A stretch of DNA of 64,000 nt from Pirellula sp. (GTDB lineage: Bacteria > Planctomycetota > Planctomycetia > Pirellulales > PNKZ01). Where the stretch lies: positions 682,001 to 746,000 of the forward strand of contig PNKZ01000001.1 of assembly GCA_013822735.1 (NCBI GenBank), written 5' to 3'. Within the stretch, counting starts at the first letter, position 1. Every line of letters starts with the position of its first letter. The notes beneath the pieces are model-generated. The model saw nothing but the letters and a program-made list of their open reading frames with translations, did no database searches and was not told where the DNA came from. This document shows, piece by piece, positions 1 to 64,000 of this stretch. A program made the position numbers and the translations under genes.

Positions 1-318
1 CACACGATTCGCGGCGTGCTCGAAGAGGGATTTTGGGCCGGCATGACCTTGTATCCCGTCAGCAAGTGCACGCCCGAACGGGCCGTCGACATGATCGAGC
101 TCTACGGACCGGAACGCCTCATGGTGAACTCCGCCGGCGATTGGGGGCCGTCGAAGCCCACGGCCGTGCCCGACTTCATCATGGCGATGCGCCGCCGCGG
201 GCATCCCGAATCGCTAATTCGGAAAATCGTGTACGAAAACCCGCTTGAGTTTTTCAGCCAGAGCCGCAACTTCCAATTTACGCCTCCCGAAGGCCTGCCG
301 ACGGCCGCCGCAAAGTAG
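1..318 (+). CDS. TatD-like metal-dependent hydrolase, C-terminal part (EboC-like)
   Basis: The frame is open from base 1 and stops at 316-318, so only the last ~105 residues are present; the GTG at 16 is internal. The run GFWAGMTLYP, then RAVDMIELYG, then LMVNSAGDWGPS followed by VPDF matches the end of the TatD-related amidohydrolase barrel of EboC-type proteins, where a late Asp (here in SAGDWG) is a metal ligand. EboC belongs to the eboABCDEF locus of cyanobacteria and other bacteria, linked to export or modification of isoprenoid-type metabolites. The other ebo genes would lie upstream, outside the window. A strong intrinsic terminator follows at 382-420. Family is fairly secure; the EboC assignment is moderate. 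Confidence 0.75.
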   Translation, partial: HTIRGVLEEGFWAGMTLYPVSKCTPERAVDMIELYGPERLMVNSAGDWGPSKPTAVPDFIMAMRRRGHPESLIRKIVYENPLEFFSQSRNFQFTPPEGLPTAAAK

Positions 319-381
319 CTTTCTAGGCGAGCGTTGAGCCGCAAGGCCGACGTGTTCGCTTCCGCTTGCAACATCAACGAC

Positions 382-420
382 GAACGGCCCGGGGACTTAA
401 TCCCCGGGCCGTTCTGTTTT
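382..420 (+). terminator. Rho-independent terminator of the TatD-like gene
   Basis: A perfect 14-bp stem (382-395 with 401-414) with a 5-base loop is followed by TGTTTT on the plus strand. It lies 64 bp after the TatD-like stop codon and just beyond the 3' end of the convergent gene ending at 444. The T-tract is on the plus side only. Confidence 0.85.
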
Positions 421-443
421 CAGTCGCTATCGCTTCGTAGTAC

Positions 444-1361
444 TTACGGAGCGGGGGGCGCGGCAGCGCCCGGAGGACCACCGCCGCCGCCGAACATCGG
501 CAGGAAGGCGAGGATGCCTTGCAGGGCCGCGTCGAACGAGGCTTGATCCTTCGCGGCGGCTAAGTTGTCGAGCATGCCGTCGGCCAGGGCCGTCAGCTGC
601 ATGACTTGGGCCTTTTGTTCCGGCGGGATCTTCAACTGTTCGAGCCCCTTCATGGCCTTCTCGATGTTGTCGTCCCATTCTTCCACCATCTTCGAAGGGA
701 GCCATTTGCCTTCGACTTGCGTAAACTTTTCTTCCTTCGGTTCTTCCCCTTCGGTTTCAAGCTTCAGCGTCGCTTCGTCCCCTTCTTGGCTGACGAGCGT
801 GACCTTGGCCTTCTTGAACTTTTCCATGCCTTCGGCGGCATCCGGATTCGAGTTGGCGGCGGCCACGAGGTCGCTGATGAGCTTGTCGCCCGTGCCCTTG
901 AGATACTCGCCGACGTCCAGGTCCTTTACGCCGTCGAGCGTCTTGATGTCCGACGACACGAGCGTGTCGAGGCTCGTCACCGCGGCGTCCCAGTGCTTCT
1001 TCATTTCATCTTTTTGTTCGGCCGGCATCGAAGCCGTCAGAGCCGAACCGAGAATGAATTCCTTCTTGTCTTTCAGCACCTTCACCAACTTGCCGGCGGT
1101 CTTGAATACGCTGTTCCAAAGGTCGGCGTCCATCTTCTCGCCGAATTCGCCGATTACGTCGTGCACATCGTCTTGGTAGCTCTCGGGAAGCGCATTCCAA
1201 AGGGCCGAGCCGTTGCCGGCGCCCGCGTCTTTCATGAGCTTTTGCACGTACACGTCCGGCGCTTCGGCCGCCACGACCTTGGCGAAACCGGCGGTCATCG
1301 TAAACATTCCGACCGCCGGCAGGGTCGCCAGAACGACCATGCGGTAAACCCAACTCTTCAT
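444..1361 (-). CDS. exported hypothetical protein, paralogue of the next gene
   Basis: 305 residues. The N-terminus (MKSWVYRMVVLATLPAVG...) is a signal peptide or anchor, so the product is probably exported. The rest is mainly charged helix with alternating K/E/D, ending in a Gly- and Pro/Ala-rich tail (FGGGGGPP). No enzymatic motif is visible. Several blocks align in order with the gene at 1646-2788: LWNALPESYQDDV versus AWTILPPKQQADV, DLWNSVFKTAGKL versus DVWNKTFATIGKL, and a late block with DGMLDNLAAAKDQASFD versus DMVLDKLLAAKDQKAFD. The two genes are codirectional and 284 bp apart, so this is a tandem duplication. Function unknown. Confidence 0.85.
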   Translation of the reverse strand: MKSWVYRMVVLATLPAVGMFTMTAGFAKVVAAEAPDVYVQKLMKDAGAGNGSALWNALPESYQDDVHDVIGEFGEKMDADLWNSVFKTAGKLVKVLKDKKEFILGSALTASMPAEQKDEMKKHWDAAVTSLDTLVSSDIKTLDGVKDLDVGEYLKGTGDKLISDLVAAANSNPDAAEGMEKFKKAKVTLVSQEGDEATLKLETEGEEPKEEKFTQVEGKWLPSKMVEEWDDNIEKAMKGLEQLKIPPEQKAQVMQLTALADGMLDNLAAAKDQASFDAALQGILAFLPMFGGGGGPPGAAAPPAP

Positions 1362-1645
1362 AACTGTTTCCTTACTTTCAGGATGAAAAAAGCCGCTCGT
1401 CGCGGCATAGCCTTATCCGGCGAACTCGCTCACCATACCGCTTCGCGCCCTGGCGGGCTATTACCGTACGAAACAAACGGTCGAAAGATCGCCGGCAGCG
1501 ACGAAATTTCGAAAATTCGCCGCTGTCGATTTCGTGAGCATCTCTCAGCGTGCCGCCGCGCCGATTGTTACGGCCGGGCGGCTCACCATCTGCAAACCCA
1601 GTCCTCACACGGCTTCCGAGCCCGTGCGAAGTGCTTGTCGGCGAA

Positions 1646-2788
1646 TTATTTCGGCACGCTCGGCAAGTTCGGCCCTGCCCCCGGAGCGGTCGGCAGCGTG
1701 GGCGTCGAGCCCGAAGTCGTCGTTCCCGGCAGCGTCGTGCCCGGCAACGTAGGACCGGTGCTCGGCAAGGTCGGTGTGGTGCCGGTCGGCATCGGCATCG
1801 GCAAACTTCCCGGCGTCGGCAACGTGCCCGGACCGGTCGGCTTCGGTCCGCCAAGCCCGACGGGGCCTCCCGCGCCGGGCGGCGGTCCGCCGAGTTGCGG
1901 CAGCATCATCGGGATCATGGCGGCGATCGGCGCGAGCTCTTCATCAAACGCCTTTTGATCCTTCGCCGCCAAGAGCTTGTCGAGCACCATGTCGGCCATG
2001 GACAAGGCGGCCAGCGCTTGTTGCTTTTGATCGGGCGTCATCGACCCTTGGGCGAGCGAACCCTTCACGCCGGCGATGCCCCCGTCCCAGCTGTCGAGCA
2101 GTTCCGTCGGCACCCATTTGCCGTCGATGAGCTTCAGCGGCATTTCCTTCGGCGCGCTTCCTTCCGCTTCGATCTTCACGGAAGCCGTCGCGCCGTCTTG
2201 CTTCAGCAACGAGACCTTCGCTCCCTTCATCATCTTCCAATCGGCCGCCGTTTCCGGGCCCGATTGATCGATGAACGTCACGACGCCGGTCAGCACCTTC
2301 GTGCCGGTCGTTTCGAGAAACTTGCCCGGATCGGTCGCCTTCAGGCCTTCGTGCGTCTTGATTTCGGAATTCGCCAACGCATCGACGATGTCGACGATCT
2401 TCTGCCAGTTGCGGGCCAACTCTTCCCTTTCTTCCGGCTTCATACCTTGCGTGAGCGAGCTGCCGAGGAAGTAATCCTTCTTCGTCTTCAAGAGCTGGCT
2501 GAGCTTACCGATCGTCGCGAAAGTCTTGTTCCAAACGTCCGGATCGATCTTGCCGGCCGCTTCTTGCACCACGGCCTTCACATCGGCCTGCTGCTTCGGC
2601 GGCAGAATGGTCCAGGCGACCGTCGCGTCACCGGACGTCGCCGAGGCGATCATGTTTTTCACGGCCGCATCCGGCGCACCCCCGAGAGCCTTCGGGTCCG
2701 GCACTCCCGGTCCTTCGCTCTTATTGCAGCCGACGAATAAGGCGACGAGCGCCAACGACCAACCGAATCCACGCAACCCCATGACCAA
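1646..2788 (-). CDS. exported lipoprotein, paralogue of the preceding gene
   Basis: 380 residues. The signal peptide ends in a lipobox, VALFVGC, giving a predicted lipidated Cys followed by NKSEGPG. The central ~270 residues share the helical domain of the 444-1361 product. The C-terminal ~70 residues are a low-complexity Gly/Pro/Thr tail built from degenerate LPGTT/PTLP-type repeats, absent from the paralogue. One copy is a lipoprotein and the other is not, so the pair may occupy different positions in the envelope. No catalytic motif seen; function unknown. Confidence 0.85.
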   Translation of the reverse strand: MVMGLRGFGWSLALVALFVGCNKSEGPGVPDPKALGGAPDAAVKNMIASATSGDATVAWTILPPKQQADVKAVVQEAAGKIDPDVWNKTFATIGKLSQLLKTKKDYFLGSSLTQGMKPEEREELARNWQKIVDIVDALANSEIKTHEGLKATDPGKFLETTGTKVLTGVVTFIDQSGPETAADWKMMKGAKVSLLKQDGATASVKIEAEGSAPKEMPLKLIDGKWVPTELLDSWDGGIAGVKGSLAQGSMTPDQKQQALAALSMADMVLDKLLAAKDQKAFDEELAPIAAMIPMMLPQLGGPPPGAGGPVGLGGPKPTGPGTLPTPGSLPMPMPTGTTPTLPSTGPTLPGTTLPGTTTSGSTPTLPTAPGAGPNLPSVPK

Positions 2789-2924
2789 CTCCTTTATCTG
2801 TTTTCGCGCGTGCGAATGGAGGAAATCCGTCAGAAAACGGGCATTTCCGTGCCCCGCCGCCCGCTAACATAGCCGATCAGAGGGGGCCTTGCCAACGACC
2901 AGGCTCTAATTCCAAAACGACTTA

Positions 2925-3128
2925 CTACGACCATAAAGGGCACATGCCCATGAGTACTATGCAGAGGATGACAAGGCACGCCACTAGTACCTGACGACCT
3001 GCTGCAAGTGCCATGGCTAGAACTAACATGAGTATTTGCACGTCCGTGAATCGCTTGGCGAAAATGATGGACGTTAAGAGCGTGATTGCGAAACAGGACA
3101 ATGTATAGAGGGGGCGATCACAATACAT
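2925..3128 (-). CDS. possible small membrane protein
   Basis: 67 codons from ATG. The product would have two hydrophobic segments (about residues 11-24 and 33-62) around a short charged loop (AKRFTD). It begins 30 bp past the stop of the redoxin-like gene on the same strand. Third codon positions are far less G/C-biased than in neighbouring genes and no Shine-Dalgarno site is visible. It could be a small, perhaps acquired, membrane protein or chance coding in a lower-GC gap. Confidence 0.35.
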   Translation of the reverse strand: MYCDRPLYTLSCFAITLLTSIIFAKRFTDVQILMLVLAMALAAGRQVLVACLVILCIVLMGMCPLWS

Positions 3129-3157
3129 TGCTTTGCCGTGTCATTGCTCTGCCGTGT

Positions 3158-4558
3158 CTACCGCTTCGCTTCTTCTTTTTCTTCCGCTTTCTCCTCCGTC
3201 GCCAGCAGGCCCGTCACTACCGAGTCGAGTTGCTTCAGGCCCGCTTCGCGATCGACCGGGTAGTGCCCCACTTTGTAGTGCACGATCTTTCCGTCCGGTC
3301 CGACGACGACGAACAGCGGTAGCTCGACCCCTTGCAATCGCGGGTCGCCGAACTCGCGCACCAGTTCGCCGCCGTCGAAGAGAATCGGGTAGCTCAGGTT
3401 CATGAAGTTCTTCAGCTTCCGCACGCCGACCGCCGCGCCTTTGGCGCCTGCCGGTTGTTGGAAGCGCCCGTCCACGGCGACCCCGAAGAGTTTTAATCCT
3501 TTCTCTTTGTGCTTGTCGTAAAGGAACTCCAAGTAGCCGACCTGCCCGTACGGTTCCTTGAGCGGCTCGTCGCGGTAGTCCCAGAAATGCAGCACCGTCA
3601 CGGCGCCCGAGAGTTCGTCGGCGCGGAGCGCGGCGCCGTCGAGCCCGGCAAGTTCAAACGCCGACGGTTTGCGTCCCATTTGTTCGGCCGTCACCTTGTC
3701 GATCGCGGAGGTGCGGCCGGCTTGCTGCTTCAAATCGCGCTCGGCCGCCGCCAGGAGCTTCGTCGCCGCACCTTCGACCGCCGTACGCGTCGCGGGAAGA
3801 TTTGCTGCGAGCAGTTTGAGCTGAGCCGGCGTCAGCTTCTCGTCGATCGTGCGCGGGGCTCGCTTCAGCTTGCCGTGCAATTGCACGAGCGCGGTAAAGC
3901 TCGCTTGCCGCGCGGCCAGCGCCGTCGGTTCTAAGAATTCGACGTCGGCTAATTCCAACGCCAAGCGATACTCGGTTCCTTGGTCCATGAACACGCGATC
4001 TTCTTCCTGCAGCACGACGCCCGAGGCTTGATCGACCCAGACGCGCCGCTGCACGCCGAACTGATTGCGAACTTCGACGACCCAGGCCGTGCGGCCGTCG
4101 ATGGATTGCGTGCGGAGGATTTCCGATTCGAGCCCGTCGGCCGTCCACTTCGCGCCGATCTCCGGCTTCTTCCGCTCGCCGTTATCACTCGGTTCGCCGA
4201 GCGGCAGCTTCGGAGCGGGCAGGGCAACGACATGCTTTCCCTTGCCGTAGTCGTAGAGCAGGGCGGGGCCTTCGATCTCGGGCGTTTGCCCGGCGGCGTT
4301 TTGCGACCACTTGCCGAACCGCTCGGCCCAACCGAAGGCGCCTTGCCCGCGCTCGTCGAGCAGCCAGTAGTAGTCGGTGCCGTCGGGACCATCGCCCGTC
4401 ACCAGCACCGACAAGTCAAACGACTTGCCGGCGGCCTGCGTCGAGCGATCGCGTTCCACGCGGGCCACGGTGCCGCGATAGTGCAATTCGACGCCCGGCT
4501 TGATCTCCGGCTCCGCGGCGGCGACGGCATACGACAAACAGAGAGCGGCGATCCACAT
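3158..4558 (-). CDS. exported protein with a C-terminal thioredoxin-fold (TlpA/AhpC-like) domain lacking the CxxC
   Basis: 466 residues with an N-terminal signal sequence (MWIAALCLSYAVAAAE). Residues ~20-290 form an uncharacterised beta-rich region plus a helical linker. Residues ~300-450 look like a TlpA/AhpC-TSA redoxin: FELAGLDGAALRADELSGAV, TVLHFWDY, YPILFDGGELVREFGDP, LPLFVVVGPDGKIV. Where active redoxins have WCxxC, this protein reads HFWDYRDEP, with no cysteine there. It is therefore probably not a thiol oxidoreductase of the usual kind. The C-terminus is a charged Glu/Lys tail. Fold assignment is good; role is unknown. Confidence 0.8.
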   Translation of the reverse strand: MWIAALCLSYAVAAAEPEIKPGVELHYRGTVARVERDRSTQAAGKSFDLSVLVTGDGPDGTDYYWLLDERGQGAFGWAERFGKWSQNAAGQTPEIEGPALLYDYGKGKHVVALPAPKLPLGEPSDNGERKKPEIGAKWTADGLESEILRTQSIDGRTAWVVEVRNQFGVQRRVWVDQASGVVLQEEDRVFMDQGTEYRLALELADVEFLEPTALAARQASFTALVQLHGKLKRAPRTIDEKLTPAQLKLLAANLPATRTAVEGAATKLLAAAERDLKQQAGRTSAIDKVTAEQMGRKPSAFELAGLDGAALRADELSGAVTVLHFWDYRDEPLKEPYGQVGYLEFLYDKHKEKGLKLFGVAVDGRFQQPAGAKGAAVGVRKLKNFMNLSYPILFDGGELVREFGDPRLQGVELPLFVVVGPDGKIVHYKVGHYPVDREAGLKQLDSVVTGLLATEEKAEEKEEAKR

Positions 4559-4891
4559 GGCAAAACTCGCGAGAAGTGAACGTAGCGGAGGGGCTGTTTA
4601 GTTTAACTTCGCCGGCGGCGGGAGGGAAAGGAAGGGGCCGACGGCAAATGCGGACGGTTGACTGCGGACTGCGGAAAATGGACGAAAATCGAGCAGTTCG
4701 CCGTTTACTGCGCGCCACGTGCCATTTGACGCATCGGCCTGCGCCGTATTGCGCATTTGTTGCGCGCTGCGCCCGATCCGAAATTCGCCGAGTGCGCGGC
4801 AGTGCGCGGATTCGTCCGTCGCGCGAGACTCGGGTGTCGTCATCCTGCGCCCCGAGCGGCAAATCGCGTCGGTCGCCGCGCCGCGCCGCGC
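4559..4891. other. first part of an 889-bp gene-free interval
   Basis: The gap between the redoxin-like gene start (4558) and the permease end (5448) holds no convincing gene on either strand. It contains, in order, a heptad tract (4649-4690), a nested palindrome (4892-5039), a G-rich dispersed repeat (5171-5252) and an inverted repeat (5259-5432), each listed separately. Any promoter for the minus-strand redoxin gene must lie just right of 4558; I could not pick one. Confidence 0.6.
4649..4690. repeat. degenerate heptanucleotide tandem repeat
   Basis: Six consecutive 7-mers: TGCGGAC, GGTTGAC, TGCGGAC, TGCGGAA, AATGGAC, GAAAATC. The last four bases of each unit (GGAC/TGAC) are best conserved. 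It is one of seven or more heptad tracts in this window, all intergenic. Confidence 0.7.
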
Positions 4892-5039
4892 ATCGACGTA
4901 AGTCCCCGTAGCGCGACCCGGGCCGTGCGCACTACGTCCGACCCGTAGTGCGCTCCCTTGTTTCCAAGCGTTCCGACGCGCACAACCGACCCCCGGTTGT
5001 GCGCGAACCGCCGATGGAGTGCGCAGGACTTACGTCGAT
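4892..5039. repeat. nested palindrome, copy A (CGACGTAAGT family)
   Basis: Perfect 14-bp outer arms (4892-4905 and 5026-5039, core CGACGTAAGTCC) enclose two hairpins: a 10-bp stem 4927-4936/4944-4953 and an 11-bp stem 4977-4987/4995-5005, both with 7-base loops and both built on a GCGCA...TGCGC base. A remnant third unit carries GATGGAGT followed by GCGCAGG at 5013-5027. The same arms and GATGGAGT motif recur at 47110-47269 with different stem sequences. Confidence 0.85.
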
Positions 5040-5170
5040 TTCGCGGCGCGCGACGACGGCTCGACATGGCAAACGACTCCCTAACGATGCGGAGCGAGAA
5101 AATTACGCAACCATTCTCCCCGAACCGCCGGTCCGATTTCCAGGCGATTTTTGGCCGGCCGCCATTTTCT

Positions 5171-5252
5171 CAGCAAGGGAGATGAGGGGGATACGGAGGG
5201 GATGGGGGAGATGAATTCAGAAGGCGAGCCGGGAGCGTGAGTGACCGGAGTC
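5171..5252. repeat. dispersed G-rich repeat, copy A
   Basis: This ~82-bp stretch, starting CAGCAAGGGAGATGAGGGGG and ending in CGAGCCGGGAGCGTGAGTGACCGGAGTC-type sequence, recurs in reverse orientation at 47393-47477 with roughly 80-85% identity by eye. Both copies sit near a CGACGTAAGT nested palindrome. Confidence 0.75.
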
Positions 5253-5258
5253 CGAAAC

Positions 5259-5432
5259 ACCTCTCCCACTGGGAGAGGTCGGCGAGCCTGAGCTCGACGG
5301 GTGAGGGCCGCGCGGCATAACTCTTGGCTCGGAGACGACTCATCGCGCGGCGCTTGTTCTGTGCGCAATACCAAGCGTCGCGCAATGTCACCCTCATCCG
5401 GCCTTCGGCGACCTTCTCCCAGGGGGAGAAGG
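5259..5432. repeat. inverted-repeat element with a hairpin at each end
   Basis: The left end is a tight palindrome (ACCTCTCCCA/TGGGAGAGGT, 5259-5279), the right end another (CCTTCTCCC/GGGAGAAGG, 5412-5432). The flanking ~45 bp on each side are inverted copies of each other with mismatches (TCGGCGAGCC...GTGAGGG versus CCCTCAT...GGCGACC). It ends 16 bp from the stop codon of the minus-strand permease gene and could fold at its mRNA 3' end. No coding potential. Confidence 0.7.
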
Positions 5433-5447
5433 TTCGATGCACAGCAA

Positions 5448-6827
5448 TTACTCGTAGCGCAGGGCTTGGATCGGGTCGAGCCTGGACGCTTTCCAGGCCG
5501 GGTAGAAGCCGAAGATCACGCCGACCAAGACCGACGAGCTCACCGACGCGACGATGGCCCACACGGAGATTTCCGTGCGCCAAGCGGTCCAATAATTGAT
5601 GGCCGAGGAAATGCCCCGGCCGGCCAGCACGCCGGCGGCCGCGCCGAAGAGACAGAGGATCACCGCCTCGATGAGGAACTGTCGCAAGATGTCCCCCGGC
5701 CGTGCGCCGACGGCCATGCGCAAGCCGATCTCGCGCGTCCGTTCCGTCACCGTCACGAGCATGATGTTCATGATGCCGACGCCGCCGACGAGCAGCGACA
5801 CGAACGCCACGGCCAAGAGCAATGTGCGCATCACTTCGCTGGTCGAACTCATCGCGGCGCTCTGCTCGGTCATGTCGCGGATATTGAAATCGTTCGGCTC
5901 GTTCTCGCGCAGCCGGTGCTGGCGGCGGAGCATTTCCGACATCTGCTTCTTCGCCGTCGTCATGTCGGCGTCGTCGCGGACGCGCAGCGCGATCCGGTCG
6001 ACGTTCGTCAGTCGGTTGGCCTGCGGATGGTTGGCCTGTTGCGCGGTCGACGCCACCGGATAGAGCGGCAGATGCATGCCCGGGTAGCGTTCGTTGAGCG
6101 TGTTCACCTGCGAGGCCGTGTCGAGCGGCAGCGCCACGCTTTGGTTGGTCTCGGTGAGCGACTCGCCGGCGACCTTGTATTTCACCGTCGTCCACGGCGC
6201 TAGGAGCGTATCGTCTTGGTCGAAGCCGACCATGTCGGAGCCCTTGCCTTCGAGCGTGCCGATCACGCGAAACGGCTGGTTGTTAATACGCACGTCCTGC
6301 CCGACCGGATTCACGTCGGGGAAGAGTTCCCGCACGAGCGTTTGGCCGAGTACGCAGACCGGCACGCTGTTGCGGACGTCTTGTTCGGTGAAGAACGAGC
6401 CTTCGGCGAGTTGCCATTGGCGAACGTCGGGATATGAGGGGGACGTGCCGTAGAGATAGAACGGCACCCAGTTCTTGTTGCCGTAGACGACTTGCGTGCG
6501 AGCCCGAACGACCGGCGCGACGTCGGCGATGAATTGTCCGCACTCGGCTTCGAGCGCCGTGACGTCGCCGATGAGGAGCGTGTTCGACGAGCCGCCGCCG
6601 AGCGTGATGCCGCCGCTTGAGGCCGCGCCCGACTGGATCATCAGGTTCTTGGCTCCCATCCGTTCGATGGTCTCGCGAATGCCGGCGGCGGAGCCTTGGC
6701 CGATTTCCGTGATGGTGATCACCGCCGCCACGCCCATGAAAATGCCGAGCGTCGTCAGCGCCGAGCGCATGATGTTGCGCCGGAGCGATTTCAAAGCGAC
6801 GCGGGCGGTTTCCGTGAAGGGGAACAT
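5448..6827 (-). CDS. macB: MacB-type ABC transporter permease (FtsX family)
   Basis: 459 residues. An N-terminal membrane segment (ITITEIGQG and preceding helix) is followed by a ~230-residue periplasmic MacB-core domain, then three C-terminal helices (around residues 330-350, 385-405, 420-440) with the FtsX signature (VGGVGIMNIMLVTVTERTRE, GLRMAVGA). It is the permease of a MacAB-like exporter that moves substrates from the periplasm rather than across the inner membrane. It is the third gene of an operon with the ATPase and HlyD-type adaptor upstream. Here the ATPase is a separate polypeptide rather than fused as in E. coli MacB. Confidence 0.93.
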   Translation of the reverse strand: MFPFTETARVALKSLRRNIMRSALTTLGIFMGVAAVITITEIGQGSAAGIRETIERMGAKNLMIQSGAASSGGITLGGGSSNTLLIGDVTALEAECGQFIADVAPVVRARTQVVYGNKNWVPFYLYGTSPSYPDVRQWQLAEGSFFTEQDVRNSVPVCVLGQTLVRELFPDVNPVGQDVRINNQPFRVIGTLEGKGSDMVGFDQDDTLLAPWTTVKYKVAGESLTETNQSVALPLDTASQVNTLNERYPGMHLPLYPVASTAQQANHPQANRLTNVDRIALRVRDDADMTTAKKQMSEMLRRQHRLRENEPNDFNIRDMTEQSAAMSSTSEVMRTLLLAVAFVSLLVGGVGIMNIMLVTVTERTREIGLRMAVGARPGDILRQFLIEAVILCLFGAAAGVLAGRGISSAINYWTAWRTEISVWAIVASVSSSVLVGVIFGFYPAWKASRLDPIQALRYE

Positions 6828-6834
6828 GGGGGAG

Positions 6835-6904
6835 AGTAGCTGGTGGCTAGTTGCTGGTAGCTAGAAGTTGTCAGTGGTCTGTGGTTAGTTGTCCGTTGCG
6901 CGCT
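6835..6904. repeat. degenerate heptanucleotide tandem repeat inside the efflux operon
   Basis: Ten 7-mers in register: AGTAGCT, GGTGGCT, AGTTGCT, GGTAGCT, AGAAGTT, GTCAGTG, GTCTGTG, GTTAGTT, GTCCGTT, GCGCGCT. It fills the gap between the ATPase stop and the permease start, so it should be transcribed as part of the operon mRNA. Confidence 0.75.
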
Positions 6905-6909
6905 GCAAC

Positions 6910-7638
6910 TTAATGAGTCGTTGCCAAGTTTCCCGCGCCGTCGCTTTCGATCAATCCGTCGCGCATGACGATTTTGCGGTGGGCCGTGGCGCCGACGTTT
7001 TGATCGTGCGTCACCAGGAGGATGGTGATGTTTTCCTCGGCGTTGAGGCGTTGGAACAGTTCGAGGATTTCTTTACTGGTGTGCGAGTCGAGGTTCCCCG
7101 TCGGTTCGTCGGCCAAGAGCAGCTTCGGTTGGTTGACGAGCGAACGGGCGATCGCCACGCGTTGCTGCTGACCGCCCGACATCTGGCCCGGCTCGTGGTC
7201 GAGCCGGTCGCCGAGGCCGACGCGTTTCAGCAATTCGACGGCGCGGTCATGCGCCGCGGAGTCGCTAGGCCGGCTCGTCGAATACTCCAGCGGCATCAGT
7301 ACGTTGTCGATGGCGCTGGTGCGGGCCAAGAGATTGAAGTTCTGAAACACGAAGCCGATCTTTTGACTGCGCACTCGCGCCAGCCGATCGCGCGACATGC
7401 CGGCGACTTCTTCGCCGTCGAGCGAGTAACTACCGGAGGTCGGGCGATCGAGACAGCCGAGCAGGTTCATCAGCGTGGTCTTGCCCGAGCCCGAGGCTCC
7501 CATGAGCGAAACCATCTCACCGGAGTGAATCTCGAGGCTCACGCCCTTCAGCACCGGCAACGGCACCTCGCCGAGCAGGTACGTCTTGCGGACGTCTGCC
7601 AGTTCGATGAGAGCGGAGTTTTCGGAAGGGCGAATCAT
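6910..7638 (-). CDS. ABC transporter ATP-binding protein (MacB/LolD family)
   Basis: 242 residues starting at ATG 7638; upstream in-frame codons read as low-quality Arg-rich sequence inside the adaptor gene, so this start fits. Motifs: Walker A GASGSGKTT, Q-loop VFQNFNLL, signature MSGGQQQR, Walker B LLLADEPTGNLD, H-loop LLVTHD. This is the LolD/MacB/FtsE-like class that powers mechanotransmission exporters. It begins 11 bp after the adaptor gene stop and is followed by the permease gene, so the three are cotranscribed. Confidence 0.95.
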   Translation of the reverse strand: MIRPSENSALIELADVRKTYLLGEVPLPVLKGVSLEIHSGEMVSLMGASGSGKTTLMNLLGCLDRPTSGSYSLDGEEVAGMSRDRLARVRSQKIGFVFQNFNLLARTSAIDNVLMPLEYSTSRPSDSAAHDRAVELLKRVGLGDRLDHEPGQMSGGQQQRVAIARSLVNQPKLLLADEPTGNLDSHTSKEILELFQRLNAEENITILLVTHDQNVGATAHRKIVMRDGLIESDGAGNLATTH

Positions 7639-7649
7639 GGTACGGGCGA

Positions 7650-9014
7650 CTACCCTTCCTTCTTGCCGCTGCTGTAGACCTTCGGCGCGAAGGGGTTGAC
7701 GCTGCCCGAGGCGCCCGAGTCGGCGCGTATTTCGCCGATCACGAGTTCCATCTTTTCCGCGACGTCGCCGCCGCTGATTTCCGTGCGCGTGCCGTCGGTG
7801 GCGCCGAGCTTCACTTCGATGGGGCGGACGAGCGCGCCGTCGCGAACCCAAACGAACGACTTACCGCGGGCCGCCGCGCCTTCTGCCGGATTCACGCCTC
7901 CGGAGATTTGCTCGGGGCGCGGCTTCCAGCGGAGGGCGGAGTTCGGAATGAGCAAAGCGCCGCTGCGCTTCATCACTTCGAATTGCAGATTCGCCGTGAG
8001 GTACGGCAGCAGTTTGCCGGAGGAGTTGTCGGCGGTGACCACGACGGTGTAGGTCACGACGTTCTGCGTCATCGACGCGTTGAGACGAATTTGGCTGACC
8101 TTGCCGGCGAACGTTTCGCCGGGATGCGCGTCGACGGTGAACCGCACCGCTTGGCCGGTTTGAATGCGTCCGATGTCGGCTTCGTTCACCGAGGCCCACA
8201 CTTGCATCTTGCTGAGGTCTTGCGCGATGAGAAACAAGCTCGGCGCGTTGAGGCTGGCGACGACGGTCTGCCCGATGTTGACGCGACGATCGACGATCAC
8301 GCCGGAGATCGGCGACTTGATCGTGGTGTAACCGAGATTCTTTTCGGCCCGGTTGAGCGACGCCTGGGCCCGATCGATATCGGCCTGCGCCCCCGCGACG
8401 GCGGCCTTGCGCGTGGCCAGGGCCGACTCGGCTTGCACGAGCGCCGCATCGCCGACGCCGAGCGCGGCTGCGGCCGTTTCGTAGGCCGCTTGGTAGGTGT
8501 CGTAATCTTGTTGGGAGACGACGTTCGTCTTGATGAGTTGCTGAGCGCGGGCCCAATCTCGTTCGGCCTTGCGCAGCACGGCCTGCATTTGCTTGAGGTC
8601 GGCTTGGGCGCGAGAGACGTCGGCCTCGGCTTCGATCACGCCGGTGCGCGCTTGTTCGGCGGTGGCGCGGGCCTTGGCGACGTCGGCCTTCGATTGGTTG
8701 GCCTCTTCGCGATAGAGCGAGTCGTCGATGAGCGCGAGGACGGTTTCGGGCGCGACGTGGGAACCGTAGTCGATTTCCTTCCCTTCCGAATCTTTGCCGA
8801 ACGAAACGATGCGTCCGGCGACTTGCGCGCCGACGTCGACCACTTCTTCCGGCTCGACGGTGCCGGTGGAGTTGACGACGACGATGAAATCTTCACGCAC
8901 GGCGGGCGCGGTGCGGAACGCCGGGCCGACGGCTTCGGCGGGTTGCACGACAAACTTCCAAGCCGCACCGCCGACCAAGGCCAGCAAGCAAGCGGAGACG
9001 ACGAGAGTTTTCAT
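7650..9014 (-). CDS. macA: MacA/HlyD-type periplasmic adaptor protein
   Basis: 454 residues. N-terminal signal/anchor (MKTLVVSACLLALVGGAAW), then lipoyl half-motif (VVNSTGTVEPEEVVDVGAQV), a long Ala/Glu/Gln-rich coiled-coil hairpin (~residues 105-220), the second lipoyl half (LGYTTIKSPISGVIVDRRVNIG), and a beta-barrel/membrane-proximal domain. It would link the MacB-type permease to an outer-membrane exit duct; no TolC-like gene is nearby. First gene of the three-gene efflux operon. Confidence 0.93.
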   Translation of the reverse strand: MKTLVVSACLLALVGGAAWKFVVQPAEAVGPAFRTAPAVREDFIVVVNSTGTVEPEEVVDVGAQVAGRIVSFGKDSEGKEIDYGSHVAPETVLALIDDSLYREEANQSKADVAKARATAEQARTGVIEAEADVSRAQADLKQMQAVLRKAERDWARAQQLIKTNVVSQQDYDTYQAAYETAAAALGVGDAALVQAESALATRKAAVAGAQADIDRAQASLNRAEKNLGYTTIKSPISGVIVDRRVNIGQTVVASLNAPSLFLIAQDLSKMQVWASVNEADIGRIQTGQAVRFTVDAHPGETFAGKVSQIRLNASMTQNVVTYTVVVTADNSSGKLLPYLTANLQFEVMKRSGALLIPNSALRWKPRPEQISGGVNPAEGAAARGKSFVWVRDGALVRPIEVKLGATDGTRTEISGGDVAEKMELVIGEIRADSGASGSVNPFAPKVYSSGKKEG

Positions 9015-9238
9015 ACGCGTAGCGGTGGGCGGGAAGGGCGGGGCGGAACGATGCGAGGCGGGACGGCTGAGGCGTAGCGGGAGCGCCGTCGGAGGTTACT
9101 TATCCGCCGAGGGCAGATTATGACTAATTATGTCGGCCCGGCCGCGCTCGGCAAATATCGGGCGGCTGAAAAGTCGGAAAGCCGCTGCGTTTTACCGATA
9201 TTGCCCGCTCTAGGATCGCCGGCGATTTCGACGGGCCG

Positions 9239-11125
9239 TCACTTGGCCTTGCTGGGCTTGCGCAACTTCGCGTCCGGCCTACGCTTCGCCCCGTTGGCAG
9301 GCTTCGCGACGGAGCTTGCGGTGGGCAGCGCAAGGTCGTCGCCGGCAAGATCGTCAGAACTTGTCTGCGACGAATTGTCGCGGCCGTCCGGGTGGTGTTC
9401 CGGAGCGATTGCGGATGGCTCGTCGTGGGACACCGGCGGATCGGAACTTTCCGCCGTCGTCGCGTCCGTGGTGTCGTTCTGCTGCGCGGCGTTGCTCTGT
9501 TCGGCCCCGTCCGGTTCCTGCGCCGCTTTGTGGACAGGAGCCGGCGGCTTCGAAGGGTCGACCCATTCGATGGTGACCTTCCTTTCGAAGGCGTCTTCAA
9601 ACAGCTCCGTGCGCTTCGCCGCGGCCCAGATATCGACCTCGGGATTCGTCTGCGCCACGACGCGGAGGATGATGCGGCCGTCGTGTTCGGTGACTTGCAC
9701 CCCTTGCACGTTCTGACTGTTGCTGCGGTCGAGCCCGCCTGCGATGCGGAGGATGCCCGCGAGCTTCTTCACGCGCTTGCGGTCGGCTTTTGCGAGCCGC
9801 TTGTAGCCGGAGTGCGATTTCTTCGGCAATGAGCCGCGATGGTAGCGGGCCACATTGGCGATGATTTCCAAGTCGCGAGGTTTGAAGCCGGCGAGCCGGC
9901 TATTGAGAATCAGGTGGTAGCTGTGTTTGTGGTGCTGATCGTAGTTGATCAGGTAGCCGACGTCTTGCAGCCGTGCGGCGGCGTCGAGCAGCGGGTGGTC
10001 TTCGGTCGTCAGGTCGTGCGTGCCGATGAGTTGAGAGAGCATCATGCCTGCGAGCTTCGCGACTTGGCGGCCGTGCTTGACGTCGGTGCCGCAGCTCACG
10101 GCGAAGCGTTCGACGGCCGCTTCCTGATCGTGCGGGTTGTCGCCCGGCGCGCCGAGCGAGCGATCGATCATCGTGAGGAGCAAGCCGTCGCGCACGCCGC
10201 GATCGTGGATTTGCACGCGGTTGACGCGGAAGTGTTGCATCACGCGATCGACAATCGCCACGCCGGCGGTGATGATGTCGGCCCGATCGGGGCTGAGGCC
10301 CGGCACGTTGCGTCGGGCCTTGGCAGACATTTTTCGTAGCCGATCTGCCATGTGGCTCACTTCGGCCCGCGTGAGCTCGAAGCCGCGTCGCGGCGAGCCC
10401 GCCTGACCGCGTCCGGCGGCGATCATATCGGCCAGGGCCGTGAACGTGCCGCCGGAGCCGATGAGGATGTGCGGTTGCAGAATGGCTTGCTTCGTGCGGC
10501 GTTTCAATTCGCGATCGATCCAAGCGACCATCTTTTCGTAGTTGCCGTCGAACTGGCCTTGAGGGTCGGCGAACATTTCCGTGAGGCGCACGGCCCCCAG
10601 CGGCGTCGTGCAGACCGCTTCCACGATGTTGCCCGAGGCGAGAATGATCTCGGTGCTGCCGCCGCCGATATCGGCCACGGCCGTTTCTTTCCCTTCGAGT
10701 TGAAACGCGCGGGCGACGCTGCAGAAGGCCAAGTGCGCCTCTTGGTCGCCGCTGATGATTTCGACGTCGAGCCCGATCTCTTGCTTGACGCGGCGGCGGA
10801 ATTCTTCGCCGTCTTCCGCTTCGCGCACGGCGCAGGTGGCGATGCACTTGAGCTCGTTCACTTGGTAGCCGTCGGCGATTTGCTTCATGCGACGCAGCGC
10901 CGCGAGCGCGCGTTCGACCGCTTCCGGATCGAGCTTGCCGGTGCTGCTGAGCTTGCCGGCGAGGCGCGTCGTTTCCTTCTCTTCGTCGAGCACGCGATAG
11001 TGCCCGTCGCGCAAGGCTTCGGCCACGATCAGACGCAGGCTATTGGAGCCGATGTCGATGGCGGCGAGCCGGTGCGAAAGCTCGGGCGAGAGGATGTATT
11101 GTTGCGGTTCGGCGGCGGGCGTCAT
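9239..11125 (-). CDS. ppx: Ppx/GppA phosphatase family protein
   Basis: 628 residues from ATG 11125; an upstream in-frame start at 11209 would add 28 Arg-rich residues unlike the family. The N-terminal domain has the actin-like phosphate loops (LAAIDIGSNSLRLIV, VADIGGGSTEIIL) and the linking motif TCAVREAEDGEEF. It would hydrolyse polyphosphate and/or pppGpp. Residues ~330-520 are the HD-like C-terminal domain, but the usual LHDIG reads LQDVG, so one metal-ligand His is replaced. The last ~110 residues are a low-complexity acidic then Lys/Arg/Pro tail beyond the usual ~500-residue length. Monocistronic by spacing. Confidence 0.9.
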   Translation of the reverse strand: MTPAAEPQQYILSPELSHRLAAIDIGSNSLRLIVAEALRDGHYRVLDEEKETTRLAGKLSSTGKLDPEAVERALAALRRMKQIADGYQVNELKCIATCAVREAEDGEEFRRRVKQEIGLDVEIISGDQEAHLAFCSVARAFQLEGKETAVADIGGGSTEIILASGNIVEAVCTTPLGAVRLTEMFADPQGQFDGNYEKMVAWIDRELKRRTKQAILQPHILIGSGGTFTALADMIAAGRGQAGSPRRGFELTRAEVSHMADRLRKMSAKARRNVPGLSPDRADIITAGVAIVDRVMQHFRVNRVQIHDRGVRDGLLLTMIDRSLGAPGDNPHDQEAAVERFAVSCGTDVKHGRQVAKLAGMMLSQLIGTHDLTTEDHPLLDAAARLQDVGYLINYDQHHKHSYHLILNSRLAGFKPRDLEIIANVARYHRGSLPKKSHSGYKRLAKADRKRVKKLAGILRIAGGLDRSNSQNVQGVQVTEHDGRIILRVVAQTNPEVDIWAAAKRTELFEDAFERKVTIEWVDPSKPPAPVHKAAQEPDGAEQSNAAQQNDTTDATTAESSDPPVSHDEPSAIAPEHHPDGRDNSSQTSSDDLAGDDLALPTASSVAKPANGAKRRPDAKLRKPSKAK

Positions 11126-11284
11126 GGGCGACCTCGCACAGATGGGGCGCGGAGAACGGCGTCGGGCGTGCGCATCGGGGGTCCGTCGCGCGTCGTACAA
11201 ATTTACCATACTACGGGTTCGAAAGTGCGTTTAGTTTCTGTTGCCGCGGGAGTTTCTACGGCTTGAGTCAAGCGGTTGTAGCGG

Positions 11285-11313
11285 TTGACCCTATGCCTAA
11301 GTCAAACGATACT
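11285..11313 (+). promoter_or_regulatory. candidate sigma-70 promoter for ribF
   Basis: TTGACC (11285-11290), a 17-base spacer, then GATACT (11308-11313). It lies about 92 bp upstream of the GTG start of ribF in the divergent gap after ppx. The -35 box matches well and the -10 box moderately; no FMN riboswitch core was recognised here. Confidence 0.4.
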
Positions 11314-11405
11314 TGGAGATTACCCGCGAAGCGGGGGCGACCGGTGTCTTGGCCCCTCCGCCGAGTCGGCAGGGCCTGCAAGAAGCGCGTCGGAGGGATC
11401 GGTTT

Positions 11406-12338
11406 GTGAAACTGCTGCGAAGCCTCGAAGGTTTGTCGGCCGACGTGCGCGGCGGCGCCGTCACGGTCGGCAACTTCGACGGCGTGCACCACGGCCACGC
11501 CGAGATCGTGCGGCAGTTGCGCGATCAAGCACGGCGTGTCGGCGGCCCGGCGGTGGTGTTTACGTTCGACCCCCATCCGGCGTGGATTCTCCGGCCGCAA
11601 TCGGCTCCGACGCCGCTGACCTGGACCGATCGCAAGGCCGCACTGCTCGAAGAACTCGGGGTCGACGTGCTCGTCGCCTACCCGACCGACGAGGCCTTGC
11701 TGAACCTCACGGCGCGGGAGTTCTTCGATCGCATTTTGGTCGGCGCATTAGGCGCCAAGGCCCTCGTCGAAGGAACGAACTTTTGTTTCGGTCACGATCG
11801 AGTCGGCACGATCGACGTGCTCCGCGGGTTCGCAGCGGAGACCGGAATCTCGCTCGACGCCGTTGAGCCGATTCGTTTCGCCGGCGATGTGGTGTCGAGT
11901 TCGCGAATTCGCCAAGCGATCGCCGCCGGCGACATCGCCGAGGCGGGCCGGCTGCTCACACGGCCTTATCGTATCCGAGGGCTTGTGCGACATGGCGCGG
12001 CGCGCGGCGCGAAGCTCGGATTCCCGACCGCCAACGTCGACGGAGTCGATACACTGTTGCCGGGCCCCGGCGTGTATGCGGGGCGTGCCTGGGTGAAGGG
12101 AAAGCCTTGGCCGGCGGCGGTGAACATCGGGCCGAACCCGACGTTCGGCGAGCAGGCTCTGAAGATCGAGGCGCACCTCATCGACTTCGCCGGCAACCTT
12201 TATGGCGAACTGTTGGAACTCGACTTCGCGACGCAACTTCGGCCGGTGCAGAAGTTCGCCGGCTTGGAAGAGCTGAAAACGCAGCTGGCTCGCGACGTTG
12301 CAGCGGCGCGCGAAGCGGTGAAGGGGATGGAAGGATAA
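11406..12338 (+). CDS. ribF: bifunctional riboflavin kinase / FAD synthetase
   Basis: 310 residues from GTG 11406 (VKLLRSLEGL); a longer frame from 11313 adds 31 non-conserved residues. The N-terminal FAD synthetase nucleotidyltransferase shows TVGNFDGVHHGH, LVEGTNFCFGHDRVG and SSSRIRQAI. The C-terminal flavokinase domain shows GAKLGFPTANV, GVYAG, NIGPNPTFG and ELLELDF. It makes FMN and FAD from riboflavin and ATP. The next gene is nrnA, as in many bacteria, though separated here by two heptad tracts. Confidence 0.96.
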   Translation: MKLLRSLEGLSADVRGGAVTVGNFDGVHHGHAEIVRQLRDQARRVGGPAVVFTFDPHPAWILRPQSAPTPLTWTDRKAALLEELGVDVLVAYPTDEALLNLTAREFFDRILVGALGAKALVEGTNFCFGHDRVGTIDVLRGFAAETGISLDAVEPIRFAGDVVSSSRIRQAIAAGDIAEAGRLLTRPYRIRGLVRHGAARGAKLGFPTANVDGVDTLLPGPGVYAGRAWVKGKPWPAAVNIGPNPTFGEQALKIEAHLIDFAGNLYGELLELDFATQLRPVQKFAGLEELKTQLARDVAAAREAVKGMEG

Positions 12339-12339
12339 A

Positions 12340-12388
12340 TGCGGACTGCTGACTGCGGACGGAAGCAACGGACAACCGACAACGGACC
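12340..12388. repeat. degenerate heptanucleotide tandem repeat
   Basis: Seven 7-mers: TGCGGAC, TGCTGAC, TGCGGAC, GGAAGCA, ACGGACA, ACCGACA, ACGGACC. It is followed by a small hairpin with a 7-bp stem (12400-12406/12412-12418, CCCGGTG/CACCGGG). Confidence 0.7.
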
Positions 12389-12440
12389 ATAATCAAACTC
12401 CCGGTGACAAGCACCGGGGCCAAATAAAACGCAACACTCT

Positions 12441-12482
12441 CTTTCTACTTTCTAGCGCCTAACGCCCAACGCCTCATTCAAA
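12441..12482. repeat. degenerate heptanucleotide tandem repeat abutting the nrnA start
   Basis: Six 7-mers: CTTTCTA, CTTTCTA, GCGCCTA, ACGCCCA, ACGCCTC, ATTCAAA, ending exactly where the nrnA ATG begins. The tract thus forms the whole ribosome-binding region of nrnA and contains no Shine-Dalgarno sequence. Confidence 0.7.
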
Positions 12483-13466
12483 ATGCAAATCAACTGGCCC
12501 CGCTTCGTCGAAATCGTTCGCGCGCACTCGCGCTTCCTGCTCATCAGCCACGTGCGGCCCGATTGCGATGCGCTCGGGAGCGAACTCGGCATGTGCGGCG
12601 TGCTCGAGGCGCTCGGCAAGAACGTGCGCATCGTCAACGGCCAAGCGACCCCGCCCAACTTGGCGTTTATCGACCCCAAGCTGAAGATTCAATCGATCGG
12701 CGCCGGCGTTACGGCCGAGGACCTCGCCGATGTCGAGGTAATTCTCATCCTCGACACCAGCGCTTGGGCGCAGCTCGGTCCGATGACCGAGGTGATCCGC
12801 GCGAGCAAGGCCAAGAAGATCGTGCTCGATCATCACGTGAGCCAAGACGATCTCGGCGCGGAGAACTTCAAAGACACCACGGCCGAAGCGACCGGCCGGC
12901 TCGTGTTCGACGCCGCAACGCAACTCGGCGTGACGCTGACGCCGGAAATCGCCATGCCGCTCTTCGCCGCCGTGGCGACCGACACCGGCTGGTTTCGCTT
13001 CGGGTCGACCAGCGCGGCGACGATGCGTTGTGCGGCCTCGCTTATCGAAGCAGGTGCCAAGCCCGCACAGATCTACAATGCTCTGTATGAGCAAATGACG
13101 GTCGGCCGGCTCCTCTTGATCGGTCGCACGCTGGCGGCGACGCAGCTGGAACTCGGGGGCCGGTTGGCCCATACGCGCATTCTCAAGGAAGACTTCGCGG
13201 CGACCGGCGCGCTGCCGAGCGATACGGAAGACGTGATCAATATGACGCTGCAAATCGGCGGTACCGAAGCGGCCGTGATTTTAGTCGAGCAGGCGTCCGG
13301 GCAATTCAAGGTGAGCTTCCGGAGTCGCTGCGCCGTCGATTGCAGTAAGCTGGCCGAACAGTTCGGCGGCGGCGGCCACAAGGCGGCGGCCGGGGCCACG
13401 GTCGACGGTCCGTTTGCCGAAGCGCAGCGACGGGTGCTTGACGCCGTAAAAGCGGCGATGCGATAA
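12483..13466 (+). CDS. nrnA: DHH-family phosphoesterase, NrnA-type oligoribonuclease / pAp phosphatase
   Basis: 327 residues. DHH domain motifs: SHVRPDCDALGSELG, ILDTSAW, DHHVSQDDLG; DHHA1 domain ends in GGGHKAAAGATVDGP. NrnA degrades short RNA oligonucleotides and dephosphorylates pAp. Length and motif order fit the family. It follows ribF on the same strand. Confidence 0.93.
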   Translation: MQINWPRFVEIVRAHSRFLLISHVRPDCDALGSELGMCGVLEALGKNVRIVNGQATPPNLAFIDPKLKIQSIGAGVTAEDLADVEVILILDTSAWAQLGPMTEVIRASKAKKIVLDHHVSQDDLGAENFKDTTAEATGRLVFDAATQLGVTLTPEIAMPLFAAVATDTGWFRFGSTSAATMRCAASLIEAGAKPAQIYNALYEQMTVGRLLLIGRTLAATQLELGGRLAHTRILKEDFAATGALPSDTEDVINMTLQIGGTEAAVILVEQASGQFKVSFRSRCAVDCSKLAEQFGGGGHKAAAGATVDGPFAEAQRRVLDAVKAAMR

Positions 13467-13592
13467 TCGCAGGCGTGTCGAACGTCGGTCTCGCGCGGCC
13501 TTGCACGGAATTTGCAAAGCCGGGATCGTCGAATCGTCATCCCCGCCTCAAAAAGCATCCGCTCGCATCGTCACCTTCCCAAGGAACGCGTC

Positions 13593-14261
13593 GTGGACGA
13601 TATCCCTTTGGCGCCCGTTACGCCCGCCGTGCGCAAGAACCAGCCCGGCCCTTTGCCTCCCGGACGCGTGCCGCCCACGGCGCATCACGCCGTCGCCCCC
13701 GGTTTCCAAGAGCCGCCGCGCCGCGGCTTCTTTATGCAGGCACTGGCGGTTCTGCTTGGCGGCTTGGTCGGCCTGGTCCCGCTCGCCGCCGGCTTGGCCG
13801 TATATCTCGATCCGCTCCGCCGCATCAGAGGGAAGGCGGAGCCGGTGCCGGTCACCACGCTCGATGCGCTCCCCGATGCCTCGAAGCACGATGCCTTGGT
13901 CGGGCTCTACAAGATCATGGCCAATCGCCAAGACGCTTGGAATCTTTATCCCAACGAGCCGGTCGGGGCCGTGTACCTCGTGGTGCCGAAGGGAACGAAG
14001 GAAATCAAAGCGCTCAACGCCACCTGTCCGCACCTCGGCTGCTTCGTCGACGTACAGCAAGGGTCCGACGGCTATAGCTTCAAGTGCCCCTGCCATACGA
14101 GCGCCTTCACGGGGGACGGCAGCCGCATCATGCCCTGCGTCTCGCCGCGCAATATGGACGAAATGAAGTGCACGGTCACGAAGGTCGACGGCCGCTTGGA
14201 CGTCAGCGTCGTCTTTGAGAATTTTCAACCCGGCTTGGAAGAGAAGAAGCCCAAGACATGA
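13593..14261 (+). CDS. qcrA: Rieske [2Fe-2S] protein of a bc-type complex
   Basis: 222 residues from GTG 13593 (VDDIPLAPVTP). A Pro-rich cytoplasmic tail precedes one membrane helix (FFMQALAVLLGGLVGLVPLAAG, quoted in part: about residues 47-70). The Rieske boxes are CPHLGC (C145, H147, C150) and CPCHTS (C165, C167, H168): full cluster ligands plus the disulfide pair. It accepts electrons from quinol at the Qo site and passes them to c-type heme. Its stop overlaps the cytochrome b start by 4 bp (ATGA), so translation is probably coupled. Confidence 0.93.
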   Translation: MDDIPLAPVTPAVRKNQPGPLPPGRVPPTAHHAVAPGFQEPPRRGFFMQALAVLLGGLVGLVPLAAGLAVYLDPLRRIRGKAEPVPVTTLDALPDASKHDALVGLYKIMANRQDAWNLYPNEPVGAVYLVVPKGTKEIKALNATCPHLGCFVDVQQGSDGYSFKCPCHTSAFTGDGSRIMPCVSPRNMDEMKCTVTKVDGRLDVSVVFENFQPGLEEKKPKT

Positions 14262-16291
14262 CATCACTCATTCGCTGGGTCGAAGATCGCACCGGCATCG
14301 GCGGACTACTGCACGAAGCGCTTTACGAGCGCGTTCCCGGCGGCGCGCGTTGGCGCTACGTCTGGGGCAGCACGCTCGTGTTTGCCTTCGCCGTGCAAAT
14401 GATCACCGGTCTGTTTCTCTGGATGGCCTACAGCCCCAGCAGTCAAACGGCTTGGGAAAGCACCTATTACATCCAGCACCAGATGCAATTCGGCTGGCTG
14501 CTGCGCGGGCTGCACCATTACATGGCCCAGACCATGGTCGTGCTCTTGGCGCTGCACTTGTTTCAAGTGGTGATCGACGGCGCCTACAAAGCGCCGCGCG
14601 AATTCAACTTCTGGCTCGGCCTCGTCTTGATGCAGATCGTCCTCGGCCTCGCGCTCACGGGCTACTTGCTTCCGTGGGATCAGCGCGGCTATTGGTCGAC
14701 CGGCGTGGCGACGAGCCTGATGAGCTTGGTGCCGTTCGTCGGCGAACCGTTGCAGAAGCTCGTGGTCGGCGGCGGTGAATATGGTCACCATACGCTCACG
14801 CGATTCTTTGCTTTGCACGCCGGCGTGTTGCCCGCGCTCTTGATCGGCTTCTTGGTGCTGCACGTGGCGATCTTCCGCAAGCACGGCATCCATCCGAAGA
14901 AGCTCGACCCGAAGCGCGATTGCTACTTCTGGCCCGACCAGGTGTTGAAAGACGCCGTGGCCTGCTTGGCCGTGTTGTTGGTCGTGCTGTTCTGCATCGG
15001 CATGCCGGTAATCTTCGGTCACGGCGACGGCAGCACCTTCGACGAGCGCTTGGCCCAGGCGAAGGCGGACCCCGGCGCGCACCTCGGCGCCCATCTCACG
15101 GCCCCGGCCGACCCGTCGAACGCGTTTTCCGCGGCCCGGCCCGAGTGGTACTTCTTGTTCCTCTTCCAGTTCCTGAAGTTCTTCCACGGCGAAGATGCCG
15201 AACGGATCGGCGCGCTCTACATTCCGGGCGCGGTGATGGGGGTGCTTTTCCTGATGCCCATTCTAGGCCGCTGGAAGCTCGGGCACCGCTTCAACGTGTT
15301 GTTCCTCGTCGTCCTGTTGGCCGGCGCGGGCTACCTCACGGCCCAGGCTTGGCACGACGACAACATGGCCGCGGTGAAGCAGGACCTGAAGTTCCTCCCC
15401 GGCTTCGAGAAAACCGATGCCAAGGTGAAGGCTTCCGAAGCCTACTTGGCCGCCGTGCGCGACGCCGAGTCGGAAGCCGCTCGTTCGGTCGAACTCGTTA
15501 GCGGACCCGACGGCATTCCTGCCCTCGGCGCCGTTTCCGTCCTGCGTAACGACCCGAAGACGCAAGGTCGTCGCTTGTTCCAAACCAAGTGCGCTTCGTG
15601 CCACAGCTGGACCGATTCGTCGGGGCAGGGGATCGTCGCGGAGTCGCCGTCGGCGCCGAACCTCTACGACTTCGGTTCTCCATATTGGATTGCCGGCCTC
15701 CTAAACCCCGACCGGATCGACACGCCCGACTACTTCGGCAACTCGGGCCACGGCACGAAGGGGATCGCCGCCCGCGCCGAAGCCGCGAAGAAGGCCAAGC
15801 AAGAAGCGCCGAGCGACGAGAGCATGACGATGTGGGTTAAAGATAACTACTCCACCAAGGGGAAGGGGGCCGTCGAGCGTATTGCCATCGAAGAAGAAGT
15901 GCGGGCCGTTTCCGCCGCGCTCGCCGCGCAGGCCGGCATTGAAGGACGGATGCTGTTCGAAACGCCGCAGCTGCCGAAGGCCAAGCTCACGGCGCTCATC
16001 GCGAAAGGGAACGAAGTTCTTAAGGACGAAGCCAAATGCGCGGGCTGCCACAAGTTCGGCGACGTCGGCGACCACGGCATGGCGCCCGATCTCACCGGTT
16101 ACGGTTCGCGTGAATGGCTGCGCGAGCTGATCGCCGATCCGACGCACGAGAAGTTCTACGCCGACCAGAACGACCGCATGCCGTCGTTCGCGAAAGATCG
16201 CGGCAATCCGAAGAACAACCAGCTCTCACCGAAAGAGTTGGAGCTACTCGTCTCCTGGCTCCGCGGCGAATGGTATCGCAAGGAAGAGTAG
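14258..16291 (+). CDS. cytochrome b fused to a C-terminal diheme cytochrome c region
   Basis: 677 residues. Residues 1-365 are a cytochrome b with both N- and C-terminal parts (eight or so helices): heme b ligands H86/H100 and H187/H202, whose 13- and 14-residue spacings match cytochrome b6-type, and the Qo motif PEWY at 295-298. Residues ~430-677 carry two c-heme sites, CASCH (445-449) and CAGCH (594-598), with later Met/Pro-rich segments for axial ligands. The polypeptide thus combines the b subunit and the c1-like electron exit. Only the Rieske gene is needed beside it for a minimal bc complex. Confidence 0.93.
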   Translation: MTSLIRWVEDRTGIGGLLHEALYERVPGGARWRYVWGSTLVFAFAVQMITGLFLWMAYSPSSQTAWESTYYIQHQMQFGWLLRGLHHYMAQTMVVLLALHLFQVVIDGAYKAPREFNFWLGLVLMQIVLGLALTGYLLPWDQRGYWSTGVATSLMSLVPFVGEPLQKLVVGGGEYGHHTLTRFFALHAGVLPALLIGFLVLHVAIFRKHGIHPKKLDPKRDCYFWPDQVLKDAVACLAVLLVVLFCIGMPVIFGHGDGSTFDERLAQAKADPGAHLGAHLTAPADPSNAFSAARPEWYFLFLFQFLKFFHGEDAERIGALYIPGAVMGVLFLMPILGRWKLGHRFNVLFLVVLLAGAGYLTAQAWHDDNMAAVKQDLKFLPGFEKTDAKVKASEAYLAAVRDAESEAARSVELVSGPDGIPALGAVSVLRNDPKTQGRRLFQTKCASCHSWTDSSGQGIVAESPSAPNLYDFGSPYWIAGLLNPDRIDTPDYFGNSGHGTKGIAARAEAAKKAKQEAPSDESMTMWVKDNYSTKGKGAVERIAIEEEVRAVSAALAAQAGIEGRMLFETPQLPKAKLTALIAKGNEVLKDEAKCAGCHKFGDVGDHGMAPDLTGYGSREWLRELIADPTHEKFYADQNDRMPSFAKDRGNPKNNQLSPKELELLVSWLRGEWYRKEE

Positions 16292-16311
16292 TTGCACGCC
16301 GCAACGATCGT

Positions 16312-16337
16312 GCTTAGCCCCGCCGGCCACGGCGGGG
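16312..16337. repeat. GCTTAGCC-family hairpin, partial
   Basis: GCTTAGCC leads into a 7-bp stem (16318-16324/16331-16337, CCCCGCC/GGCGGGG). The closing GGCTAAGC arm of the full family is missing. It lies between the convergent cytochrome and rnhA genes. Confidence 0.5.
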
Positions 16338-16358
16338 AAATCGCCGGCGAAGCTCCGG

Positions 16359-16865
16359 CTACTCCCCGCCGCCGGTCGCGCGACTCGATCGTTTGCCGCC
16401 GAGAAACTGCTGATACGCGGCGACGGCCAACTCGTCGCAACGGTCGTTCTCCGGATGGCCGCTATGCCCGGCGACGCGCGTGTACTTCAGCCGATGCTGG
16501 GCCGCGAGCTTGTCGAGCTGTTGCCAGAGGTCGACGTTCTTTACTTCTTTCCAACTGTTGTTCTCGCGCCGCCGCCAGCCGTTGGCCTTCCACTTCGGCA
16601 TCCATTCGCTGAGTCCCTTGCCGACGTAAACGCTGTCGGTCATGAGCTCGACGAACGTCGGCCGCTTGAGCACCTGCAGCCCCTCGACGACCGCCTGCAA
16701 CTCCATGCGGTTGTTGGTGGTCTCTGGTTCGCCCCCCGACTGCTCGACGGTCTTGCCCGTGGCAGGGTGCACCAAGATATAAGCCCAACCGCCGGGCCCC
16801 GGGTTCCCGCTGCACCCGCCATCGGTATAGAGCACGACTTCGGGCTGTTCGTTGTTGTTTGCCAT
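16359..16865 (-). CDS. rnhA: ribonuclease HI
   Basis: 168 residues. Catalytic residues in order: Asp of YTDGGCSGNPGPGG, Glu of NNRMELQAVVEGL, Asp of MTDSVYV, and the C-terminal block AGHSGHPENDRCDELA with its His and Asp. It cleaves the RNA strand of RNA-DNA hybrids. The basic handle region (WKANGWRRR) is present. The last ~15 residues are a short Gly/Arg/Ser extension. Confidence 0.96.
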   Translation of the reverse strand: MANNNEQPEVVLYTDGGCSGNPGPGGWAYILVHPATGKTVEQSGGEPETTNNRMELQAVVEGLQVLKRPTFVELMTDSVYVGKGLSEWMPKWKANGWRRRENNSWKEVKNVDLWQQLDKLAAQHRLKYTRVAGHSGHPENDRCDELAVAAYQQFLGGKRSSRATGGGE

Positions 16866-16875
16866 GGCGATAACT

Positions 16876-18699
16876 TTACGGATCGCCGATGCCGAGGCTA
16901 GGGGCCGGGGCGATGGAATGTGCGGGCCGGCCGTTTTGCTCTTCGCGAGCCATGTTGCCCAGGGCCAGGCCGTCCAGCGAATCGCTCAGGTTCACATTCG
17001 GCCGCGGCCGGCGGAAATGCCACGGAATCACGGCCGTGAACTCGCTCCCTTTGCCCAACTCGCTCTTCAACATGATCTCGCCGCCGAGCAGTTTGCACAG
17101 TTCTTTAACGATCGAAAGGCCCAGCCCGGTGCCTGAGTATTCGCGCGTCATCGCATCGCCGGTCGTCGAGATGGTCGTCCCCTGGCGGAACTTCTCAAAG
17201 ATCGCCGTTTGGTCTTCTTCCGCAATGCCCACGCCCGTATCGGCCACGACCATTTCTAATTGGTCCTCGGCCGTACGCCGCGTGCGCACGTCGATGCGTC
17301 CCCCTTCGGGCGTAAACTTGATGGCGTTGGAAAGCAGATTGTTGAGCACCTGCTGCAGCTTGTTCTGGTCTTGATAGAGCGGCTCGTCGGCCGGTTCGAC
17401 ATGCACCGTGAGGTCGATGTTTTTCTTTTCCGAGAGCGGGCGGACCGAGTCGCATTGCGCGTGCACGACGTGTTCGATCGGAAACTCCGAGAGCCGAAGC
17501 TCCATCTTGCCGCTCTCGATCTTCGCCAGATCGAGAATGTCGTTGATCATATCGAGCAGCACTTTGCCCGACTTTTGAATGTTGACGACGTACCGCTTCT
17601 GCTTGTCGTCGAGCGAAGCGATGGAGCCGAGCACTTCGCTGAAGCCGATAATCGAGTTGAGCGGCGTGCGCAGCTCGTGGCTCATCGTGGCGAGGAAGTC
17701 GCTCTTCAAGCGGTTGAGCTCGAAAAGCCGCATATTGAGCTGCGCGAGTTCGTCGACCTTGGCGTCGAGTTGCGAGTTGGTCTTGCGGATTTCCTGCTGC
17801 GTATCGGTGAGATGCCGAAGCATCCGGTTAAACGCGGTGGCCAAGGCTTCGAACTCGTCGCCGGTGTGAATGTCGGCCCGTTGTGCGATGTCCCCCTTAC
17901 TGATTTCGTCGCTCACGTCCTGCAAGTGCTTGAGCGGTTTGACGATCACATACCGCACGATCACCCAGCTGGCGACCATCGCGAGAAACACCGTGACGAT
18001 GGCCGAAGAGAGGAGGAACGCCCGATTGAGATTCAGATTGGCCTGCGTCGGGCCGTTGGAGATGCGCACTTTGGCGACGGCCATCAGGTCGCCGTCGAAC
18101 AGTTCGCGCGAAACGTCGCGCACGCGATGGCAGCCGATGCAACTCGTGGCGGCGTAGATCGCTTGGTAATACTCGTACTGCTGACCGCCGTCGGCGAAAC
18201 GCTGATCGAAGAACACCTTCTTGTCTTCGTCGGGCGACGTCTTCGCCCCCGCCGCCGTCGTCGGCTGCGCGGCTTCCAGTTCGGCGCGACGGAGGAAATC
18301 GCGTTCCCAGTCGTCGATCTGCTGCTCCCCTTTTTCGACTTTGTCCGGGCGGATGAAGCTCTTGTCGAACTTGTTCATCTGCCAAGTTTTGCTGAGCTCT
18401 TGAATGAGCTCTTGAAACTCATCCTTGCCGCCGGCCGGGGCACCGAAGTTGCCGCCGCCGGCCGGTGGGGCATCAGTAGTGCCGGGGTTCCAATTCTCCC
18501 AATGTTCTTGAATGAGCGCAGTGTCAACGAGCAACCGCCCGCGCGTCGGGTTCTGCTGATAGACGAGGCCCTCGGTCAGCCAGCCGTAGAAGAAAAAGCT
18601 CGCGGCAATGAGCACGAGCAAACAGGCCCCGAACAAAAACCGACACTTCCGCTCCAGGCTGGTCTCGCCAAGCACACGTTTGAAGGAGCGGTAACTCAT
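16876..18699 (-). CDS. membrane sensor histidine kinase with a CxxCH heme motif in the sensor region
   Basis: 607 residues. TM1 ~residues 21-42; extracytoplasmic region ~43-225 ending in IYAATSCIGCHRVRD (CxxCH at 187-191), resembling the Tll0287/DUF3365 group of c-heme sensors; TM2 ~226-252; HAMP ~252-305; coiled coil; HisKA with SHELRTPLNSIIGF (H341); HATPase with N-box LLSNAIKFTPEGG, G1 VADTGVGIAEED, G2 GTGLGLSIVKEL. No receiver or adjacent response regulator. It probably senses redox state, oxygen or a diatomic gas. It starts 11 bp beyond rnhA's start on the same strand, upstream of it, so the two may be cotranscribed. Confidence 0.92.
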   Translation of the reverse strand: MSYRSFKRVLGETSLERKCRFLFGACLLVLIAASFFFYGWLTEGLVYQQNPTRGRLLVDTALIQEHWENWNPGTTDAPPAGGGNFGAPAGGKDEFQELIQELSKTWQMNKFDKSFIRPDKVEKGEQQIDDWERDFLRRAELEAAQPTTAAGAKTSPDEDKKVFFDQRFADGGQQYEYYQAIYAATSCIGCHRVRDVSRELFDGDLMAVAKVRISNGPTQANLNLNRAFLLSSAIVTVFLAMVASWVIVRYVIVKPLKHLQDVSDEISKGDIAQRADIHTGDEFEALATAFNRMLRHLTDTQQEIRKTNSQLDAKVDELAQLNMRLFELNRLKSDFLATMSHELRTPLNSIIGFSEVLGSIASLDDKQKRYVVNIQKSGKVLLDMINDILDLAKIESGKMELRLSEFPIEHVVHAQCDSVRPLSEKKNIDLTVHVEPADEPLYQDQNKLQQVLNNLLSNAIKFTPEGGRIDVRTRRTAEDQLEMVVADTGVGIAEEDQTAIFEKFRQGTTISTTGDAMTREYSGTGLGLSIVKELCKLLGGEIMLKSELGKGSEFTAVIPWHFRRPRPNVNLSDSLDGLALGNMAREEQNGRPAHSIAPAPSLGIGDP

Positions 18700-18713
18700 G
18701 CCTTCATTCTAAA

Positions 18714-18802
18714 TGCTGAATGCGGAATGCGGAATGCTGAACGGGGGAACGACCGGAATCGCTCCTGTTCGGCATTCGGCATTCCGCATTCGGCATTTCC
18801 TA
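18714..18802. repeat. inverted pair of heptanucleotide tandem repeats
   Basis: Left arm TGCTGAA, TGCGGAA, TGCGGAA, TGCTGAA (18714-18741); right arm TTCGGCA, TTCGGCA, TTCCGCA, TTCGGCA (18768-18795). The arms are reverse complements unit by unit, so the tract can fold. It runs into the priA stop codon (18800-18802). Confidence 0.75.
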
Positions 18803-21127
18803 CAACATGTCCAGCGGGTCTACGTCCACGATCCATTGCACGTCTTCCGGCGGCTTCAGGTCGGCGATCGTCTTGCGCACCGCGGCGTGCAGGCCCGCGG
18901 TGTCGGTCGATTGGAGTTGCAGGTGAAAGCGGTGGAGACCGCGGAGCCTTGCGATCGGCGCCGGGGCGGGCCCGAGCAGTTTCGTCGGTACGCCTGCCGC
19001 CGCAGTCGCCGACGTGAGCAGCTTGCCGAGGTGCATGGCGAATTCCTTGGTCACCGGCTCACGCGGCCCACGCACCACGAGCCGGACCATGCTCGAAAAC
19101 GGCGGGTAGCCCCATTCTTCACGGTTCTTCAATTCCTCGGCCGCAAAGAGTTGGTAGTCGTGCCGCGAGGCCGCCATCACGGCCGGGTGATCGGGCGAGA
19201 GCGTTTGCACCAGCACGCGCCCGCCGCGCTCGCCGCGCCCCGTGCGGCCGGCCACCTGCACGAGCAAGTGAAACGTCCGCTCCGCCGCGCGGAAGTCGGG
19301 CAGGTGCAGCGCCGTGTCGGCGTTCACCACGCCGACCAGCGTCACGTTCGGGAAGTCGAGCCCTTTGGCGATCATCTGCGTGCCGACGAGGATCTGCGCC
19401 TCGCCGTCGCGAAATTGCGCGAGGGCCCGCTCGTGGCTCCCCGGCTTCTGCATGCTGTCGGTATCCATGCGCAAGCAGCGGTAGCCGCGAAACCGCGCGT
19501 TGACCTCCGCTTCCAGCTTTTCGGTGCCATAGCCGCCGAAGCGAATCTCGGGGCTGTGGCAACTCGGGCAGGCCCGCGGGGCGGCGATTTCATAGTCGCA
19601 ATAGTGGCACAGGGCGTTCCCTTCGTAGCGATGATGCGTCAGCGAGATGTCGCAGTTCGGGCACTTCAGCGCCTCGCCGCAGGCCGGGCATTGGATATGC
19701 GTGGAATAGCCGCGCCGGTTGAGCAGCAGGATAACCTGCCCTTCATCAGCCAGTGCCTTCTCCATAGCCTGCGCCAGCGGCCTGCTGATCGCCCCGCGCG
19801 AGCCGCGCTCTTTGGATTCGTGCCGCAGGTCGACGGTGAGCACGTCCGGCAACGGCCGATCGTACACGCGCCGCGGCATTTCGATGAGCCGAAACTCGCC
19901 GGCCCGGGCCCTTTGAAAACTCTCTAGCGACGGCGTGGCCGAGCCCAACACGAGCGGCACGTTCTCCGACCGCGCGCGAAACAGCGCCACGTCGCGCGCA
20001 TGGTAACGCGGCGCGGTTTCCTGCTTGAAAGTCGACTCATGCTCTTCGTCGAGCACGATGAGGCCGAGGTGCGGCGTCGGCGCAAACACGGCGCTCCGCG
20101 CGCCGACCACGACCGGCACCTCGCCGCGCGAGATCTGTTGCCAATAGGCGTGCCGTTCCGCATCGGTCAGGTGGCTATGCAACACCGCCACGCGCCCGAA
20201 GCGCGCCCGAAAGCGTTCTTGCACCTGCGGCGTCAGGCTAATCTCGGGCACCAGCACGATCGCCTGCCGGCCGTACGACACCACTTCTTGAATCGCGCGG
20301 ATGTACACTTCCGTCTTGCCGCTGCCGGTGATGCCGTGGAGCAGCATCGTCTCATGCCGCTTGCCGCGCAAGGCGGAGAGCAACACGTCGAGTGCGTGTT
20401 GCTGGTCGGGATTCAGCTCATGGTTTTCTTCGCGCGCATGCACCGGGTGCACGATGTCGGTCGTCTGCAACCGCACGGCTTGCGAGCGGATCATCCCCTT
20501 GCGCCGCAACGTCGTGATCGGCGCCATCGTGCACTGCGCGGCCTGCGCCAGTTGCTGCGGCGTCATCGCATGCAGGGCCGATTGCAACATCTCCAACACG
20601 CGCCGCTGCTTCTTCGGCAACGGCAGGTCGGCGAGCTTGCCGCGGTATTCGTCGGCCAGGGTCAATAGCGTCGTGAGCTTCGTGCCGGCTCCCATCCGCA
20701 CGCCGGCCGGCACCACGCTTTCGAGCACCTGCCCCCATTCGCAGAGGTAGTACTCGCTCATCCATTGCGTGAGCTTCAAGAGCGGCAACCGAACGAGCGG
20801 CACCTCGTCGAGGCATTCGGTAATCTCTTTCAGTTTGCGCGGGCCGAGCGTCTTCGTTTCCAGCCGGACGCAGTAGCCGTCGACCGGCCGATTTCCGCGC
20901 CCCAGCGGCACGCGGACCCGGCAGCCGACTTGCAGCACGTCGAGCAATTCGTCCGGCACGAGGTAGTCGAACTCTTGCTGCGGCCCGCTCGCAAAGACCA
21001 CGGCGGCGACCATGCGCAGTTCGGCGTCGTCCTCTTCCCAAGGAGCGTCGTCGCCGAAGAGGTTTTGCTGCGTTTGCTCGGTCATTGCTTGCCGGAAGTC
21101 ATCGTCGGTAGAATTGCGAAACTTCAT
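18800..21127 (-). CDS. priA: primosomal protein N' (replication restart helicase)
   Basis: 775 residues. N-terminal 3'-DNA-binding domain (~residues 35-130), winged helix, then a superfamily 2 helicase: Walker A GITGSGKTEVY, DEEH box VLDEEHESTFKQE, motif III LGSATPS, motif VI QVAGRTGRGERGG. The zinc-binding insert has four Cys pairs (CPACGEALKCPNC, CHYC, CPSC). It restarts stalled forks. An alternative start at ATG 21085 would drop 14 residues. The start is 32 bp from the divergent nadD start, so they share a promoter region. Confidence 0.96.
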   Translation of the reverse strand: MKFRNSTDDDFRQAMTEQTQQNLFGDDAPWEEDDAELRMVAAVVFASGPQQEFDYLVPDELLDVLQVGCRVRVPLGRGNRPVDGYCVRLETKTLGPRKLKEITECLDEVPLVRLPLLKLTQWMSEYYLCEWGQVLESVVPAGVRMGAGTKLTTLLTLADEYRGKLADLPLPKKQRRVLEMLQSALHAMTPQQLAQAAQCTMAPITTLRRKGMIRSQAVRLQTTDIVHPVHAREENHELNPDQQHALDVLLSALRGKRHETMLLHGITGSGKTEVYIRAIQEVVSYGRQAIVLVPEISLTPQVQERFRARFGRVAVLHSHLTDAERHAYWQQISRGEVPVVVGARSAVFAPTPHLGLIVLDEEHESTFKQETAPRYHARDVALFRARSENVPLVLGSATPSLESFQRARAGEFRLIEMPRRVYDRPLPDVLTVDLRHESKERGSRGAISRPLAQAMEKALADEGQVILLLNRRGYSTHIQCPACGEALKCPNCDISLTHHRYEGNALCHYCDYEIAAPRACPSCHSPEIRFGGYGTEKLEAEVNARFRGYRCLRMDTDSMQKPGSHERALAQFRDGEAQILVGTQMIAKGLDFPNVTLVGVVNADTALHLPDFRAAERTFHLLVQVAGRTGRGERGGRVLVQTLSPDHPAVMAASRHDYQLFAAEELKNREEWGYPPFSSMVRLVVRGPREPVTKEFAMHLGKLLTSATAAAGVPTKLLGPAPAPIARLRGLHRFHLQLQSTDTAGLHAAVRKTIADLKPPEDVQWIVDVDPLDML

Positions 21128-21159
21128 TGTACGAATTGTCGAGTCGGGAAGTAGGCTTC

Positions 21160-21765
21160 ATGCGCATCGGTATCTTCGGCGGCACTTTCAACCCCGTGCA
21201 TTACGGCCATCTCCTGCTGGCCGAAACTTGCCGCGAGCAGCGCGGACTTGACGAAGTGTGGTTCCTGCCTGCCTCGGTGCCGCCGCATAAGCAAGATCTT
21301 GTGCTGGTCGACGCCGCGCAGCGCCTCGAAATGCTGAAGCTCGCGGCCGGCGGCAATGAGGCGTTTCGCGTGAGCGATCTTGAGTTGAAACGGGGCGGCG
21401 TCAGCTACACCGTCGACACGCTCGAAGCCGTGCATGCCGAACGGCCCGAGGCCGAACTGTATTTGCTGATCGGCGCCGATACCTTGGCCGACTTGCCGAA
21501 TTGGCGCACCCCGAAGCGTGTGTGCGAGCTGGCCCTGCCGACGGCCGTCTGCCGGCCCGGCTCCGGCGAGCTCGACTACGAACCGCTCGCGGCGTTCGTC
21601 GAACCGACGCGTTTGGCCCGGCTGCGCGAACTGCGCGTCGAGATGCCGCAGATCGGCATCAGCAGCCGCGACCTACGGGCCCGCATCGCGGCCGGCAAAA
21701 GCATTCGCTATCAGGTGCCGCGCGCGGTGGAGAAGTTCATCGAGACGGCGGGGCTGTATCGCTGA
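21160..21765 (+). CDS. nadD: nicotinate-nucleotide adenylyltransferase
   Basis: 201 residues from ATG 21160 (MRIGIFGG); the in-frame GTA/TTG extension upstream is not conserved. GGTFNPVHYGHLLLAE is the nucleotide-binding HxGH motif, and ISSRDLRARIAAGKSIRYQVP is the C-terminal ISSxxxR motif. It forms deamido-NAD from nicotinate mononucleotide and ATP. Transcribed divergently from priA. Confidence 0.95.
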   Translation: MRIGIFGGTFNPVHYGHLLLAETCREQRGLDEVWFLPASVPPHKQDLVLVDAAQRLEMLKLAAGGNEAFRVSDLELKRGGVSYTVDTLEAVHAERPEAELYLLIGADTLADLPNWRTPKRVCELALPTAVCRPGSGELDYEPLAAFVEPTRLARLRELRVEMPQIGISSRDLRARIAAGKSIRYQVPRAVEKFIETAGLYR

Positions 21766-21778
21766 GTCGCTTGATAAT

Positions 21779-21849
21779 GCTTAGCCGTGGCGGCCACGCC
21801 ACGCCACGCTTCGCCACGTCGCGACGGGCCGTGGCCGGCCCGGCTAAGC
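21779..21849. repeat. GCTTAGCC-family inverted repeat between convergent genes
   Basis: GCTTAGCC at 21779-21786 and GGCTAAGC at 21842-21849, with further pairing inside (GTGGCGGCCACGCCAC, GGCCGTGGCCGGCC). The right arm overlaps the stop codon of the minus-strand gene ending at 21844: its TAG is read from the repeat. Confidence 0.75.
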
Positions 21850-22107
21850 AGCGCGGCGCGCGTACACCAGTCGCTCGAGCTCCGGTGCTAGCAGGAGTTT
21901 CGCCGGCAGCGGTTTGCTGCGAAGCAGTTCCAGCACGGCGTGCAAATGTTCGATCGGCTTCTGCCGTGCGTCGAGAAAAAGCCAACGCCGGCCGGCGAAT
22001 TCGCACACGCCCCCTGCGGCTCCCTCGTCCAGCACTTCCGTGCGCACGCGGTAGCCGAGCTTTTTCGCCGCTGCGATCGCCGCTTCCAAAAGTTCGATCG
22101 TGTGCAT
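21844..22107 (-). CDS. small conserved-looking hypothetical protein
   Basis: 87 residues from ATG 22107 (MHTIELLEAAIAAAKKLGYR). A longer frame to 22173 exists, but its first 22 codons lie in an inverted-repeat element, so the downstream ATG is preferred. The product is a compact alpha/beta domain: RTEVLDEGAAGGVCEFAGRRWLFLDARQKP, read in part, followed by a helix rich in Leu. No known motif recognised. The stop codon lies in the flanking GCTTAGCC repeat. Confidence 0.7.
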   Translation of the reverse strand: MHTIELLEAAIAAAKKLGYRVRTEVLDEGAAGGVCEFAGRRWLFLDARQKPIEHLHAVLELLRSKPLPAKLLLAPELERLVYARRAA

Positions 22108-22122
22108 GGCCGCTACCTTGTC

Positions 22123-22190
22123 TGTAGGGAACGCCCTCCGTGGCGTTCCGCGAACTGCCGGACGGAACGCCACGGAGGGCGTTCCCTACA
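22123..22190. repeat. 28-bp-TIR element, short form, copy 1
   Basis: Perfect 28-bp terminal inverted repeats (22123-22150 and 22163-22190; outer end TGTAGGGAACGCC, inner end GGCGTTCCG) around a 12-bp centre. Same TIRs as the elements at 30210, 53090 and 57777. It lies 15 bp upstream of the small minus-strand gene. No coding capacity. Confidence 0.9.
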
Positions 22191-22409
22191 ATCTCAATCG
22201 CGGGCGGAATGATACCGATCTCGGTTTCAGTCGCGAAGGCCGACATGACGATAGGCTTTTCAGAGCGCTAAAACATTGCCGGCCAGAGGTTTAAGTACGC
22301 GACGGTTGCGGGGGCAAGGAAGTCCCGGCAGACGGCGTAGATTCCTCGGCTTTAGGTAATTGCGGCAAGAAGTTCCGAGCGGTGCTGTCCAGGGAAGGGG
22401 TAAGCCACG

Positions 22410-23249
22410 ATGTCGGTAGGCGGATCGGATCAGGCTCGGCTCATCGAACAGATCGCGCTGCTCAAAGACCAGCTCGCGCAGGCCCAAAAGCTGACGGCGC
22501 TTGGCGAACTCATCAGCACGACCACGCACGAATTCAACAACGTGCTGATGACCATCATCAACTACGCGAAGCTCGGCCAGCGTCATCCCGACGCGGAAAC
22601 CGCGGCCCGCTCGTTCGACAAAATTCTCATCGCCGCCAACCGTGCGGCCCGCATCACCAACGGCATCCTCGGCTTCGCGCGCAATCGCCCGCCCGGCTTC
22701 GAGCCGACCGACATGGTGAAGCTGATCGACGATACTCTACTGCTGCTCGAGCGCGAGATGGTGAAGTATCGTGTGAAAGTGGAACGCCGCATTCTCGAAG
22801 CACCGCCGGCCTTGGCGAACACGAACCACATTCAGCAAGTGCTGTTGAACCTGTTGATCAATGCCCGGCAGGCGATGCCGCAAGGGGGCGTGATCCTCGT
22901 GCAACTGAGTCACGACGCGCAGACCGACACCGTCGATCTCTACGTGCGCGACAACGGCACCGGCATTCCGCCGGAAACATTGCGACACATCTTCGAACCG
23001 TTCTACACGACGAAGAGCGGGCCCGACGCCTCGGGCAAGGGAGGCACCGGCCTCGGGCTGGCCGCCTGCCGCGACATCGTCGAAGCCCACCACGGCAAGA
23101 TTCGCGTGGAGAGCGCCGTCGGCAAGGGAACGGCCTTCACGGTCAAGCTCCCGGCATATCACGCGGCTCCCGTAGCGGCGCCGATCGCAGCTCCCGCGCC
23201 GATCGTCGCGATGCCGATGATTGCTCCGATGCCGTTGATCGCCGAGTAG
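22410..23249 (+). CDS. soluble histidine kinase
   Basis: 279 residues with no membrane segment. N-terminal coiled coil (RLIEQIALLKDQLAQAQK), phosphoacceptor box LGELISTTTHEFNNVLMTI (His in THEFNN, the HisKA variant of NtrB-like kinases), HATPase with N-box LLNLLINARQAMPQGG, G1 VRDNGTGIPPE, F-box FEPFYTTK, G2 GGTGLGLAACRDIV. The C-terminal 30 residues are an Ala/Pro/Met-rich tail. No response regulator is adjacent. It could pair with a PAS or receiver protein elsewhere. Confidence 0.9.
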   Translation: MSVGGSDQARLIEQIALLKDQLAQAQKLTALGELISTTTHEFNNVLMTIINYAKLGQRHPDAETAARSFDKILIAANRAARITNGILGFARNRPPGFEPTDMVKLIDDTLLLLEREMVKYRVKVERRILEAPPALANTNHIQQVLLNLLINARQAMPQGGVILVQLSHDAQTDTVDLYVRDNGTGIPPETLRHIFEPFYTTKSGPDASGKGGTGLGLAACRDIVEAHHGKIRVESAVGKGTAFTVKLPAYHAAPVAAPIAAPAPIVAMPMIAPMPLIAE

Positions 23250-23253
23250 ACTT

Positions 23254-23311
23254 GCTTAGCCCGGTCGGCCACGACCGGTGCATGGGCGCCGCGTGGCCGC
23301 GGCGGCTAAGC
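23254..23311. repeat. GCTTAGCC-family inverted repeat between convergent genes
   Basis: GCTTAGCC at 23254-23261 and GGCTAAGC at 23304-23311, with a nested palindrome (CCGGTCGGCCACGACCGG). It begins 5 bp after the histidine kinase stop and faces the convergent lipoprotein gene, where it could end transcripts from both sides. Confidence 0.75.
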
Positions 23312-23345
23312 GTTCGAAACCATCGTAGAAACGTGCAGTTCGGCG

Positions 23346-24077
23346 TTACTGCCGACTTTCGATCGCCGGGGGCAACGTTTCGAGCGCTGGGCCCGGCTGT
23401 TGCGGCACTATTTGGGCGCCCGGCGGCAATGTGTTTTCCCCGCCGAACCATTCGTTGGGAATCGCGCCGAAGCCGCCGCTAGCCGGAGCGGTGCCGGGCG
23501 GGGCGAGGCGTACCCAAATCTCTTGGAGGATCGTTTGCTCGAGTGCCGCGTCGCGGCCGAGCGGGATCCAGCCCTTGGTCGTCGCTTGAACGCCGACCGG
23601 TTCTTCAATGCGCACGAACGAGGCGTCGTTGCGAAACGTCGCCGCGCCGGCCGTACTGTACTCCGGCCGTGCTAAGTCTTCGAGTTCTTTGAAGACGGTG
23701 ACTTCGATTTGGAAGACGTCGCCGGCCGGCACCACTTGCACGACCGCTCGGCGGCGGATGGTTTGCAGCGTGTCGTGCGCCTTCTCGTACGTGTCGGCCG
23801 CGTCGCCCCGCCAGGGCTCGAGATAGGTCGCGCCGGTGCGCGGCGCGGTGTCGATCCGGCCGACCGTGAGAATCTCGCCGGCCTGACGGACGCGCTGTTC
23901 CGTCTGGATGTCGAAATAGTTGTCGACCACGTCGACGATCTGATCCCACATGGCATCGCACTGCGACGCCGGGACCGTGAGCGGGTTCTCAAGCGGCGGC
24001 AGCTTCTGCTTTTGAAAGCGCGCGCAGCCGCCGACGCAGAGGAGTGCGACGACGACGGATAGGAGAAGTGAACGCAT
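23346..24077 (-). CDS. predicted lipoprotein, unknown function
   Basis: 243 residues from ATG 24077 (MRSLLLSVVVALLCVGGCARF), chosen because the signal peptide and lipobox (CVGGC) directly follow; the longer frame to 24146 adds repeat-derived sequence. The mature part contains a mixed alpha/beta domain (SQCDAMWDQIVDVVDNYFDI, TYEKAHDTLQTIRRRAVVQV, VFQIEVTVFKELED) and ends in a Pro/Gly-rich tail. No known enzymatic motif. The fold hints at an assembly- or secretion-associated lipoprotein, but I cannot name it. Confidence 0.85.
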   Translation of the reverse strand: MRSLLLSVVVALLCVGGCARFQKQKLPPLENPLTVPASQCDAMWDQIVDVVDNYFDIQTEQRVRQAGEILTVGRIDTAPRTGATYLEPWRGDAADTYEKAHDTLQTIRRRAVVQVVPAGDVFQIEVTVFKELEDLARPEYSTAGAATFRNDASFVRIEEPVGVQATTKGWIPLGRDAALEQTILQEIWVRLAPPGTAPASGGFGAIPNEWFGGENTLPPGAQIVPQQPGPALETLPPAIESRQ

Positions 24078-24096
24078 TGCGGAGATGAGCGCGACT

Positions 24097-24206
24097 AAAG
24101 TAGTCCGCGACTCCGTCGCGGAAATGAGCGTAGTTGCGGTGACCAACGATGGCGATCGGATTCGATGGGGAGCGCGTATTTCCGCCGCGGAGCGGCGGAC
24201 TACTTT
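24097..24206. repeat. inverted-repeat element with AAAGTAGTCCGC ends
   Basis: AAAGTAGTCCGC (24097-24108) and GCGGACTACTTT (24195-24206). Each end is itself a hairpin: CCGCGA/TCGCGG at 24106-24122 and CCGCCG/CGGCGG at 24182-24198, with complementary CTCCG and CGGAG loops. It sits in the divergent gap upstream of the lipoprotein and vWA genes. Confidence 0.75.
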
Positions 24207-24309
24207 CGGGGGGCGGTAGTGTGACGATGCCCCCCGGCCCCGGCAATATCAGATTGGCCCCTGCCGGCACGGGCCGAAAACCGCGGATTTCGGCCGTTCG
24301 AACATTCCG

Positions 24310-24336
24310 GGAACTTTTTGCCGGGCTGCCGGCGTC
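24310..24336 (+). promoter_or_regulatory. candidate ECF-sigma promoter for the VIT-vWA gene
   Basis: GGAACTTTTT (GGAAC at 24310-24314) and CGTC (24333-24336) separated by 18 bases fit the GGAAC/CGTC pattern of extracytoplasmic-function sigma promoters, about 70 bp upstream of the ATG. Spacing is one base longer than usual. Confidence 0.4.
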
Positions 24337-24406
24337 GAAGGGTGAGCAACCTTGCGCCCGGCGTCTCTGCCGGCGTCGCCCTTATTCGCAGCGGGAGTAA
24401 ACGGTC

Positions 24407-26692
24407 ATGAACGCACGTGCCCCTTTTCTATCGGCCCTCCGTTTGTCGTGGTTCTGCTTGGTCGTGCCGGCACTGTTGTTCGCTCCCGCATTGGCTTCGG
24501 CCCAAGGGTTGCTCGTCAACGTTTCGCCGCATGAACAGGTGCGGCTCCCCCGACCCGACGTCATCCGCCCGCGTCATCCGCTGCCGCCGACCACCGCGGA
24601 TTCCTACCGGATCAAAGCGCTGGAAGTATCGGCGACGCTCAAAGATCAGGCCGCGAGCGTGCAAGTGACGCAGACATTTGAGAACACCGGCAGCCGGACG
24701 ATGGAAGTGGCGTTCGTGTTTCCGTTGCCGTACGACGCCGCCATCGATCGTGTGACGCTGCTGGTCGACGGCAAGGAACTGCCCGGCAAGTTGCTGACGA
24801 AGGAAGAGGCCCGGCGTCGCTACGAAGAGATCGTGCGCAAGAACCAGGACCCGGCACTATTGGAATGGCTCGGCGGCGGCATGTTTCAAACGAGCGTGTT
24901 TCCCGTCCCGCCGGGCCAAACACGAGAAGTGCAAATCCGCTACACGCAACTCTGCCGCCAGACCGACGGCGTGACCGACTTCCTCTTTCCGCTCTCGACG
25001 GCTAAATACACGACCCGACCGGTGGAAAAAGTCTCCGTCCGTGTAGCGATCGAAAGCAAGGATACGATCAAGAACGTTTACAGCGCGACACACGACGTCG
25101 ACGTGAAGCGGCGCGGCAAGACGGCGACGGTGACGTACTTCGGCAAGAATGAAATCCCCTCCGGCGATTTCCGGCTGATGTTCGACGTCGGTCGCGGCAA
25201 GCTTTCGGCCCGAGTGCTGAGCTACAAGCCCAAGGGAAAAGAGGAAGGTTACTTCCTCCTCTTGGCGAATCCGCAGATTGAAGACGATCGCCCCGCGCCG
25301 GCGAAGAACGTGGTGTTCGTGGTCGATCGCTCCGGCAGCATGAGCGGCGAGAAGATCGAACAGGCCCGCAACGCGTTGAAATTTGTGCTGCAGCGGCTGC
25401 ACGAGGGAGACCTGTTCAACATCGTCGCCTACGACGATCGGGTCGAAAGCTTCAAGCCGGAGCTGCAACGCTATAGCGATAAGACGCGCGACGAAGCACT
25501 CGGCTTCATCGAGTCGATCTACGCCGGGGGGAGCACGAATATCGAAGGCGCGTTGACGACGGCGCTGGAGCAATTGAAGGATTCCGAGCGCCCGAACTAC
25601 GTGCTCTTCATGACCGACGGCCTCCCCACGGCCGGCGAAACGAACGAAGCGAAGATTGTGGAAAGCGCGAAGAAGCACAACCGCGTACGGGCGAGAATCA
25701 TCGCCTTCGGCGTCGGTTACGACGTCAACAGCCGGATGCTCGACAAGCTCGTGCGCGAAAACTTCGGCCAAAGCGAGTACGTTCGGCCGAACGAAGACAT
25801 CGAAGAACGAGTGAGCAAGTTGTACGGCAGGATGGAGTCGCCGGTGCTGACCGGCGTGTCGATTGAATTTTGCGATGAAGAGGCGCCGGCGAAAGGTTCT
25901 GTCGTGAATCGCGTTTATCCGAAGGACGAGTTCGACCTGTTCGCCGGCGAGCAACTTGTCGTGGTCGGACGGTATCGACGGAGCGGCACGTGCGACGTGC
26001 GCGTCTCGGGCACGGTCGGCAAGGAGACCGAGGATTTCAGTTTCCCGGCGAAGCTTACGAAGGAAAGCGAGGACGAAACAAACGCCTTCATCGAGAAGCT
26101 CTGGGCTACGCGACGGATCGGCGAGATCATCGACCAGCTCGATTTGAAGGGGAAGAACGAAGAGCTCGTGAAGGAACTCGTCGAGCTTTCCACGCGGCAC
26201 GGGATTCTCACGCCGTATACGTCGTTCTTGGCGGACGAAAATGTGAACATTCACTCACTCTCGTCGAACGCCACGACGGCGACTTCGAACCTGCGAGCGT
26301 TGGAGCAAGTCGACGGACGCGGCGGGGTTGCCCAACGCGCGGCCAAGGGAAGTTTCCAAGGAGCGCTGAACAATGCGGCACCGAAGTCCGCAGCGCCGGC
26401 GCCGGCCGGGGCGGCCTACTATCGTGATGCCGCGAGCGATAAGGACGTGTCGGTGAGTACGGTGCGCAATCTCGGTGCGAAGTCGTTTTACTGGCGCGAG
26501 AACCGGTGGCAGGACTCCACCGTGACCGACGAGCAGATCAAGACCGCGCGACGCTACGAGCAATTCAGCGACGATTACTTCAAGCTGGCCGAGAAGCACG
26601 GCCGAACGTTGTCGCAGTATCTCGTGTACGACGAGCCGGTGATTCTGAACCTCGACAACGAAACGCTTTTGATCGAGCCGGCGAAGAAGTGA
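24407..26692 (+). CDS. exported VIT and von Willebrand A domain protein
   Basis: 761 residues. Signal peptide (~1-28), VIT domain (~55-180; YRIKALEVSATLKDQ, AFVFPLPYDAAIDR, LTKEEARRRYEEI), then vWA (~300-480) with the metal-ion site DRSGSMS, later Thr (GGSTNIEG) and Asp (FMTDGLPT). The remainder is a beta-rich region and a long C-terminal extension. The VIT-vWA pair is that of inter-alpha-trypsin inhibitor heavy chains and is common in planctomycetes; it is probably a surface or periplasmic binding protein. Preceded by a possible ECF promoter. Confidence 0.92.
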   Translation: MNARAPFLSALRLSWFCLVVPALLFAPALASAQGLLVNVSPHEQVRLPRPDVIRPRHPLPPTTADSYRIKALEVSATLKDQAASVQVTQTFENTGSRTMEVAFVFPLPYDAAIDRVTLLVDGKELPGKLLTKEEARRRYEEIVRKNQDPALLEWLGGGMFQTSVFPVPPGQTREVQIRYTQLCRQTDGVTDFLFPLSTAKYTTRPVEKVSVRVAIESKDTIKNVYSATHDVDVKRRGKTATVTYFGKNEIPSGDFRLMFDVGRGKLSARVLSYKPKGKEEGYFLLLANPQIEDDRPAPAKNVVFVVDRSGSMSGEKIEQARNALKFVLQRLHEGDLFNIVAYDDRVESFKPELQRYSDKTRDEALGFIESIYAGGSTNIEGALTTALEQLKDSERPNYVLFMTDGLPTAGETNEAKIVESAKKHNRVRARIIAFGVGYDVNSRMLDKLVRENFGQSEYVRPNEDIEERVSKLYGRMESPVLTGVSIEFCDEEAPAKGSVVNRVYPKDEFDLFAGEQLVVVGRYRRSGTCDVRVSGTVGKETEDFSFPAKLTKESEDETNAFIEKLWATRRIGEIIDQLDLKGKNEELVKELVELSTRHGILTPYTSFLADENVNIHSLSSNATTATSNLRALEQVDGRGGVAQRAAKGSFQGALNNAAPKSAAPAPAGAAYYRDAASDKDVSVSTVRNLGAKSFYWRENRWQDSTVTDEQIKTARRYEQFSDDYFKLAEKHGRTLSQYLVYDEPVILNLDNETLLIEPAKK

Positions 26693-26734
26693 AACAGGCG
26701 CTAGGCGGCAGGCGTTAGGCGCTAGACCAGGCGC
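26693..26734. repeat. degenerate heptanucleotide tandem repeat
   Basis: Six 7-mers: AACAGGC, GCTAGGC, GGCAGGC, GTTAGGC, GCTAGAC, CAGGCGC. It begins immediately after the vWA gene stop codon. Confidence 0.7.
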
Positions 26735-26785
26735 GTGTTATCCTGGAGCACGTTATTTCGTACGTGCTCTCAGGGATTTGTGCGG

Positions 26786-27106
26786 ATGTTATCTACGCCG
26801 ATCGGTCGTTTGCGCGTTATCGGGTTCATTGAAGGACTCTCGTATTTGGTGCTGCTCGGCATTGCGATGCCGCTGAAATACTGGGCCGGCATGCCGCTGG
26901 CGGTGCGGATCGTCGGCTCGCTGCACGGGCTGCTGTTTGTGCTGTTCTTCGCGGCCGTGACCGAAGTGGCCGTGAAACGCCCCTGGTGGTCGGGCGAGTT
27001 TTGGGGGAAGGCGTTCGTCGCCTCGCTCGTACCGTTCGGCACGTTCGTCTTCGACAGCTGGCTCAAACGCGTGGAAGCCGCGGACTTGGCGCAAGCGAGC
27101 GCGTGA
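26786..27106 (+). CDS. DUF3817 family small membrane protein
   Basis: 106 residues from ATG 26786 (MLSTPIGRLRVIGFIEG); an upstream in-frame start would add 17 unconserved residues. Three hydrophobic segments (about 10-30, 38-62, 75-95) and the pattern GFIEGLSYLVLLGIAMPLKY then GSLHGLLFVLFF match DUF3817 integral membrane proteins of ~100 residues. Function unknown. Confidence 0.85.
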   Translation: MLSTPIGRLRVIGFIEGLSYLVLLGIAMPLKYWAGMPLAVRIVGSLHGLLFVLFFAAVTEVAVKRPWWSGEFWGKAFVASLVPFGTFVFDSWLKRVEAADLAQASA

Positions 27107-27140
27107 ACAACCGGAGCAAGTCTTAGAAACGCCGGCGCAT

Positions 27141-27186
27141 AAAAAAAACACAAGCCGCCGGTAAGGTCCCGGCGGCTCGCGCTTTT
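27141..27186. terminator. bidirectional intrinsic terminator
   Basis: A 9-bp perfect stem (AGCCGCCGG 27153-27161 / CCGGCGGCT 27169-27177) with eight A's to its left (27141-27148, a T-tract for the minus strand) and TTTT to its right (27183-27186). It serves the DUF3817 gene and the convergent gene ending at 27235. Confidence 0.85.
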
Positions 27187-27234
27187 CCCTAATTCGCACA
27201 TCGGACCATCCCAGTCCGAAAGCGCCTTGCGGCA

Positions 27235-27933
27235 CTAGAAGTGCGAATCCATCCCCAAACGCATTTTGAGTTCTTCGAACTGCTGGAAGTAGTAGTCGCT
27301 CGAAGAGTGGACATGTTCGGCCTCGGTGATGAACTTCATCTTCTCGTTGCAGTTCACCGCGCGGCTCTGAAAGATCGATTCGTAATCGCCCAGGTTGTCG
27401 CCGTAGACGATCAGGAGCTTGTGTTCGTCGAACTGGACTTCTTGCGGAATGTTCGGATTCAGCACGGCGATGCCGGTGCAGCCGTCGTTCAGCAATAAGT
27501 CTTCGTATTCGTAGAGGATGCTCTTGAGCACCGGCAGGTCGATGTGCTCGCGGTAGAGATCCGTGTGCCCCTTGTTGTTGCGGTGGTGGCTCGTTTCGAG
27601 CACCACGTCGACTTCGAAGCCGAGCGGATCGAGCAGTTCGAGGAAGGTCTCGAAAAGTTCGTCGCTCGAAGCCGCGGCCATCAGCACCGGCACCGAGGCT
27701 TTGTTGTCGGTGTCGTTGTAGACGTCGTGGCGGAAGCCTTGCGTCGGTACGACTTGCAGGTCGAACGACGGTCGGACCGCGTCGGTCAGCACGAACTGGC
27801 CGTAACGAACCACGCCTAGATGGGTCTCTAGGGCGTCGTCGGTGACGCGCTCGAAGCTGCTGCCCGTGTTCGGAAGCGGCTGTTGGCCTCCTTCACGAAT
27901 CACGTTCTTGAAAAACCGTTTGATGAATCCCAT
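27235..27933 (-). CDS. conserved-looking cytoplasmic hypothetical protein
   Basis: 232 residues from ATG 27933 (MGFIKRFFKN); a TTG four codons upstream is possible. No signal peptide or membrane segment. Recognisable features are a basic N-terminus, a block RYGQFVLTDAVRPSFDLQVVP, acidic alpha/beta sequence (DELFETFLELLDPLGFEVDVVLETSHH) and a C-terminal helix (YYFQQFEELKMRLGM). It could be a planctomycete-specific protein; no function can be assigned. Confidence 0.85.
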   Translation of the reverse strand: MGFIKRFFKNVIREGGQQPLPNTGSSFERVTDDALETHLGVVRYGQFVLTDAVRPSFDLQVVPTQGFRHDVYNDTDNKASVPVLMAAASSDELFETFLELLDPLGFEVDVVLETSHHRNNKGHTDLYREHIDLPVLKSILYEYEDLLLNDGCTGIAVLNPNIPQEVQFDEHKLLIVYGDNLGDYESIFQSRAVNCNEKMKFITEAEHVHSSSDYYFQQFEELKMRLGMDSHF

Positions 27934-28608
27934 GGAATTTTGCAAACCTTTACTGCGATATCTGCGCTTTCGCGTCGGCGATTTACGAGTACTGTGCGAA
28001 AGCGTCCGCCCTTACAACCGTAGGTTACTTTTCTTACGTCCGGCGGAATTCCGGCCTGTTTGCGGTTTCGACTAAGTCGAGTTACGAGAGCGGCAAAGTC
28101 GTCATAAACGGCCTTGTCGCACCCGGCCCGGCGAGGCGAACGTTCCCGTGGGGAAAGCTGGTTTCCCCGCGAGAAACGAGCTCTTGGCAGAGCCGGCATC
28201 GCACTCACCCTGTAGTCTAGCACCGAGCTAGATGCGTCGATCCGCTCGCCGTAGAATTCGGCTCGGATTGCGGCAGCCGTGCGCCGCGCCAATCGCGGCC
28301 ACCGGCGAAGTTTGCCGGCCGCCTGCTCCCCCAGATGCTCCGGACGGCGGGGTCGACGTAAGCCGACCGACTCCCCGATCCGCAGCCTCCTCGTGAGGTG
28401 CATGCGGCGGAACCGTCCTGTGTCCCCCCAAGGTTCGATACGCATCGGGCGGGGGAAGCGTTCGCCGTGACGGCCGAAGTTTTCGAGAAACGGCGATTTT
28501 GCCGATTGAGCGTAGCGAGAAATAGTGAGCTGAGCCGTGCTAGGTTGGGCGGCGCGACGAGCTTGGACGTAAAGAGCAAAGCGGGATGAGACTCACAAGG
28601 AGACGGGG
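27934..28608. other. 675-bp gene-free interval with several small palindromes
   Basis: No coding frame on either strand has the local codon bias. Short perfect inverted repeats occur: GGGGAAA/TTTCCCC (28150-28168), CTAGC/GCTAG (28217-28231), and nested GCGGCC/GGCCGC around 28295-28325. I searched by eye for RNase P, tmRNA, SRP and tRNA signatures and found none. A structured leader or RNA remains possible. Confidence 0.5.
28597..28602 (+). promoter_or_regulatory. strong Shine-Dalgarno site for the transglutaminase-like gene
   Basis: AAGGAG at 28597-28602, six bases before the ATG at 28609. This is one of the few textbook ribosome-binding sites in the window and fixes the start codon. Confidence 0.8.
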
Positions 28609-30174
28609 ATGCGAAGCAGGATGATCGCCGAGAGACCATGGATTGCGGCGATCCTCGTCGCTTGTTGCGGTTGTGGGCCGGAGCCGAAAGCGGAGCAGGC
28701 CGGCGGCGTCGCGGCCGCACCGCCCGTGGTTTACGTCACACCGCCGACGCAGGCGGGGCCGCCGCCGTTTCGCGAGTTTTGGGAAGAGCACTATTTTCAG
28801 AACAGTAAGATCGGCCATACGCACGGTGCTTACTTTCACGACGTCGTCGACGGCGAACCGGTCGTGCGGATCGAGCAGACGGGGCAGATGGTGCTCTCGC
28901 GCGGCGGTCAACGGATCGAGCAGGCGATGCACGACATTTCTTGGGAGACGCCGGCCGGCGAGGTGCGCCGATTTCGCAACTCGATGACCGTCGCCGGGGC
29001 GGCCCAAACCACGACCGGCACGGTGCAGGGGGAGCACGCCTTGCTCACGCTCGAAACCAGCGGCAAGGCCACGACCAGCAAAATCGACTGGCCCCGCGGC
29101 ACGCTCGGCGAATTCGGCGTGACCGATTGGATGCTCCGCAACCGGCCGCAGCCGGGCGCCGCGGCATCGTTCCAAACGTTTCTACCGTTCTTCAATCAGA
29201 TCGTCGGCGTTACGCTCTCGGCCAAGCAGAAGGAGCCGGTCGTGCTCGGCGCCGAAACGCGGCAGCTCCTGCGCGTCGACACGCAGGCCGTGCTGCCCGG
29301 CGGCATGAAGCTCGACTCGACCGCTTGGGTCGACGACCAAGGCGTGGTGTGGAAGAGCGTCTATCCGGCGCTGCAGCAAACGACGCTCCGCGCGACGCGC
29401 GAGCAGGCGCTGAAACCGGGGGATGCCGCAGCAGCGGTCGACTTGGGTCTGGCGACGAAAGTGCCGACCGTGCCGCCGCTGGTGAAGCCGTATGAAACGA
29501 CGTTTGTGCGGTATCGCGTGCGACTGGCCGACGGAGACGCCGCCGCGGTGTTTCCTTCCGGAGAATCACAGACGGTGGCGCGCCGCGACGACGGCACGGC
29601 CGAAATTACCGTTCGCGCCGTGCGACCTGACTCGCCGCGCACGCCTGATGTGCCGAATGCGCCGCCGACGGACGACGATCGCCGAGCGAACAATTGGATC
29701 CAAAGCGATGATGCCCGCGTGGTGCAACTTGCGAGCGAAGCGGCGGGGACGGAGACGGACCCTTGGAGCGTTGCCGTGAAGCTGGAGCAATCGCTCCGGC
29801 CGAAGTGGCAAACGAAACCGCTCGGTACTTCCTTCGCCACGGCGGCCGACGCGGCGCGCGAACTTTCGGGTGATTGCACGGAGTACGCGGTGCTCTTGGC
29901 CGCGATGTTGCGCTCGCGCGGCATTCCCGCACGTACCGCCGTCGGGCTCATCTACGTCGAGAGCGAACAGGCGTTTCTCTACCACATGTGGACCGAAGCG
30001 TACCTGGCCGACCGCTGGATTCCGCTCGACGCAGCCTGGGGCCAAGGAGGCACCAGCGCCGGCTATCTTAAGGTGGCCCAAACCAATCTCGCCGGCGTCG
30101 AACCGCTCTCGGCCATGCTCAGCGTGGCGCAAGTGATGGGCAGGCTGAAAGTGGAAGTGCTGGAGCAGCGCTAA
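28609..30174 (+). CDS. exported transglutaminase-like lipoprotein
   Basis: 521 residues. The signal peptide ends in ILVACCGC, a lipobox followed by Gly. Residues ~40-350 are a beta-rich region of unknown type. The C-terminal ~120 residues carry the transglutaminase-like core: catalytic Cys in ELSGDCTEYAVLLAAMLRSR, His in FLYHMWTEAYL and Asp in WIPLDAAWGQ. Such domains act as proteases or amide-bond transferases; here it would work in the periplasm or on the outer surface. A strong Shine-Dalgarno site precedes the ATG. Confidence 0.9.
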   Translation: MRSRMIAERPWIAAILVACCGCGPEPKAEQAGGVAAAPPVVYVTPPTQAGPPPFREFWEEHYFQNSKIGHTHGAYFHDVVDGEPVVRIEQTGQMVLSRGGQRIEQAMHDISWETPAGEVRRFRNSMTVAGAAQTTTGTVQGEHALLTLETSGKATTSKIDWPRGTLGEFGVTDWMLRNRPQPGAAASFQTFLPFFNQIVGVTLSAKQKEPVVLGAETRQLLRVDTQAVLPGGMKLDSTAWVDDQGVVWKSVYPALQQTTLRATREQALKPGDAAAAVDLGLATKVPTVPPLVKPYETTFVRYRVRLADGDAAAVFPSGESQTVARRDDGTAEITVRAVRPDSPRTPDVPNAPPTDDDRRANNWIQSDDARVVQLASEAAGTETDPWSVAVKLEQSLRPKWQTKPLGTSFATAADAARELSGDCTEYAVLLAAMLRSRGIPARTAVGLIYVESEQAFLYHMWTEAYLADRWIPLDAAWGQGGTSAGYLKVAQTNLAGVEPLSAMLSVAQVMGRLKVEVLEQR

Positions 30175-30209
30175 ACGCCGACAAACGGTCGCCGGCGGGG
30201 ATACTGGTC

Positions 30210-30450
30210 TGTAGGGAACGCCCTCTGTGGCGTTCCGCGGCTAGTCGCAAATCCAAATAACCAAACACCAAATTCCAAATAAGGACCAATGACGAAAATT
30301 CCAATGTCCGCTGCGGCGCGATTCGGTCATTCGGTACTTCGTATTTGTTTGGAATTTGGTGCTTGGAATTTGGTCATTCGCCGCCAAAGACACGTCGGCC
30401 TGACGGCTCGACGCTCGCCTGGCGGAACGCCACGGAGGGCGTTCCCTACA
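30210..30450. repeat. 28-bp-TIR element, long form, copy 2
   Basis: Terminal inverted repeats at 30210-30237 and 30423-30450 (one mismatch) flank 185 bp. Inside is a second inverted repeat (CACCAAATTCCAAA 30266-30279 with 30348-30361). The block AGACACGTCGGC...ACGGCTCGACGCTC near the right end is shared with the long copy at 53090. The element lies between convergent genes, and its right TIR supplies the mgtE stop codon (30446-30448). No open frame. Confidence 0.9.
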
Positions 30451-31810
30451 ACAGAATTGCTTGCGCGATCGCGAAGTAGACGACGATGCCCGTTACGTCG
30501 ACCAAGCTCGCGACGAACGGGTTCGACATCAACGCGGGATCGAAGCCGAGTCGCTTGAGCAACAGCGGCATCAACGCCCCGACCAAGTTGCCGGCAAGCA
30601 CGACCGCCGCTACCGCTAGGCCGATCGTCAGCGAGAGTTTGAAGAGTTGCCCCTCGGCCACGCGATCCGACGGCGTAATCAAGGCGCGCAGAAAGCCGAC
30701 GAAGCCGAGCCCGAGACCGAGGGAGAGCCCCATCAGCACTTCGCGATTGAAGACGCGAAACCAATCCCTCGGCGTCAGTTCGCCGAGCGCCAACGCACGC
30801 ATAATGAGCGTGGCCGATTGCGAGCCGCAATTGCCGCCGGCCGAGATAATGAGCGGAATGAAGAACACCAGCGCCGGAACCTTCTCGAAGTCGCCTTCGA
30901 ATTCCGTCAGCGCCCAAGTGGTGAGAAATCCGGCCACGAAGAGGATCGAGAGCCACAGCGCCCGATTGAGCCAGAGCTGCGCGAACGAAGATTCGAGATA
31001 GCTATATTCGAGCGGGCCGACGCCGCCCATGCGATGCACGTCTTCGGTCGCCTCGTCGACGATAACGTCGATCACGTCGTCATGCGTTACGATGCCGACG
31101 AGCCGATGCTCATGGTCGACCACGGGCAGGGCGAGCAAGTCGTACTCGGCGAGCTTTTCGGCCGTCTTCTCGCGATCGTCGTCGACGTTCGCATAGACGC
31201 AATCGCGCTGCATGATGTCGGCCACGCGGCGGTGGGCGGGCGCGATGATCAGGTTCTTCAGCGAGACGAAACCCTTGAGATGCCGGTCGTCATCCACGAC
31301 GTAGCAGTAATAAATCGTCTCGCGATCGGGGGCCACGTGCCGCAAGCGTTCGATCGCCGCGGCGGCGGTTTCGTCGGCCGGCACAATCGCATAGTCGCTC
31401 GTCATCACGGCGCCGGTCGTGCCGTCTTCGTACGATTGCAGACGACGGATGTCTTCGCGTTCGGCCCGCGCGAGGAGTTGAAAAATGTGATCGGGCCGCT
31501 CGACCGGCAGACGCGACATGAGGCCGGCGCGCTCGTCGTGCGACATGTAGGTAATCAGCGCGGCCAGATCGTGATCGTCCATCTGGTCGGCGACGGCGTC
31601 TTGCAGCGTCGTTTCGAGGTAGTCGAAGATCGCGGCCCGCTCTCGCCCCGGCAGTAAGCCGAGCACAAACATCACGTCGCCGGCTTCGAGATCGTCGAGC
31701 AGTTCGGCGGCATCGGCCGGGTGATGGCCGGAGAAGAAATCGCGCAGGCCCGCCTCGTCGCGCTCGGCGACGAATTCACGTAGATCGGGGGCGAGCAACG
31801 GATTACGCAT
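30446..31810 (-). CDS. mgtE: magnesium transporter MgtE
   Basis: 454 residues from ATG 31810 (MRNPLLAPDLREF); the longer frame to 31927 adds 39 Arg-rich residues and is rejected. MgtE N domain (residues ~30-125; HPADAAELLDDLEAGD), two CBS domains (~130-255; MTSDYAIVPADETAA, YDLLALPVVDHEHRL), a plug helix, and five transmembrane helices with SAGGNCGSQSATLIMRALAL, the conserved pore signature. It is a Mg2+ channel gated by cytoplasmic Mg2+ bound between N and CBS domains. The last codons run into a repeat element, whose TAG ends the gene. Confidence 0.94.
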   Translation of the reverse strand: MRNPLLAPDLREFVAERDEAGLRDFFSGHHPADAAELLDDLEAGDVMFVLGLLPGRERAAIFDYLETTLQDAVADQMDDHDLAALITYMSHDERAGLMSRLPVERPDHIFQLLARAEREDIRRLQSYEDGTTGAVMTSDYAIVPADETAAAAIERLRHVAPDRETIYYCYVVDDDRHLKGFVSLKNLIIAPAHRRVADIMQRDCVYANVDDDREKTAEKLAEYDLLALPVVDHEHRLVGIVTHDDVIDVIVDEATEDVHRMGGVGPLEYSYLESSFAQLWLNRALWLSILFVAGFLTTWALTEFEGDFEKVPALVFFIPLIISAGGNCGSQSATLIMRALALGELTPRDWFRVFNREVLMGLSLGLGLGFVGFLRALITPSDRVAEGQLFKLSLTIGLAVAAVVLAGNLVGALMPLLLKRLGFDPALMSNPFVASLVDVTGIVVYFAIAQAILL

Positions 31811-32008
31811 GGCGACCAAAAATGCCGGCAAGGTCGAAAACCGGCGACAAGAAGTGCTTCGGCAGGTCCCGCCGGACCGGCGCGAAAGTGGGAGCGAGGT
31901 CGCGCGACGCCGCCCGTGAAGTTTCAAGATACTCGCGACGCGCGATTCTGGCCAGTAGTGAGGCGTCGGGAGGTAACGCTGCTCACCGGATCCGAACGGC
32001 CGAAATGA

Positions 32009-33286
32009 CTACAGCCGAAACGCCGTGCGGCCGCCGACGAGCGTCATCACGGCGCGGCCGGTGAATTCCCAGCCCGCGAAAGGACTGTTCTTGCTCTTCG
32101 AGCGAAACTGCTGCGGGTCGCAGGTCCACTCCAGGTTGGGGTCGATGATCGTGACGTCGGCATCGGCGCCCGGCTTTAGCGTTCCCTTGTCGACTCCCAA
32201 GATCCGAGCCGGATTGATCGTGAGCTTCTTCACCGCTTGCGACCAAGTGAGATGGCCCGGCTCGATGAGTTGCGAAATCGTCAGCGGCAAGCACGTTTCC
32301 AGGCCGACGATGCCGAACGGCGCGACGTCGATTTCCTGCATCTTCTTCTCGAGCGCATGCGGCGCGTGATCCGTGCAGATCACTTCGATCGTGTCGTCGA
32401 TCAAGCCCTCGATGCACGCCTCGACGTCGAGCCGGCTCCGCAGCGGCGGGCTCATTTTGTAATTGGAATCGAATGTCCGCAGGCATTCGTCGGTGAGCGT
32501 GAAATGGTGCGGGCAGATTTCCGTCGTGACGCGCGAGCCGGCGAGTTTGGCTTGCCGCACCAGCGCGACGCCGCCGGCCGTGGAGATATGCATCACGTGC
32601 ACGCGGCCGCCGGTGACGTCCATCAGCGCAATGTCGCGGCCGATCATCACGTCTTCCGCCGCCGAGGGCATGCCGGGCAAGCCGAGCAGCAAGGAAACAA
32701 TTCCTTCGTGCATCATGCCGCCGCCGCGCGTCAGTTCCATTACCTCGGCATGGTTCAAGATCGGCTTGTCGAACATGCTGCAGTATTCGAGCGCGCGGCG
32801 CATGAGCTCGGCGTCGTACACGGGAGCACCGTCGTCGCTAAAGGCCACGGCCCCGGCTTCGACGAGTTGCCCGATCTCGGCGAGTTCTTTTCCTTCGCGG
32901 TTCTTGCTGACGCAGGCGACGACGAACACGTTGCAGTGCCCGGCCCGCGCGGCTTGATGCTGGATGAACTCGACCGTGGCTTGCGTATCGATCGGGGGCG
33001 CGGTGTTCGGAATGCAGGCGATCGAGGTGAACCCGCCGGCCGCGGCGCTGGCGGTGCCCGTCGCAATGGTTTCGTCTTCCTCGCGCCCCGGCTCACGCAA
33101 ATGCACGTGCATGTCGATGAGGCCGGGGGTGACGATCTTCCCGGTCGCGTCGATCACCTGGTCATACTGGCCCGACGGTGCGTCGAAGCCGACGACTTTG
33201 CCGTCGCGCAGGAGCACGTTGGTGACGCGATCCACGTCTTGGCTCGGGTCGATGACGCGTCCGTTCTGAATCAGCGTGGTGGGCAT
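32009..33286 (-). CDS. pyrC: dihydroorotase
   Basis: 425 residues. Amidohydrolase motifs: DMHVHLREPG (metal His pair), ILNHAEV, HVMHISTAGG, and the final ICTDHAPHALEKK with its catalytic Asp. A type I (long) dihydroorotase, closing carbamoyl-aspartate to dihydroorotate. It lies downstream of pyrB on the same strand, with a GCTTAGCC hairpin in the 73-bp gap. Confidence 0.95.
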   Translation of the reverse strand: MPTTLIQNGRVIDPSQDVDRVTNVLLRDGKVVGFDAPSGQYDQVIDATGKIVTPGLIDMHVHLREPGREEDETIATGTASAAAGGFTSIACIPNTAPPIDTQATVEFIQHQAARAGHCNVFVVACVSKNREGKELAEIGQLVEAGAVAFSDDGAPVYDAELMRRALEYCSMFDKPILNHAEVMELTRGGGMMHEGIVSLLLGLPGMPSAAEDVMIGRDIALMDVTGGRVHVMHISTAGGVALVRQAKLAGSRVTTEICPHHFTLTDECLRTFDSNYKMSPPLRSRLDVEACIEGLIDDTIEVICTDHAPHALEKKMQEIDVAPFGIVGLETCLPLTISQLIEPGHLTWSQAVKKLTINPARILGVDKGTLKPGADADVTIIDPNLEWTCDPQQFRSKSKNSPFAGWEFTGRAVMTLVGGRTAFRL

Positions 33287-33311
33287 GGTTGCGGTCTATC
33301 GGTTGCTGCTT

Positions 33312-33366
33312 GCTTAGCCGGGCCGGCCACGGCCCGTCGAACATCGCGTGGCCGCGACGGCTAAGC
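33312..33366. repeat. GCTTAGCC-family inverted repeat between pyrB and pyrC
   Basis: GCTTAGCC at 33312-33319 and GGCTAAGC at 33359-33366 with internal CCGGGCCGGCCACGGCCCG. Because pyrB and pyrC are codirectional, any terminator activity here would lower pyrC relative to pyrB. Confidence 0.75.
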
Positions 33367-33388
33367 GGTGAAGGAATCGGTCAAAAAT

Positions 33389-34360
33389 CTATTCGCTATC
33401 TCGCGCCGCCGCTCCGCACACGAGCCAGAGCGCGGCCATGCGCACGGCCAGGCCGTTGGTCACTTGCGACAGGATCAGCGAGTGCGGGCCGTCGGCCACG
33501 TCGGTCGTGACTTCGACGCCCCGGTTGATGGGGCCGGGCGCGAGAATCAATACGCCGTCTTTCGCGCGATCCATCCGCTGCCGGTTCATCGCGTACAAGT
33601 GGGCATATTCGCGGACCGACGGGAACGGTCGGGTCGATTGCCGCTCGAATTGGATGCGGAGCAGGTTGAGGACGTCGCAGCGCGGCAAGATGTCGTCGAG
33701 GTTGTGCGAGATTTCGACGCCGAACTCGCGCCACAGCGGCGAGACGAGCGTCGCCGGGCCGCAGAGGATGACGTGGGCGCCGAGCTTGCGCAGGCCCCAA
33801 ATGTTCGACCGGGCCGTGCGGCTAAATTGAATGTCGCCCACCAAGGCGACCGTCAGACCGGCGAGCGTTCCTCGTTGTTGGCGGATCGTCAGGATGTCGA
33901 GCAGCCCTTGCGTCGGGTGTTCGTGCGGCCCGTCGCCGGCGTTGATCACCGAGCAATTCAAGTTGTTGGCCAGCAAGTGCGGCACGCCCGGCGTGCGATG
34001 GCGACACACCACGAGGTCGATCCCCATCGCCTCGATGTTCTTCGCCGTGTCGATGACGGTCTCCCCCTTCGACATGCTCGAACTGCCGGAGGCGAAATCG
34101 AGCGTATCGCCGCCGAGGCGGCGCATCGCGAGCGAAAAGCTGAGCCGAGTGCGCGTGGAGTTTTCGAAGAACAGGTTCGCACAGGTTCGGCCGGTGAGCA
34201 CCGGAATTTTCCGTGTGCAATCGTCGGTCGCTTCTTTGAACATCTCGGCGGAGTCGAGAAGGATGTTTAATTCCTCGACGCTGAGGTCTTCCAAACCGAG
34301 CAAATGTCGGCGGGTCCAAGCGGAGGGAATACTGCCGATTTCACTCACGTCGAGACTCAT
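33389..34360 (-). CDS. pyrB: aspartate carbamoyltransferase catalytic subunit
   Basis: 323 residues from ATG 34360 ([10 protein letters not shown]); an alternative at 34402 adds 14 residues. Carbamoyl-phosphate site [12 protein letters not shown] (~64-75), HxxT block [17 protein letters not shown] region (~125), and GPINRGVEV near the end. It condenses carbamoyl phosphate with aspartate. No pyrI regulatory subunit follows, so this is probably the class without that subunit. Same operon as pyrC. Confidence 0.95.
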
Positions 34361-34512
34361 GGCGACGGCCTTTGCCGCTAGGGAAGCGGCTCTTGCGTGC
34401 AACTGCCGGCCCGAAGCAGGCCGCGCGCTTCACGAGATTGTAACAGCGGTCGATTTGCTCGCAAGCGACCGGAAAACGCCGCTCCCGGCGATGCTGGTTA
34501 TAATCGGATGTT

Positions 34513-35253
34513 ATGGAAAAAAGTTTGGGAAAGATCTCGATCGTTGCGGCCGATGCGGGCTTGCGCGCGCGCGTTGCGGCGGCGCTTGCCGAGCGTGCGG
34601 AGATCGATTTCGGGACGTCGCCGGCCGAGGCGGATGTCGAACTACGGGCCGACATGACGGAGGCCGAGTTCGCGCGCACAGTCGAGCTTTTGGCAAAGCT
34701 CGCGGCGGCCCGCGCCGAGCTACGTCGCGCCGCCGACGGAGCGCGCCATTGGGCGCGGCTCGCCGAAATCGATTCTCTCACGGAATTGCCGAATCGTCGC
34801 GCTTGGGACGATGCGCTGGCCGCGGCCTTGCACGAGGCGGCGGACAAGCAGCCGCTGTGTTTGGCGCTCGTCGATCTCGACGACTTCAAGCGCGTGAACG
34901 ACGAGCGCGGCCATCCTGTCGGTGATCAGGTCCTGCAAGCGCTGGCCGACGGGTTGCGTTCGGCCGTGCGACGCGGGGACGTCGCCGCGCGGATCGGCGG
35001 CGACGAGTTCGGCCTGTTGCTTCCGCAGCTCGCGCCGGAGCAGGCTCCCGCAGTCCTCAAGCGCATTCGAAATGCCGTGGCGGCGCGACTTGCCGAACGC
35101 CGACTCCCGGCGGTCACTTGCAGCATCGGCTTCGCGGGACGTAGCCCGGAGCTACCGAATGCCGCACTACTCTTGGCCGCCGCCGACGCAGCTCTGCACG
35201 CGGCGAAGCGCGCCGGTCGGAACCGCATTGAAGCGGCCGCCGACTTGAGTTAG
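34513..35253 (+). CDS. diguanylate cyclase (GGDEF) protein
   Basis: 246 residues. The first ~75 residues form a short alpha/beta segment plus helix (ISIVAADAGLRARVAAAL), resembling a degenerate receiver domain without a visible phosphoacceptor Asp. The GGDEF domain begins at ~85 (DSLTELPNRRAW) with active-site GGDEF at 162-166 and the inhibitory I-site RRGD at 153-156, five residues upstream. No transmembrane segment. It makes cyclic di-GMP; partner for the HD-GYP protein at 59157. Confidence 0.93.
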   Translation: MEKSLGKISIVAADAGLRARVAAALAERAEIDFGTSPAEADVELRADMTEAEFARTVELLAKLAAARAELRRAADGARHWARLAEIDSLTELPNRRAWDDALAAALHEAADKQPLCLALVDLDDFKRVNDERGHPVGDQVLQALADGLRSAVRRGDVAARIGGDEFGLLLPQLAPEQAPAVLKRIRNAVAARLAERRLPAVTCSIGFAGRSPELPNAALLLAAADAALHAAKRAGRNRIEAAADLS

Positions 35254-35267
35254 TTGGAAAGTTATAT

Positions 35268-35357
35268 CGGGTGCCTGGGGTTGGAGCCGAAGGCGAAACC
35301 CCAGTCTCCGACATCACGAACTTCTGGGGCATCGCTGCGCTCTGCCCCAGCCACCCG
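35268..35357. repeat. palindromic element CGGGTGCCTGGGG/CCCCAGCCACCCG
   Basis: Outer arms CGGGTGCCTGGGG (35268-35280) and CCCCAGCCACCCG (35345-35357) pair with one mismatch. Inside are two hairpins, CTGGGGTT/AACCCCAG (35275-35304) and CTGGGGCA/TGCCCCAG (35324-35350). It lies between convergent genes and may act as a two-way terminator. Confidence 0.75.
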
Positions 35358-35374
35358 GATCGACTGAATGGAAT

Positions 35375-36058
35375 CTAGTCGTGCGCCGTACGGGCGCTGC
35401 GCATCCGAGGGCCGCCGAGAAGTTGCAGCAGCTCTTCGGTGACGAGATCCGCCAGGAGTTCGTGGCCGGCAAGGTTTGGATGCGTACCGTCTTGCAAGAG
35501 GTCGGCGGCCTGCGGCTCGGCGCGGAACGCCCGATGCGCATCGACCAGCGGTAAGTTCATCGCGTCGGCCAACCCGCGCACGACGTCGGCGTAATGTTGC
35601 ATGACGTCGCAAAGCGTCTCCTGAGAGTTGCCGTGCTCGTCACTGCCACGATCGACAATGCGTCGCATGCCGCCGGCCGGGACATAGCGCGGATTGGGGA
35701 CAATCAAGATCGGCCGCGCTCCGAGCGTCGTCGTGCGGTCGATGAGTTCCAGCATGTTCGCTGCAAACTCGGCGGGGCTCCGCGGCGCGCGTCCCTCAGG
35801 GGGCAAGGCGTCGTTGAGCCCGACGTTGAAGGCCACCCAATCCGGATCGTGGGCCGTGACCATGCGGTGATAGCGTTTGAGCAGATAGCCGCTGTCGGCG
35901 CCGTCGAGCGCATTGCAGAGCACCTCGACATTGAGCCCTCGCTCTTGGAGGCGCTCGGCCGTGAGGCAAACATACGACGGTCTGCCGCCGAGGCCGAAGC
36001 CTGCCGTGACCGAATCGCCGATAAACAATATTCGCACGCCGCGCGGCATATCCATCAC
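35375..36058 (-). CDS. cytoplasmic SGNH/GDSL-family hydrolase
   Basis: 227 residues with no signal peptide. Block I IGDSVTAGFG (nucleophile Ser), block III GLND, block V DGTHPNLAGH with catalytic Asp and His. SGNH enzymes are esterases or lipases acting on small or sugar esters; the substrate is not predictable. Lone gene between a GGDEF gene and bioA. Confidence 0.88.
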   Translation of the reverse strand: MMDMPRGVRILFIGDSVTAGFGLGGRPSYVCLTAERLQERGLNVEVLCNALDGADSGYLLKRYHRMVTAHDPDWVAFNVGLNDALPPEGRAPRSPAEFAANMLELIDRTTTLGARPILIVPNPRYVPAGGMRRIVDRGSDEHGNSQETLCDVMQHYADVVRGLADAMNLPLVDAHRAFRAEPQAADLLQDGTHPNLAGHELLADLVTEELLQLLGGPRMRSARTAHD

Positions 36059-36311
36059 CTAGCATACCGTGTGCCCGAAGTTGGCCGGCATCCGTACTGC
36101 GGCCCCCGCTATTTTTACGCGGGCCGGCAGCTCCGGGTTCGTTTTCGTCAGACTCTCAGTGCAAATCTTGCGTGGCAGTCGAACCCTTCGGTCGGATTCT
36201 AAACGTGTCAGGCAAATAAAGTCACGAACAAAAAAGTTACGCCGACGAAAGAAACTTGCCGCCCGTTGGTAAGCTGCGCAAGCAACGCCGGTCGTCCCGT
36301 TTGCCGGCGTG

Positions 36312-37661
36312 CTACCGCATGGCAACTTCGATGCCATGTTCGATCGCGAGCATGAGCTGATCGATTTCGTCGAGAGAGATGGAAAGCGGGGGGAACATTA
36401 CAAGCGTGTTTCCCAGCGGCCGCAGCAGCACCCCGCGCTCGCGCGCGGCGCGGCAGGCCAAGTGTCCGCGACGCTCACGGAACGCAAATGGACGGGCCGT
36501 TGCGCGATCTTCCACCAGTTCGATGGCTCGAATAAGACCACGTCCGCGAACATCGCCGACGTTCGGATGTTGCGCAATGCGCCGCAAGTGCATTTCAAGG
36601 CGTTCGACTTTGGCGGGGAGCTTTGCGAGCGTTTGCTCTTCGGCGAACACATCGAGCGAGGCGAGCGCCACCGCGGCGCCGAGAGGATTACCGCAGTAGG
36701 TGTGCCCATGATAAAACTGCCGCGAAGCCTCGTACGGTCCGAGAAACGCTTGCCAGAGTTCGTCGGTCGCCAGCGTGGCGGCGAGCGGCAAATAGCCGCC
36801 GGTGAGGCCCTTGGCGAGGCAGAGCAAGTCGGGCGTCACGTCCTCGTGCTCGCAGGCAAACATCCGGCCGGTGCGGCCGAAACCGACGGCCACTTCGTCG
36901 GCGATGAGCAGCACGTTATAACGCCGAGTCAGTTCGCGGAGGCCGCGCAGGTAGCCGCTCGGGTGGGTAAGGATGCCGGCAGCGCATTGAATGAGCGGCT
37001 CGATCACCACGGCGGCAATCCGCGCATGCTCGCGCCGCAGAAGTTCTTCGGCCTGCGCGAGATAGTAGCCGCAGGCATCGGCCGCGTTGACTCCCGGCGG
37101 CAAGCGATAGGTTTGCGGCGCGGGAAGTCGCAAGGTTTCGAAGAGCAGGGGGGCGAACATCGCGTGGAAACGCTCGACCCCGCCGACACTGACGCTGCCG
37201 AGCGTGTCGCCGTGGTAGCCGTCGGTAAAGGCGACATAGCAAGACTTCGCCGGCCGAGGATCCGGCCGCTGCCGCCAATATTGGAACGCCAACTTCAACG
37301 CGACTTCCACGGCGGTGGCGCCGGAGTCGGAAAAGAAAACGTGCTCCAGGCCCGGCGGTGCGATTTCCGTAAGCCGTTTGGCGAGCGTGATCGCCGGCAC
37401 GTTCGAGGCCCCCAGCGCCGTGGTGTGGGCCACGCGGTCGAGTTGCTCGCGGAGGGCCGCATCGAGCCGGGGGTGGCGATGTCCGTGGAGGTTGCACCAG
37501 AGGCTGCCGACGCCGTCGAGATAGGCGCGCCCCTCGATATCGTAGAGCGTGCAACCTTCGGCCCGCTCGATCACCAGCGGCTCGTAGTCGGCCATCTGGG
37601 TGAACGGGTGCCAGAAGTGCTCGCGATCCCAGCGGTAGAGGTCGTCAATGTTTGACATCAT
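36312..37661 (-). CDS. bioA: adenosylmethionine-8-amino-7-oxononanoate aminotransferase
   Basis: 449 residues. PLP lysine in CLAKGLTGGY (K284), Asp in LLIADEVAVGFGRTGRMF (D255), and substrate-binding WHPFTQMADYEP at the N-terminus, characteristic of BioA in biotin synthesis (it uses SAM as amino donor). The start lies in a repeat arm; ATG 37661 and ATG 37658 are both possible. Confidence 0.93.
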   Translation of the reverse strand: MMSNIDDLYRWDREHFWHPFTQMADYEPLVIERAEGCTLYDIEGRAYLDGVGSLWCNLHGHRHPRLDAALREQLDRVAHTTALGASNVPAITLAKRLTEIAPPGLEHVFFSDSGATAVEVALKLAFQYWRQRPDPRPAKSCYVAFTDGYHGDTLGSVSVGGVERFHAMFAPLLFETLRLPAPQTYRLPPGVNAADACGYYLAQAEELLRREHARIAAVVIEPLIQCAAGILTHPSGYLRGLRELTRRYNVLLIADEVAVGFGRTGRMFACEHEDVTPDLLCLAKGLTGGYLPLAATLATDELWQAFLGPYEASRQFYHGHTYCGNPLGAAVALASLDVFAEEQTLAKLPAKVERLEMHLRRIAQHPNVGDVRGRGLIRAIELVEDRATARPFAFRERRGHLACRAARERGVLLRPLGNTLVMFPPLSISLDEIDQLMLAIEHGIEVAMR

Positions 37662-37724
37662 TTAGCCGCGACTTTTGTCGTCGCGCTCCGAAGTTCGCGC
37701 GGAGGCGAGCTCCGCGGCTAAATG
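37659..37724. repeat. CATTTAGCCGCG inverted repeat at the bioA start
   Basis: Perfect 12-bp arms CATTTAGCCGCG (37659-37670) and CGCGGCTAAATG (37713-37724). The left arm contains the bioA start codon. A relative of the GCTTAGCC family (shared TTAGCC core). Confidence 0.7.
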
Positions 37725-37734
37725 AAGGGGACAC

Positions 37735-38535
37735 TTACCAGATGACCGAGACCGGCGTGCCGGCGCGGACGCCGAGCATCATCTCCGCGCTGTCGCCGAC
37801 GATCGCCAATTCCAGGTAGCCGCTGGAGCCGATGATGGCCACGAGCGTCATGGGAGGCTGATCGCCGTAGGTGCGAAACAACCCTTGGGTTTCGTGCTCG
37901 TCGCAACGAACGCAGACCTGTTCCGGATCGGTCGGGACGTCGGTGAGCTTGTCCGCCGCGATGTCGGTCACGAGGTTGCCGAACGAGTCGATCGATCGGA
38001 CCGTGCCCTTAATTTTTCCCGGCATGACGCTGACCTCGGACCAAGGGATCTCGACGAGCTTCGCTAACGGCGGTCCCAATGCGCGCGGGTCGAGCCCAAG
38101 GCTCAGCCGCGCCGCCACCGGGGCCAAGATATCCCGACCGTGAAAAGTGTTCGACACGGTCGGCAGCCAGTATTGCCGGCTTTCCAACGCGACGATTGTA
38201 GTGGGGGGCGACCGCCGAGCCAAGCGACTCAGCACGCCGTTGTCGGGAGCGAGGTAAACGGCCGATTCCCAGGCCGCGTAGATCATTTTTCGGGCGGTTC
38301 CCACGCCCGGGTCGACCACGACGACGTGAATCGTCCCCTCGGGCCAATACGGGGCGACTTCCTCCAGGACCCAGGCGGCGTTGCGAATATCCTGCGGCGG
38401 AATCGAGTGCGTGACGTCGACGATCCGCACCGCCGGATGGTGAGACAGAATCACGCCCTTCATCGCCGCGACGTAAGGGCTGTCGCGACCGAAGTCGGTC
38501 GTGAGCGTGATGACCGGAGCGAGCGACGTCGTCAT
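37735..38535 (-). CDS. SAM hydroxide adenosyltransferase (DUF62 family)
   Basis: 266 residues. TTDFGRDSPYVAAMKG, VVDPGVGTARK, YLAPDNGVLS and SNTFHGRD are conserved motifs of the DUF62 family, which cleaves S-adenosylmethionine with water to adenosine and methionine; related enzymes are fluorinases. DSFGNLVTDI precedes the C-terminal domain. It ends just before bioA (which uses SAM) on the same strand, though separated by a repeat. Confidence 0.92.
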   Translation of the reverse strand: MTTSLAPVITLTTDFGRDSPYVAAMKGVILSHHPAVRIVDVTHSIPPQDIRNAAWVLEEVAPYWPEGTIHVVVVDPGVGTARKMIYAAWESAVYLAPDNGVLSRLARRSPPTTIVALESRQYWLPTVSNTFHGRDILAPVAARLSLGLDPRALGPPLAKLVEIPWSEVSVMPGKIKGTVRSIDSFGNLVTDIAADKLTDVPTDPEQVCVRCDEHETQGLFRTYGDQPPMTLVAIIGSSGYLELAIVGDSAEMMLGVRAGTPVSVIW

Positions 38536-38570
38536 GGTGCGGCGGACGATTCAAAATTGGGGCGGAGCAG

Positions 38571-38609
38571 CAAAAAAGAAGGCCCGAGGACGGATGTCCC
38601 CGGGCCTTC
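38571..38609 (-). terminator. Rho-independent terminator of the sigma factor gene
   Basis: Minus strand: a 14-bp stem (38596-38609 with 38578-38591, one A-C mismatch) followed by TTTTTTG (38577-38571). It follows the rpoD stop at 38640 by 30 bp and precedes the SAM-enzyme gene. Confidence 0.85.
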
Positions 38610-38639
38610 GCGTACCAGTTTACGTTTTCAAGCGGCGGA

Positions 38640-40202
38640 CTAGTCCAAGAAGCCGGTCAGTTCTGCGGCGCGGCTCGGTTGTTGCAGCTTGCGAACCGCC
38701 TTGGCTTCGATTTGGCGGATACGTTCACGCGTCACCTTGAAGATGTGGCCCACTTCTTCGAGGGTGTAGCTGTAACCGTCGCCGAGACCGTAGCGGAGCT
38801 TGATGATTTCCCGTTCGCGGTAGCTCAACGACTTGAGCACCTTATTGATCCGCGTACGGAGCATTTCTTGCGCGGCGCCGATGGCCGGGCTTTCGACCGT
38901 GCCGTCCGGCAGCAAGTCGCCGAAGTGGCTGTCTTCGCTATTGCCCACCGGGCGATCAAGCGAGATCGGGAAGCGGCTCATCGCCAACACGCGGCGGGCT
39001 TCTTCCGTCGGCACGCCGGCGGCCTTGGCCGTTTCTTCAATCGTCGGCTCACGGCCGAGTTCTTGCAGCAGCTTCCGCGACACGTTGCGCACCTTCGACA
39101 TGGTTTCCACCATGTGGACCGGAATGCGAATCGTGCGGCTTTGGTCGGCGACGGCCCGCGTGATGGCTTGGCGAATCCACCACGTGGCGTACGTGCAGAA
39201 CTTAAAGCCGCGGCGATATTCGAACTTATCGACGGCCCGCATTAGGCCGGCGTTGCCTTCTTGGATGAGGTCCAAGAAGCTCAAGCCGCGGTTGCGATAC
39301 TTCTTGGCGATCGACACGACCAAGCGCAAGTTGCCTTCCGACAAGCCGCGCTTGGCACGTTGGTATTCCGTGTAAGTGCTCTTGAGATAGGCGACGCGCT
39401 TCCGCAGGCTCGTCGGCGTTTCTTGGCAAGCGACGAGAATCTTGCGGAAGTCCGAGACCATCTTTTGGCGGTCGTCGAGCGGGCCGCGGTTGGCCTTGCT
39501 GGCGACGATCTTGGCGCGCAGTTCATCGACCCGCCGGCTGAACTCTTCCAGCGTCCGAATTTTTTGTTCGATGCGTTGGGTACGCAAACCGAGCTCTTCG
39601 ACCAAGCGCACGGCGCGACGGCGCTGACGGCCGAGCCGACGCCATGCTTCCTTCCGTTCGCTCGTCTTGAAGCTCTTGCCGGCGGCGATTTGGTAATCTT
39701 TCCGATTACGCCGGAGCAACACGTCGAGCGTCCGCAGGTTGTGCGGGAACCGCCCCATGATCTGCTCTTTTTCCAAGTGATCGGTCACCGACACCTGCAC
39801 GGTGCGGTCGAACGGCAACTCGCCGAGATGCACGCGGCGCAGAATGCGCACGGCGTCTTGAATCACAAAATCACATTCCAGCAGCTTCCGACGGAAGCGG
39901 GCACGGGTGATTTCGATTTGCTTGGCGAGCGCGATTTCTTGTTGGCGCGTGAGCAGCGGGATTTCGCCCATCTGCGTCAGGTACATGCGCACCGGATCGT
40001 CGGACCACGAATCGTTGTCGTCCGGACTGATCAGCAGTTCGTCGGCTTTGAGTTCCGGCTCGGCATCAAGGTCTTCGGCCGGACTCAAATCGTCTTCTTC
40101 GACCAACTCGTCGACTGCTTCGTCCTTATCGACCAATTCCGCCGCTTCTTCTGCGCTCGGCGTCTCTTCGTCTTCCAAGTCTTCCAACAATGCGTCGTAC
40201 AA
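38640..40202 (-). CDS. rpoD: primary RNA polymerase sigma factor (sigma-70)
   Basis: 520 residues. A very acidic N-terminus (~1-65) stands in place of a typical region 1.1. Region 1.2 is [21 protein letters not shown]; a ~150-residue non-conserved segment follows; region 2 includes [53 protein letters not shown]; region 3 [14 protein letters not shown]; region 4.2 [20 protein letters not shown]. This is the housekeeping factor that recognises -35/-10 promoters. The promoter is probably in the unusual 0.9-kb region upstream. Confidence 0.96.
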
Positions 40203-41106
40203 AGCCCTGCTCCTAACTAAATGTTCGTGGGAAGCGTTACCGCGCCGTGCCTACCTGGCCGCATAAGGTGGTAGATCCTCATTACGACACCGAACTCGCA
40301 GTTCCGTCACGCTGCTCAGATCAACGAACAGATTCCGTTGCCGGAATAATGTCCGTCGACGAAGCGACGCAAACGAAGTTACAAGCCGGGCGGGCCGGGT
40401 CAGGAAATGGTTATTTAGGTGAACCGCAAAACAAACTTCGGGATCGTCCAAAACGAAAGTCGGGTCGTCGATTCGTCGGGTCGACATGGTTTGCAAAGGC
40501 GCGTGTCGCAGAGGCTAAGGATTGGAAAGTTGCCTCCTGCAGTGAGCCACGGCTTTTGCGGTTCATCATTCCCCGTAAGCCATCGAATTATCTTCATCGA
40601 GGTGGGGAAATTCCAACGAATTCTAACACGATTTTCGTACCTACTTGGAGAGTGCCGCACGGTTGGCAAAAAATGACTGTTATTGGACTTGCGCCGTCAA
40701 CAGAACATCCATTTCTGCTCCCCAACTTAACATCAAAACAACCCAGGGTACCCAGGCTATCAAATTACCTCCAGGGACAATCGGCGGCGTTTCTCCGCAA
40801 GGTCTTCCACGTCTACCCCACTTTCGAGCAGGACACTTGGGCGGTGAGCCCTAAAGTCAAGCCTATCTCCTGCCGCTCGTGGGGCAAACGTAACCGACTG
40901 ATTCTTCTTCTCTCCACAGCCTTTACGTGCGGAACTTGCCGAACGTTCGTGCCGGCATGCCCAGAATGTCGGGGTTCCACTCCGGCTGGACTGGCCCGCT
41001 CGTGCCACTATGGCGCGTGCCCCCAGGGGGCTATCATGGTGAGTTCTTCTCGCCGAAGCGATTTCTTGCTGCTCGGCGGCCTCGCCGTTCCTTTCTGAGT
41101 ATCCGC
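40203..41106. other. 904-bp intergenic island of lower GC beside rpoD
   Basis: This interval has visibly lower GC and no repeats of the families seen elsewhere. It should hold the minus-strand promoter of rpoD and the plus-strand promoter of rluB. The only long frame is described separately. No RNA gene signature was recognised. Confidence 0.5.
40247..41098 (+). CDS. unassigned long open frame in the island beside rpoD
   Basis: 283 codons from GTG 40247; an ATG at 40349 would give ~249 residues. I recognise no domain. Third positions are roughly balanced, unlike neighbouring genes, so it is either acquired, young or non-coding. In DNA of this composition an open frame this long is unlikely by chance (stop codons about one in 23). 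It has a Cys-rich segment near residues 228-262 ([21 protein letters not shown]). It ends 8 bp before rluB. Confidence 0.25.
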
Positions 41107-42477
41107 ATGCCTCGCGATCAACGTCCGCCGTTTCGTAAACCTACCGGCTTTAAGAAGAAGCCCCGTAAGCAGCCCCGTCGCGACGATTCCGATGGCGATA
41201 CCGTCGACGGCGTTCGCCTCCAAAAAGTCATGGCCTCGGCGGGCATCGGCAGCCGGCGGCATTGCGAAGACCTGATCGCTGCGGGACGCGTGCAGATCAA
41301 TGGCGACATTGCCAAGCTCGGCGCTCGCGTGCCGGAAGGAGCGAAGGTCACGGTCGACGGCGAAGCGCTCCGCATTCAAAGCCGGATGGTCCACTACTTA
41401 GTCAACAAGCCGAACGGCGTCGTCTGCACCAACTACGACCAGTCGGGCCGCACGCGCGTAATCGATCTCGTGCCACAAGACGATCGGGAGCATCTCTTTC
41501 CGGTCGGCCGGCTCGATCTTTCCAGCGAAGGGCTGATCATCGTCACCAACGACGGCGAACTCGCGAACCAGTTGACGCATCCGAAGTTCGGCGTCGAGAA
41601 GACTTACCTTGCCCTGATCGCCGGTCGCCCCGAGCCCGGCGTGCTGCAGAAACTTCGCCAAGGCGTACACTTGGCCGAAGGCATAGCGCGTTGCGTCAGT
41701 GTTTACGTCAAGAAAGAAATGCCGCAGAGCACGCTGCTCGAGATCGTCCTCAACGAAGGGAAGAACCGCGAGATCCGCCGCATCTTGGCCAAGGTCGGCC
41801 ACAAGGTGCTCACGCTCAAGCGGATCGCTATCGGCGACGTGACGATGCGCAACTTGAAGCCCGGCGAGTTTCGTCCCCTTTCGCCTCGCGAACTGCGCGA
41901 TCTGCGGGAAGCGCATGCCCGAAGCCGTAAGCCGAGCCAAGCGCGTCCCGTCAAAGAAGAGGAGTTGCTCGCCGCGGCGAAACCGGCGCCTGCCGACGCC
42001 GCACCGACGGGCGAAGATCGACCGCCGCGCCGCGGAGGTGACGATCGTCCGGAACGACCTGCTTACGGGCGACGTTCCGCGAGCGGCGGTCGCTACGAAG
42101 AACGAACCGTTACACCGCGCCCGCCGCAAGACGGCCCGCGCTACGGCAAACCGCCGGCGAAGCGCACGGTGCTCGGCGGCGGCGACGGCCGCGACGGCGG
42201 CGATGATCGCCGCGGCGGCAAGCGAGGCTTCGAACGTCGGGGTTCTGGAAGACCTGGCGCCGGACGACCCGGCGGTGCGCCTGCGGGCGGACGTCCGCCG
42301 TTCGGCAAACGTCCTCCTTCGCGCGGCGGCGATGAAGGGGAATCGCTCGGCGCTCACCCGGCGCCGGAGCCGCCCCGCAGCGTCCAACCGGAAGGAATCA
42401 ACGGTCGCGTGCCGAAGAAGTTTGCCCGTAAGCGCCGTCCGACGCCGCTCTTTCCTAAGCGGAAGAAACGGGGATAA
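41107..42477 (+). CDS. rluB: RluB/RsuA-family pseudouridine synthase with a long Arg/Gly/Pro-rich tail
   Basis: 456 residues from ATG 41107 (MPRDQRPPFRK); upstream in-frame ATGs are in non-conserved sequence. N-terminal basic segment, S4 domain (LQKVMASAGIGSRRHCEDLI), catalytic domain with GRLDLSSEGLIIVTNDG (catalytic Asp in GRLD), KTYLALIAG, EGKNREIRRILAKVGHKV. The last ~180 residues are low complexity, rich in Arg, Gly, Pro and Asp, beyond the usual ~250. It isomerises uridine in 23S rRNA; the tail may bind RNA. Confidence 0.92.
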   Translation: MPRDQRPPFRKPTGFKKKPRKQPRRDDSDGDTVDGVRLQKVMASAGIGSRRHCEDLIAAGRVQINGDIAKLGARVPEGAKVTVDGEALRIQSRMVHYLVNKPNGVVCTNYDQSGRTRVIDLVPQDDREHLFPVGRLDLSSEGLIIVTNDGELANQLTHPKFGVEKTYLALIAGRPEPGVLQKLRQGVHLAEGIARCVSVYVKKEMPQSTLLEIVLNEGKNREIRRILAKVGHKVLTLKRIAIGDVTMRNLKPGEFRPLSPRELRDLREAHARSRKPSQARPVKEEELLAAAKPAPADAAPTGEDRPPRRGGDDRPERPAYGRRSASGGRYEERTVTPRPPQDGPRYGKPPAKRTVLGGGDGRDGGDDRRGGKRGFERRGSGRPGAGRPGGAPAGGRPPFGKRPPSRGGDEGESLGAHPAPEPPRSVQPEGINGRVPKKFARKRRPTPLFPKRKKRG

Positions 42478-42567
42478 TCGGGCCGTCGCTCCTCGCCGCG
42501 CAGCTCCGGCCGCGCGACGAAGATCCCCACTTCCTTAAGGCCCCCAGCGAGTCGTTTGCGATCCGTC

Positions 42568-43440
42568 ATGCATGAAGCAACCTTTGCCGATCGGGCCTGC
42601 CAGGAAACGGTAACCGTCACGGAAAACGTCCGGTTGGCGCGCGATACCTATCGCGTGCGCTTCGCTTGCCCGACGTTGGCGTCGCGCATTGTGCCCGGCC
42701 AGTTTTTAATGCTGAAGTTGCACGGATCGAACGACCCGATCTTGGGCCGGCCGCTTGCGCTTTACGATACCGTGGTCGACGACGCGGGTCGGCCGGTGGG
42801 CGTCGACGTCGTATACCTCGTCGTCGGCAAGTTCACTTCGCGGCTCGCGCAGCTCGGGCCCGGCGCGAAGCTCGACGTATGGGGGCCGCTCGGCAACGGC
42901 TTTGCTCCGCAGCCGACGGGGCATCTCATCATGGTCGCCGGCGGCATCGGCCAAACGCCGTTCATGGCGCTGGGGCGCGAAGCGCTCGGTCTGCGGCAAT
43001 ACGGCGAGCCGCAACGATTGGTGCAAAAGTCGCGCGTCACGCTTTGCTACGGCGCCCGCTCGCAAGAGTACTTGGCCGGTGTCGACGACTTTCGAGCGCT
43101 CGGCATCGACGTCCGCGTGAGCACCGACGACGGCAGCGCCGGCCGCCGCGGCTTCGTCACCGACCTTTTGCGTTCGCTTCTCGATGAAGAACCCGCGACG
43201 ACGGGAGAAGCATCTCCGCAGATCGTTTGCTGCGGCCCGGAGAAGATGCTCGAAGCCGTGGCCCACTTGGCGCACGAGCGCGGGGTGTCGTGTCGCGTAT
43301 CACTGGAAACACCCATGGCCTGCGGCATCGGCATCTGCTTCAGCTGCGTCACGAAGGTGAAGGACGAAACCGGCGAATGGGACTACCGCCGCACGTGCGT
43401 CGAAGGCCCGGTATTCGACGCGGAATCGATCGTCTTCTAA
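42568..43440 (+). CDS. pyrK: dihydroorotate dehydrogenase electron-transfer subunit
   Basis: 290 residues from ATG 42568. FAD-binding domain (VPGQFLMLK, GRPLALYD), NAD-binding domain (MVAGGIGQTPF), and C-terminal [2Fe-2S] cysteines MACGIGICFSCVTK plus the Cys of RRTCVEGPVF. With PyrD it oxidises dihydroorotate using NAD+. The matching pyrD is not in this window. The family includes sulfhydrogenase gamma subunits, but the Cys pattern and pyr neighbours elsewhere support PyrK. Confidence 0.9.
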   Translation: MHEATFADRACQETVTVTENVRLARDTYRVRFACPTLASRIVPGQFLMLKLHGSNDPILGRPLALYDTVVDDAGRPVGVDVVYLVVGKFTSRLAQLGPGAKLDVWGPLGNGFAPQPTGHLIMVAGGIGQTPFMALGREALGLRQYGEPQRLVQKSRVTLCYGARSQEYLAGVDDFRALGIDVRVSTDDGSAGRRGFVTDLLRSLLDEEPATTGEASPQIVCCGPEKMLEAVAHLAHERGVSCRVSLETPMACGIGICFSCVTKVKDETGEWDYRRTCVEGPVFDAESIVF

Positions 43441-43461
43441 AGTAAAGCAGGTTGCAAAAAA

Positions 43462-43561
43462 AGTTCAGGGTTCAGGGTTCGCGGTTCTATAGGCCCCAGC
43501 GTCTTGTAAGACGTCTGCCATAAAACCCCGAACCTCGAACCCTGAACTAGGAACCCCGAAC
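43462..43561. repeat. inverted pair of heptanucleotide tandem repeats
   Basis: Left: AGTTCAG, GGTTCAG, GGTTCGC, GGTTCTA (43462-43489). Right: CCCGAAC, CTCGAAC, CCTGAAC, TAGGAAC, CCCGAAC (43527-43561). The arms are complementary and a small palindrome (CGTCTT/AAGACG) is central. A GCCGAGCC/GGCTCGGC hairpin (43563-43581) lies next to it, ahead of the rpsT stop. Sits between convergent pyrK and rpsT. Confidence 0.75.
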
Positions 43562-43582
43562 AGCCGAGCCTTGGGCTCGGCG

Positions 43583-43849
43583 TTACTTCTTCGCGGCCTT
43601 CAAGGCCTTCGAGAGGCGGCTCTTTACGCGGGCCGCTTTGTTCTTGTGGATCACGCGACGGGTGGCCGCGCGGTCGAGCTTCTCTTGCGCCGTGATCATT
43701 TCCTTCTTCGCTTCGTCGAGCTTGCCGGCGGCTACCGCGGCGCGCACTTGCTTGATTTCCGTACGCAGTTCGGCCTTCACCGAACGGTTGCTCGCCTTAC
43801 GACGCAGGCTTTGCTTCAGACGCTTCTTCGCACTTTGAGTGTGGGGCAT
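43583..43849 (-). CDS. rpsT: 30S ribosomal protein S20
   Basis: 88 residues. MPHTQSAKKRLKQSLRRKASN and the basic helical bundle (TRRVIHKNKAARVKSRLSKAL) are characteristic of S20, which binds the 5' domain of 16S rRNA early in assembly. Length is normal. Stands alone, as S20 usually does. Confidence 0.96.
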   Translation of the reverse strand: MPHTQSAKKRLKQSLRRKASNRSVKAELRTEIKQVRAAVAAGKLDEAKKEMITAQEKLDRAATRRVIHKNKAARVKSRLSKALKAAKK

Positions 43850-43951
43850 GTTCTTTCGCCGACTTCCAAAAACCAGAAACCAAAATAAAAACGGCGGCGC
43901 TCGTGGGGGAGCTACCGCTCGTTAGAAGATACCGAGTTCGCAGGCCCGGCG

Positions 43952-45373
43952 TTAGGAAACGTCCGGGTCCCCGCCATTCTCACGAATCCGGGCGATCTTG
44001 TCCAGCCGTTCCGCCACGTCCTTATAGCCGAAATCGAAGGTTGCGAGCAGGTTCAGGTGCTTTTCGGCCGTCTCCCATTCCTTCAAATGTTCGGCCACGC
44101 GGGCCGCGTTGTAGATCGCCATCTTGTAGTTGTCGGCGTCCCGCTCCGAGATTTCCGCCACGGCCGACTCGAAATTCTGCAACGCCAGCCGGTATTGCTT
44201 GATCGCCGAGAAGCAATTCCCCAGCGCGAAGTACACGGTTCCCCGACGTTTCGAGTCGCTGCGGGCCTCTTGAAAGAGCTTGATCGCCTCGGTGTATTTG
44301 CCGGCCTTTTGCAGGCGCAAGGCCAATTCGTATTTGAAACCGAGGTTCGTCGGGTACCGGTCGCAGCGCTTCCCGTAGATTTCCATCTCTTTGTTGTTGA
44401 GCTCGACGCGCATCCGATTGTAAAGGTCGACCGCCTCCGGCGTCTTTTCCTGCTTCGCCTTGGTTTCGGCGATCTGCATGTGCTGGCGAGCCAAGCGGAG
44501 TTGTGCGTCTTCCAAGCGTTCGCGCACCATTACGTTGCCGCCGCCCGTGGCGTCGAGTCCCTTCTGCATAATCGCCACCGACTTATCGTAAAGCTCGTCC
44601 TTCATGTAGATGTCGTTGAGTTCAATGTAGTTGTTGACGTCGCCGGGGTCTTTTTCGACCGCGCGCAGCAACTTCTCCTCCGGCGAGAGGGCCGTGGCGT
44701 CGTCGTCGCTGGCCTGGTTGAACTTGTTCTTGCGAACGTCTTTCGAGCTTGTGGCGTCTTGATAGCCCCCTTTGTCGATCGTCTTCTTCACGGCGAGGTT
44801 GCTCAACGCCTTAAGAGCTTCTTCATCTTTCGGCTGAGCCTTGAGCACGCGGCTGAACGCGATGATCGCTTCTTGAAAGGCTCCCGTCCGGTCGTAGGCG
44901 CGACCCAGCATGCGATTGGCCTGCGCATCTTCCACGTCGCCGTCGACCGCCTGCTTCAGATATTCGACCTCGGCCTCGTCGAAATCTTGCGCGACGCAGG
45001 CGTTCGCAAGTTCGGTGAGGATTCCGCTGTCCCAAGGATTTGATTTGAGCGCGTCGAGGCCGGTCTTCAGTACTTCGTCCCACCGCTTCATCCGGCTCGA
45101 TTTCATCAATGAAGCCTTCGCGGCGACGAGCGTCAGGCCCGCCAACTTCCCGCCCTTCTTGTTGTTGTTGAACTTCTTGCTGAGGTTCGCCAACATCGCC
45201 TTGACGTAAATGGGGTTGCTCGGGTCGCCGATCACGCACTGCGTGTACATTTCGTGCGCGTAGTCGAACTGTCCGCCGGAAGAGCTCTTCGTGCCGAATT
45301 CAAATTGCGCTTGCAGGCGACGACGAACGGCGGGGGGCAGCGGCTGGCGGCCCGGCTTTTCTTCTGTGGACAT
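43952..45373 (-). CDS. TPR-repeat protein
   Basis: 473 residues with no signal peptide, so cytoplasmic. Nearly the whole protein is helical repeats: DYAHEMYTQCVIGDPSNP, ANRMLGRAYDRTGAFQEAII, KYELALRLQKAGKYTEAIKL, YFALGNCFSAIKQYRLALQN and NAARVAEHLKEWETAEKHL are clear TPR units. A Lys- and Asp-rich linker interrupts them (~residues 200-230). TPR proteins are scaffolds; the partner is unknown. It lies upstream of rpsT on the same strand. Confidence 0.9.
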   Translation of the reverse strand: MSTEEKPGRQPLPPAVRRRLQAQFEFGTKSSSGGQFDYAHEMYTQCVIGDPSNPIYVKAMLANLSKKFNNNKKGGKLAGLTLVAAKASLMKSSRMKRWDEVLKTGLDALKSNPWDSGILTELANACVAQDFDEAEVEYLKQAVDGDVEDAQANRMLGRAYDRTGAFQEAIIAFSRVLKAQPKDEEALKALSNLAVKKTIDKGGYQDATSSKDVRKNKFNQASDDDATALSPEEKLLRAVEKDPGDVNNYIELNDIYMKDELYDKSVAIMQKGLDATGGGNVMVRERLEDAQLRLARQHMQIAETKAKQEKTPEAVDLYNRMRVELNNKEMEIYGKRCDRYPTNLGFKYELALRLQKAGKYTEAIKLFQEARSDSKRRGTVYFALGNCFSAIKQYRLALQNFESAVAEISERDADNYKMAIYNAARVAEHLKEWETAEKHLNLLATFDFGYKDVAERLDKIARIRENGGDPDVS

Positions 45374-45527
45374 CAGGCAAACCGTGGAAAGGGGTGCGCG
45401 GAACGACCGGCGGCGAGTATCATCAAGTAGGGCGGGCGGCGCTCCGCCGCAAAAGCCCGTCTAGCATCATCTTAGCACCCCCGCGCGTCAACTCAACGCA
45501 GCCCGGCGTTCGGGCCGTTTTCCGCTT

Positions 45528-47093
45528 ATGGAAGGTTCCCGCAGTCAGGCTTCCGCCGCCCGTTCGCAGCCGGGTATCGTTGCATTTGGCACAGTCGCAC
45601 TGGTGGGCGCCGGACCGGGCGACCCGGGCCTGATCACGCTGCGCGGCGTGGAGTGTCTCGCGGCCGCCGACGTCGTGCTCTACGACTATCTGGCCAACGC
45701 CCGGCTGCTCGAACACTGCCGGCCGGGCGCCTTGCTCGTTTGCCTCGGCAAACACGGCCGCGATCGCATCCTTTCGCAAGACGAAATCAATGCGCGCATG
45801 ACGAGCGAGGCCCTCGCCGGACGCTACGTCGTACGTCTCAAAGGGGGCGACCCCGCCGTCTTCGCACGCTGCAGCGAAGAGATCGCCGCGCTCGAAGCCG
45901 CGGGCCTGCGCTACGAAGTAGTGCCCGGCATCACAACGGCGCTCGCCGCCGGCAGCCACGCGGGCATCGCGCTCACCGACCGTCGGCATGCGTCGGCCGT
46001 GGCGCTAGTGACCGGTCATGAGCAAGACGATCAATCGACCTCGAAGCTCGATTACGCCGCGCTCGCCAAGTTTCCCGGGACGCTCGTCTTCTACATGGGC
46101 GTGACCAGCGCGGGAGCGTGGACCAAGCAATTGATCGAGGCCGGGATGCCGGACGACACGCCGGCGGCCGTGATTCGGCGCTGCTCCTGGCCCGATCAAG
46201 AAACGCATGTGACGACGCTCGCCGACGTCGCCGAGATGATGAAGCGATTGAAGCTCAGGCCGCCGGTGTTGACCATCGTCGGGCAGACCGTCGCCGAGCG
46301 CTCGATGCATTCGTGGTTTGCCGAGCGCCCGCTCTTCGGGCAGAAGATCGTGCTCACCCGACCGGAAGAACAATGTCTCGAAGCGCGCCGCAAGCTTACC
46401 GATCTCGGCGCCGACGTTCTGCTACAGCCGGCCATCTCGATCGGTCCGCCTGACGATTGGGCTCCGCTCGATGCGGCGCTCGCGCGGCCGGAAGACTTCG
46501 ATTGGATCATCTTTTCGAGCGTGAATGGCGTCGAAGCGTTCCTGCGCCGGCTCGCGTACTCCGGTCGCGACGCGCGAGCGCTCGGCCGTGCGAAGCTCGC
46601 GGCCATCGGGCCCGGCACCGCCGACGCTCTCGCCGCGTGGCGTCTCCGCGCCGATCTGGTCCCGAGCGAGTTTCGGGCCGAGTCGCTGGCTGCGGCGCTC
46701 GTGACGGAAGCGAAGGGGACGCAGCGCCGCTTCTTGTTGGTTCGTGCGAGTCGGGGCAGGGAGGTGTTGGCCGAATCGCTCACGGCCGCGGGGCACGCAG
46801 TGACGCAAGCCGTCGCCTACCGTAGCACCGACGTCACGGCGCCCAATCCCGAAATCGCCGCGCTCTTAAAGGAGGGCAAGATCGATTGGGTCACCGTCAC
46901 CAGCTCGGCAATTGCCCGTTCGCTGGTCGCCCTCTTTGGCGACGATCTCCGCAAGACGAAACTCGCGAGCATTAGCCCGATCACTAGCGGCGTCCTGCGC
47001 GAACTCGGTTTCGAACCGGCGGCCGAAGCGAAAGAATTTACGCTCGATGGGATCGTGCGAGCGATCGTCGCGAAGGCGAGCGTCGAGCCGTAA
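45528..47093 (+). CDS. cobA-hemD: uroporphyrinogen-III C-methyltransferase fused to uroporphyrinogen-III synthase
   Basis: 521 residues. Residues ~20-265 are a SAM-dependent uroporphyrinogen-III methyltransferase (VALVGAGPGDPGLITLRG, RLKGGDPAVFARCSEE, EVVPGITTALAAGSHAGI, GTLVFYMGV). Residues ~275-515 are uroporphyrinogen-III synthase (FGQKIVLTRPEEQCLE, DWIIFSSVNGVEAFLRRL, AIGPGTADAL, WVTVTSSAIARSLV). The fusion directs uroporphyrinogen III from the shared tetrapyrrole route towards siroheme or cobalamin. Such fusions are known in several phyla. Confidence 0.93.
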   Translation: MEGSRSQASAARSQPGIVAFGTVALVGAGPGDPGLITLRGVECLAAADVVLYDYLANARLLEHCRPGALLVCLGKHGRDRILSQDEINARMTSEALAGRYVVRLKGGDPAVFARCSEEIAALEAAGLRYEVVPGITTALAAGSHAGIALTDRRHASAVALVTGHEQDDQSTSKLDYAALAKFPGTLVFYMGVTSAGAWTKQLIEAGMPDDTPAAVIRRCSWPDQETHVTTLADVAEMMKRLKLRPPVLTIVGQTVAERSMHSWFAERPLFGQKIVLTRPEEQCLEARRKLTDLGADVLLQPAISIGPPDDWAPLDAALARPEDFDWIIFSSVNGVEAFLRRLAYSGRDARALGRAKLAAIGPGTADALAAWRLRADLVPSEFRAESLAAALVTEAKGTQRRFLLVRASRGREVLAESLTAAGHAVTQAVAYRSTDVTAPNPEIAALLKEGKIDWVTVTSSAIARSLVALFGDDLRKTKLASISPITSGVLRELGFEPAAEAKEFTLDGIVRAIVAKASVEP

Positions 47094-47109
47094 GGCCGAC
47101 GGGTCTTCA

Positions 47110-47269
47110 AATCGACGTAAGTCCCAGGTCGCAAATCGGACTTACGTCGATTCTCGTTTTGGCCCTGCGCAGATAACTCGCGTTATCTGCGCACCCCTTG
47201 TGGGTTTTTGGGTTGTGCGCAGATAGATGGAGTTATCTGCGCAGGGCGTAGATCACCGTCGACGTAAGT
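47110..47269. repeat. nested palindrome, copy B (CGACGTAAGT family)
   Basis: A 15-bp perfect stem (47110-47124/47138-47152, core CGACGTAAGTCC), then a 12-bp stem (47166-47177/47182-47193) and a 10-bp stem (47216-47225/47234-47243) with loop GATGGAGT, and a further CGACGTAAGT at 47260-47269. TTCTCGTTTT follows the first stem, so it may also terminate the cobA-hemD transcript. Related to 4892-5039. Confidence 0.85.
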
Positions 47270-47300
47270 GGAGAGTCGAAGCGAGAGGTTAGAGCGAGAC

Positions 47301-47385
47301 GTAGGGTGGGTCGAGCAAAGCGAGGCCCACGCGGAATGCGACGTTGCGAGACCGCGTGGGCCTCACTTCATTCGACCCACCCTAC
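47301..47385. repeat. inverted repeat GTAGGGTGGGTCGA / TCGACCCACCCTAC
   Basis: Perfect 14-bp terminal arms (47301-47314 and 47372-47385) with imperfect inner pairing (GAGGCCCACGCGG with CCGCGTGGGCCTC). No open frame. Sequences of this type occur as dispersed repeats in many bacterial genomes. Confidence 0.75.
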
Positions 47386-47392
47386 ACGCGAA

Positions 47393-47477
47393 GACTCCGG
47401 TCGCTCACGCTCCCGGCTCGCCAGTTCTGTTTCTTATCCCCCTAATCCCCTCCGCATCCCCCTTATCTCCCTTGCTG
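47393..47477. repeat. dispersed repeat, copy B
   Basis: Reverse-complement relative of 5171-5252: GACTCCGGTCGCTCACGCTC at the left and ATCTCCCTTGCTG at the right, pyrimidine-rich between. The surrounding 47094-47615 gap has no gene. Confidence 0.75.
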
Positions 47478-47615
47478 GAAGAATGCGGAATGGAGCTTCT
47501 GCGGACGGCACACGGCGTGTGCCTGCAACTTTCTAATTGCCAAAGATCAACTCGTCACGTTAGCAACGGGGCGAATCAATCTCCAGGCAACTTTTGGCCG
47601 GCCTTGTAGTTCGGC

Positions 47616-47798
47616 TTACGGCAACTCTCGGAACGTCGAGATGCTCATATAGCCGAGGAGGAGCGAAGCGACGATGAAGCCGTAGTCCATCGTCGTGTTG
47701 GCGCTGTTAAACGGCCAGCCGGCAAAAGCGTCGGCCGCGAAGATCACGAGCATCGCCAGGCTGATGATGAGTCCAAACATGGTGAAGGTCTTGGCCAT
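47616..47798 (-). CDS. small membrane protein, unknown function
   Basis: 60 residues from ATG 47798 (MAKTFTMFGLIISLAMLVIF); the frame to 47894 adds 32 residues with no conservation signal. Two membrane segments (~6-24 and ~34-53) with a GWPFNSANTTMDYG loop. Small double-helix proteins of this kind occur in planctomycetes; function unknown. Confidence 0.65.
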   Translation of the reverse strand: MAKTFTMFGLIISLAMLVIFAADAFAGWPFNSANTTMDYGFIVASLLLGYMSISTFRELP

Positions 47799-47954
47799 GA
47801 GCGTGCAACGTGAAAAGATTTCTTTTGAGGAACGCGGTGGTTCGCGAAACCGGGGCAATGCAAGCAGTGTAGTATAGTTGGCCCCTCGACACACTTGAAG
47901 TGTCGATGCCGTAACTGATTGTGGCCGTTAGGAAAACGGTCGGATTCGGTTAAT

Positions 47955-48019
47955 CGCCGGCAGCCCGTGAATGAGGGCTTAAAAGATCCTCTTTACATAG
48001 CCTCGGGGGGTGCCCGGCG
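47955..48019 (+). other. possible structured leader upstream of the PLP enzyme
   Basis: CGCCGG (47955-47960) pairs with CCGGCG (48014-48019), enclosing GAGGGCT (47973-47979) paired with AGCCTC (47999-48004) around a loop. The structure is ~80 nt upstream of the ATG and not one of the intergenic repeat families. Known riboswitch cores were not recognised. Confidence 0.35.
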
Positions 48020-48097
48020 GTTGAGTTGCCGCGACAATTCTGGTAACCCTGTCGCCCCCGACGGTGTCATGGAAGACGAACGGAAAGGTATGAATCG

Positions 48098-49264
48098 ATG
48101 ATTACAGAACCCCAGACCGAACGCACGAAGCGTTCTCTACCCGCCCCCAACTGGGAAACGCTCCGCGCCCAAATGCCGGCCTCGCGCCGCTGGGCCTATT
48201 ACGATCACGCAGCCGTGGCGCCGCTCTCCGGCCCCGCGCAAGATACCCTCTGCGCCTGGGCCACCGATAACGCCGAAAACGGCGACGTCCATTGGCCGTT
48301 TTGGGCCCGGCGGATCGAACAGGTCCGTCGCCAAGGGGCGAGCCTCATCGGCGCCGAGGTCGACGAAATCGCCCTGGTCCGCAACACCACCGAGGGGATC
48401 AACCTCGTCGCGGAAGGGTACCCTTGGCAGGCGGGCGACAACGTCGTTTGCTTCGCCGACGAGTTCCCGTCGAACCGCATTCCGTGGCAACATCTGCAAA
48501 CGCGCGGCGTCGAATGTCGCGTCGTCGCGACCGACGGCACCGACGACGACCTCGATCGGTTGCTCAAAGCATGCGACGCGCGAACGCGGATCGTCGCCGT
48601 GAGTTGGGTCGGCTACGCGAGCGGCCGGCGTTGGGACGTGCCGCGCCTGGCCGAAGCCGTGCATGGTCGCGGGGCGCTGTTGTTCCTCGATGCCATTCAG
48701 GGGCTCGGCGTCTTCCCCATCGACGCCTCGGCCGCCGGGGTCGACTTCCTCGCGGCCGACGGCCACAAATGGTTGCTCGGTCCCGAAGGGGCCGGCCTGG
48801 CCTACGTTCGCCGCAAACATCTCGACCTGCTTCGTCCGACCGGACTCGGTTGGAACAGCGTCGTCGACGGGCACGATTTCACGCGCACCGAGTGGCGCGT
48901 TCGTCCCAACGCCGCGCGCTACGAAGGGGGCACCATGAACTCCGGCGGGCTTCTGGCCCTTGGTGCCAGTTTGGCGCTCTTGGCCGAGTACGACACGGCC
49001 GACGTCGCACGCCGGGTGCTCGACGTAAGCGAGCGGCTCTGCGAAGGTTTGCGCCGCGCCGGCGCCGTGGTCTACAGCGATCGCCGACCGGAGACGGCCT
49101 CGGGCATCGTCTCGTTCGACGTTCCCGGACGCAATCCGGTCGCCCTGCGTCGCGACCTGCTCGAAGCCGGGGTCGTGCTCAGCTGCCGCGCCGGAAAACT
49201 TCGCGCGAGCCCTCACGCCTATAACAACGACGACGACCTCGAGCGGCTGATCGACGCGCTATAG
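48098..49264 (+). CDS. aminotransferase class V-fold PLP enzyme (cysteine desulfurase-like)
   Basis: 388 residues. Fold type I with PLP lysine in ADGHKWLLGPEG (K224), Asp in LLFLDAIQG (D198), and a serine-rich region VRNTTEGINLVAEG. The N-terminal block YYDHAAVAPLSGPAQ resembles isopenicillin-N epimerase/cysteine desulfurase-like members. The typical SufS/IscS catalytic Cys segment is not obvious, although LLEAGVVLSCRAGKLRASPH near the C-terminus contains a Cys. Substrate unassigned. Possibly governed by the leader at 47955-48019. Confidence 0.85.
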   Translation: MITEPQTERTKRSLPAPNWETLRAQMPASRRWAYYDHAAVAPLSGPAQDTLCAWATDNAENGDVHWPFWARRIEQVRRQGASLIGAEVDEIALVRNTTEGINLVAEGYPWQAGDNVVCFADEFPSNRIPWQHLQTRGVECRVVATDGTDDDLDRLLKACDARTRIVAVSWVGYASGRRWDVPRLAEAVHGRGALLFLDAIQGLGVFPIDASAAGVDFLAADGHKWLLGPEGAGLAYVRRKHLDLLRPTGLGWNSVVDGHDFTRTEWRVRPNAARYEGGTMNSGGLLALGASLALLAEYDTADVARRVLDVSERLCEGLRRAGAVVYSDRRPETASGIVSFDVPGRNPVALRRDLLEAGVVLSCRAGKLRASPHAYNNDDDLERLIDAL

Positions 49265-49270
49265 GTTTGC

Positions 49271-49334
49271 CACTGCCGGCTCGTCCGGCAGTGCTGAATT
49301 CAACGCGTGTTCACTGCCGGGCAAGCCGGCAGTG
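49271..49334. repeat. tandem CACTGCCGG hairpins
   Basis: Two hairpins with the same 9-bp stem CACTGCCGG/CCGGCAGTG, 49271-49293 (loop CTCGT) and 49312-49334 (loop GCAAG), 18 bp apart. Placed just after the PLP enzyme stop and before coaD. Confidence 0.75.
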
Positions 49335-49440
49335 GCACAAGGAATACACGGCCGTTTGCAATTCGCCGGGGGCGAGGTGATGATGTTTCGGCCGAAGGGG
49401 CATTCCGCCCGTCGCTGCCTGCAACATCATTGATGAGCCC

Positions 49441-49980
49441 ATGAGTTCCGCGAAGCCGCGCACCGCCGTTTACACCGGGTCGTTCGATCCGATAACGCTC
49501 GGACACTTGAACGTCATCGAGCGGGCCGCGACGTTGGTCGACCGTCTGGTCGTCGGCGTCGGCATCAATGTCGGCAAGCAGCCTTGGTTTACGACCGAGG
49601 AGCGCGTCGACATGGTGAAGCGGACCGTCAAGCATCTGAAGAACGTCGAAGTTCGCAAGTTCGACGGACTCGCGGTGGTCTTCGTACGCGAGTGCGGAGC
49701 CCGTGTGATGATCCGCGGCGTCCGTCCGCTGCAGGATATCGAAAGCGAATTCACGATGATGCTGGCCAACCGTCAGTTGGATCCGGGCATCGAAACCGTG
49801 CTGCTGATGGCCGACAAGGAATTCGCGCACGTTTCCAGCTCGCTGATTAAGCAAATTGCTCCGCTCGCCGGCGATGAAGAGCTCGCCCACTTCATCCCGC
49901 CGGCGGTGATCGCCGAACTGCGGGCCAAGGTAAAGCGCCAAGCGCCGGAGAAGCCGGCCGCTCCGAAGAAAAAGAAGTAA
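49441..49980 (+). CDS. coaD: phosphopantetheine adenylyltransferase
   Basis: 179 residues. TGSFDPITLGHLNVIERA is the HxGH nucleotide motif, and SSSLIKQIA the ISSTxxR-like motif. Conserved MIRGVRPLQDIESEF is also present. It transfers AMP to 4'-phosphopantetheine in CoA synthesis. The last ~20 residues are a Lys/Pro/Ala-rich tail. Length otherwise typical (~160). Confidence 0.95.
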   Translation: MSSAKPRTAVYTGSFDPITLGHLNVIERAATLVDRLVVGVGINVGKQPWFTTEERVDMVKRTVKHLKNVEVRKFDGLAVVFVRECGARVMIRGVRPLQDIESEFTMMLANRQLDPGIETVLLMADKEFAHVSSSLIKQIAPLAGDEELAHFIPPAVIAELRAKVKRQAPEKPAAPKKKK

Positions 49981-50049
49981 CCCAAATTTCTCCCGCCCGG
50001 CAAGGGCTCAGCCGCCGCGTCCACGCGGCGCACCCAAGGAACCAGCATC

Positions 50050-51327
50050 ATGTCGCGCCTCATCCGTTCATTGCTGCTCGTCGTCGCGTCATTCGCAGCC
50101 GGCTCCCTTTCGGCCGCCGAGTTTTTCTTTCGCGACGGCGATCGCATCGTCATGATCGGCGACAGTATTACGGAACAGCATCTCTACAGTAACTATGTCG
50201 AGATGTGGGTCACTGCGCGCTATCCGAAATGGAATCTAACGTTTCGCAACGTCGGCATCGGCGGCGACCGGAGCACCGGCGGCAACCAGCGATTTGCCCG
50301 CGACGTGTTGATCCACCAGCCGACGGCGATGACCGTCGATTTCGGCATGAACGACGGCGGCTACCGCGCCTTCGACGAAGCCGGTTTCAACACCTATGTC
50401 GGCGGCCTGCAAGGCATGGCCGATCAAGCGAAGAAGGCCGGCATCCGCACGGCGTGGTGCACGCCGCAACCGCTCGACGGCCCGGAGCAGGGGCCTACGG
50501 CACTCACCGGCTACAACCAAACCCTGGAGAAGTACGGCGACCTCGGCGTGAAGGCGATCGCCGAGAAGAATGCCGGCCTGTTCGTGGACCAGTTCCATCC
50601 GTACCTCGCGGTGCTCGATAAGGCTCGCGCCGCGGGGCCGAAGTACGACCGAATCACGGCCGGCGACGCCGTGCATCCCGGTCCGCCGGGTCAGGCCTTG
50701 ATGGCCGCCTCGATCTTGAAGGGGCTGAGCCTGCCGAAGCTGGTGTCGTCGGTCGAGATCGACGCCGCGGCGGAGAAGGTCGTCGAAGCGGTGAACTGCC
50801 GCGCGACCGAACTGAAGCGCGCCGGCGACGGACTGAGCTTCCAACGGCTCGACGATGCTCTGCCGTTCTTCCCGGAAGAGGCCGCTTCGATTTTGAAGTG
50901 GACGCCGATCCTGGAAGACCTCAATGACTACGCCTTAAAGGTGCGCGGCTTAAAGGCCGGCGACTATGAAGTGCGGCTCGGCGACGCCGTGGTCGGGAAG
51001 TATTCGGCCGAGCAACTTGCGGCGGGGGTCAACCTCGCGGCGCCGGCCTTGGCGAAGGGCCCGGTCTCGGCTCAGGTAAAAGCAATCCGTACGGCCATCG
51101 AAGCGAAGAACCGGTTCCATCACGATCGCATCTTCCGCGGCGTGGTACTCGTGAACATCGGCACGCTCCCCGACTGGCTCGGCGTGCCGATGACCTCGGC
51201 CGAAATCGAAGGCAAGCGGCAAGCGGCCTTGGCCGAGCGCATGAGCAAGATGCCGGAACTCGACGCCGCCATTCGCACGGCGCTGGAAATGAAGCCGCAC
51301 ACTGTGGCGATCGTCCCGGCGAAGTAA
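50050..51327 (+). CDS. exported SGNH/GDSL-family hydrolase
   Basis: 425 residues with a signal peptide (MSRLIRSLLLVVASFAAGSLSAAE). Block I MIGDSITEQ, block III FGMNDGG, block V GDAVHPGPPG with catalytic Asp and His. The C-terminal ~180 residues are an added region not obviously enzymatic. Exported SGNH esterases are very common in planctomycetes, often for polysaccharide deacetylation. Substrate unknown. Confidence 0.9.
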   Translation: MSRLIRSLLLVVASFAAGSLSAAEFFFRDGDRIVMIGDSITEQHLYSNYVEMWVTARYPKWNLTFRNVGIGGDRSTGGNQRFARDVLIHQPTAMTVDFGMNDGGYRAFDEAGFNTYVGGLQGMADQAKKAGIRTAWCTPQPLDGPEQGPTALTGYNQTLEKYGDLGVKAIAEKNAGLFVDQFHPYLAVLDKARAAGPKYDRITAGDAVHPGPPGQALMAASILKGLSLPKLVSSVEIDAAAEKVVEAVNCRATELKRAGDGLSFQRLDDALPFFPEEAASILKWTPILEDLNDYALKVRGLKAGDYEVRLGDAVVGKYSAEQLAAGVNLAAPALAKGPVSAQVKAIRTAIEAKNRFHHDRIFRGVVLVNIGTLPDWLGVPMTSAEIEGKRQAALAERMSKMPELDAAIRTALEMKPHTVAIVPAK

Positions 51328-51351
51328 TCGCGCCGACGAAGTAAGTCTGTC

Positions 51352-51420
51352 GCGAGCGGCGGGGTTTATCCCCGCCGTCTGTGTTGTCTTCCGGATGGCG
51401 GGATAAACCCCGCCGCTCGC
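51352..51420. terminator. long hairpin after the SGNH hydrolase gene
   Basis: A ~23-bp stem (left GCGAGCGGCGGGGTTTATC from 51352, right GATAAACCCCGCCGCTCGC to 51420, with one extra C in the left arm) and a ~20-base loop, followed by pyrimidine-rich CTCTTCTTTCT. It lies 25 bp past the stop codon, so it probably terminates that gene, but it resembles a repeat family. Confidence 0.6.
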
Positions 51421-51578
51421 CTCTTCTTTCTGCGTTTCCCGCGGGCTATCCCGCGATTTGGGTAACGCCTTTCCTTGCTTTGCGCTAAGGAATTCATGCT
51501 CGCCGTGCTCGCGAGCATCCCACCTTTCGCAAGTGCCGCAGCACATCCGCTCGGCAAGCCATTGAAAAGGCCACGACG

Positions 51579-53078
51579 ATGCTTCTCCGCACCACCGTAC
51601 TGCTGCTGATCTTCTCCGTCGCCGCTCTGTCGGCCTTGGAACAGCCCGCGAAGGTCTCTCAGGCCACGGCGTCGGCGGAGTTCGTGTCGCTTACCAATTA
51701 TCGTCCCGCGAAGGCTCCGACGCTCACGGCGGACGAAGTCGCACAGCAGTTGGCCCGCCGCGCGTATGTCTGGGGCTGGCCGATGGTTTACGTGCAAAAC
51801 GCCCGCGAGTCGCTCCGCAAAGTTTCGAAGCCGGGCCGCAGCGGCGGCATGCCGGTCGCGCCGATCAATCAGCTCAGCATGCTCACCGACTACATCACGC
51901 CGACGCAAACGGCCGTGCCGTGCCCGAACCAAGACGTCGTCTATGGTTTCGGCGTGTTCGATCTCGCCGAGGAGCCGGTGATCGTGCAAGTGCCCGACTT
52001 CGGCCCGCGCTTCTGGCTCTACCAAATCGGCGATCAACGGACCGACAGCTTCGCCCGTTGCGGCAAGGCCTACGGCACGCCGGCCGGCTGCTACTTGGTC
52101 GTCGGTCCGAATTGGAACGAGAAGCTTCCCGCCGGCATCGCCGGTGTGTTTCGTTCGCCGACCACGACGGCCTACTGCCTGCCGCGAGTGTTTATGGACG
52201 ACACGGCCGAAGATCGCGTCGCCGTGCAACCGCTCCTGAACGGCATCATGGCCTACCCGCTCAGCCGCTTTACGGGCAGCGCTCGTACGACCGATTGGAC
52301 GAAGTCGAAGTGGTACCCGAAAGTCGGCGTCGCCGGCGGCGATCGCTCGAAGCGAGTTTCGCCGGAGAAGTTCTTTGACGATCTCGCGACGGTGCTCGAC
52401 GACGTGGCCCCGCTCCCCGGCGAAGAGCCGTTCTATGCCGAACTCCGCGATTTGCTCCAACGTGCGGCCGGCGATGCTCGGCTGAAATCGCTGATCACGG
52501 CCGCGGCCGTCGCCGCGGAGCAAGAAGTGCTCGCCCCGATGTTTGAGTTCCGCAATCTTGGCACGCGATTGCCGAACTACTGGACGACGATCACCAACGG
52601 CGCCGCTTTCGGCACCGACTACCTGACGCGAGCCGCTGTGGCGAAGTCGAACATCTTCGTCAACCGCAACGAGGAGACGAAGTACTTCTACCAAGATTGC
52701 GACGCCGCCGGACTGCGGCTCGACGGCGGCCGCTCGTACCGCATCACGTTCCGCGCCGGCGAACTGCCGCCGACCGCCGGGTTCTGGTCGCTCACGGCCT
52801 ACGACGCCCAGCACGCGTTCGGGCCGAACGAACTTAATCGCTACTCGCTCGGCACGAAGAATCGCGGGCTACGCTTCAATGCCGACGGATCGCTCACGAT
52901 CGTCGTACAAAAGAATCGCCCCACGGGGGACGACGCCAACTGGTTGCCCGCCCCGCAAGGAGCCTTTTCGCTCTACCTCCGAGCCTATGCTCCGGAAGCG
53001 GCGATGACGAGCGGTGCTTGGACCCCGCCGGCCGTGGTTGAGGCGAGCAGCGACCTGCACCAAGTGGCGAGCCGCTAG
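51579..53078 (+). CDS. DUF1254/DUF1214-domain exported protein
   Basis: 499 residues with a signal peptide. N-terminal DUF1254 (~60-190; RRAYVWGWPMVYVQNARES, NQDVVYGFGVFDL, PDFGPRFWLYQIGD) and C-terminal DUF1214 (~390-480; YRITFRAGELPPTAGFWSLT, YDAQHAFGPNELNRYSLGT). Widespread family of unknown function, found in many phyla. No neighbours to suggest a pathway. Confidence 0.92.
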   Translation: MLLRTTVLLLIFSVAALSALEQPAKVSQATASAEFVSLTNYRPAKAPTLTADEVAQQLARRAYVWGWPMVYVQNARESLRKVSKPGRSGGMPVAPINQLSMLTDYITPTQTAVPCPNQDVVYGFGVFDLAEEPVIVQVPDFGPRFWLYQIGDQRTDSFARCGKAYGTPAGCYLVVGPNWNEKLPAGIAGVFRSPTTTAYCLPRVFMDDTAEDRVAVQPLLNGIMAYPLSRFTGSARTTDWTKSKWYPKVGVAGGDRSKRVSPEKFFDDLATVLDDVAPLPGEEPFYAELRDLLQRAAGDARLKSLITAAAVAAEQEVLAPMFEFRNLGTRLPNYWTTITNGAAFGTDYLTRAAVAKSNIFVNRNEETKYFYQDCDAAGLRLDGGRSYRITFRAGELPPTAGFWSLTAYDAQHAFGPNELNRYSLGTKNRGLRFNADGSLTIVVQKNRPTGDDANWLPAPQGAFSLYLRAYAPEAAMTSGAWTPPAVVEASSDLHQVASR

Positions 53079-53089
53079 TGCATGAATCC

Positions 53090-53351
53090 TGTAGGGAACG
53101 CCCTCTGTGGCGTTCCGAGCGCCGGCAAATGACCAAAACTCCAAGCACCAAATTCCAAACAAACACGAAGGACCGAATGGTCGAATGGCGCCGCAGCGCA
53201 CATTGAGATTTAGGTCATTGGTCCTTGTTTGGAATTTGGTGCTTGGGCAATTGGTTATTCCGCTCGCGGCAGACACGTCGGCATTACGGCTCGACGCTCA
53301 CCCCGGAGCGGAACATTTCAGAGCGGAACGCCACGGAGGGCGTTCCCTACA
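53090..53351. repeat. 28-bp-TIR element, long form, copy 4
   Basis: TIRs at 53090-53117 and 53324-53351 match those at 22123, 30210 and 57777. An internal perfect 22-bp inverted repeat (53141-53162 with 53225-53246) contains CACCAAATTCCAAA. It shares the CACGTCGGC and ACGGCTCGACGCTC blocks with copy 2. It lies between convergent genes. Confidence 0.9.
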
Positions 53352-53366
53352 GATGTAGCGCGAAGA

Positions 53367-54449
53367 CTAGTTCTTATCCGCCGCGCCGTCTTCCGTGTTC
53401 AAATGAGCACGCAGATAACGGGCGCGCTCGATATTGCGGTCGGCCGTGTCGAGCTCGGAGCCGCTCAGCTTTTGCAGGTGGGCCGGCTGCGTGTGGATGA
53501 AGAGCTGGTTGAGCGTGGGGATCTGCAACTCGGGAATCAGTCCGAGGTTGACGCCCATTCGCACGCTGGAGAGCAGATGCATCGTCTCTTCGCTGGAGAT
53601 CGTTTGCGCGGTGCGGAGAATGCCGTAGGCGCGGCTTACACGATCGTGCAGGTTTTGCTTGCTCTCGCGTACGAGATACTCGCGGGCCTTGCGTTCGTAG
53701 TCGATGATGCTGGGAACCACTTCGCTGACTTGCTTGACCAGCTCTTCTTCGGAGCGGCCGAGCGTGATCTGGTTGCTGATCTGGTAGAAGTCTCCCATGG
53801 CCTGGGAGCCTTCGCCGTACAGGCCGCGCACCGCGAGGCTGATTTTCTGCAGCGATCGGAAGAGCTTGTCGATCTGCCGTGTGATCACGAGCGCCGGCAA
53901 GTGCAGCATGACGCTTACGCGCATGCCGGTGCCGACGTTCGTCGGGCAAGCCGTGAGATAGCCGAGCCGTTCGTGGAAGGCGTAGGTCGCGAACGATTCG
54001 ATTTGGTCGTCGATCGCGTTGATCTTTTCCCAGGCCGCCGCGAGATCGAAGCCGCTCTTGAGCACTTGAATGCGCAGATGATCTTCTTCGTTGATCATCA
54101 GGCTCACTTGCTCGTTGTCGTCGATGGCGACGCCGCGAGCCCCTTCGCTATCGGCATGCTCGCGACTGATGAGCTGCCGCTCGACGAGAAACTGCCGATC
54201 GAGCCCTTCAAGCTTGGAGACGTCGAGGTAGGAAACGTGGAACGCTTCGCCGAGCTTACGGATGCCTTCGCGGAGCGTCTTTTCGATTTCCGTGCGATCG
54301 GCCGGCGAGGCCCGACTGATAAACGGATAGTCGGCTAAGTTGCGCGCCAGGCGAATGCGGCTGCTCATCACGACGTCGGACTCAGGGCCCGACCCGCGCA
54401 GCCATTCCCCCGTCGATCGTACTAGTTCTTCCAGATCCACTGCCGCCAT
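53367..54449 (-). CDS. mcsB: protein arginine kinase
   Basis: 360 residues. Guanidino-kinase catalytic segments: VVMSSRIRLARNLADYPF, INEEDHLRIQ, LTACPTNVGTGMRVSVMLHL (with the conserved Cys) and VRGLYGEGSQAMGDFYQISN. These are diagnostic of McsB, which phosphorylates arginine residues and marks proteins for ClpCP. Its activator McsA is encoded just upstream. Bacillota have ctsR-mcsA-mcsB-clpC; here ctsR and clpC are missing from the window. Confidence 0.94.
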   Translation of the reverse strand: MAAVDLEELVRSTGEWLRGSGPESDVVMSSRIRLARNLADYPFISRASPADRTEIEKTLREGIRKLGEAFHVSYLDVSKLEGLDRQFLVERQLISREHADSEGARGVAIDDNEQVSLMINEEDHLRIQVLKSGFDLAAAWEKINAIDDQIESFATYAFHERLGYLTACPTNVGTGMRVSVMLHLPALVITRQIDKLFRSLQKISLAVRGLYGEGSQAMGDFYQISNQITLGRSEEELVKQVSEVVPSIIDYERKAREYLVRESKQNLHDRVSRAYGILRTAQTISSEETMHLLSSVRMGVNLGLIPELQIPTLNQLFIHTQPAHLQKLSGSELDTADRNIERARYLRAHLNTEDGAADKN

Positions 54450-54547
54450 ATCTTTCTGTTCGCCGTTGCTTCAATGTTAGGTCTAGGTCCCCTCGCGTCA
54501 GCGCCGGGGCTAGTGTTGAAAACCTGGGCCTTGTGCGACCCGATGAG

Positions 54548-55051
54548 CTACTTCTTGTCCCCTTCGAGGCGACGGATTTCGTCGCGAACCTGCGAGGCCC
54601 TTTCGTAGTCTTCCGCTTGGACCGCGGTCTTCAGATCTTTTCGCAACCGGATCAGGTCAGTGAGTCGATCGGTGTCGGTCGGCGAGCGTTTGGGGCGTTT
54701 GCCGGTGTGGGCCGTTTCCCCGTGGATATTCACGAGCAGCGGCTCCAGCTCTTTTTCGAAGCAGACGTAATCGTGCGAGCAGCCCAGGCGTCCTTTGCTC
54801 CGGAAGTCGAAGAAGGTGATGCCGCAGACGGGACAGGCTTGCTTATCGAGCTTGGCCAATTGCTCCACCGTTTGCCCGACCGCCAATTGCTGGCCGAGTG
54901 TTTCGGCCGGTTCGGCCGCTTCTTCGGTCGTTTCGTTCTCGGCCAAGTAGTCGCGTGCGTGCTCTTCGCAGAGGTGCAACTCCTTCGGCTTACCGCCGGC
55001 GAGCTCGGTAATGTGGAACGTCGCGGTCTTATCGCACTTCTGGCATTTCAT
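54548..55051 (-). CDS. mcsA: McsA-like activator with zinc motifs and a UVR domain
   Basis: 167 residues from ATG 55051 (MKCQKCDKTATFH); the frame to 55087 adds 12 residues. Cys clusters: CQKC, LCEEHARDY, CPVCG, CSHDYVCF, i.e. two zinc ribbons. The C-terminal UVR motif is LRKDLKTAVQAEDYERASQVRDEI. McsA activates McsB. The two genes are adjacent on the same strand, 98 bp apart. Confidence 0.92.
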   Translation of the reverse strand: MKCQKCDKTATFHITELAGGKPKELHLCEEHARDYLAENETTEEAAEPAETLGQQLAVGQTVEQLAKLDKQACPVCGITFFDFRSKGRLGCSHDYVCFEKELEPLLVNIHGETAHTGKRPKRSPTDTDRLTDLIRLRKDLKTAVQAEDYERASQVRDEIRRLEGDKK

Positions 55052-55267
55052 CGGCAACCATCCTGCGATACGACGACAAACGATCAACGCTTTGAAAACA
55101 GCGTAATTTCCAGCAGAATTCTAGCAGTGCGACCCAGGGTGTCAATTCCGACTGAGGTATCCCGTATCCGGCGCAACTCGAAATACGTGCGCGAGATGCG
55201 CGCTGCGGCGGGTTGTCCGAATTCCGGGGCGAAGTTAAGCTGCAACCAACTTTAATCGAGGTAGCGC

Positions 55268-56812
55268 GTGAGAGAGTGTAAGCCCGCCGTCGACCGCTTT
55301 CGCCGCCTAGCGGCAGGCGTTCACTTGGTTCCCGTCTACCGCAAGTTGCTGAGCGATTCGCTCACTCCGGTCGGGGCGTTTCATCGACTTGATACGGGCC
55401 CGTGCGCGTGTTTGTTCGAAAGCGTGGTGGGCGGAGAAAAAGTCGGCCGATATAGCTTTCTCACGGCCGGGCCCTTCCGTTTGCTCGAAGCGTTCGATCG
55501 CCACGTGCGCGAAACCGACTTCGCCGCCGACGGTAAGCCCACGGTGCGCGAGTTTGAAAGTGCCGATCCGCTCGACGAACTGAAGGCCCGCGTCGACGCG
55601 TTGCGCTCCGCCGTGTGCGAAGAGCTGCCGCCCTTTACCGGCGGGGCCATCGGCTATGCCGGCTACGACACGGTGCGCTACGTCGAAAACCTTCCGAACG
55701 CGCCGACCGACGACCGGAAGCTGCCCGACCTGAGCTTTGCGTTCTTCGACCACATGGTGGTGTTCGACAACGTCGATAAGACCATGACCGTGATTGCGCT
55801 GGCGCGCGTCGACGAACAAGGTCCGCACGCCGCCGATGGTCGCGTCGACTTGGATGCCGCATATGCCGAAGCCGCGGCGCGCGTCGAGCGATTGGTCGCG
55901 CAGCTCTCGCAGCCGAGTTCCGATCTGCGTCCGGCCGAAATCGAAACCGGCGGGCCGGTCGCCATTCCGTACACGTCGAACTTCACGCAGGCGGGGTTTG
56001 AGTCGGCCGTCGCGAAGTGCCAGGAATACATTCGGGCCGGCGACATCTTTCAGGTCGTGCTGAGCCAACGATTGCAGACGGAACTGACCGCGCCGCCGTT
56101 TGAGCTTTATCGCACGCTGCGCATTGTGAACCCGAGCCCGTTCATGTTCTATCTGCGGTTGCCGCAGGTGACGCTGGTCGGCAGCTCGCCGGAGATCATG
56201 GTGCGCGTGGTCGAAGGAAAGGTGACCGTACGACCGCTCGCAGGGACCCGACCGCGCGGGCGCGACGAAGCCGACGACCGCCGCCTGGCCGAAGAACTTT
56301 TGGCCGATCCCAAGGAACGCGCGGAGCACGTCATGCTCGTCGACCTCGGGCGCAACGACGTCGGGCGTGTGGCGAAGTACGGCTCCGTCGAATTGAGCGA
56401 CGTCATGGTCATCGAGCGCTATAGCCACGTGATGCACATTACGTCGAACGTCACCGGACAATTGGCCGACGGCCAAGACGCCTTCGACGCCATGAAGGCC
56501 TGCTTGCCGGCCGGCACCGTCAGCGGTGCGCCGAAGGTGCGAGCCATGCAAATCATCGACGAGTTCGAGCCCCATCGTCGCGGGCCGTACGCCGGTGCGG
56601 TCGGCTATATCGACTTCAACGGCAACATGGACACCTGCATCGCGCTGCGAACCTGCGTGGTGCAAAACGGCCGGGCGTACGTGCAGGCCGGCGCCGGTAT
56701 CGTGGCCGATAGTGTCCCCGCCGACGAGTATCAGGAGACGCTCAATAAGGCGCGCGGGATGCTCAAGGCGATCGAAATCACCGAGCGCCGCGCGGGAAAA
56801 GCGGCGAAGTAG
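55268..56812 (+). CDS. trpE: anthranilate synthase component I
   Basis: 514 residues from GTG 55268. N-terminal domain with tryptophan-binding loop ([10 protein letters not shown]-type [18 protein letters not shown]), C-terminal chorismate-binding domain: [65 protein letters not shown]. It converts chorismate to anthranilate with TrpG. No trpG adjacent. Confidence 0.95.
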
Positions 56813-56989
56813 CGGCGCTGTGAGCCGCGGGCGCATACCCGCGAGCCCCAGATATGCATCTGCGGCGATGGAGATTGATCGTCCACTCGGTCGTCATCCG
56901 CCTTGTCCGTCGCGCGGCCCCTCCACTAGAATTACGGGCCCGCTACTTTTTCGTTCGTTACCATTACCTCCGACCTCTGAAAGTAAATC

Positions 56990-57760
56990 ATGAAACGTTT
57001 GTTCTCCGCCGCCGTCGTGGCCCTTGTTCTCAGCGGCGCGGCGTCGGCACAAGAAGCTCCTGCGAGCGCAGCGCCGGAATTGAAGGATCTGAAGTCGAAG
57101 GTCAGCTACCTGATCGGCATGAACATCGGCAAGCAGATGAAGAACGACGGCATGGACCTGGACCTCGCCATCTTCTCTGCCGGGATGAAAGACGCCATCG
57201 CCGGAGCCAAGCCTGCTTTGACCGATGCGGAGATGCAGGCCGTGATCGCGGAATTCGGCGCACAACAAGAAGCCAAGCAACGCGAGATGGCCAACGCCGC
57301 CGCGAAGCAACAAATGGAAGGCAATGCCGACCTGAAGAAGCAGTACGACAAGAACACGGCCGAAGCTGCTACGTTTCTCGCCGCCAATGGTAAGAAGGAA
57401 GGGGTCACCACGCTCCCCAGCGGCATCCAATATAAGGTGATCAAGAGCGGCAACGGCACCGGCGCCTCGCCGAAAGTCACCGACACCGTGACGACCCACT
57501 ACAAGGGAACGTTGCTCGACGGTAAGACGTTCGACAGCTCGTACGAGCGCGGCCAACCGGCCAGCTTCCCGCTCAACGGCGTCATTCCGGGTTGGACCGA
57601 AGTGCTGCAAAAGATGAAGCCGGGCGACAAGTGGGAAGTTTATATTCCCGGCGAACACGCCTACGGCCTGCGCGGCACCGGCGACGGCGACATCGGCCCG
57701 AACGCCTTGTTGACGTTCGAAATCGAACTGATCGCCGTTGAAGGGCAGGGAAACAACTAA
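56990..57760 (+). CDS. exported FKBP-type peptidyl-prolyl isomerase
   Basis: 256 residues with a signal peptide (MKRLFSAAVVALVLSGAAS). N-terminal dimerisation domain (~30-120; KVSYLIGMNIGKQMKNDGMDL) as in Mip/FkpA, then the FKBP domain (~150-255): THYKGTLLDGKTFDSSYER, GVIPGWTEVLQKMKPGDKW, IPGEHAYGLRG. It folds proteins in the periplasm. A 28-bp-TIR element and a terminator follow. Confidence 0.94.
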   Translation: MKRLFSAAVVALVLSGAASAQEAPASAAPELKDLKSKVSYLIGMNIGKQMKNDGMDLDLAIFSAGMKDAIAGAKPALTDAEMQAVIAEFGAQQEAKQREMANAAAKQQMEGNADLKKQYDKNTAEAATFLAANGKKEGVTTLPSGIQYKVIKSGNGTGASPKVTDTVTTHYKGTLLDGKTFDSSYERGQPASFPLNGVIPGWTEVLQKMKPGDKWEVYIPGEHAYGLRGTGDGDIGPNALLTFEIELIAVEGQGNN

Positions 57761-57776
57761 GCGTCGTTCGCCGGCC

Positions 57777-57848
57777 TGTAGGGAACGCCCTCCGCGGCGT
57801 TCCGTGCGTCGGCTAGCGATCGGAACGCCACAGAGGGCGTTCCCTACA
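57777..57848. repeat. 28-bp-TIR element, short form, copy 5'-3' after the FKBP gene
   Basis: TIRs 57777-57804 and 57821-57848, 28 bp with two differences, around a 16-bp centre. Same family as 22123-22190. It lies 16 bp after the FKBP stop codon, before an intrinsic terminator. Confidence 0.9.
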
Positions 57849-57865
57849 GAAGCCTAAACAAAACG

Positions 57866-57899
57866 GACGTCGCGCGTTCATTCGCGCGGCGTCTTTTTT
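57866..57899 (+). terminator. Rho-independent terminator of the FKBP gene
   Basis: Stem GACGTCGCGCG (57866-57876) with CGCGCGGCGTC (57883-57893), one G-T wobble, followed by six T's (57894-57899). It ends transcription on the plus strand after the repeat element. Confidence 0.85.
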
Positions 57900-57908
57900 G
57901 TTGGCGCT

Positions 57909-58151
57909 CTATCGCGTCCCGACCCCTTGGGGCTCCGGCTGCTCGCGGCCGAGCGGATCGAGCCAGACGACACGGCCTTCGAACAAATGGCGTTGCAGGT
58001 CGGAGGCGACGTGCAAAACGTAGGTCTTGCGTCGGTCGGCATCGCACGCCTTGATCGCTTCGGAGAGCGAATCGGTACGAATGACGACCACCGGTTTCGC
58101 GGCGACGGAACCCATACTGTCGTCATCGTATTGCACGGCGAATGTTTTCAT
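57909..58151 (-). CDS. small hypothetical protein
   Basis: 80 residues from ATG 58151 (MKTFAVQYDDDSMGSVAAKP). An upstream frame reaching 58256 is not supported. The product is a small alpha/beta domain with a basic patch (DADRRKTYVLHVASDLQRHLFEGRVVWLDPLG, read in part). No known motif. It converges on the FKBP gene. Confidence 0.6.
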   Translation of the reverse strand: MKTFAVQYDDDSMGSVAAKPVVVIRTDSLSEAIKACDADRRKTYVLHVASDLQRHLFEGRVVWLDPLGREQPEPQGVGTR

Positions 58152-58288
58152 GTCGACTATTCTATCAGGCGGCCTGTTCTGGAGTTGACGTTTTGCGGTG
58201 AAACGACGGTCGACTTGCAAACGCACCGATAATTGGCGTAAATAGGCGTTCTCCATCCCGTTTGATACCCCCGACGGAACCCGCTCTC

Positions 58289-58597
58289 GTGATCCACGTT
58301 ATTGCCAGCATCGAACTGCATCCCGGCAAACGTGCCGAGTTTTTGGCCGCTTTTCACGAATTGATGCCGGCCGTGCATGCCGAAGACGGCTGCATCGAAT
58401 ACGGTCCGACGGTCGACGTGAAAACGACGATCGGGGCTCAAATTCCCCTGCGCGAGAATATTGTGACCATCGTCGAGAAGTGGCGCGACCTCCCCGCTCT
58501 CGAGGCCCATCTGGTCGCCCCACATATGGGGCCATACCGTGCGAAGGTCAAGCCGATCGTAATCGGCACGCAGCTCCAAATCCTCGAACCGGCTTAA
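58289..58597 (+). CDS. antibiotic-biosynthesis monooxygenase (ABM, YgiN-like) domain protein
   Basis: 102 residues from GTG 58289 (VIHVIASIELHPGKRAEF); a TTG start at 58262 would add nine. The pattern VIASIELHPGKRAEFLAAF, EDGCIEYGP and IVEKWRDLPALEAHL is the dimeric ABM fold used by quinol monooxygenases and related proteins, as well as stand-alone sensors. Substrate unknown. Confidence 0.88.
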   Translation: MIHVIASIELHPGKRAEFLAAFHELMPAVHAEDGCIEYGPTVDVKTTIGAQIPLRENIVTIVEKWRDLPALEAHLVAPHMGPYRAKVKPIVIGTQLQILEPA

Positions 58598-58696
58598 GAG
58601 CTTTTTCATCTCGGACACACGGAGGACACTGAGGAGAAGGCAGAATCGTCCATTGCGAAAGTGCTTCAACCGTCACTTCCTAAAGGGCCGCCGCCG

Positions 58697-58816
58697 ATGA
58701 AAAAGGCGATCGAGTCGATTTTGATCTTGTTGGCGCTGATCATCCTCGTCTTGGGCTGTGCGTGGTACTTTGTTGCAAAATTTGGTATGGGCATGAGCGG
58801 CTTTGGCGTTAGATGA
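58697..58816 (+). CDS. very small single-helix membrane protein
   Basis: 39 residues: one hydrophobic helix (ILILLALIILVLGCAWYFVA) after MKKAIES, ending in a short GMGMSGFGVR tail. It has no recognisable ribosome-binding site. The composition and single-TM form are typical of real small membrane proteins. It is flanked by direct/inverted low-complexity stretches (around 58613-58645 and 58870-58905). Confidence 0.4.
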   Translation: MKKAIESILILLALIILVLGCAWYFVAKFGMGMSGFGVR

Positions 58817-59156
58817 ACGCGCGGACGAATCGTTCATCCCTGCGGAACTACGCTTGCACATTCGTTCGTAGTCCTCCTTGTTCTCCGTGCCTTCGTGGTG
58901 AACGAGTCCCCAGGCACGGCGAGCGATTTGGATACACTCGGCGGTTGTCGCCGCGTTCGCCCCCCCGGATGATCGTTAAATTCGGCAAAGTTCCGCCCAA
59001 TTTGCCGGAAAACCGCCTAGAAACTTCGCCGAAATCCGGCCGGCGCTATCTTCTCATCAACGCCTCATAAGCCGTTTCGAGCTAACCTTCCTCTGTCGGA
59101 ACTACGCACGGACGAAGGCGGCTCGCGCAGGGATTGCGCTCAATTTGGGATGCGCA
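58817..59156. other. 340-bp interval before the HD-GYP gene
   Basis: No gene or promoter could be identified with confidence. It contains TTCTCCGTGCC/GGAGGACAC-type low-complexity text related to 58613-58645 in inverse orientation and an A/T-rich stretch near 58970-59030 that may carry the HD-GYP promoter. Confidence 0.4.
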
Positions 59157-60368
59157 ATGCTTCGCGTTTCGGTCGACAGAATTGAACCTGGGATGGTCTT
59201 GGCACGGCCCGTGCCGTTGCCCACGGACCCGCACAGGTATTTGTTGCAGCGCGATATGGAGATCGGCCCCGACGTCCGCCGTCGGCTCAAAGACCTGGGC
59301 ATTTACGAGGTTTGGATTCGTTGCCGCGATCTCGAATTCCTCGAAGGCGTGATCGACGAAGAACTGTGCGAGCAGCAGCGGTTGCTCTACGCGCAAGTTC
59401 GTAAGAACTTCGAGCAGGTCATGCGCAATGCGGTGGTCGAAATCGACATCGTGCACTTTCAGAACTCGATCAGCAGCCTGTTCGACTTCTTGAAGAACAG
59501 CTCGTTCGGTCGCGTGATGCTCGAAAAGCTCGACGCGTTCGACAATTACCTGATGAGCCACTCGACGAACGTCTGCTACGTGGCGTTGCTCGTCGGCATG
59601 AAGCTCGAACGCTATTTGATTCAAGAACGCAGCCTGTTGAAGCCCCGCGACGCCAAAGACCTGCGTCACCTCGGGCTCGGCTGCTTGCTGCACGACATCG
59701 GCAAGATGCGCATCCCGCAAGAGATCTTGAACAAGCCGGGCAAGCTCACGCCCGAAGAATACGAGATCATGAAGCAGCACCCCATGATCGGCTACGAGAT
59801 GCTGCGCGGGCAATCGCCGCCGGCCGCCGCGCAAGTGGTGCTCCATCACCATCAACGCTGGGACGGCAAAGGTTACCCCGTACGAGTCGATCAGCACGGC
59901 AAGCCGCTGGAGCCGATGTCCGGCCGACAAGTGCCGATTTTCTGTCGCATTGCGACGATGGCCGACATCTACGACGCCGCGACCAGCCAGCGGGTCTACA
60001 GCCCCGCCAAGCCGTCGGTGCAAGTGCTCCATGAAATGCGCACTTGGTGCAAGGGGGCGTTCGACCCGATCGTCGAACAGGCGTTCTACGAAGTGATTCC
60101 GCCGTTCCCGATCGGCCAGACCGTGCGGCTCTCCAACAATATCGAAGCCGTGGTGGTCGATTTTAATCCGCGCTTTCCCGTAAGCCCGAAGGTGCAATGC
60201 ATTCGGACGCCGAGCGGCGAGCGCTTCCCGGATCCGTCGCAAGAAGAAATCGACTTGTCGCAGTATCCGGATATCGAAATCGCGAGCGTCGACGGCACGG
60301 ACGTCCGGCCGTTTCTCGATACGCAACGCTCGCGGCCGCTGCACTCGCTCGACCCCGTGCTGGTGTAA
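59157..60368 (+). CDS. HD-GYP cyclic di-GMP phosphodiesterase-like protein
   Basis: 403 residues from ATG 59157 (MLRVSVDRIEPG). The N-terminal ~110 residues are a DUF3391-like segment (RVSVDRIEPGMVLARPV, GIYEVWIR). The HD-GYP domain follows: LMSHSTNVCYVALL, HDIGKMRIP, and HHHQRWDGKGYP. These supply the metal ligands and the GYP motif. It would degrade cyclic di-GMP, opposing the GGDEF protein at 34513. The C-terminus is an extra ~90-residue beta segment. Confidence 0.93.
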   Translation: MLRVSVDRIEPGMVLARPVPLPTDPHRYLLQRDMEIGPDVRRRLKDLGIYEVWIRCRDLEFLEGVIDEELCEQQRLLYAQVRKNFEQVMRNAVVEIDIVHFQNSISSLFDFLKNSSFGRVMLEKLDAFDNYLMSHSTNVCYVALLVGMKLERYLIQERSLLKPRDAKDLRHLGLGCLLHDIGKMRIPQEILNKPGKLTPEEYEIMKQHPMIGYEMLRGQSPPAAAQVVLHHHQRWDGKGYPVRVDQHGKPLEPMSGRQVPIFCRIATMADIYDAATSQRVYSPAKPSVQVLHEMRTWCKGAFDPIVEQAFYEVIPPFPIGQTVRLSNNIEAVVVDFNPRFPVSPKVQCIRTPSGERFPDPSQEEIDLSQYPDIEIASVDGTDVRPFLDTQRSRPLHSLDPVLV

Positions 60369-60430
60369 TTGCAACGCCATCCGAGCGGCTACCGCTCGCC
60401 GACCGTTGACCCTGCCTCTACACTGACGGT

Positions 60431-62890
60431 ATGGGTAACGGGCTCCGATACGCACTCGTCGGCACGTTGGCGGCGCTAATCGCCGTCGTCTACTTCACGT
60501 TGCTGCGCGAACCGTTCCGCTCGCCGCCGGAGAAGAGCACGGGTTCACAAGTCGCTTCGGCCTCCGCTTCCCAAGGTGCAAGCGGCACGAAAACACGCAA
60601 ATTGCCGCTCGATCTGCCGCGGGCCGTTTCGCTCCCCGGCGCTTGGGGGCAGGGCTTGGTGTTCGTAAAGCCCGGGCATTGGTCGAGCGTCTGGGTCGAA
60701 GGAGAAGCGGATCAGGTCGACTACCGCGGCTTGCTCACTACCGAGCTTACGCCCGAGCCGGATGCGCCGGAATCGCTTGCCGTCTGGGGGCGCTTGACCA
60801 ACCGACGGCCGGTCACGTTCCCGAAGCAGGAAGTGCGTGTGGTCGAACAACTCGTTTTTGCCCCCAACAGCTACGACGCTTCGCTGAAGCCGCAAGCGGC
60901 GCAGCCCACGCGTAGCCGTACGCATCGCCTAGGTCCCGCGCCGCCGCAGCCCGATAGCCTGCTACGCGGCGGGCAACTGCGGCTGACCCTGGGGGAGGGC
61001 CTGCTTACCGATTTCGATACCCGGCTGCCGGTGACGACGCTCCGCGATCATCAATCGCTCTTGGTCGTGCTGGCCGAGACTCCGAATGCCTACCGCTTTT
61101 GGTCGCAGTTGCCGCTCGTCGCCGCGCCGCATGACCAGCGGTCGCTCGCGCCCGAACAGCAGGCCCACTATCGCGTGGTCGTTGCCGACGACTCACTCCG
61201 TGCTCCGTTGCCGAGCCTGCTCGAAGGTTGGACGACGACGTCGGTTGTCGTCTGGGACCGGTACGATCCGGCACGGTTGAGCGATGCCCAGCGGCAGGCC
61301 TTGCTCGATTGGCTGCATTGGGGCGGCCGACTGATCGTCTCCGGGCCCGACTCGCTGCCGCTGTTGGCCGAGAGCTTCCTCGCACCGTATCTGCCGGCCG
61401 AAACCGGCGGACCGACGGAACTCGGCGACCCCGACCTGGCGCCGCTCGACGGCTGGACGATCGCCGGCTCCGGCAACGTCGCTCGTCCGGCACCTTGGCG
61501 CGGGGCCCGATTGCGACCGGCCGACGAGAGCGTGACCTTGCTCGGCGAGGGCGCCGACCGAATGCCGCTAGTCGTCGAACGTCGCGTCGGCCGCGGCCAC
61601 GTCTTGGTCACCGCCTTTCGCATGACCGAGCCGGCGCTCGTTGATTGGCCGTCGTACGACTCGTTCGTGCATGGTTGCCTGCTCGGGCGGCCGCCGCGCG
61701 TTTGGCGGTCGACGCCTGATCCGGAGGGGGCAATCGTCCGCGGCGAATGGGCCGACGGCACCCCCTGGTTCGAACCGGCGCGGACCAGCGAACTATGCTT
61801 CGCGTCGCGACAGGCCGGCCGCGAGGCTCGCGCCCGGCAAGCGCCGGATCCGACCTCGCGGGCTTCCGGAATTCAAGACTTGGTACGCGGCATCGAACCG
61901 GCGATCGGGCCCGGCATCGCCGCTTGGCGCGACGACGACGACGTCTCGCAAGCGGCCCGCGAGCTGCTCACGGCCGACGCCGGGCTCACAATTCCTTCCG
62001 TGCGGTTCGTCCTCGGGCTGGTCGCCGCTTACGTCGTTCTGTTGGTGCCGGTCAATTGGTTGGTCTTCAGTCGCGTCGGCCGTGCGGAGTTGGCCTGGGT
62101 CGCCGCGCCGCTGATTGCCGTCGGTTGTTCCGCGTACGTGGTGTACGACACGAAGCTCGACGTCGGCTTCGTCCGCACGGCGACCGAGGTGGCCGTCGTC
62201 GAACTGCAGCCGGGCTATCCGCGAGCGCACGTGACCCGCTTCGGCACGATCTACAACTCGCTCGGGCACGACTACCGCTTTGCGGGCGACGACGGCTCGC
62301 TCGTGGTGCTCCCCGTCGGCGACTCCGACACCGCCTCGTCCGAACGCGACTCCGATAAGCTCTACACGCGCGACGACGCGACGTCCGGCGACGCCGCAGC
62401 GCGTACGGCGCTTGGCGGCTTGCAGGTGGCGTCGAACAGCACGACGCTCTACCGTGCGGAACAGCTGCGTGATTGCGGCGGCTCGATCCTTTGCACGCTC
62501 GTCGACGACGGGCATTGCCGCCTCGAAAACGGCACGCCGTGGGAGCTCGTCGACTTACAGATCTCCGGCACGTTCACTGCGAAAGCGGCTAAAATAGGCC
62601 CCGGCGAGAGCTTGGTGCTGGAAACTAGTTATGCGTCAGCCGGCGACGCGCCCCGCCGGCCCGGGAGCCCGACCGAGCGACTCCGCGCGGTTGTTGCACC
62701 TGCAACTATCGGCGACTCCCTCCGCGTCACGGCCTGGGCCCCTGACGCCGAGATCGAAACCGCGCTCGACCCGCTCCCCGGGCAGGTTCATCGCCGTACG
62801 CTGGTGGTCGCTCGCTTGGAGTACCCGACCATCGCGCGGCAACACGAGCGCAGCTTACCCGCCACGCTCACGGCCCGTCCCCAACCTTAG
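60431..62890 (+). CDS. large membrane protein of an ABC module (GldG-like)
   Basis: 819 residues. N-terminal TM helix (7-26), then a long extracytoplasmic region, two further TM helices (about 520-575; IPSVRFVLGLVAAYVVLLVPVNW) and a C-terminal beta-rich domain. A block LLDWLHWGGRLIVSGPDSLPLL resembles the GATase1-like/ThuA region seen in membrane proteins next to ABC-2 transporters. It is 30 bp upstream of an ABC ATPase and then a permease. Probably a membrane component of that module; exact role unknown. Confidence 0.85.
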   Translation: MGNGLRYALVGTLAALIAVVYFTLLREPFRSPPEKSTGSQVASASASQGASGTKTRKLPLDLPRAVSLPGAWGQGLVFVKPGHWSSVWVEGEADQVDYRGLLTTELTPEPDAPESLAVWGRLTNRRPVTFPKQEVRVVEQLVFAPNSYDASLKPQAAQPTRSRTHRLGPAPPQPDSLLRGGQLRLTLGEGLLTDFDTRLPVTTLRDHQSLLVVLAETPNAYRFWSQLPLVAAPHDQRSLAPEQQAHYRVVVADDSLRAPLPSLLEGWTTTSVVVWDRYDPARLSDAQRQALLDWLHWGGRLIVSGPDSLPLLAESFLAPYLPAETGGPTELGDPDLAPLDGWTIAGSGNVARPAPWRGARLRPADESVTLLGEGADRMPLVVERRVGRGHVLVTAFRMTEPALVDWPSYDSFVHGCLLGRPPRVWRSTPDPEGAIVRGEWADGTPWFEPARTSELCFASRQAGREARARQAPDPTSRASGIQDLVRGIEPAIGPGIAAWRDDDDVSQAARELLTADAGLTIPSVRFVLGLVAAYVVLLVPVNWLVFSRVGRAELAWVAAPLIAVGCSAYVVYDTKLDVGFVRTATEVAVVELQPGYPRAHVTRFGTIYNSLGHDYRFAGDDGSLVVLPVGDSDTASSERDSDKLYTRDDATSGDAAARTALGGLQVASNSTTLYRAEQLRDCGGSILCTLVDDGHCRLENGTPWELVDLQISGTFTAKAAKIGPGESLVLETSYASAGDAPRRPGSPTERLRAVVAPATIGDSLRVTAWAPDAEIETALDPLPGQVHRRTLVVARLEYPTIARQHERSLPATLTARPQP

Positions 62891-62920
62891 TTCGTTTCGT
62901 TCGCTCGCGCCGAGGCTCCC

Positions 62921-63862
62921 TTGATCGAACTGCAAAACTTCTCGAAGCGCTACGGCGACTTTACCGCCGTCGAAAACCTGACGCTGCGCATCGGACCAGG
63001 GGAGCTCTTCGGGTTCATCGGACCCAACGGCGCCGGCAAAAGTACGACGATCCGCTTCCTCGTCACGCTCCTGAAAGCGACGTCGGGTCAAGGCTTCGTC
63101 GCCGGCTTCAGCGTCGGTCGGCAGCCGATGGATGTGCGGCGCAGCATCGGCTACATGCCCGACGCGTTCGGCGTCTACGACGGCATGAAGGTCTGGGAGT
63201 TCCTCGACTTCTTCGCGGCAGCGTACCAAATTCCGCATGCGCGTCGCCGCACGATCATCAACGACGTGATGGAGCTGCTCGACATCGGCGGCAAGCGCGA
63301 CGAACAAGTGAGCAGCCTCTCGCGCGGCATGACGCAACGGCTCTGCCTCGCGAAGACGCTCGTGCATGATCCACCGGTTCTGATTCTCGACGAACCGACC
63401 AGCGGACTCGACCCGCGCGCCCGACTCGAGATCAAAGCTCTCTTGCGCGAGTTGCGCAACATGGGAAAGACCATCCTCATCGCGAGCCACATCCTCACGG
63501 AGCTTGCCGATTGTTGCACGTCGATCGGCATCCTCGAGCGCGGCAAGCTGCTGCTGCACGGGCCGATCGACGACGTCTATCGCCGCATTCAGAGCAATCG
63601 CCGCGTGGAAATTCGCTTCGTTGCCGTCCAGGAGAGCAACAATCAACAGCGCGGCATCGCGATCTTGCGGCGGCAGCCGGGCTTCGTCGATCTGCAGATC
63701 GACGGGCCGAAGGTCACCGCCGAAATCGCCGCCGACGAAGCGGCGCTCGCGACCATTGTCGATGAGTTCGCCGCGGAAGGGGTCCGCTTCCACAGCTTCG
63801 CCGACCTCGACCCGACGCTGGAAGACGTGTTCATGCTGGTGACGAAGGGGGCCGTGAACTAG
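62921..63862 (+). CDS. ABC transporter ATP-binding protein (GldA/CcmA type)
   Basis: 313 residues from TTG 62921 (MIELQNFSKRYGDF). Walker A GPNGAGKST, signature LSRGMTQRL, Walker B ILDEPTSGLDPRAR, H-loop ASH. A C-terminal extension (~residues 225-313) is typical of ABC-2 exporters. Followed by a permease at 63865 with the stop overlapping closely, so they form one transporter. Confidence 0.94.
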   Translation: MIELQNFSKRYGDFTAVENLTLRIGPGELFGFIGPNGAGKSTTIRFLVTLLKATSGQGFVAGFSVGRQPMDVRRSIGYMPDAFGVYDGMKVWEFLDFFAAAYQIPHARRRTIINDVMELLDIGGKRDEQVSSLSRGMTQRLCLAKTLVHDPPVLILDEPTSGLDPRARLEIKALLRELRNMGKTILIASHILTELADCCTSIGILERGKLLLHGPIDDVYRRIQSNRRVEIRFVAVQESNNQQRGIAILRRQPGFVDLQIDGPKVTAEIAADEAALATIVDEFAAEGVRFHSFADLDPTLEDVFMLVTKGAVN

Positions 63863-63864
63863 TC

Positions 63865-64000
63865 GTGGCCAATCCCGTCTTGCAACGTGAACTCGTCGCC
63901 AACCTGCGGTCGCCGCGCGCCTTCGCGCTGCAAGCGGCGTTTCTCCTGTTGCTCGGCGCCCTCGTCGCCATGGCGTGGCCCAGCGCGCCGCGCCTCACCC
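63865..64000 (+). CDS. ABC-2 type permease, N-terminal fragment
   Basis: 45 codons to the window edge from GTG 63865 (MANPVLQRELVANLRSPRAF). A hydrophobic helix (ALQAAFLLLLGALVAMAW) follows the basic N-terminus, which is the usual start of ABC-2 permeases paired with the ATPase before it. The gene continues beyond the window. Confidence 0.85.
   Translation, partial: MANPVLQRELVANLRSPRAFALQAAFLLLLGALVAMAWPSAPRLT

Follow-up and report, generated by a model that had tools for sequence, protein, structure and literature searches.

Termini of REP sequences serve as stop codons for some neighbouring genes in a Pirellula genome

The window analysed here, that is, the whole 64,000-nt stretch of Pirellula sp. 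DNA, carries three minus-strand genes whose 3' ends lie at or against repeats. The first, priA (18800..21127; PF17764, PF18074 and helicase domains), stops on a native TAG at 18800-18802. An earlier note on this DNA had placed this codon inside a heptad tract; the TAG is real, but it abuts the heptad inverted repeat (18711..18798) instead of lying within it, and no link of that repeat to a RAYT transposase gene or to a GTAG hairpin was found. The second is a small conserved gene (21844..22107; 87 aa with the chosen start), whose product had no Pfam match and which ends GCT-TAG inside GCTTAGCC, the motif of a repeat pair, TGCTTAGCC ... GGCTAAGCA, at 21778..21850. The third, the Mg transporter gene mgtE (30446..31927; PF01769/PF03448/CBS), ends CTG-TTG-TAG. 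Its stop codon (30446..30448) is the TAG of the GTAG of a repeat arm, TGTAGGGAACGCC, which starts with the last TG of the coding sequence followed by that TAG. As the note had proposed, the stop codons of mgtE and of the small gene are therefore carried by repeat ends.

The repeat adjoining mgtE is a REPIN-like pair of REP sequences of a family designated A (30210..30450), with TGTAGGGAACGCCCTCYGTGGCGTTCC arms at 30210-30236 on the plus strand and 30424-30450 on the minus strand; a REP of another family, D, and an AT-rich heptad tract lie between them. Family A pairs were also present at 22123..22190, with a 12-nt spacer, at 53090..53351, with a heptad tract, and at 57777..57848, and a family B pair (GTAGTCCGC..CTCCG..GCGGA) at 24097..24206. 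In the two long REPINs, the tract between the arms is of the CCAAATTCCAAA type (30250-30380 and 53130-53260). More REP-like families, of the GGCGAGCCGGGAGCG and GTAGGGTGGGTCGAG types, were noticed at 5223-5252, 47393-47422, and 47301-47385.

Folded as single-stranded DNA with DNA parameters, the family A arm TGTAGGGAACGCCCTCYGTGGCGTTCC leaves TGTAG unpaired in front of an 8-bp stem with a 6-nt loop (z -3.6). Searching the genome to which the window belongs (G000; 6.88 Mb in 38 contigs, 99% complete) with up to 3 mismatches yielded 154 such arms (79 + 75), and the reversed control pattern had 0 matches in the same search. All arm-level counts given below concern the 122 of these 154 arms that lie in the 0.775 Mb examined, window included. 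These 122 arms formed 43 inverted pairs, 68-262 nt long (186-262 nt in 11 of the 43), and 36 single arms, and only 4 of the 122 lay within called genes. Family A thus has the features of a REP, that is, a length of 20-40 nt, a 5' unpaired GTAG followed by a hairpin, a high copy number and a mainly extragenic location, and its pairs, made of two inverted REPs with a short spacer, are those of a REPIN. The possibility of a classic MITE or IS terminal inverted repeat was dropped because the arm is a GTAG plus hairpin that matches the flanks of RAYT genes. The window repeats are REP hairpins, mostly arranged as inverted pairs, and their anatomy is not that of an ordinary transposon end.

REPs belong to the sequences that RAYT (TnpA-REP) single-strand transposases mobilize, and for these enzymes GTAG is a recognition and guide motif. 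The genome contained 8 matches to the Y1 transposase domain (PF01797), and 4 of them have flanking repeats of families found in the window as well: family B (GTAGTCCGC..GCGGA) at locus L035, family C, the pair at the end of the small gene, at L038, family D (ACACGTCGGCCTTACGGCTCGACGCTCGCC; window 30387-30420, inside the mgtE element) at L037, and family G (GGCGAGCCGGGAGCG...GACCGGAGTC; window 5223 and 47393) at L036. The family C RAYT gene itself stops on a TAA that falls inside its REP arm GGCTAAGC. At L035 (~1440-1460), the family B RAYT gene ends GCA-TAG-TAG-TCC, its stop being followed by the in-frame TAG of the REP so as to form a double stop. At L032, tandem GACTGACACCTTTTTT copies lie downstream of a Y1 gene with no GTAG REP pair alongside.

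For family A, the transposase was located in more distant genomes. In G010 and G028, two genomes of the same taxonomic order, a RAYT gene sits between family A REPs, the G010 locus consisting of three REPs, a 187-aa RAYT gene and two inverted REPs. The G028 RAYT is 206 aa long and 75% identical to that of G010. The family A and C RAYTs scored 20.5-22.6 bits on PF01797, just below the cut-off of 23. No match to the G028 RAYT was found in the 38 contigs of the 99% complete G000 genome, so that recent mobility of family A in this organism is at most putative. Family A was present in genomes G001, G003, and G006 and absent from G002, a 99% complete genome of the same genus. A RAYT gene was also looked for between REPs spaced by 671 nt on contig C2; none was there, and the stretch consists of two REPINs around a small gene.

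To quantify stop supply, we measured, for each of the 122 family A arms, the stop position of genes reading towards it, using gene calls from an author's own Markov-model script, not a published caller. Eighty genes stopped no more than 400 nt away; in 12 of these 80, the stop was exactly the TAG of the GTAG. Any other single offset held at most 5 stops, and at the densest local rate the probability of 12 or more was ~2e-6. A 13th family A case, at L087, has a TAA at the same point in a variant arm, GTAAGGGAACG. At L066, a single REPIN ends two convergent genes, one per arm. Pfam matches were obtained for 11 of the 12 A-arm stop genes other than mgtE, the exception being the minus-strand gene at L066. 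For family B (GTAGTCCGC), 3 of 9 reading-in genes stopped on the arm, and for family C 1 of 10, namely the small gene of the window. Stop supply was weak in the RAYT-bearing genomes, with 0/8 reading-in genes in G010 and 1/13 in G028.

A trivial possibility was that REPs, being dense at gene 3' ends, put some TAGs in place by chance. As a matter of fact, among the 77 genes that end within 300 nt of an arm, 47 have their stop 8-30 nt before it, and TGTAG also sometimes served as a gene stop outside REPs (12 of 577 occurrences). However, the corresponding figure for family A arms was 12 of 122 (p=0.0002), and the excess was confined to one offset, with only 2 stops in the seven positions just outside the arm. 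This makes chance placement extremely improbable as an explanation, and we conclude that REP termini are used as stop codons by some neighbouring genes far above chance.

The same distribution bears on why REPs lie where they do. Arms were found by gene 3' ends more often than by 5' ends (77 vs 27 of 122), and the earlier note was right in describing the repeats as tightly placed against the former. It had also suggested that stop supply accounts for this association, but the 47 genes ending 8-30 nt ahead of an arm have stops independent of it. An alternative is that the REP is a selected regulatory module, whose hairpin tunes translation or protects the mRNA, stop supply being a by-product of the selected closeness. 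The 8-30-nt spacing and the preference for 3' ends agree with this, as does the report, as cited in a portion of PMC12306157, that E. coli REPs lying <=15 nt from a stop lower translation (Liang 2015). Yet the argument is one of placement, placement is not constant from genome to genome (it is different in G010 and G028), and avoidance of coding sequences would equally bring REPs to 3' ends. We consider such a module rather unlikely to be the origin of the REP-borne stops.

The reading that we favour is that REPs of the RAYT type landed at gene 3' edges and supplied stops through their GTAG, and we regard it as highly probable. GTAG holds TAG in one of three frames. A REP landing at a gene 3' edge in that frame would leave NTG as the last codon, or wholly CTG, and translation would then end on the TAG of the REP, the hairpin coming immediately after the ribosome that terminates there. 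Insertions in the other frames would be translated across the hairpin and would seldom be retained. In the genome of the window, none of the 77 genes within 300 nt ended at +3 to +300 past the arm start, and entry in the other two frames was rare, with one REPIN read through (L072) and two opposite-sense arms inside genes (L068 and L053). Selection against long read-through tails may be the simplest reason for this rarity. At L072 (5073-5144, gene on the minus strand), the whole REPIN lies inside a long gene and is translated in frame, as is a single REP arm inside the long plus-strand gene of L068 (2995-6513), the encoded peptides being, for example, VGNALRGVPS and ERHRGRSLQ. The plus-strand gene of L053 (3635-5086) runs through a reversed REP arm (RNATEGVPYN) and, following a short tail, stops soon afterwards, so that it carries a REP-coded C-terminal extension.

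We then asked whether REP-borne stops were associated with altered C-termini, as the earlier note had predicted for the products of its three genes. None of the three behaved in this way. PriA orthologues from genomes lacking the tract (G001 and G003) end ...DVDPLDML, on the same residue and with the same TAG, the very outcome that the note had named as refuting its idea. MgtE has the same last residue in G001, with a TAG and no repeat, and in G003, G006, and G002, with a TAA. The last residue of the 87-aa protein is also the last in 4 of 6 relatives (G002, G003, G004, and G006), where the stop codon is TAA or TGA; for G005, the alignment and the reading frame both finish one residue earlier, and in G001 a contig boundary interrupts the gene. 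The repeat-borne stop is thus a fact for mgtE and the small gene, yet, judging from the aligned orthologues, neither protein is shortened.

For the comparison elsewhere, alignments with identity <55%, ending >40 residues short of the C-terminus, or concerning genes <300 nt or with a gene score <20 were dropped, as were those whose stop fell beyond the edge of a contig or stretch. Genes stopping on a REP ended identically to their orthologues in 2/12 cases against G003, 4/13 against G001 and 2/9 against G002, as compared with 5/5, 6/7 and 1/1 for genes followed closely by a REP and 19/38, 17/27 and 5/8 for control genes. With the latter two classes pooled, Fisher tests gave p values of 0.02 (G003) and 0.045 (G001), and against controls alone 0.05 and 0.09; the classes are unmatched at the level of single genes, with similar mean identities (76-81% in G001 and G003). 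Genes with an arm near their end in another position were left out of the test (identical ends 0/3 in G003, 0/1 in G001). Counted per gene, the relatives' end was kept in 5 of 15 REP-stop genes vs 35 of 58 others (p=0.08). Truncation, which the note had named as one possible outcome, was not the rule: the REP-stop proteins were longer in 7 cases, equal in 4 and shorter in 2 with respect to G001 (n=13), and longer in 5, equal in 2 and shorter in 5 with respect to G003 (n=12). At L086, the gene ends on a family A REP here, its G003 orthologue on the TAG of GTAGGGTGGGTCGAG, a different family also found at window position 47301, and its G001 orthologue on a TAA with a degenerate family A REP just past it. 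Re-ending of genes by REPs is thus likely, but mild and not mainly truncating, with a modest excess of altered ends.

These data also bear on the converse scenario, in which the gene already ended NTGTAG and a REP landed or recombined there, the gene supplying the end of the REP. The MgtE case is in keeping with it, since in G001, where no repeat is present, the gene finishes in CTG-CTG-TAG on that very residue. Moreover, the C that usually precedes TGTAG was missing in 9 of 13 stop-forming arms, as if these bases were gene-derived. However, a native stop should have left the ends more often as in the relatives than the 5 of 15 observed, and the aligned relatives mostly lack TGTAG at that place. 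In addition, 11 of the 23 genes ending TGTAG in the DNA examined continue into a REP, which would demand extreme targeting. We attempted to read the empty sites by joining the flanks and aligning them to G001, G002, G003, and G006; divergence was too high for any junction to be resolved, and only the shared stop register of mgtE was recovered. Overall, a native origin of these stops seems improbable. Against REP insertion at the gene edge, in turn, stands that the proteins of this genome are often longer than those of relatives, an outcome that a simple insertion ahead of a native stop does not produce.

The base preceding TGTAG offered a further clue. It was C in 101 of the 122 family A arms of this genome and in 76/76 arms of G010 and G028. 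In a passage of PMC8266576, CT is given as the cleavage site of TnpA-REP enzymes, and the preceding C fits such a site next to GTAG. Stop-forming arms departed from this pattern (C in 4/13 vs 97/109 non-stop arms, p ~1e-5), which REP insertion explains only in part. Among the 43 family A pairs, 16 lacked the C at one end and 0 at both; under independence, the probability of finding no double loss is roughly 0.05, by a rough estimate. A possibility is that the target contributes the first two bases at one end of the REPIN, in which case the last codon would be of mixed origin, with two bases from the gene and the G, like the TAG after it, from the REP. Stop-forming ends might then preserve the polarity of past transposition like a fossil record, the stop being formed mostly at the target-side end and the other end keeping its own CTGTAG, an idea that we put forward as doubtful. 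If it were true, stop codons would reveal which REPIN end joined the target, and a number of this genome's genes would have a hairpin pressed directly against the ribosome as it terminates. They would also provide direct evidence of how REPINs are joined to DNA in species in which transposition has never been observed.

Collectively, the genome provides a clean, countable case in which the recognition motif of a selfish repeat is used as host coding punctuation. It also warns those who annotate genomes that mobile sequence determines where some proteins end.

In REPIN/RAYT systems, reportedly treated by Bertels and Rainey in 2011, the unit that is repeated also consists of paired REPs. As in the systems treated in sections of Nunvar 2010 (PMC2817692), where REPs lie very close to rayt stop codons, REPs flank a tyrosine transposase gene here; what differs is that this genome harbours several families side by side and lacks an orthologue of the RAYT of the most abundant one, A. 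With E. coli REPs, which lower translation when <16 nt from the stop (Liang, Rudd and Deutscher 2015, as cited in a portion of PMC12306157), those described here share a hairpin within ~15 nt of the stop, but here the stop can belong to the REP itself. The closest precedent is the 2013 survey of GTAG REPs by the Di Nocera group (BMC Genomics, PMC3733652), parts of which describe an unpaired GTAG plus hairpin, inverted dimers, a location mostly near gene 3' ends and sometimes inside ORFs, an occurrence in Planctomycetes too, and REP termini that often provide TAG stops. That survey counts 24 GTAG families, and the likeness is one of kind, not family by family; families C (GCTTAG) and D are not GTAG-tagged, unlike the REPs in those parts of it. 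Homologous proteins are aligned there, in a passage on the subject, for REPs at gene 5' ends, and its parts on TAG supply give no case counts, whereas counts with controls are given here. Stop supply by REPs is thus a known phenomenon, described in other bacteria in 2013, of which the present genome is a new example, and to which we add a controlled count, an orthologue test, and the assignment of the window repeats to RAYT families.
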